Shown piece by piece: positions 1-21,586 of a DNA stretch of 21,586 bases (within the stretch, counting starts at the first letter, position 1; the number at the start of each line of letters is the position of its first letter). The DNA comes from a virus. The DNA lies in the IMG/VR virus record IMGVR_UViG_3300017763_000246, positions 1 through 21,586 of that record. The stretch is one strand, 5' to 3'. A program made the translations under genes and the position numbers. The notes under the pieces are model-generated. The model made no database searches. It was not told where the DNA came from and was given only the letters and a program-made list of their open reading frames with translations.

Positions 1-1
1 A

Positions 2-127
2 CAGCATTTCATCTGTCAGTTCCCAGTCATCTCACAGGCGCTTGAGTGGTGTCCTGAGGGCGACTGCGGATGCTCTCAACAATTAGATGAATGTAATTGT
101 ATTCAACCCGCTTTGAGGATCGACTAA
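2..127 (+). CDS. C-terminal end of an unidentified Cys-rich protein (5' truncated)
   Basis: This frame is open from the first bases of the window to a TAA at 125-127, giving the last 41 residues of a protein that begins outside. The segment holds six cysteines, four of them clustered in WCPEGDCGCSQ and DECNC, which could bind a metal, but no family is recognised. The stop codon shares one base with the ATG of the next gene (TAATG), the coupling used throughout this operon, which supports the frame being real. I cannot assign a function. Confidence 0.55.
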   Translation, partial: QHFICQFPVISQALEWCPEGDCGCSQQLDECNCIQPALRID

Positions 128-357
128 TGCCTACTTATCCAGTAAAAAATAAAGAGACGGGAGAGTCAAAAGAACTCTCTATGTCAATGACAGACTACGA
201 TCAATGGAGAAAAGATAATCCAGACTGGGATAAAGACTGGTCTGCTGGTATCGGTGGTCACATGTACGGTAAACCTAAACCTGATGACGGTTTTAAAGAA
301 GTCATGTCTAAAGTTCAAAAAGCACACCCTCGCGCAAACCTGAGTCGGTTCACCTAA
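127..357 (+). CDS. FmdB-like small phage protein without zinc-ribbon cysteines
   Basis: A 76-residue protein starting MPTYPVKNKETGE. A longer reading from TTG at 97 is possible, but the ATG at 127 has a GAGG at 115-118 at good spacing and overlaps the upstream stop by one base, so I prefer it. The N-terminus (MPTY, then a short beta-hairpin-like stretch) and the C-terminal KPDDGFKEVMSKV segment resemble the small FmdB-type regulatory proteins common in T4-like cyanophages. Unlike true FmdB zinc ribbons it has no cysteine, so it is unlikely to bind zinc. It lies 3 bases upstream of phoH in the same operon. The family call is tentative and the role is unknown. Confidence 0.6.
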   Translation: MPTYPVKNKETGESKELSMSMTDYDQWRKDNPDWDKDWSAGIGGHMYGKPKPDDGFKEVMSKVQKAHPRANLSRFT

Positions 358-360
358 ATT

Positions 361-1122
361 ATGGCAAGAGCAAGAAAAAAAACTGGTAGTCCTCAAACGT
401 ATCCAAACGGTATGAGTGCAAAGCAGATGAAGAGGAAGAAACCTATTGATTCCTCATACATGGTTCCTATCAAACCTTTGACTGACAATCAAACTACTGC
501 GTTTGAGAGTTATGAACTGGGTAAGAACTTGCTATTGCATGGAGCAGCAGGTACTGGTAAAACATTTATCACATTGTATCTCGCATTGACAGAGGTACTT
601 GACGAAAACACACCTTATGATAAGATATACATTGTAAGGTCTCTGGTGCCTACTCGTGAGATTGGTTTCCTTCCTGGAGATCATGAAGATAAGTCTGCAC
701 TTTATCAGATTCCATACAAGAACATGGTAAGATACATGTTCAGTATGCCAGATGATAATTCTTTTGAGATGTTGTACGACAATCTCAGAGCACAAGAAAC
801 TATCTCATTCTGGTCAACTTCATTCATTCGTGGTGTCACTCTTGACAATGCGATTGTTATCGTTGATGAGTTTAGTAACTTAAACTTCCACGAACTTGAT
901 TCTATGGTCACTCGCATTGGTGAGGACTCTAAGATTATGTTCTGTGGTGATATCACACAGTCCGATTTGGTAAGAGAGAACGAGAGGACAGGAGTATCTG
1001 ACTTCATTCGTATCCTTCAGAACATGCAAGAGTTTTCTTGTATTGAATTTGGCATTGATGATATTGTTCGTTCTGGTCTGGTTAAGTCGTACCTGATCGC
1101 AAAATACAATCTTGGTTTCTAA
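361..1122 (+). CDS. phoH: PhoH-like P-loop ATPase
   Basis: A 253-residue protein of the phage PhoH family. Residues 61-68 are a Walker A loop (GAAGTGKT), residues 165-170 a Walker B strand (IVIVDE), and residues 196-200 (GDITQ) match the sensor region of superfamily 1-type helicase cores. The basic N-terminus (MARARKK, then KQMKRKKP) could contact nucleic acid. phoH is very common in marine phages; cellular relatives are linked to phosphate stress and RNA metabolism, but the phage role is unsettled. Length is normal for the phage form, which lacks the PIN/KH additions of some bacterial versions. Its TAA shares one base with the next ATG. Neighbours are nucleic-acid enzymes, suggesting a role in DNA or RNA processing rather than phosphate uptake. 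Confidence 0.93.
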   Translation: MARARKKTGSPQTYPNGMSAKQMKRKKPIDSSYMVPIKPLTDNQTTAFESYELGKNLLLHGAAGTGKTFITLYLALTEVLDENTPYDKIYIVRSLVPTREIGFLPGDHEDKSALYQIPYKNMVRYMFSMPDDNSFEMLYDNLRAQETISFWSTSFIRGVTLDNAIVIVDEFSNLNFHELDSMVTRIGEDSKIMFCGDITQSDLVRENERTGVSDFIRILQNMQEFSCIEFGIDDIVRSGLVKSYLIAKYNLGF

Positions 1123-1805
1123 TGCCGTTTAATTTTATTGATGTTAACCTCAAAGAACATGTTGAGGTTGAAGCAGTGAACCGTGATGGTACTCGATTTT
1201 ATCCTATCCCTGGAGCAGATAAATATTATCCGAGTGTTACCTCAATCACATCGTTTAAAAACGCTGAGTTCTTCAAAAAATGGAGAGCTAGAATTGGTGA
1301 AAACGAGGCGAATCGCATCACCGCTCGTGCTACACAGCGCGGCACAGCATTCCATTCTATCACTGAAGATTATTTCAAAGGTGACTTAGATCTAAACAGA
1401 TACTTGGAAAATAATCCATTATCTGTTAGAATGTTCCAGTTAGCAAAATCTACGTTGGATCGAATCGATAATGTACATTGTCTAGAGACCTTTCTCTATT
1501 CACATTATCTCGGTCTAGCAGGTCGAGTAGACTGTATTGCCGAATTCGATGGTGAATTGGCAGTGATCGATTTCAAAACCTCTACTAAAGATAAGAAAGA
1601 ATCGTACATCGAGAACTATTTTGTTCAAGAGACTGCATATGCAGCGATGTTCTTTGAAAGGTCAGGGATTGAGGTAAAGAAAATTGTCACAATTATCGCC
1701 ACTGAAGAAGGCTCTGTTCAAGTATTTGAGAAGTACAATCTTGATGACTATTTACAATTACTCAAGTCCTATATTGAAGAATTTGTTAGGGGAAGACATG
1801 CCTAA
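1122..1805 (+). CDS. PD-(D/E)XK (RecB/Cas4-like) exonuclease
   Basis: A 227-residue nuclease of the PD-(D/E)XK superfamily. The motifs lie in the usual order: GTAFH at 75-79 (motif I His), GRVD at 134-137 with D137, VIDFKTS at 148-154 giving the D150-x-K152 core, and the QETAYAAMF helix at 169-177 (motif IV, Q169 and Y173). This arrangement is that of RecB/Cas4/MGME1-type DNA exonucleases. In the cell it probably degrades or trims DNA ends during replication, recombination or host DNA breakdown. The start overlaps the phoH stop by one base, and its own end overlaps the gene 33 start by 8 bases. The superfamily is clear; substrate polarity cannot be read from sequence. Confidence 0.88.
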   Translation: MPFNFIDVNLKEHVEVEAVNRDGTRFYPIPGADKYYPSVTSITSFKNAEFFKKWRARIGENEANRITARATQRGTAFHSITEDYFKGDLDLNRYLENNPLSVRMFQLAKSTLDRIDNVHCLETFLYSHYLGLAGRVDCIAEFDGELAVIDFKTSTKDKKESYIENYFVQETAYAAMFFERSGIEVKKIVTIIATEEGSVQVFEKYNLDDYLQLLKSYIEEFVRGRHA

Positions 1806-2049
1806 AGAGCAGATTGAGGACAAGTTCCTCACACCAACTAAATTCTCTTTGGAGATTGAGCGCTTGGTTAAAAAGAGCGATGGTTTAATTACATACATTG
1901 AAGCAGTGGTAACCTACTGCCAAGAGAATGATGTTGAACTTGAAACTGTTCCCAAGCTTATTAACAAACCGCTGAAAGAACGTCTGCGTCATGAGGCACA
2001 GCGTTTAAACTACATGAAACAATCATCTAAAGGAGTTCTACCACTGTGA
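1798..2049 (+). CDS. 33: gp33 late-promoter transcription co-activator
   Basis: An 83-residue protein (MPKEQIEDKF...). The frame is open further upstream to an ATG at 1684 inside the exonuclease gene, but the ATG at 1798, 8 bases before the upstream stop and after AGGGGAAG, gives the length seen in cyanophages. The segments TPTKFSLEIERLV and VPKLINKPLKERL are typical of cyanophage gp33. In T4, gp33 binds the RNA polymerase beta-flap and connects it to the gp45 clamp so that gp55-polymerase fires late promoters. The hydrophobic C-terminus (KGVLPL) may be the clamp-contacting tail; that is inference. The order 33-59-32 is the same as in T4, which strongly supports the call. Late boxes elsewhere in the window are its expected targets. 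Confidence 0.85.
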   Translation: MPKEQIEDKFLTPTKFSLEIERLVKKSDGLITYIEAVVTYCQENDVELETVPKLINKPLKERLRHEAQRLNYMKQSSKGVLPL

Positions 2050-2645
2050 CTGGATTTGAAGTGTATAAAATGTATCTTGCATTGAAACAGCACTTCACTA
2101 AATCTGATTACGATTACTTCAAATATAGAGGTAAGGTCCGTGCTAATGAAAGTTCCTTTGAGCAAAGACGTGACCGTTATTTCTTTAAAAAATTAGCGAC
2201 AAGGCATTCCGATAAAAGACTATTGGAATACTTTGTCGCTAATTTTATATCAGATCCTCAGGGATATCTAAGATCATTTAGTGAAGATATATACTCTGAG
2301 TGGAGGATACATCAAGAATCTTTCACTTATAAGTTTAAACAAGAGATCGATGTACTATTAGAAGATCTCAATACACCATACGAACAAACGTTTGAAACTA
2401 TTTTCCATACCAAGCGTGGAGAACACCCCCATCTAATAAAACGGTACTTTGCTGGTGAAGTATCAATAGAAACACTCACTGTATTAGAACATTGTTTAGG
2501 GTATGTTAATGATCTTGATAAGAAGTTAACAGATCCCATGTGGAAGGACACTAGGATGCGAATTAAAAAATATGAACCGTTCCTTTCAATAGAATGTAAG
2601 AAATATAAAGGAGTCATTTTAGACGCTATCAAATTAAAACTATGA
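2046..2645 (+). CDS. 59: gp59 helicase loader
   Basis: A 199-residue protein starting at GTG 2046, overlapping the gene 33 stop as GTGA. In T4, gp59 binds forked DNA and gp32 and loads the gp41 replicative helicase. Recognisable features are the VYKMYLALKQHF N-terminus (T4 has a closely similar VYKLYLMIKQH stretch), the RRDRYFFKKL basic helix at about residues 40-49, and the ISDPQGYL segment. The protein is helical and rich in Lys, Arg and Phe, about the length of the T4 protein (a little over 210 residues). The gene 33 / 59 / 32 neighbourhood is the T4 order, with a DUF1825 gene inserted between 59 and 32. Its stop overlaps the following ATG (ATGA). Confidence 0.88.
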   Translation: MTGFEVYKMYLALKQHFTKSDYDYFKYRGKVRANESSFEQRRDRYFFKKLATRHSDKRLLEYFVANFISDPQGYLRSFSEDIYSEWRIHQESFTYKFKQEIDVLLEDLNTPYEQTFETIFHTKRGEHPHLIKRYFAGEVSIETLTVLEHCLGYVNDLDKKLTDPMWKDTRMRIKKYEPFLSIECKKYKGVILDAIKLKL

Positions 2646-2974
2646 GTTTTTTCCAATCAGAACAAGTACAAGAGAATTTACAGGATATATTTAAAACTTA
2701 TCAGCAGGTTGCAGCAGTCACATCTCAACTTGCTACTATGAATACGCAAGAGAAACTAGAACACATTGAAGATTGTAAGATCTTAATTGATAAGCAGAGA
2801 AATTTTTGTTTTAGATTAACTCTCGCTGCATCAGATGACCCTGAGGCGGCTGACATGAAGAGCAGGATCAATTCTTTGACCACTGCCTTTGGGTATAAAG
2901 ACCTCATGGAGTGTCTAGATGCCATGCTTATGACACTTGACCAAGCTGCACAGAGGGAGCTTGACCAACCCTAA
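2642..2974 (+). CDS. DUF1825-like protein shared with cyanobacteria
   Basis: A 110-residue helical protein beginning MSFFQSEQVQENL, then EKLEHIEDCKILIDKQ at about 38-53 and SDDPEAADMKSRI at about 64-76. These three blocks match the small cyanobacterial DUF1825 proteins, which begin MSFF(E/D)SE-VQEE, have EKLEH-(V/I), and carry SDDP-A-EMK. The phage copy inserts two residues before SDDP (LAASDDP) and has a diverged C-terminal third. Function is unknown in host and phage. It is coupled to gene 59 by an ATGA overlap and sits directly before gene 32, a T4-conserved pair, so it was probably acquired by a cyanophage ancestor. The stop codon is embedded in the late promoter box of gene 32. Confidence 0.8.
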   Translation: MSFFQSEQVQENLQDIFKTYQQVAAVTSQLATMNTQEKLEHIEDCKILIDKQRNFCFRLTLAASDDPEAADMKSRINSLTTAFGYKDLMECLDAMLMTLDQAAQRELDQP

Positions 2975-2977
2975 ATA
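2971..2977 (+). promoter_or_regulatory. Putative T4-type late promoter box (CTAAATA) for gene 32
   Basis: CTAAATA overlaps the stop codon of the preceding gene and lies 63 bases before the gene 32 ATG. It resembles the T4 late box TATAAATA recognised by gp55-polymerase with gp33 and the gp45 clamp. The same box occurs at 6493, 7801, 16207 and 19285, and on the - strand at 6517-6523, each time ahead of a gene start, which makes chance unlikely. Confidence 0.6.
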
Positions 2978-2980
2978 GTA

Positions 2981-3040
2981 TGCTACGATAACCTAGTAGC
3001 AGACAAAACAAACTACACATTCAATACGGAGAATACTAAC
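2981..3040 (+). promoter_or_regulatory. gp32 mRNA leader: hairpin plus unstructured tract (putative autoregulatory operator)
   Basis: A perfect 6-bp stem, TGCTAC (2981-2986) with GTAGCA (2996-3001), encloses a 9-base loop. It is followed by a G-poor, A/C-rich stretch (3002-3027) and then a GGAG ribosome site (3028-3031), 9 bases before the ATG. The hairpin spans -60 to -40 from the start codon. In T4, gp32 represses its own translation by nucleating on a structured element at about the same place and spreading along an unstructured leader over the ribosome site. The layout here is the same. I see a hairpin but no second stem for a pseudoknot. Confidence 0.5.
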
Positions 3041-3994
3041 ATGTCTTTTGCATCTCTCAAGAAAGCGTCGTCAGCAGGCAATACGTTTGCTAGATTGACC
3101 AAAGAGATCGAGAAACTTAACCAACCTACTGCTGGTGGTGGCGCTGATGAGCGTCTTTGGAAACCTGAACTGGACAAGTCTGGTAATGGTTATGCAGTAA
3201 TCCGATTCCTCCCTGCTCCTGATGGCGAAGACATGCCTTGGGCGAAGATCTGGAGTCATGCTTTCAAGGGTCCTGGCGGACAGTGGTACATTGAGAACTC
3301 TCTCACCACTGTTGGTAAGGATGATCCTGTTGGCGAAATGAATCGCGAACTGTGGAACAGTGGTCGTGATAGCGATAAGGAGATCGCTCGTGCTCAGAAA
3401 CGTAAACTCTCCTACTACAGCAACATCTATGTTGTAAGTGATCCTGCACACCCCGAGAACGAAGGTCGTGTGTTCCTCTACAAGTTTGGTAAGAAGATCT
3501 TTGACAAACTGGTTGAAGCAATGCAACCTGCATTTGCAGACGAGTCTCCTCTAGATCCTTTCAACTTCTGGAAAGGTGCTGACTTCAAACTGAAGATCCG
3601 TAAGGTTGATGGTTATTGGAACTATGATAAGTCTGAGTTTGCTGCACCTAGCACTCTTGGTAACTTTGATGATGACAAACTGGAATCTATTTGGAAAGAA
3701 GGATACTCTCTTGCAGAGTTTGAAGATGCTAAGAACTTCAAGTCCTATGAGGATCTGAAGAAGCGTCTTAACATGGTTCTTGGACTTACTTCTGCACCTG
3801 CACGTCGTGTTGATGAGTCCTTTGAGGATGAGTCTGAGGGTCGTGGTAATTTCAACTCTCCTGATATCATGGCATCTAATCAACCTGATTGGGCAGCAGA
3901 ACTTAAGGACACTGCAAAGGCAGTTGCTTCCTCTCCTGTACAAGATGAAGATGACACCCTGTCCTACTTCGCACGTCTTGCTGAAGAAGAGTGA
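3041..3994 (+). CDS. 32: gp32 single-stranded DNA-binding protein
   Basis: A 317-residue T4-type ssDNA-binding protein. The N-terminal basic segment (SFASLKKASSAGNTFARL) corresponds to the LAST-type cooperativity domain. The core holds the family signature SHAFKGPGGQWYIENS at about 72-87, and the C-terminus is acidic (VQDEDDTLSYFARLAEEE), the part that contacts partners such as gp59 and polymerase in T4. The protein contains no cysteine at all: where T4 gp32 places its zinc ligands (just after WYIEN) this protein has SLTTVGKDDPVGEMNREL, so the zinc site is absent. A GGAG lies 9 bases before the start. Codons look more GC-rich than in the tail genes, consistent with high expression. Confidence 0.95.
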   Translation: MSFASLKKASSAGNTFARLTKEIEKLNQPTAGGGADERLWKPELDKSGNGYAVIRFLPAPDGEDMPWAKIWSHAFKGPGGQWYIENSLTTVGKDDPVGEMNRELWNSGRDSDKEIARAQKRKLSYYSNIYVVSDPAHPENEGRVFLYKFGKKIFDKLVEAMQPAFADESPLDPFNFWKGADFKLKIRKVDGYWNYDKSEFAAPSTLGNFDDDKLESIWKEGYSLAEFEDAKNFKSYEDLKKRLNMVLGLTSAPARRVDESFEDESEGRGNFNSPDIMASNQPDWAAELKDTAKAVASSPVQDEDDTLSYFARLAEEE

Positions 3995-4107
3995 TGAACG
4001 CTGTTCATGCTTGGAACTCCATGTCTTATGGCGAGGGGTTCCTCTTTTCGGTCTGGGTGGTCGGAATGTATTACATCAAACTTAGAATGGATAAGTATTT
4101 TCAATGA
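3994..4107 (+). CDS. 37-aa single-helix membrane peptide
   Basis: A short gene beginning MNAVHAWNSM and ending RMDKYFQ, with one hydrophobic stretch (about residues 14-30, GEGFLFSVWVVGMYYIK) long enough to cross a membrane and positively charged residues just after it. It fills the gap between gene 32 and the secreted-protein gene: its ATG shares a base with the gene 32 TGA, and its TGA overlaps the next ATG (ATGA). Two coupling overlaps in a row make this a likely real gene. No family is recognised; a holin-like or membrane-anchor role is possible but unsupported. Confidence 0.6.
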   Translation: MNAVHAWNSMSYGEGFLFSVWVVGMYYIKLRMDKYFQ

Positions 4108-4550
4108 AACTAATTCCCTTAGCACTTCTACTTCTCGCTAGTCCTGCAATGGCAGGAGGACCTCGTGTCCCTTATCGTCAGACAGGTGATTACTCTAATC
4201 ACCGTGCCTACAGTGACTATAATTCTAAAAGAGGATATGCTTCAGAGAATAAGTGTTACCGAAAAGAATATCGTGAAGAGTATATTCCTGGCAACTCAAG
4301 AACACCTGGATATGTTTCAACATACAAAGAACGAGTAGAAATTCCTTGTGATACCAGAAACCTTCCGCCCACCAATCAATCTGAAGTCGGCGGAACTGAT
4401 GACAACTCCTGCATCGAAGGTTCTGTCCTTGGTGGCATCGGTGGTGCTGGTTTAGGTGCTGCTCTGTCCCGTGGAGACGGACGACTCTGGGCAATCCCTC
4501 TTGGCATTGTCGGTGGAGCACTGGCAGGATGTCAAGTGGATGGGGGTTAA
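4104..4550 (+). CDS. Exported glycine-zipper protein
   Basis: A 148-residue protein with a clear signal peptide: MKLIPLALLLLASPAMA, with cleavage expected after AMA at residue 18. The mature part is Tyr/Arg/Ser-rich (residues 19-75), then holds a glycine-zipper block near residues 110-143 (SVLGGIGGAGLGAAL, then a second stretch PLGIVGGALAGCQ), as in 2TM glycine-zipper or 17-kDa surface-antigen proteins. Four cysteines could form disulfides outside the cytoplasm. Similar small exported proteins occur in cyanophages and their hosts. It is translationally coupled to the 37-aa membrane peptide and through it to gene 32. It may alter the host envelope during infection, which is inference only. Confidence 0.75.
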   Translation: MKLIPLALLLLASPAMAGGPRVPYRQTGDYSNHRAYSDYNSKRGYASENKCYRKEYREEYIPGNSRTPGYVSTYKERVEIPCDTRNLPPTNQSEVGGTDDNSCIEGSVLGGIGGAGLGAALSRGDGRLWAIPLGIVGGALAGCQVDGG

Positions 4551-4571
4551 TTAAAACCCAAAACGAAATTC

Positions 4572-4636
4572 AACCTTAGATTCCCATAAAGTCGCAAAAA
4601 AATGCGCGGCAAAAAATGGGTCTCTAGGGTTTTTTA
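4572..4636 (+). terminator. Large hairpin with T-tract between convergent operons (probably bidirectional)
   Basis: AACCTTAGATTCCCAT (4572-4587) can pair with ATGGGTCTCTAGGGTT (4616-4631) with one G-U pair and a two-base internal mismatch. The loop holds a smaller stem (GTCGC 4591-4595 with GCGGC 4606-4610). A run of six T follows at 4630-4635, giving a good rho-independent terminator for the gene 32 operon. The A-run on the other strand contains the gene 53 stop codon, and transcripts of gene 53 would read the same hairpin, though with a poorer U-tract. Confidence 0.7.
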
Positions 4637-5539
4637 GTATCCACCGCCATAACTAGGCGAAGGTGACGGACTAGGCGAAGGTGATGGAGATGGACTAGGC
4701 GAAGGTGATGGACTGCTCGTAGTAACTGTAGTAGTGGCAGTTGCACCTGTTGATGCGTTGGTTGCAGTGACAGCCGTTGCTACACCCGCTACACTCGAAA
4801 TAGAGGGACCATCATCAAATGTGACTACACCGCTGGAATTAGCTGTAGCAATACCGACACTAGAGTTATATGTAACTGAACCACTAGTATTCAAGAATCT
4901 AGAAGCAAGACTCAGAGGTGTTTTCTTATTACCATCTTCATCTAGTTCAGCATTAGGTTCATAAGCAACTAATTCTTCAAATTCTTCAATAACCATATCG
5001 GCTAATTGACCTGTAGGAATACGAACTTGTCTTTTATATTCATTTAAAGCATATTCATGCTCATAATTTGTTATCGGATAAATGCTCTCTTCAAAAGTTT
5101 TTGTAGTTCCATCTGGTAATATCACACGATAATCTGCAGTTACATTAATACCGCTCTTGATATAAACTGTACCATCATCAAGGATTATCTCATTAGTTTC
5201 ATAATGATTGATACTATCTACATCATCATACTTAGTATTCACATAATTGATTAAATCCTCTTGTTCTAATGGCCATTGTTCATACACATCAGTAATATTG
5301 TTAACAAGAAGAATAACCCAATCTAATTTTGGATCTTTGAAATATTTGTATGCTAAAGAAGAAGGAGTCTCACCTGGTGAGACCTCATGTGCTTCAAACA
5401 TCGTGATATATTGATCTAAGTCAGTTCTGGTATTAACCTTCCGAAATATATTTTTAGACAGTTTATATTTAAAGGTCTCGTTATCATCAACACCTTCTCC
5501 AATATATACATTTGGTAAAAATGAAAAATATCCTGCCAT
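4634..5539 (-). CDS. 53: gp53 baseplate wedge protein with Ig-like and Ser-Pro C-terminal extension
   Basis: A 301-residue protein whose first 190 residues match gp53, the T4 baseplate wedge subunit that closes the assembled wedge onto the hub. The LysM-like core is visible at residues 50-92: PGETPSSLAYKYF, then DPKLDWVILLVNNI, then YEQWPL, as in T4 (pattern: A-IYG-P-L-WVLL-N). T4 gp53 is about 196 residues; the extra hundred here contain a Big2-like segment (about 216-270, SGSVTYNSSVGIATANSSG) and then about ten Ser-Pro pairs ending YGGGY. The start ATG has AAGGA about 9 bases upstream. Gene 48 lies 3 bases upstream on the same strand. The extension may be displayed on the virion surface. 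Confidence 0.88.
   Translation of the reverse strand: MAGYFSFLPNVYIGEGVDDNETFKYKLSKNIFRKVNTRTDLDQYITMFEAHEVSPGETPSSLAYKYFKDPKLDWVILLVNNITDVYEQWPLEQEDLINYVNTKYDDVDSINHYETNEIILDDGTVYIKSGINVTADYRVILPDGTTKTFEESIYPITNYEHEYALNEYKRQVRIPTGQLADMVIEEFEELVAYEPNAELDEDGNKKTPLSLASRFLNTSGSVTYNSSVGIATANSSGVVTFDDGPSISSVAGVATAVTATNASTGATATTTVTTSSPSPSPSPSPSPSPSPSPSPSYGGGY
4652..4711. repeat. 18-bp in-frame tandem repeat encoding the Ser-Pro tail of gp53
   Basis: Three copies of an 18-base unit, ACTAGGCGAAGGTGAYGG on the + strand, lie at 4652-4669, 4670-4687 and 4694-4711, separated once by a 6-base partial unit (4688-4693). Copies differ at one position. The unit is a multiple of three and encodes Ser-Pro three times on the - strand, so slippage would change the tail length without breaking the frame. 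Confidence 0.85.
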
Positions 5540-5542
5540 TGT

Positions 5543-6484
5543 TTAATATCCTTTTAATATGTCTTTTTGATCGATAAACCTGGTCTCTAAGAACGATAAA
5601 CCAAGAGTTAATGCGGGAACTTGTAGTCCTAGTGGTTCATCCTCGCTACCACCAAGAGGGGCATACTTCAATGCATTATATTGTCCATCAGGAGTGTAAT
5701 TAACACTTACACCACTACATACAGAAGTATGAAGTCTGAAGTGTAGATCATTTGAACCTTCTAATTTTCTTGAATCTGGATTCAATCGACAGAATTTGAT
5801 ATCAAATTTATCAGGAACTTCCATAAACCTGTTTGCATCATCACCAATAATAGGGGTAGCACCTTCCTTAAAGTACCTGACAATCTTTGCTATTTCATCT
5901 GCTTCCTTATCATCTCTTGCAAACATCTTAAATGAGAACTGGTGAGATCTAAATGTCATATTACTGAATAATTGTTCAGTATATGGATTAAAAACTTTAC
6001 CTTTACTGATTTGCATCAACGTGTTTGAATCAATGCTTCCTGAAAGACCTAATGCACCACTAGCACTGTTGGCAATTTGAGCAACAGCACCAGCAGTAAA
6101 TTCTGGAAGAGCAGCTCTTGCTGCTGCTTGAAGATCTGCAACAATCCTTGTTGTTCCACCTTGCTCTGTCAGATCATCCGCTCCAATGGCACCCGATGCA
6201 AACATACCACCAACACCTAAGTCTTTTGAGGTATATCCTGGATTGTATGAAGTTTGTAAACTTGGTGGCATTGCCAGATAAACCATCTGGGGATTGAACG
6301 TAAATTGAACGCTGTTATTGGGAAGATTCAATCCATAATAATTACTATTATTAGGTTTTTCGTTATAATTTACTCTCTTTCTTACAAATCTCACATAGTC
6401 GACAGACTCGGTTCTATTATCAGACAGACTATTTCCCGTACTAGAAGGAGCTCTCAATGGGTATCGTAGAGTTGACTGTGACAA
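5543..6484 (-). CDS. 48: gp48 baseplate tail-tube cap protein
   Basis: A 313-residue protein of the T4 gp48 family, which forms the platform on the baseplate hub from which the tail tube grows, together with gp54. Supporting segments are SVQFTFNPQMVYLAMPP at about 58-74 and LFSNMTFRSHQFSFKMFARD followed by KEADEIAKIVRYFK at about 172-205, a tube-protein-like fold common to gp48 and gp54. The start appears to be TTG (6484): no other Met occurs for about 65 residues, and AGGTG lies about 6 bases upstream. That ribosome site overlaps the late promoter of the divergent gene 4. Gene 53 follows 3 bases downstream. Confidence 0.85.
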   Translation of the reverse strand: MSQSTLRYPLRAPSSTGNSLSDNRTESVDYVRFVRKRVNYNEKPNNSNYYGLNLPNNSVQFTFNPQMVYLAMPPSLQTSYNPGYTSKDLGVGGMFASGAIGADDLTEQGGTTRIVADLQAAARAALPEFTAGAVAQIANSASGALGLSGSIDSNTLMQISKGKVFNPYTEQLFSNMTFRSHQFSFKMFARDDKEADEIAKIVRYFKEGATPIIGDDANRFMEVPDKFDIKFCRLNPDSRKLEGSNDLHFRLHTSVCSGVSVNYTPDGQYNALKYAPLGGSEDEPLGLQVPALTLGLSFLETRFIDQKDILKGY

Positions 6485-6492
6485 GGTAACAC

Positions 6493-6499
6493 CTAAATA
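6493..6499 (+). promoter_or_regulatory. Putative late promoter box (CTAAATA) for gene 4
   Basis: CTAAATA lies 22 bases before the gene 4 start, in the 37-base gap between divergent genes 48 and 4. It matches the box seen before genes 32 and 26. Confidence 0.55.
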
Positions 6500-6516
6500 A
6501 TAGCGTGGTCTTTATA

Positions 6517-6523
6517 TATTTAT
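6517..6523 (-). promoter_or_regulatory. Putative late promoter box (ATAAATA, - strand) for genes 48-53
   Basis: Read on the - strand this is CATAAATATATAAA, with ATAAATA 32 bases before the gene 48 start. It covers the ATG of gene 4 (6522-6524) on the other strand, so the divergent transcription units must overlap. Confidence 0.55.
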
Positions 6524-6944
6524 GCGATATTACCAAGGTACTTACCGTCCGAAATTTCCCAATAAGTACAAAGGCAATCCACATAACGTAACATATCGTT
6601 CGTCATGGGAATATAAGTTTATGCTTTGGTGTGATATGACACCAAGTATACAAGAGTGGAGCAGTGAGGAATGCGTAATCCCGTATAAATCACCTGTAGA
6701 TAATAAATATCATAGGTACTTCGTCGATTTTTACATGAAAATCGATAACAGGAAGTATTTAGTAGAGGTTAAACCTGCAAAACAAACAAAGGAACCTAAA
6801 ACTCAAAAACGAATGACCAAACGTTATATTAATGAAGTTGTGACCTGGAGTGTTAATCAAGCAAAGTGGAAAGCTGCCACTGAGTTTTGTTTAGACAGAC
6901 AATGGGAATTCAAAATCATTACCGAGAAGGAACTCAAAGTCTAA
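6522..6944 (+). CDS. 4: gp4 head completion protein
   Basis: A 140-residue homologue of T4 gp4 (gp50/65), needed after DNA packaging to finish the head so that the tail can attach. Strong family segments are RPKFPNKYKGNP at 9-20, YRSSWEYKFMLWCD at 25-38, and HRYFVDFYMK at 64-73. The residues E30, D69 and E82-V-K84 (VEVKP) have the spacing of a PD-(D/E)XK/TnsA-like nuclease core, as noted for this family. Length matches T4 (about 150). There is no clear ribosome site before the ATG, only an AT-rich stretch holding the divergent late promoter. Its TAA shares one base with the gene 54 start. Confidence 0.93.
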   Translation: MRYYQGTYRPKFPNKYKGNPHNVTYRSSWEYKFMLWCDMTPSIQEWSSEECVIPYKSPVDNKYHRYFVDFYMKIDNRKYLVEVKPAKQTKEPKTQKRMTKRYINEVVTWSVNQAKWKAATEFCLDRQWEFKIITEKELKV

Positions 6945-7795
6945 TGGCAATCTATAGACCCGAAAGTGCAAGATATAACTCTTTTCAAGAGTTCATGGCA
7001 TTCTCTAAAAGAGATGATAACCATGTAAGCACTCCAAATTTATTTTCAGTAAGATTTAGCACACCTAGAATTCTCGCTCAGGGATACGGTAATGTTAGTA
7101 GCGATAGACTTACTGTTAAAGGAGATTTAGACTTACTTTTAGATTATTATGCGGATAGTGTACAGTTACCAAGTAAACAAATTACTACAGGTCAAGTACA
7201 AACTGTAGGATCACCATTCAAGTATGCTACAAATACGGCATTTAGTCAGATCAACATCAACTTCAAGATGCCTAGGTCTTTATATACCAGGTGTTTCTTT
7301 GAAAGATGGACACAATTGATGGCAACAGATTCTGAGCAATATACACAGTATTATAGTGATTATGTCTGTCCAGAGTTGTTGATTTATAAGTGGGAGAAGG
7401 GCAACGGTGATTATGTATATACTGATCCTAAAATGCTTCGAGCGTTGAGACAAGCAGGAAATGGAGCATTACTAGCTAGAAAATATACATTAACTGGATG
7501 TTACAGAATAGAAAATGTATTCCCTTATAATATTGGATCGATTCGACTTGATAATAATACCTCAAAGGTTATGACTATGCAGGTTGGATTCTATTTTGAG
7601 AGATATCGTTTCTATACAGAGAATAAATTCGATGATCCTGGTACTCAACGTGGTAGAACTCTTCCTACTAAGACAGATAACGTAACTGACAATACGACTA
7701 GTAGGAATAAAGAAGCATTTCCCCTACCGAAAACTAGCGTATTTGAAAATCTAAGTGGGAACGTTACTGATTCCATATTGGGTGGTTTATCATAA
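6944..7795 (+). CDS. 54: gp54 baseplate tail-tube initiator
   Basis: A 283-residue protein. I place the start at ATG 6944, overlapping the gene 4 stop by one base (TAATG), rather than at the upstream in-frame codon at 6887 inside gene 4. In T4, gp54 sits on gp48 and templates the first gp19 tail-tube ring. The tube-like core is visible in VQLPSKQI, NININFKMP-like and CFFERWTQLM segments (about 70-125), with RIENVFPYNIGSIRLD near 190-205. It is somewhat shorter than T4 gp54 (about 320). Adjacent 48, 4, 54 and 26 fit the tail-initiation set. The identification rests on these motifs and context. Confidence 0.8.
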   Translation: MAIYRPESARYNSFQEFMAFSKRDDNHVSTPNLFSVRFSTPRILAQGYGNVSSDRLTVKGDLDLLLDYYADSVQLPSKQITTGQVQTVGSPFKYATNTAFSQININFKMPRSLYTRCFFERWTQLMATDSEQYTQYYSDYVCPELLIYKWEKGNGDYVYTDPKMLRALRQAGNGALLARKYTLTGCYRIENVFPYNIGSIRLDNNTSKVMTMQVGFYFERYRFYTENKFDDPGTQRGRTLPTKTDNVTDNTTSRNKEAFPLPKTSVFENLSGNVTDSILGGLS

Positions 7796-7800
7796 CCCTC

Positions 7801-7807
7801 CTAAATA
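7801..7807 (+). promoter_or_regulatory. Putative late promoter box (CTAAATA) for gene 26 and the tail module
   Basis: CTAAATA lies 20 bases before the gene 26 ATG, in the 32-base gap after gene 54. It would drive gene 26, the frameshift product, the two large tail genes and the gp27-like gene, which follow with overlaps or tiny gaps. Confidence 0.6.
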
Positions 7808-7827
7808 AAATTACTGAATGAATTATT

Positions 7828-8541
7828 ATGTCATTACCTAAATTAAATGTACCTAAGTACAAATTGAAGTTGCCATCTGATGGTAAAACTGTTGTCAATT
7901 TTAGACCCTTTCTAGTAAAGGAAGAAAAGTTACTTTTGATTGCAACTGAAACTGGTGAGCAGTCTCAACTTTTGGATACGATCACAACAATCATCAAAGA
8001 TTGTACAGATCTCGCAAATGTTGATAAATTAGCCACTTTTGATGTCGAGTATCTGTTCTTGCAGATCCGTACAAAATCCGTTGGTGAAACTGTTGATGTT
8101 AGCATTACCTGTCCAGATGATAGAGAGACTCAAGTACAAGTTTCTATTCCTCTAGATGAGATCAAAGTCGTAAGAGACAAAGCTCACAAAAAGGAATTGA
8201 AACTTTCTGATGAAATTATTGTAACTCTCGATTACCCTAGACTTGACACATTCGTTAAAATGAATTTTGCGGATGAGGGTCCTGGTGTTGATGATATATT
8301 TGAAATGGCAGCAGAATGTATGGCAACTATTGCCGACTCTGAACAAGTTTATGATTGTGCAGATTCCACCAAGGAAGAAAAACTAGAATTCCTAGATAAC
8401 TTGAATAGCAAGCAATTTGCTATGTTCCAAGATTTCTTTGAAACTATGCCTAAGTTATCACATACAATTAGTGTTACTAATCCTAATACTAAGGTTGTCA
8501 GTGATGTAGTCCTTGAGGGATTGGCGAGTTTTTTCGCCTAG
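7828..8541 (+). CDS. 26: gp26-like baseplate hub / tail assembly chaperone (zero-frame product)
   Basis: A 237-residue protein of the T4 gp26 baseplate family. The start MSLPKLNVPKYKLKLPS followed by FRPFLVKEEKLLLIATETGE (about 26-45) and FDVEYLFLQIRTKSVGE (about 72-88) is characteristic. T4 gp26 is described as a hub component or assembly factor. Position directly before the tape-measure-like gene and the apparent -1 frameshift at its 3' end make it look like the short form of a tail assembly chaperone pair, comparable to lambda gpG. The last sense codons AGT TTT TTC GCC precede TAG at 8539-8541 and contain the slippery heptamer. The family call is firm; the chaperone role is inferred from layout. 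Confidence 0.85.
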   Translation: MSLPKLNVPKYKLKLPSDGKTVVNFRPFLVKEEKLLLIATETGEQSQLLDTITTIIKDCTDLANVDKLATFDVEYLFLQIRTKSVGETVDVSITCPDDRETQVQVSIPLDEIKVVRDKAHKKELKLSDEIIVTLDYPRLDTFVKMNFADEGPGVDDIFEMAAECMATIADSEQVYDCADSTKEEKLEFLDNLNSKQFAMFQDFFETMPKLSHTISVTNPNTKVVSDVVLEGLASFFA

Positions 8542-8589
8542 CCCTCCTGCATACTAATCTTCGGGCATACTTTGAGGGTAATTTTGCCC
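8529..8589 (+). promoter_or_regulatory. Putative -1 programmed frameshift signal with possible H-type pseudoknot
   Basis: T_TTT_TTC at 8529-8535 is a perfect X_XXY_YYZ heptamer in the gene 26 frame, ending 3 bases before the TAG. Five bases later, GCCCTC (8541-8546) can pair with GAGGGT (8574-8579), and GGGCA in the loop (8563-8567) can pair with TGCCC (8585-8589), making an H-type pseudoknot at the usual distance from the slip site. Pairings were found by eye and not folded computationally. Confidence 0.7.
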
Positions 8590-8729
8590 TCATGCACCAT
8601 CATAAGTGGAATATTGAATATATTGACAATCTTATGCCATGGGAAAAGGAAATTTACGTTAACTTATTAGTTAATTTCCTCAAACAAGAAGAAAACCGAA
8701 TGAAGGAGCAACGAGCAGCGAGTGGCTAA
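8535..8729 (+). CDS. Frameshift extension of gp26 (long tail assembly chaperone form)
   Basis: After a -1 slip, reading continues in the new frame for 64 codons (RLALLHTNLRAYFEG... to ...EQRAASG) and stops at TAA 8727-8729. The joined product (7828-8535 plus 8535-8729) would be 300 residues. The -1 frame is open from 8517, so it spans the slip site with no stop. The extension contains an aromatic helix followed by MPWEKEIYVNLLVNFLKQ, the pattern of tail-chaperone second domains that bind the tape measure. It could instead be a free 45-residue protein from ATG 8592, but the coding sense continues upstream of that ATG. The tape-measure GTG overlaps its end by 8 bases. Confidence 0.7.
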   Translation, partial: RLALLHTNLRAYFEGNFALMHHHKWNIEYIDNLMPWEKEIYVNLLVNFLKQEENRMKEQRAASG

Positions 8730-11694
8730 AATCCAAACAAATAAATTTATTGGTTCTGGGTCCATAAAGGGACGGTCACCCGTTGCTGAGGCTGTTAATA
8801 CACATGTTAAAGCAACAAATAATTTAAACAAAACATTAGTAGGAATTTCATCCGTAGTAGAGGATCTTTATAAGATCGAACTAGGGTTTGTAAAAAATGA
8901 GAAACAACGCGCTCAGTCGGATAGAAGAAAAGCGCAGAGAGCACAAGATCAAAAAGCAGAAGATAGATTAGAAGAACGCGCAGCTAAAAAAGAAGGTAAA
9001 AAAGGTCTCAGTTCTAAACTAAAGAAGACTGCTAAAAAGGGGTTCATGGGTGCATTTGGTTGGTTAACCCAACTAATATCTCCTATTGCAACTTTTTTAG
9101 CAGCTATTGGTGGATTTGCTATCGCTTCAGAGGTAATGAAGTGGATTGGAGATCCAGAAAATGCTGAAAAATTAAAAGTTTTTTTAGATAAGGCATTATT
9201 TGTCTTTGACAAGTTATATGGGTGGATATCAGGATTTACCACCAATATTATAGATGGGTGGTCAGATTTATTTGCAGAAGATGGGGACTTTGGTACTAGA
9301 TTATCAGGTCTAGGACAAATGATGACGGGTATCATTGGGTTGAAATACCTGATGAATCCATTCTCTCTTATTACAGATATATTAGGTCTTTTAGATATAC
9401 TTGATAGGGACAAACCTGATAAGCCTCCCATCGATGGCAAACCTGACCCTGATGGCAAAAAACCTCGCGTAAAACCAGGAGAGATAGATCCAGCAACTGG
9501 CAAACCTCGCCCAAAAAGAACAGGTTTATTAGGTGCTCTTGATAGTGCAAGGGATCGTGCATCTAACCTAGGTGAAAGGTTTAGAACTTCAAAATTTAAT
9601 CCTTTTGCTGATAATAGGTCTCGTTTAGACAGATATTATGATGATGCAACTGGTTACAAACCAAATGCACTTCAAAATCTTAGAGATAATGCTTCAAGAA
9701 CTGGACGGGCAATTAGTGATGATGTAGCAGAAAGATTAACAAAGGTACAGATTAAAGGGAAACCTCTAACTGATGTTATTGCAGAAACTTCTGAGGCAAC
9801 TCTCAGTGGTATGGGTCTTGATAAGGAAAGACGCCAAGCAATCAGATCATCATTGGATACTAGTTTAGAAAAATTAACTAAAAAGAAGAACAAAATACAA
9901 GGGGGTATCTTTAGCGGTTTACAAACACTTCAAAGAAATTTAACCTTCCAAGAGGGATCTACCTTTAGGAAAGGTGCAGCACGCGCTGGTCAGGAACTTA
10001 CATTTGCAGAGGGTTCAACATCTCGAAAAGCTGCTTCAGCAACAGGTAAATTTCTAGGAGAACAAGGAACAAGATTTACTAATGCTATAAAGGCGCAGTA
10101 CGGTAGATTTAATGATTGGGCAGGCAGTCTTCCTGATAAAGCAAGAAATGCTTTAATGGAGAGGATTTTAAAACCTATATTATCTGCTATAGAACCTGTC
10201 ATGAACACCGTTAAGGGTGTTGGTGGTAAGATCACAGGTGCATTCGGTAAATTGGGTTTTGTTCCTAAAATTCTAGAAGCATTAAAGAAAAAAGGCATTT
10301 CGGGTTTTACCGACATTAAAGGTGCAGCTAAAGAACTAGGACCTACAATATGGCCAATTATTGGTAGTGTATTCAGTTTAATTTCTGGTTATGATCGTTT
10401 AACAAACCAGGATCCAACTGGTGCCCTGATGGATACGGTATCAGGTCTTTTTGAATTATCTGTAGCACCTCCTCCTGTTGGTTTTGCTTTTCTTCCTGGT
10501 AGCGGCATTTCAACATTCATTGATATTGCAATGCTAGGTAGAGACTTAGCAGGTGCTCTCTTCCCAGATTTTGATCCGAGAACTGAGGAAGACAAACTTA
10601 TTAATAATTTAGGTCTAGGTAGTGCACAGACATTTGTAAAGAGTGTTGGGGCAAAACTACCTAAATTGAGTGCTCTCACTAAAATCTTTGGTGAGGCAGA
10701 GAAAGAAGGACCTAAAAGAGAAGATTTTAAAGACGGTGATGACGGAGATAAAGATTTTGAGGAAGCAAAACAGGCATGGTTAGTAACTCAACCCGATGGC
10801 AAGGAAGAGGAGATAAATGCTGACGCTCAAGCATCAGCACTTGGTGGTCCTATTAGAGAACCTCAAGAGTTATTCTTAGGTGGTGTTGTAAAAGGTATTG
10901 GTAAAGCAATTGGTAGTGTAGGTAAAACTGTTAGTAATGTACTCAGTAATCCTATTGTTTCCACTGGGTTATCATTGATTCCTGGTGCTGCTCCAATTGT
11001 AGGAGCAGTAAGTGGTATTGCCAATCTAGCTGCTGGTGGGAACCCCCTAGGAGCGATCATGTCAGGCGTTAGCATGATTCCTGGAGTTGGGCAAGCGATG
11101 GGTGGTTTTGGTGATTTTATGGGAAAAGCCGCTGGAATCATTAATAGTCCGCTCGGACAGGCAGGAACGAGTTTACTTCAGGGTAATTTTATGGGTGCTG
11201 CAAGTTCAGCATTGGGTATGCTTGGAGGACCATTAGCTGGTATTGGACAATCACTATTAGGTGGTAATTTTGGCGGTGCTATTTCTTCTGGATTGGGAAT
11301 GGTCAATCCTATGCTTGGACAAATGGCAGGCAGTATATTATCTGGTGGATTCCAACCAATGAATATAATTTCAAATGTGGCAGATAGTTTTGGGTTATCT
11401 GGTGTTATGCAGGCAGTTACTGGTCTGGCAGGTGGAGATCCAACTTCAGCAATTAAAGCGATTGGTTCAGAACTTGGAGTAGATCCAAAAATTCTTGGAG
11501 CAGTCGATAAGGTTTCTACTAAAGCATTAGGTGAAAAAGGTATATCTGCAAAGTATGCTATGCAGCAAGCGTTAGAGTTTGTACCTATTCCTGTAGTTCT
11601 TGAAAAAGTTGTTCCTATGTTGCAAGCAGTTCCCATAAATATAACACAGACGAAAGTAGTTCAAGCAACCGAATCTGTTTTAGGTTCTTTCTAA
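8722..11694 (+). CDS. Tape-measure-like tail protein
   Basis: A 990-residue protein from a GTG start (AAGGAG at 8703-8708). Order of features: helical N-terminus; a highly charged coiled-coil-like stretch (about 58-105, rich in Lys, Glu, Arg, Gln); a hydrophobic segment (about 115-138, LISPIATFLAAIGGFAIA); the block MKWIGDPENAEKLK; a Pro/Asp/Lys linker (about 230-270); a central helical region with a duplicated 19-residue unit (406-443); more hydrophobic helices (about 545-620); and a long Gly/Ala/Ser/Met-rich hydrophobic C-terminus (about 715-910). This profile and the position right after the chaperone pair match a tape measure, which sets tail length and enters the host envelope. T4 gp29 is only about 590 residues, so direct homology is not claimed. 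Confidence 0.7.
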   Translation: MAKIQTNKFIGSGSIKGRSPVAEAVNTHVKATNNLNKTLVGISSVVEDLYKIELGFVKNEKQRAQSDRRKAQRAQDQKAEDRLEERAAKKEGKKGLSSKLKKTAKKGFMGAFGWLTQLISPIATFLAAIGGFAIASEVMKWIGDPENAEKLKVFLDKALFVFDKLYGWISGFTTNIIDGWSDLFAEDGDFGTRLSGLGQMMTGIIGLKYLMNPFSLITDILGLLDILDRDKPDKPPIDGKPDPDGKKPRVKPGEIDPATGKPRPKRTGLLGALDSARDRASNLGERFRTSKFNPFADNRSRLDRYYDDATGYKPNALQNLRDNASRTGRAISDDVAERLTKVQIKGKPLTDVIAETSEATLSGMGLDKERRQAIRSSLDTSLEKLTKKKNKIQGGIFSGLQTLQRNLTFQEGSTFRKGAARAGQELTFAEGSTSRKAASATGKFLGEQGTRFTNAIKAQYGRFNDWAGSLPDKARNALMERILKPILSAIEPVMNTVKGVGGKITGAFGKLGFVPKILEALKKKGISGFTDIKGAAKELGPTIWPIIGSVFSLISGYDRLTNQDPTGALMDTVSGLFELSVAPPPVGFAFLPGSGISTFIDIAMLGRDLAGALFPDFDPRTEEDKLINNLGLGSAQTFVKSVGAKLPKLSALTKIFGEAEKEGPKREDFKDGDDGDKDFEEAKQAWLVTQPDGKEEEINADAQASALGGPIREPQELFLGGVVKGIGKAIGSVGKTVSNVLSNPIVSTGLSLIPGAAPIVGAVSGIANLAAGGNPLGAIMSGVSMIPGVGQAMGGFGDFMGKAAGIINSPLGQAGTSLLQGNFMGAASSALGMLGGPLAGIGQSLLGGNFGGAISSGLGMVNPMLGQMAGSILSGGFQPMNIISNVADSFGLSGVMQAVTGLAGGDPTSAIKAIGSELGVDPKILGAVDKVSTKALGEKGISAKYAMQQALEFVPIPVVLEKVVPMLQAVPINITQTKVVQATESVLGSF
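9937..10050 (+). repeat. Two tandem 19-residue units inside the tape-measure-like protein
   Basis: Two adjacent 57-base units encode NLTFQEGSTFRKGAARAGQ and ELTFAEGSTSRKAASATGK (residues 406-424 and 425-443), which share 10 of 19 positions. This suggests an old in-frame duplication in the central region. Confidence 0.65.
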
Positions 11695-11698
11695 TTAA

Positions 11699-14600
11699 AT
11701 GGCAAAAGTAAAGAAAGGTGCAAAAATTGATTTCTATAAGTTTGTGGCGATCACTCGCCCAAGCTCAGAGAAACAAATGTCTTCGGATGCTAAGGAGACT
11801 ATAACTGCTGTTAATTCTCAGATAGAAGCAACTAATCGTCTGGGAAAAACATTAAATTCGATTGGCAAAACTCTTGTTGATATTAAGAAACTTCAACTTT
11901 CTAGATTAACATTAGCACAGAAAAATAGTAATAAATTTGACGCTAGATATTCAACACCAAGTAAAAGCACATCTTCAGGATTTATAAAATCTTTCCGTGC
12001 AGCTAAAATTCCTGGTTTCTTAGAAAGTTTATTAGGTCTTTTAGGAGGATTATTTAAGTTATTCATTGTTGTACCTGCACTTAAATGGTTAGGGGATCCA
12101 AAGAATCAAAAGAAAGTTAAGAAACTTGTAGATACTTTAGTCACGGTTGCGAAATTTATATTTGATGTTGCTAAATTTGGTGTAGTTAACACCATCGAAG
12201 GTTTATACAAATTATTTGATGATGAGACTAGTTGGTTAGATAAGATGGGAGGATTCCTGCAAGCAGCAGCAGGACTCGGAACATTATTACTTGGTATTCG
12301 TTGGTTATCTAATCCACTAAAACTTGTTACTGACTTTGGTGGCGTTCTAAAGTTCCTTGCTTTTAATCTAAACAGAGCTAGGACAGGAATGCTAGCGCGT
12401 GCGAAGACAAAGGGTTTTGGAAAGGCAGCTCTCCTTTTAACCACCGTGGCAGTGGCAGGTGCAGGAATGCGCGTTGGCGCAGGTGAGGGAGAAAATAAAT
12501 CCCAAGATGATCCAGAAAAGAAATCCCAAGATGATCCAGAAAAGAAATCCAAAGATGAGGGAGAAAAGAAATCCAAAGATGATCCAGAAAAGAAATCCCA
12601 AGGAGGTTTAGTACAGAGTCTTCCAAGCAGATCACAAGGAGGATATATTAATGGACCTCAGTCAGGATACCCAGTATCACTGGATGGAGGAAAATCAACT
12701 TCGTTCATCGGACATGGACGTGAATATGTTGCTAGAAAGGCAAATGGGGGAGCTTTCGTCGTTCCTCTTAATACTCCTGGAACAAAAACACAACCCCACT
12801 TAACTAGTAAGAGACTTGGTGAAGCAAAGAGTCAGGGATATAAAGTTCCTAATGCTATGAGACAGGAATATCCTGTTGGTAGATCTTTAGGTGGGAAACT
12901 TCCTCAATTCTCTCAAGGTGGCGCTTATCTTAATAAAGTCAAAGCAAATGATGGTACTTCGGGTGATAATGCAAATAAGCAAATCTTCTTACATTGGAGT
13001 GGTGGTCATAGAAGTAATACTGAGTTCCATAATGGTAATGGATACCATACCTTTATTCCTGCATCTGGTCAACCAGTTCGTAAAGCAAGGTTTGGACAAA
13101 AGGGAAGACCCTATCACACTTATGGTCAAAACCAAGCAACGTCTGCTGCTATTGCCGTTTCTGGTATGAATGGTTTTGGTAGTGAGAGTGCTTCAAGTTG
13201 GGGTGCTCAGGCAATTACACCAAACCAATATAAAGGTATGGCAAAAGAGGCAGCAGGACTTGCTACTGCCTGGGGATGGAAACCATCAGATATTACTGAT
13301 AAGAGAGTAAGAACTCACTACGAAGACTATAGAGACCGTCCAGATTGGTATCTCCGCTCAGAACCTTCACATTATCGTTGGGATTTGAATAGATTGTATG
13401 CAGGTGATCCCGAGAATAGTGGTCCTGGAAAGATCCGTAAGATGATCAAGCAGCAAATGTCATCTTTTGGTGCAAAACCAACAAAGACTGAGGATCCGAC
13501 TAGAGATGGATCTGATAATAGAAATACAGCACCATGGAATCCTGGATTGGGGGTATTGGATGCTGTAACAGGAAATCTGTTTGACTTTGATGGTGCTGGT
13601 AAAAAGACTCCACCACAGCCACCATCTAGTACGTCAGATCCTTCTAAGAAACCAAGAGAGAAAGCTAAAGTAGAAAAGAAAGGAACCCGAGGATCACCTT
13701 TCTGGACTCTTGCTGCTGTCGCTGGAACAGAAGATGGTGATCCTCAAGCATGGGCAGACGTTGCACAATCTGTATATAACAGATCCAAGTCTGGAAAGTA
13801 CAGTTCAAGAGATATTAGAAAACTTCTATTATCTAAGGATCAATATGAACCTACTTGGAAGTTCCCCAAGTATGGCAGAAAAGGCGTACCAAATCCAGAG
13901 TGGCATAACATCACTGATGCTGCATCTGCAGCTTTGGCATCAGGAACAAATGTCACTTATATGGAGAAAGTTGCCAAAGCACTAGAAAATAAAACATTAC
14001 AGCAAAATGCTGCTAAATTTGTTGGTGGTAGAACCGACTTTATGGGTGGTAATGAAATAGCAAACTTTGAGGATGGTGATGTTAGAAGAAAGGAAAACAT
14101 GCCAAACAACTTCTTTGGTTGGTTTGTTGGACCTGGTTCTAAAGCTTATAAAAAGACAAATCCTACGGCAGCAGGTATTCCTGATATGACAGGTACTACA
14201 AGTGGCACACCTCCTGCTACTTCTATAACAGATGATATTTCTGGACTAGATACAACATCAGATGCTGCAACTGGTGCTTCTGCTGCTGAGGGTGAACAGA
14301 CAAGACCATACGTCTCAGCGTTTAGAACTCCAGCATCCGACTCAAGGGATGTTAGAACCCGTCGTGGGATGAAAGCAGAAGATGGTAATTACTCAAGCGT
14401 TATGTCTAGTACAGGACAAAGAGATTTATTAAAACAAACTGAAAAGAGAAATGCTGCTCGTACAGAAATAAATGATAGGTCACAAGCAATGATTCAAACC
14501 GCAATTGAAGCAGTTTCACAAGCAAATGGTAGTAATCAAGAAAAAATCGCTGCTGCTGCTCGTTCTGTTCAGCAAATGATGGCAGCAGCAAGAGCGGCAT

Positions 14601-14764
14601 CTTCACAACCTGCAACAACTATGATTCCTAGTTCAACCACTGGTGGTGGTAGTTTTGGCGGTGGTGGTGGTTCTGGTGGTGGTGCAGGCAGTGCAGGCAG
14701 TGGTAGATCTACAGCAGCAAAACTGGGATCTGCAATTAACGCAGTAGGTAGGATTTTCTCATGA
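11699..14764 (+). CDS. Tape-measure paralogue carrying amidase and SleB-like peptidoglycan hydrolase domains
   Basis: A 1021-residue tail protein. Residues 1-230 parallel the N-terminus of the preceding protein (AVNSQIEATNRLGKTL; ALKWLGDPKNQKKVKK; RWLSNPLKLVTDFGG). An 8-residue charged repeat follows (267-298), then a Gly-rich segment with GPQSGYPVSLDGG and FIGHGREYVARK (about 312-345), common in tape-measure C-termini. Residues about 427-565 are an Amidase_2/PGRP-type domain: HWSGG (H432), YHTF (H450), YHTYGQN (H473), THYED (H540), RWDL (D562), where H432, H540 and D562 would hold zinc. Residues about 668-785 resemble SleB-type cell-wall hydrolases: TEDGDPQAWADVAQSVYNR with E678 as likely catalyst. 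The C-terminus is Gly/Ser/Ala-rich. It probably opens peptidoglycan during DNA entry. Confidence 0.75.
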   Translation: MAKVKKGAKIDFYKFVAITRPSSEKQMSSDAKETITAVNSQIEATNRLGKTLNSIGKTLVDIKKLQLSRLTLAQKNSNKFDARYSTPSKSTSSGFIKSFRAAKIPGFLESLLGLLGGLFKLFIVVPALKWLGDPKNQKKVKKLVDTLVTVAKFIFDVAKFGVVNTIEGLYKLFDDETSWLDKMGGFLQAAAGLGTLLLGIRWLSNPLKLVTDFGGVLKFLAFNLNRARTGMLARAKTKGFGKAALLLTTVAVAGAGMRVGAGEGENKSQDDPEKKSQDDPEKKSKDEGEKKSKDDPEKKSQGGLVQSLPSRSQGGYINGPQSGYPVSLDGGKSTSFIGHGREYVARKANGGAFVVPLNTPGTKTQPHLTSKRLGEAKSQGYKVPNAMRQEYPVGRSLGGKLPQFSQGGAYLNKVKANDGTSGDNANKQIFLHWSGGHRSNTEFHNGNGYHTFIPASGQPVRKARFGQKGRPYHTYGQNQATSAAIAVSGMNGFGSESASSWGAQAITPNQYKGMAKEAAGLATAWGWKPSDITDKRVRTHYEDYRDRPDWYLRSEPSHYRWDLNRLYAGDPENSGPGKIRKMIKQQMSSFGAKPTKTEDPTRDGSDNRNTAPWNPGLGVLDAVTGNLFDFDGAGKKTPPQPPSSTSDPSKKPREKAKVEKKGTRGSPFWTLAAVAGTEDGDPQAWADVAQSVYNRSKSGKYSSRDIRKLLLSKDQYEPTWKFPKYGRKGVPNPEWHNITDAASAALASGTNVTYMEKVAKALENKTLQQNAAKFVGGRTDFMGGNEIANFEDGDVRRKENMPNNFFGWFVGPGSKAYKKTNPTAAGIPDMTGTTSGTPPATSITDDISGLDTTSDAATGASAAEGEQTRPYVSAFRTPASDSRDVRTRRGMKAEDGNYSSVMSSTGQRDLLKQTEKRNAARTEINDRSQAMIQTAIEAVSQANGSNQEKIAAAARSVQQMMAAARAASSQPATTMIPSSTTGGGSFGGGGGSGGGAGSAGSGRSTAAKLGSAINAVGRIFS
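12497..12606 (+). repeat. 24-bp in-frame tandem repeat (four units plus a partial)
   Basis: Units of 24 bases begin at 12497, 12521, 12545 and 12569, with a partial copy at 12593-12606. They encode KSQDDPEK twice, KSKDEGEK, and KSKDDPEK. The first two units are identical and the others differ at few bases. The repeat forms a charged, probably extended linker between the tape-measure-like and hydrolase parts and could change length by slippage in frame. Confidence 0.85.
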
Positions 14765-16134
14765 CATTAAAACAAGAACAAGTAGGTGAAGTTGTTTACA
14801 AGGTCTTTGTCTTTAGAGATGGTAAAATAGTTACTAATGATGATGGACAATCTAATATTGCGGAATTTGTCAGAGGTATTGAAATATTAGAAAGCATTAC
14901 TACTGCATCGATTGAAGCAACTATGGTTATTCAAGATTCTGCTGGTTTCTTAGGTGCAATGACAGGATCTGAATTATTTAAAATTCAATGTATTGCCACG
15001 AATATTGATAGAACTTATTATGTCCGTGCATATGCAATGGAGTCAAGATCCAGATCAAAGCAACAACAAGATATGTTTGTCATCAGAGCATGTTCTGATG
15101 AGTTTATTAAGAATGAAGTGACAAATGTATTTGGAAATAGTAATACGATTTTTGCAGGGGAAGGTGAGGCATCGGCAATTATTAAACAAATTCTTACAGA
15201 TAAAAGATATTTGAAGTCTAAGAAGAAATTCTTTAGTGAAACAACTTTAAACAAACAACAATTTATTGCTACAAATTGGAGACCATATGATGCAATTTAC
15301 TGGGTAGCACAGAGAGCAGTCAGAAAATCTAGAAAGGGTGGCAGCTTACAAAATGGTTTCTGTTTCTGGGAAAATGCATTAGGTTTTCATTTTAAATCTA
15401 TTGATACGATGATTTCGGATGTCAATAAACAGAAGGACAATGGTCAGTCAAACTACTCTAAAAATGATATTAAACTTTATAAGTATGTTTACTCACCTAA
15501 GAGCACTGATGAAGGTGGTTCTGATTCATATAAGATTCAAAGTTTAGTATTTCCAGATGAAAGAAACTTTTTAATGGGTTTAAGACATGGTGAATGGTCT
15601 GGTTTTAGTGTTGGATTTGATCCTGTAACAGTTTCCAATTCTGTCATGGGTGGTAGTAAAGATCTTAATGTTGATGCATTTCGATATAGTCTTAAGGATT
15701 CTTGGAATAAAATGGAACACCTAGATGGTAAGAAGGCAAAAAATCCTATCAAATCTATGGATACGGGTATTCAGGCAATGATTGATTATCCAAAGAGAGT
15801 TCGTTATACGATGCTGCCTGCTCAAAATTTTGATGCTGAAAATAAAGATAATCCACAATCAACTTACTCAGAACTTATAGAACTTCAGTCATATCAATGG
15901 ATGCGTATTGCATCACTTAAAAATATCAAATTGATCGTCAAAATTCCTGGCAACTTTGATCTATATGCTGGTTCTGGAATTAGTATTACAATTCCTGCTA
16001 CTTTTAGAGACGGAGATAAAACACCTGTAGATAAAAGATACAGTGGACGCTACCTAATTGCCTCTGTAAAGCACGATATGGTAGATCAAAAACTATCGAC
16101 AGAACTTTTGTTACTGAGAGACGCAGTTATCTAA
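14761..16134 (+). CDS. gp27-like baseplate hub protein
   Basis: A 457-residue protein coupled to the preceding gene by ATGA. The C-terminal segment (residues 412-457) has the pattern seen in gp27/gpD-type hub proteins: YAGSGISITIPA, then RYSGRYLIASVKHDM, then LSTELLLLRDAVI, a barrel domain that contacts the gp5 spike. The N-terminal half (GEVVYKVFVFRDGKIV; ITTASIEATMVIQDS) fits the first tube-like barrel. T4 gp27 is 391 residues. Position after the tape-measure genes and before gene 5 (separated by the cargo island) fits the hub that carries the gp5 spike. Sequence similarity to T4 itself is weak, so the name is functional rather than certain. Confidence 0.65.
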   Translation: MTLKQEQVGEVVYKVFVFRDGKIVTNDDGQSNIAEFVRGIEILESITTASIEATMVIQDSAGFLGAMTGSELFKIQCIATNIDRTYYVRAYAMESRSRSKQQQDMFVIRACSDEFIKNEVTNVFGNSNTIFAGEGEASAIIKQILTDKRYLKSKKKFFSETTLNKQQFIATNWRPYDAIYWVAQRAVRKSRKGGSLQNGFCFWENALGFHFKSIDTMISDVNKQKDNGQSNYSKNDIKLYKYVYSPKSTDEGGSDSYKIQSLVFPDERNFLMGLRHGEWSGFSVGFDPVTVSNSVMGGSKDLNVDAFRYSLKDSWNKMEHLDGKKAKNPIKSMDTGIQAMIDYPKRVRYTMLPAQNFDAENKDNPQSTYSELIELQSYQWMRIASLKNIKLIVKIPGNFDLYAGSGISITIPATFRDGDKTPVDKRYSGRYLIASVKHDMVDQKLSTELLLLRDAVI

Positions 16135-16137
16135 CAC

Positions 16138-16166
16138 TTGACAGAGTGGGTAATTCAATGTACAAT
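16138..16166 (+). promoter_or_regulatory. Near-consensus sigma70 promoter ahead of cp12
   Basis: A perfect TTGACA (16138-16143), 17 bases, then TACAAT (16161-16166), one mismatch from TATAAT. It lies in the 104-base gap after the gp27-like gene, the only sizeable gap in this part. A host-polymerase promoter here would express the cargo genes early, apart from the late tail genes. Confidence 0.7.
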
Positions 16167-16206
16167 AACACTGTAAGGGTTCAAAGACAACTTTTAGAGC
16201 TCTTTC

Positions 16207-16213
16207 ATAAATA
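16207..16213 (+). promoter_or_regulatory. Putative late promoter box (ATAAATA) ahead of cp12
   Basis: TCATAAATA ends 25 bases before the cp12 ATG and matches the late boxes before the tail genes. With the sigma70 promoter just upstream, the cargo genes would have both early and late transcription. Confidence 0.55.
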
Positions 16214-16238
16214 AAACTACAAAGCACAATTGTTACAT

Positions 16239-16466
16239 ATGGAAAGTATTGAAAAGCATATCGAGAAAGACAGGGAAATTCTGGATAATCCTATGACTTC
16301 TCCTAATCAACGCCGTCACATTGAGGGCGAACTTCATGAATTAGAAGAGTATGCTGAGCATCATAAAAAAGAGATTGAAGCAGGAGACCATCACGATCCT
16401 AGTTACATAGAACTATTTTGTGATCAAAATCCTTCAGAACCAGAGTGTTTGGTATATGAAGATTGA
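16239..16466 (+). CDS. cp12: CP12-like Calvin cycle inhibitor
   Basis: A 75-residue protein with the CP12 C-terminal signature: DPSYIELFCDQNPSEPECLVYED, with Cys61 and Cys70 flanking an NP and the conserved Y-E-D end. In cyanobacteria CP12 uses this disulfide-forming loop to hold glyceraldehyde-3-phosphate dehydrogenase and phosphoribulokinase in an inactive complex, shutting the Calvin cycle. Cyanophages use it to divert reducing power to nucleotide synthesis. The N-terminal Cys pair of plant-type CP12 is absent, and the usual AWD-VEEL core is replaced by GELHELEEYAEHH (30-42). I chose ATG 16239 over TTG 16230 as start. Its end overlaps cpeT by 11 bases. No transaldolase or other pentose-phosphate gene lies in this window. 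Confidence 0.85.
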   Translation: MESIEKHIEKDREILDNPMTSPNQRRHIEGELHELEEYAEHHKKEIEAGDHHDPSYIELFCDQNPSEPECLVYED

Positions 16467-16908
16467 TGATTATATTTTAGGACATTGGTCAAATAAATTT
16501 CAAGCACAATCTGCTCCTCACCATTTTTCTACAGTAGAGATAGTATGGGAGAAAGTAGATGGAGGATATCATTCAAAAAATTATTTCAGGTCTGATGGTC
16601 CTGACAAACCTTATAGAGAAAGGTATCATAAAACTATTACCGTATCAGACACAGAAGTTCGTTTTGAGAACTATGACTTAGACTGGACAAGATGCGAAAA
16701 CTGTGATATGATATTTAAGTTCGATGATAATATCTGGCATGGAAAATTGATTGGCGATCTATGCACAGGTGTTAGAGGGCATAAAGTTATATCTGAGATC
16801 CACCTCTATGGAGACAAACTACATAGTAAAGATCAAGGATATAACACGGAGGGTGAAATGATGTGGGGTTCAGAATGCCTTTACAAATTCATCCGACAGG
16901 GAGAATAA
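16456..16908 (+). CDS. cpeT: CpeT-like T-type phycobiliprotein lyase
   Basis: A 150-residue protein of the CpeT/CpcT family. Signatures in order: GHWSNKFQAQSAPHHF (9-24), KPYRERYH (51-58), and the family end motif DKLHSKDQGYNTEGEMMWGS (120-139). The fold is a calyx that binds bilins and, in hosts, attaches phycoerythrobilin to phycoerythrin beta. A cyanophage homologue has been studied biochemically and binds bilin without clear lyase activity, so a role in keeping host light harvesting going or handling free pigment is likely. The listed start is ATG 16456, 11 bases inside cp12, suggesting coupled translation. Four cysteines (80, 83, 103, 141) are present, two in a CENC pair. The last ten bases are shared with a tRNA gene. 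Confidence 0.87.
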   Translation: MKIDDYILGHWSNKFQAQSAPHHFSTVEIVWEKVDGGYHSKNYFRSDGPDKPYRERYHKTITVSDTEVRFENYDLDWTRCENCDMIFKFDDNIWHGKLIGDLCTGVRGHKVISEIHLYGDKLHSKDQGYNTEGEMMWGSECLYKFIRQGE

Positions 16909-16970
16909 CTCAGCGGTAGAGTGGCTCGTTTACACCGAGTTTGTCGGGGGTTCGATCCCCTCTTTTCCCA
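16899..16970 (+). tRNA. tRNA-Val (anticodon UAC)
   Basis: A 72-base cloverleaf reads cleanly. Acceptor GGGAGAA pairs with TTTTCCC (one G-U); D arm ACTC/GAGT; anticodon arm GCTCG/CGAGT (first pair G-U) with loop TTTACAC, anticodon TAC at 16931-16933; five-base variable loop; T arm GGGGG/CCCTC with loop TTCGATC; discriminator A at 16970. CCA is not encoded. It decodes GUA, which suits an AT-rich phage genome. The first ten bases overlap the end of cpeT, whose TAA stop (16906-16908) forms bases 8-10 of the tRNA. Confidence 0.93.
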
Positions 16971-16971
16971 T

Positions 16972-16988
16972 AGTTGTTATTAACAACT
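16972..16988 (+). other. Inverted repeat directly after tRNA-Val
   Basis: AGTTGTT (16972-16978) pairs with AACAACT (16982-16988) around a 3-base loop, one base after the tRNA discriminator. There is no T-tract, so this is a weak terminator at best. It may instead help 3' processing of the tRNA, or sit in the leader of the metallopeptidase gene. Confidence 0.45.
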
Positions 16989-17011
16989 TCAAACTTAAAT
17001 GAGAATGAATT

Positions 17012-17692
17012 ATGAAACGACTTCGTAATGTTATTGCGGCAGGTCTTATGTTGGGCATGACGTGTGGAATGAGTGTAAATGCTGAATCGAATAAAATTAG
17101 GAGTTGGAAAACAAATCATTCTATGGGGTGTATGCTGCTCCGTGAATGTAAAGAAGATGTAGAAGAAGTGTTTTCTCTATTGGATATCTCTGGACAGTAT
17201 CCTAATACCGAAGAATATACCAAACACAGTCCTGAATTCAATTCGATGTTGGTGACATTGAATCAGATCGGTGTCAAAGTATTCCTTGCTGATGAGAAGT
17301 ATTTCCCTGTAGGACATCGTGGTGTTTATCATACAGTAACTAATAACTTCTATTTGAATAGGGATCATATGGGTGATCCTGGTGTATTGATGATGTTGAT
17401 GCGTCACGAAGGTTGGCATGCTGCACAAGATTGTATGGCAGGCACCATTGATAATAGTATGATTGCTATTATCAAACCTGAGGATGAAGTTCCTATGCTG
17501 TGGAGAGTCCTAGCAGAACGTACTTATCCTAAGTCTGCTGTGCCATGGGAAGCAGAAGCACAATGGGCAGGTCGTACAGATGGTATGACACAAGCAGCAC
17601 TTGAATCCTGTGCTCGTGGTAGCATGTGGAGTGATTATGAACCCACCCCTAAAACTGGAGAGTGGTTGAGGAGAAATGGTTTTATTCAGTAA
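17012..17692 (+). CDS. Exported HExxH metallopeptidase-like protein
   Basis: A 226-residue protein with a signal peptide: basic MKRLRN, hydrophobic VIAAGLMLGMTCGMSV, and a likely cut after VNA (residue 24). Residues 132-136 are HEGWH within MLMRHEGWHAAQDC, the zinc HExxH site of metallopeptidases, and Glu180 or Glu182 in PWEAEAQWAG is a plausible third ligand of gluzincin type. Cysteines at 40, 46, 141 and 200 could form disulfides in the periplasm. The family is not recognised by name and the substrate is unknown; cell-envelope or periplasmic protein cleavage is possible. The start lacks a strong ribosome site. The 3' end overlaps the cupin gene by 17 bases. Confidence 0.7.
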   Translation: MKRLRNVIAAGLMLGMTCGMSVNAESNKIRSWKTNHSMGCMLLRECKEDVEEVFSLLDISGQYPNTEEYTKHSPEFNSMLVTLNQIGVKVFLADEKYFPVGHRGVYHTVTNNFYLNRDHMGDPGVLMMLMRHEGWHAAQDCMAGTIDNSMIAIIKPEDEVPMLWRVLAERTYPKSAVPWEAEAQWAGRTDGMTQAALESCARGSMWSDYEPTPKTGEWLRRNGFIQ

Positions 17693-18134
17693 GAATGCTT
17701 ACCAATTGGTGAAGAAAATAACATGGGATGATGTCATCAAAAAGATGGAAAATGAGTTTGAACTTGAAACTTGTGTATCCTATGTTAACTCTACAAGCGC
17801 ACCAACAATCATCTTACATAATGAAAACCAACCAAAGAGTATATTTGATGCAGTAAAAGAAATCGAGAAAGATTGGGTAACAAATAGTTGCCATGTATAT
17901 ACCTCGTTTGCTAAATCTGCTCTTACCTTTGGAAGACATAACGATAACGTAAATGTTTTAATTGTTGGTGCTATTGGAAAAGTCTCTTATAAATTTGATG
18001 ATGGTTCTACATATCTCGTAGAACCTGGTGATAGTTTATACATTCCAGCAGGAGAATATCATGATCCAATAGTTCATTCTGCTAGAGCAACGCTGAGTAT
18101 ATCAACTCCATCACTTCCCCCACTTCAAACATAA
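17676..18134 (+). CDS. Cupin / JmjC-like Fe(II) protein
   Basis: A 152-residue protein whose C-terminal half is a cupin-type beta-barrel. FGRHNDNVNVLIVGAIGK (about 85-102) gives an H88-x-D90 pair, and VEPGDSLYIPAGEYHD (about 115-130) gives H129, the layout of JmjC/ROXA-type Fe(II), 2-oxoglutarate oxygenases (H-x-D ... H, with PGD-LYIP-G--H). An N-terminal helical part (1-80) precedes it. Length is short for a full JmjC hydroxylase, so it may be a sugar- or small-molecule-binding cupin instead. The start ATG follows GAGGAG closely and lies 17 bases inside the peptidase gene. Its stop shares one base with the next start. Confidence 0.65.
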   Translation: MVLFSKNAYQLVKKITWDDVIKKMENEFELETCVSYVNSTSAPTIILHNENQPKSIFDAVKEIEKDWVTNSCHVYTSFAKSALTFGRHNDNVNVLIVGAIGKVSYKFDDGSTYLVEPGDSLYIPAGEYHDPIVHSARATLSISTPSLPPLQT

Positions 18135-18697
18135 TGAGTAACGCAAGAGACTACCTGTTCAAAGTTCCTTTTAGGCAATACAGTATGCCTAATTGGGAAG
18201 CAAATAAGAAAAAAATCTTAGAGACTTTACCAATCAATTCATACACCGATTTTTATGAAAATAAAAAGAACGGTCTTCCTTTTTACATTGATGTTGTAGG
18301 AGGTATAATTGATGAGGCAATGTCAGATTTCAAAAACACATATCCACCAGGTGTGATGATCACTTCTATGTGGTATGAGAGATCTAAGAAGGGAGATTAC
18401 CATGGACCCCATAATCATGGTGCAACAGGATTCTCTGCTATACTGTATGTTCAATACAATGGTGCAGATCATGAACCAACTAAGTTTCATTCACCATTTC
18501 TAGATGCTGCAACAGGTGAAAACATGAAGTATCAACCTGTTGTTAGAGAGGGAGATCTATTAGTATTCCCCTCTTATATTTTACATGAGGCACCTATTAA
18601 TAATAGCGATACTGATAGAACTATCGTGTCATTTAATATTATGGGTGAAGACGTGGCAAAGGCATGGAAAGCAGGATTCCTCAATGCTAAAAAATAG
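18134..18697 (+). CDS. 2OG-Fe(II) oxygenase (first of a tandem pair)
   Basis: A 187-residue oxygenase of the kind frequent in marine T4-like phages. The metal site lies in HGPHNHGATGFSAILYVQY (H90, H93, H95 in view; one or two bind iron), with the distal His151 in EGDLLVFPSYILHEAP and Arg162 in DRTIVSFN as the 2-oxoglutarate contact. The pattern HNHG---SAILYV ... GDL--FPS-LLHE ... RTI-SFN is that of the PF13759-like family. Substrate is unknown; phage members are thought to hydroxylate or oxidatively modify DNA bases, proteins or metabolites. It is coupled to the cupin gene by a one-base overlap and overlaps its paralogue by 14 bases. Confidence 0.82.
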   Translation: MSNARDYLFKVPFRQYSMPNWEANKKKILETLPINSYTDFYENKKNGLPFYIDVVGGIIDEAMSDFKNTYPPGVMITSMWYERSKKGDYHGPHNHGATGFSAILYVQYNGADHEPTKFHSPFLDAATGENMKYQPVVREGDLLVFPSYILHEAPINNSDTDRTIVSFNIMGEDVAKAWKAGFLNAKK

Positions 18698-19292
18698 AGA
18701 AATATTTAAAATTCCATATTCGCATTATAGTATCGATAACTGGGAAGAAAAGAAATCTAAAATTCTAGACCAGTTAGATGATAAGTTTACTGATTATGGT
18801 GACTATGAACTACCACCATATGAAAGTATAGTAAGACAAAATATTTCTAATGAACTGATAGATTTTAGTTCATATCTAGATTTTCCTCTAGCTATTATGT
18901 GTATGTGGTATGAGAGATCTAAAAGATCACATCGTCATCCTGTTCATAATCATGGAGGAGCAGGATTTTCTGCAGTGATGTATGTTGAATTTAATCCTGA
19001 AGTTCATGAATCTACAGTGCTCTATAGTCCATATGGAAATCCTTTTACTGGTGCTTTGATGTCATATAGACCTGATGTAAAGGAAGGTGATATTATATTT
19101 TTCCCATCATCATTCCTACATGAAGCACGACCTAATGAATCTGATGAGGTCAGAACTATCATCTCATTCAATATGTTTGATACTCAATTGTTATTTGCTA
19201 AAAAACATGAATTGTTTGGTGATGCAGCAGATGAAGCAGTAAAGAGAATTGCTGAGAGAGCATACGATCATACCCCAAACTACGATAAATAA
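18684..19292 (+). CDS. 2OG-Fe(II) oxygenase (second of a tandem pair)
   Basis: A 202-residue paralogue of the preceding protein. I take ATG 18684 (MLKNREIFKIPYSHY) as start because it aligns with the N-terminus of the first copy; the frame is open to an earlier ATG at 18585 inside that gene. Shared blocks are MWYERSKR, HNHGGAGFSAVMYVEF (H88, H90), EGDIIFFPSSFLHEA (H146) and RTIISFN (R157). It has a longer C-terminal tail (AKKHELFGDAADEA...). The copies have diverged well beyond recent duplication and may act on different substrates. The stop codon lies inside the late promoter box of gene 5. Confidence 0.82.
   Translation: MLKNREIFKIPYSHYSIDNWEEKKSKILDQLDDKFTDYGDYELPPYESIVRQNISNELIDFSSYLDFPLAIMCMWYERSKRSHRHPVHNHGGAGFSAVMYVEFNPEVHESTVLYSPYGNPFTGALMSYRPDVKEGDIIFFPSSFLHEARPNESDEVRTIISFNMFDTQLLFAKKHELFGDAADEAVKRIAERAYDHTPNYDK
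19285..19291 (+). promoter_or_regulatory. Putative late promoter box (ATAAATA) for gene 5
   Basis: ATAAATA overlaps the stop codon of the second oxygenase and ends 19 bases before the gene 5 ATG. It would give gene 5 its own late expression after the cargo island. Confidence 0.55.
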
Positions 19293-19310
19293 AGAAAAAC
19301 TCAAAACGAA

Positions 19311-21586
19311 ATGAGCACCATTGACGGCATTATTAATGAACCTACCGTAAATTTCGTCGGTAAAGATGGATTTTTCTGGTGGGTTGGTGAGGTTGAAAGT
19401 AATAAAGACCCGATGACTCTAGGACGAGTTAAAGTCCGAGTTTTAGGGTATTATACTAATGTGAGAGGAGAAACTACCTCTAATCTGCCTACGGATGATC
19501 TTCCTTGGGCGACTGTGTTACAACACACATGTCAACCAGGTAATGATAACCAAGGTGAAAGTTCTGGACAGTTGCAACCAGGTGCAATTGTTATGGGATT
19601 CTTTATGGATGGTGAGAATGCTCAGATGCCAATTGTTATTGGTGTTCTGCGTGTTAAGAAATCTTCTGAGACTAGAGATGAGAAGACTTTTGCTTTTACT
19701 GGTGAAGCAATGGAACCTGGTGTTGCACCTAATCCTGCAACTACACACCCTATGAATCCTAATGCCACCATGGCAACTACAAAGGAAACAGGGTATAGAA
19801 GACCATCAGATGATAATACTGTTGCGTTACCTAACAATCCCAAATCGGATGTTGGTGGTAAATCATCTCCTAACAATGTCTCAACTAAACTAGCTGGTAG
19901 TTCGGGCAATCCTGGAAAACCTAGACAACCAAAGGACCCAATTCCTGCTGCAAATGGTGTTGGTGGTCCTTGGAAAACATTGGAATATAAACTAGGATAT
20001 CTCTTAGAAGATCTTGCTGATCATGCAGGATCATTAATGAAAGCAGAAGATGGTGACTACTTAGATATTGTCACTGGTAAACTTGTCTCTGCTAAAGCAC
20101 TGACTGCAAAACTTCAAAACTTTTTAAGTGCAGTATTTACTCAGGTTGTTTCTGCTGTTAGGGCGCAAATATCTGCCCTTACAGAATCTTTGAACCTAGT
20201 TGAAATTCTTGGTGGTGCTACTGGCGTTCCAATGTTAGTTTTTGGTATTATTCAGACAGCAGTAGCAGCACTTCTTAAGGCACTTTGCATGGAAGACTCT
20301 AAGTTGATGCAATTTGTTCAGTCACCTGTCAATACAATTTTAGGTCTTCTTGATGGTCTTCTTGATGGTTTGATTGATAAGGCAGCATTTGTTCTTCAAG
20401 GTGTTCAGGGCGCTATTGATGGTGTTGTATGTGAAGTTCAGGCAATGCTTGATAGACTTCTACAAGTTGTTGATACTGTAAAGACTATTGTTGATAGCGT
20501 ACAGCAAGCAAAAGAAATCATTGAGGCATGGCAATCTGCTAGTGGTATTTTTGAAGAGGGAACTGATCTTTTCAAGAAAGGTATTACCAGTCTTACTGGA
20601 TTGATTGCACTGTTCATCAAATTTGCTAGTGGGGGTTGTAATCGAACACCTGATGGTGGTGTGGATACAGTTGGTTGGTATCCTTTATTTGGTATCACTC
20701 ATTGTACTCCAGAAGAATTGGAGGAAATTAATAAAATTAGAGGTAAGAGTAGATCTGAATGTGGTGAGGATGGACCAGGTAGTCTCTTAGATAGTGTTTT
20801 TAAAGAAACTAGTCCTTACTTAACTGCTGCTAAAACATTCATCGATGGTTCATATGAGATGTATGTTGGAACACCTGGTAGAACTGCAAGTGTGCAAAAA
20901 GCTGCTAGTGGTACAACACGACATTCATATAATCTCAATCAGAATCAGTATGCTGAATATGTTGCTAGAAAAACAATTGCAGAAAAACATCCTAATGCAA
21001 CCCCAGAAGAAATTGAAAAAAAGGTTGCATCATATTCTAAATCTCAAAACAAATCAGGAGGCAAAGGTCAAGGTGATAACGGTTCCTTAATTGCTGATCA
21101 TACTTCATATGCTGGTAATTATACAGAAGAAACTCATGGTGATAACTGTAGAACCATTGATGGTGATAATGCAATTAATATTGAGGGAGACTACTTCTTA
21201 AAGATTACTGGTGATTGTCACATTGAAGTTGGTGGAGGATTCTTCTTTGGTGCTGAAGGTGCCCCTAAAATTGTTGATAATAAAGGAGAGAGTAAGAATA
21301 CTAAAATTCAGAAACATACAGTCAGATTTGGTTCTGACGTTGATATCTCAACTGTTGGTGCTGCTCTCGCAATTCAAGGTTCTGAGTTTAATGTTGGATC
21401 TGTTTCTTCTAAATTTACTAGTAGTATTTTTGAAGCAAGTTCTGGAAGTGTTAACATATCGGGAGGAGAGACAATCATCAGTGGTGACAACTCAATTGAA
21501 CTTGTTACACCACACTTAGTTGAGATGATTAACTTTCCACCATCAGGACTTCAACTTGGTTTGTCGGGTATTCGTAGATTTGTTGG
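19311..21586 (+). CDS. 5: gp5 baseplate hub/spike protein, lysozyme domain not visible (3' truncated)
   Basis: The frame is open from ATG 19311 to the window end, 758 codons without a stop. Residues about 20-115 are the gp5 OB fold: FFWWVGEVESNKDPMTLGRVKVRVLG, LPWATVLQH and GAIVMGFFMDG match T4 gp5 (WFVGVVEDRMDPLKLGRVRVRVVG). In T4 a lysozyme domain follows, then a beta-helical needle. Here residues about 220-440 are instead hydrophobic and helical (LLDGLLDGLIDKAAFVLQG), with no lysozyme catalytic pattern. A Lys-rich linker follows, and from about residue 606 come short needle-like repeats (HGDNCRTIDGDNAINIEGDY). The protein should form the trimeric cell-puncturing spike on the gp27-like hub. 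Confidence 0.85.
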   Translation, partial: MSTIDGIINEPTVNFVGKDGFFWWVGEVESNKDPMTLGRVKVRVLGYYTNVRGETTSNLPTDDLPWATVLQHTCQPGNDNQGESSGQLQPGAIVMGFFMDGENAQMPIVIGVLRVKKSSETRDEKTFAFTGEAMEPGVAPNPATTHPMNPNATMATTKETGYRRPSDDNTVALPNNPKSDVGGKSSPNNVSTKLAGSSGNPGKPRQPKDPIPAANGVGGPWKTLEYKLGYLLEDLADHAGSLMKAEDGDYLDIVTGKLVSAKALTAKLQNFLSAVFTQVVSAVRAQISALTESLNLVEILGGATGVPMLVFGIIQTAVAALLKALCMEDSKLMQFVQSPVNTILGLLDGLLDGLIDKAAFVLQGVQGAIDGVVCEVQAMLDRLLQVVDTVKTIVDSVQQAKEIIEAWQSASGIFEEGTDLFKKGITSLTGLIALFIKFASGGCNRTPDGGVDTVGWYPLFGITHCTPEELEEINKIRGKSRSECGEDGPGSLLDSVFKETSPYLTAAKTFIDGSYEMYVGTPGRTASVQKAASGTTRHSYNLNQNQYAEYVARKTIAEKHPNATPEEIEKKVASYSKSQNKSGGKGQGDNGSLIADHTSYAGNYTEETHGDNCRTIDGDNAINIEGDYFLKITGDCHIEVGGGFFFGAEGAPKIVDNKGESKNTKIQKHTVRFGSDVDISTVGAALAIQGSEFNVGSVSSKFTSSIFEASSGSVNISGGETIISGDNSIELVTPHLVEMINFPPSGLQLGLSGIRRFV

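Follow-up and report, generated by a model that had tools for sequence, protein, structure and literature searches.

The gene 32 locus

The window, that is, the whole 21,586-nt stretch of viral DNA that was analyzed, derives from a T4-like cyanophage in which the genes for gp33, gp59, a DUF1825 family protein, and gp32 follow each other in the same order as in Syn9 and Syn30. UvsY was considered as the identity of the reading frame upstream of gene 32 and was dropped for DUF1825; Syn9 has its annotated UvsY-like protein at another locus. The gene 32 leader comprises 66 nt (2975 to 3040) and is followed by the ATG at 3041. The region contains the following features.

2642-2974, plus strand: upstream gene, DUF1825 family, equivalent of Syn9 gp3
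2961-2989, plus strand: putative sigma70-type promoter, with -35 TTGACC at 2961-2966, a 17-nt spacer, and extended -10 TGC TACGAT at 2981-2989
2971-2977, plus strand: late-promoter-like CTAAATA with a T4-like TAAATA core, overlapping the upstream stop codon
2981-2986, plus strand: hairpin 5′ arm TGCTAC, common to the extended -10
2987-2995, plus strand: hairpin loop of 9 nt, GATAACCTA
2996-3001, plus strand: hairpin 3′ arm GTAGCA
3005-3040, plus strand: array of four 9-nt AATMC units, AAAACAAAC, TACACATTC, AATACGGAG, and AATACTAAC, the upstream two degenerate
3028-3031, plus strand: Shine-Dalgarno sequence GGAG, separating the last two array units
3041-3994, plus strand: gene 32, encoding a single-stranded DNA-binding protein (Pfam gp32) whose zinc-ligand Cys residues are replaced

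At the positions that we take to be the zinc ligands of gp32, the His is retained and three Cys are replaced, in agreement with the loss of the zinc site pointed out in the first-pass annotation of this DNA. Rfam gave a tRNA as its sole match in the window and nothing credible over positions 2600 to 3400. This tRNA gene lies outside the gene 32 region, at 16899 to 16970, and a minus-strand reading frame at 4634 to 5539 has a run of Ser-Pro repeats at its C-terminal end.

Overlapping promoter motifs

Two promoter motifs precede gene 32. One is a near-consensus sigma70-type motif, TTGACC-17-TGCTACGAT, and the 5′ arm of the hairpin falls inside it. Such matches are not rare in this window taken by itself (27 in 8 kb compared to 22.8 expected). 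The motif is close to invariant among relatives: 238 of the 263 distinct gp32 leaders, and 133 of the 150 leaders that were chosen by protein only, have an exact TTGAC-17-TAnnnT. Transcription from this promoter would start at about 2995 to 2997. The other motif, CTAAATA, resembles the published late-promoter consensus NATAAATA (PMC2984593, excerpt). Of the 101 TAAATA sites on the plus strand of Syn9, 41 have a start 15 to 80 nt downstream, compared to 8.2 expected. If the geometry is that which we assume for T4 late promoters, the late start site would be at about 2981 to 2984.

Syn9 has 23 exact sigma70-type motifs, and TAAATA lies within two of them, the one at gp32 included. Gene 32 has both motifs of an overlapping early/late (middle-mode) promoter, an arrangement suggested for middle genes of S-PM2, Syn9, and RB49 (PMC2984593, excerpt). 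In contrast to that proposal, the two promoters of gene 32 have the arm of an RNA hairpin in common, which means that the same bases can serve as a -10 element and as one arm of an RNA stem. Since the 5′ arm is promoter DNA, RNA begun at the sigma70-type promoter should contain neither this arm nor the stem, and the stem should form only in RNA begun further upstream. We recognized no report of mapped gene 32 start sites in the literature searched.

Other combinations of these motifs were also seen. In L219 and L238, a TTGACA...CTAAATAGTATGGTACGAT promoter resembling that of gene 32, without the hairpin, precedes another gene. At Syn9 genome position 18628 (L458), the 17-nt spacer of a sigma70-type promoter located at the upstream stop codon is itself a hairpin (ACACCCTGGACAGGGTGT), and at a late-type site upstream of Syn9 gene 20 (genome position 113916, L460), TAAATA is found at the loop of a CCCTGAT/ATCAGGG inverted repeat.

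A hairpin associated with the late-promoter motif

UGCUAC (2981 to 2986) can pair with GUAGCA (2996 to 3001) to form a 6-bp stem with a 9-nt loop at -60 to -40 of the ATG, just as the first-pass annotation had described. The fold of the 101 nt around the stem was unremarkable in the window (z = -0.95). For the 36 nt following TAAATA, the window fold had a z score of -4.9 compared to shuffles, and the fold just after TAAATA had a z of less than -1 in 101 of 116 distinct TAAATA leaders. In a 52-row leader alignment, 96.5% of the stem cells were paired, compared to 7 to 68% in slid controls. The same alignment, some rows of which had been retrieved by a pattern that fixed the 5′ arm and left the 3′ arm free, contained 10 double-change cells compared to 1.7 in shuffles, and none of 500 shuffles reached as high a value. 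At the interior pairs 2 to 6, the departures were 18 G.U cells and no A.C cells, and three cells were non-pairs of other kinds, two of them in pair 2 and one in pair 3. Departures in the outermost pair were 2 G.U, 3 A.C, and 5 others. The covariation, together with interior departures that were mostly G.U and never A.C, indicates that the hairpin is an RNA element, one that acts in transcripts begun further upstream.

The hairpin also keeps to the late motif. The -10 starts 12 nt downstream of TAAATA in 85 of the 94 leaders with a hairpin, and in the nine others the offset is -15, -5, 2, 9, or 16. Where the -10 is shifted, as in L055 (-15), L121 (-5), and L070 (16), the hairpin stays with TAAATA, and in L055 and L121 the sigma70-type promoter lies entirely upstream of the stem. 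The hairpin of L121 has a UUCG-type tetraloop. Six stem pairs at the window-type position were found in 84 of the 101 leaders with TAnATA just upstream, compared to 1 of the 162 others. A model, R1, built from alignment A1 matched 35 places in 729,661 bases from 48 sources. All 35, including the sole match in Syn9, were directly before a gp32 start, although R1 encodes sequence plus structure, so that unlike hairpins elsewhere would escape it.

Compensatory changes in the stem, which the first-pass annotation had named as one check on a real hairpin, are thus present in cyanophage leaders, but the hairpin itself has a limited distribution. Among the 150 protein-selected distinct leaders, it was found in 22 by the window-type criterion and in 25 by a looser one. 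Since most leaders lack the stem, it is not essential to control in general. For instance, a large group with an MSFAALKKQS-type gp32 has the promoter and the tract, and the window-type stem is absent.

Several other candidate features of the leader were rejected. The distance from the hairpin to the ATG varied from 28 to 42 nt and did not change in steps of the 9-nt unit. Pairing of 2976-2981 with 3033-3038, an alternative fold that would enclose the Shine-Dalgarno sequence, was judged by eye in alignment A1, where G2978 is changed to C in L106, L143, and L157 and the ATAC on the Shine-Dalgarno side is unchanged. The dyad has the wrong spacing and orientation for an NtcA site (GTA-N8-TAC; PMC3037559, excerpt). 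Long perfect inverted repeats such as those of L068 and L078 are not a general feature, as that of L068 is disrupted in L379, whose gp32 is the same. In L432, L422, L416, and their relatives, a group related to L068, the -35 hexamer lies between the arms of an inverted repeat (e.g., GCAGAGG-ttgacaagtga-CCTCTGC). This repeat shows variants of the G.U type and is followed by T-rich DNA, and it may represent an upstream terminator that has become joined to the promoter of gp32.

A 9-nt repeat phased to the start codon

Downstream of the hairpin, the first-pass annotation had described a G-poor, A/C-rich tract running into the ribosome site, and the composition bears this out. Positions -40 to -13 of the window contain 2 G and 22 A+C out of 28, and the 39 nt after the stem are G-poor. 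The mean G fraction at -40 to -13 was 0.06 in 263 distinct gp32 leaders, compared to 0.18 at other Syn9 gene starts. Neither the repeat that this tract contains nor the promoters overlapping the stem were mentioned in that annotation. In the window, the repeat consists of two exact AATMC units and two degenerate ones in register, and its periodicity within the window alone is weak (P = 0.0099 for lag 9; P = 0.084 for any lag).

Across leaders the period is distinct. In the 263 distinct leaders, pattern-selected ones included, AATMC units were spaced 9 nt apart 304 times, compared to 63 times for 8 nt and 58 times for 10 nt, and their positions peaked near -8, -17, -25, and -34 from the ATG, i.e., they are phased to the start codon. 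The 150 protein-selected leaders had a mean of 2.5 copies per 50 nt, with none in 9 leaders and one in 15. Two units at a period of 8 to 10 nt were present in 108 of these 150 leaders compared to 24 of 7,500 mononucleotide shuffles, and three-unit arrays in 64 compared to 0 of 7,500; the leader sequences are related, and such counts overstate their independence. The autocorrelation peaked at lag 9 (0.43, compared to 0.30 in shuffled sequences and 0.29 at 80 other Syn9 starts) and was still 0.42 without the part near the Shine-Dalgarno sequence. Within 50 nt of the ATG, AATMC had a density of 5.0 per 100 nt, compared to 0.34 further upstream. Where the last two copies were intact (70 of 150 leaders), the gap between them was Shine-Dalgarno-like (GAGGT, GGAG, GGAGA, or GAGG) in 62 of the 70.

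The array is also nearly confined to gene 32. In 2,084,156 bases, 118 three-unit arrays (not counted as distinct) were in gp32 leaders, and three, which are homologous, were outside; a listed fourth, L127, is itself a gp32 leader. Only 2 of 218 Syn9 genes, gp32 being one, have at least two AATMC units. The mean number of copies was 3.1 in 46 leaders whose gp32 has the zinc Cys pattern and 2.2 in the 104 without it, and since the array is present in both groups, the zinc site is not the hinge. These comparisons identify the 9-nt-period array, nearly exclusive to gene 32 leaders, as the widely shared leader element, and the array rather than the hairpin is likely the better operator candidate. 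In the open-access literature searched, we recognized no report of gp32 autocontrol in cyanophages or of the AATMC repeat.

Comparison with the T4 and RB69 leaders

The first-pass annotation had claimed that the leader matches that of T4 in architecture and spacing and may work in the same way as the T4 operator. In T4, a pseudoknot is the first site bound by gp32, which then extends over UUAAA/UAAA repeats, and both elements are essential (PMC535899 and PMC3014915, excerpts); RNase E processing occurs just upstream, at -71 (PMC3014915, excerpt). The part of the comparison that stands is the layout. Before the same gene, the window has its hairpin at -60 to -40 and T4 has GCTATGA-9-TCATAGC at -62 to -40, with a 9-nt loop in both, and in both an unstructured repeat-bearing tract runs through the Shine-Dalgarno sequence, although the copy in the window is degenerate. 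The pseudoknot did not stand. By the same measure, the run of pairs between the loop and a partner was 4 in T4, 5 in RB69, and at most 3 in the upstream or downstream flanks of the window; relatives gave upstream runs of 2 to 6 with no consistent loop partner, and a T4-like pseudoknot in the window was rejected. Thus, T4 has a pseudoknot and UUAAA repeats with a period of 4 to 5, whereas in the window the hairpin is plain and the array, with its 9-nt period, is degenerate. Moreover, the late-promoter-like site is near -156 in T4 and against the hairpin in the window. The window leader does have a stable stem about 40 to 70 nt before the AUG and an unstructured tract of short repeats, but because the 5′ pseudoknot is lacking, we do not class it as a member of the T4 operator type, though we propose that it functions in a similar way.

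RB69 gp32 is a proven self-repressor, and its leader has a layout like that of the window, with TATAAATA just upstream of a hairpin (GCTACGA-10-TCGTAGC, -69 to -46) and then TAAAT units. These units lie at -36, -27, -18, and -8 (plus one at -32), i.e., in 9- to 10-nt steps with the Shine-Dalgarno sequence in the last gap, like the cyanophage array. RB69 differs in having a pseudoknot partner (the run of 5) and another repeat sequence, and no overlapping sigma70-type -10 was seen there.

Possible control of gene 32

Since the work on T4, it has been an open question how a single-strand-binding protein that is indifferent to sequence picks its own message, and a 2010 review calls for the study of gp32 autocontrol in further T4 relatives (PMC3014915, excerpt). 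A repeat of constant period that is in phase with the AUG and almost exclusive to the gene 32 leaders of a large group of marine phages, opens this question to direct experiment. Our preferred reading, to which we give about an even chance, is that the leader is a compound control region made up of two promoters, a late-RNA hairpin, and an array for gp32 self-repression. At the DNA level, motif and conservation suggest that gene 32 is served by a sigma70-type promoter of its own and by a T4-like late promoter that overlaps it. At the RNA level, RNA that starts at the late promoter or further upstream would carry the 5′ hairpin and sigma70-type transcripts would not, as the covariation and the predicted start sites suggest. 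The remaining part of the leader, A/C-rich and G-poor, would present units of the AAU(A/C)C type at 9-nt intervals in phase with the AUG, usually with the Shine-Dalgarno sequence as the last spacer. When gp32 exceeds the free single-stranded DNA, it could coat the array cooperatively and hide the ribosome site (autogenous translational repression), and the hairpin in late transcripts would perhaps nucleate or bound this coating. The array would then stand in place of the UUAAA repeats of T4, without a pseudoknot, and the hairpin would be an addition to late transcripts. A counterpoint to the array as the gp32 target is its period of 9, compared to 7 nt covered per T4 gp32 monomer (PMC10484735, excerpt) and a period of 4 to 5 in the T4 repeats.

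A more specific form, which we consider unlikely and put forward tentatively, is that the array is a phased landing strip on which each 9-nt AAUMC unit seats one monomer of a cooperative gp32 filament. The early RNA would have the strip alone and the late RNA the strip plus the hairpin, so that promoter choice would set the switch, with the 5′ hairpin of late RNA starting or capping the filament. Because the Shine-Dalgarno sequence is in the last gap, a filled strip would close the ribosome site. If this is true, self-control of gene 32 would be ancient in T4-like phages, its RNA code having been rewritten lineage by lineage.

Self-repression has to be weighed against an ordinary strong translation-initiation region, in which the array would act as an unstructured enhancer (of the ribosomal protein S1 type) in the synthesis of an abundant protein and the hairpin would stabilize late mRNA at its 5′ end against nucleases, with no gp32 feedback. 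Leaders that are G-poor, unstructured, and A/C-rich can simply aid translation, and the hairpin is at the predicted 5′ end of the late transcript. However, a strict period of 9 nt in phase with the AUG exceeds what composition demands, and the array is near-absent from other genes, as the Syn9 counts illustrate; we therefore regard this explanation as possible but somewhat improbable. The array may instead be the target of another phage translational regulator such as RegA, since regA is annotated in Syn9 and the RegA protein of T4 controls several messages through sites that are unstructured (PMC3014915, excerpt). This very breadth argues against RegA, because the array is nearly confined to gene 32, and of the explanations considered we give this one the smallest chance.

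Two further explanations concern the hairpin only. The inverted repeat might be a DNA operator on the -10, where a bound repressor would shut the early promoter, as its arms overlap the extended -10 and lie on either side of the predicted start site. This is very unlikely, because a DNA site would not be expected to prefer G.U over A.C in its interior deviations (18 compared to 0) and because in L055, L121, and L070 the stem follows TAAATA and not the -10. Alternatively, the hairpin, which begins 7 nt past the DUF1825 stop, might be a 3′-end or partial-termination element of the upstream gp33-gp59-DUF1825 operon unrelated to gene 32, and another clade (L432 and L422) has, by eye, a hairpin around the -35 and then T-rich DNA at the same junction. 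That, too, is improbable, given that no T-run follows the window stem, that the spacing of the stem is fixed to TAAATA, and that in L055 and L121 the stem is found also downstream of the displaced sigma70-type promoter.
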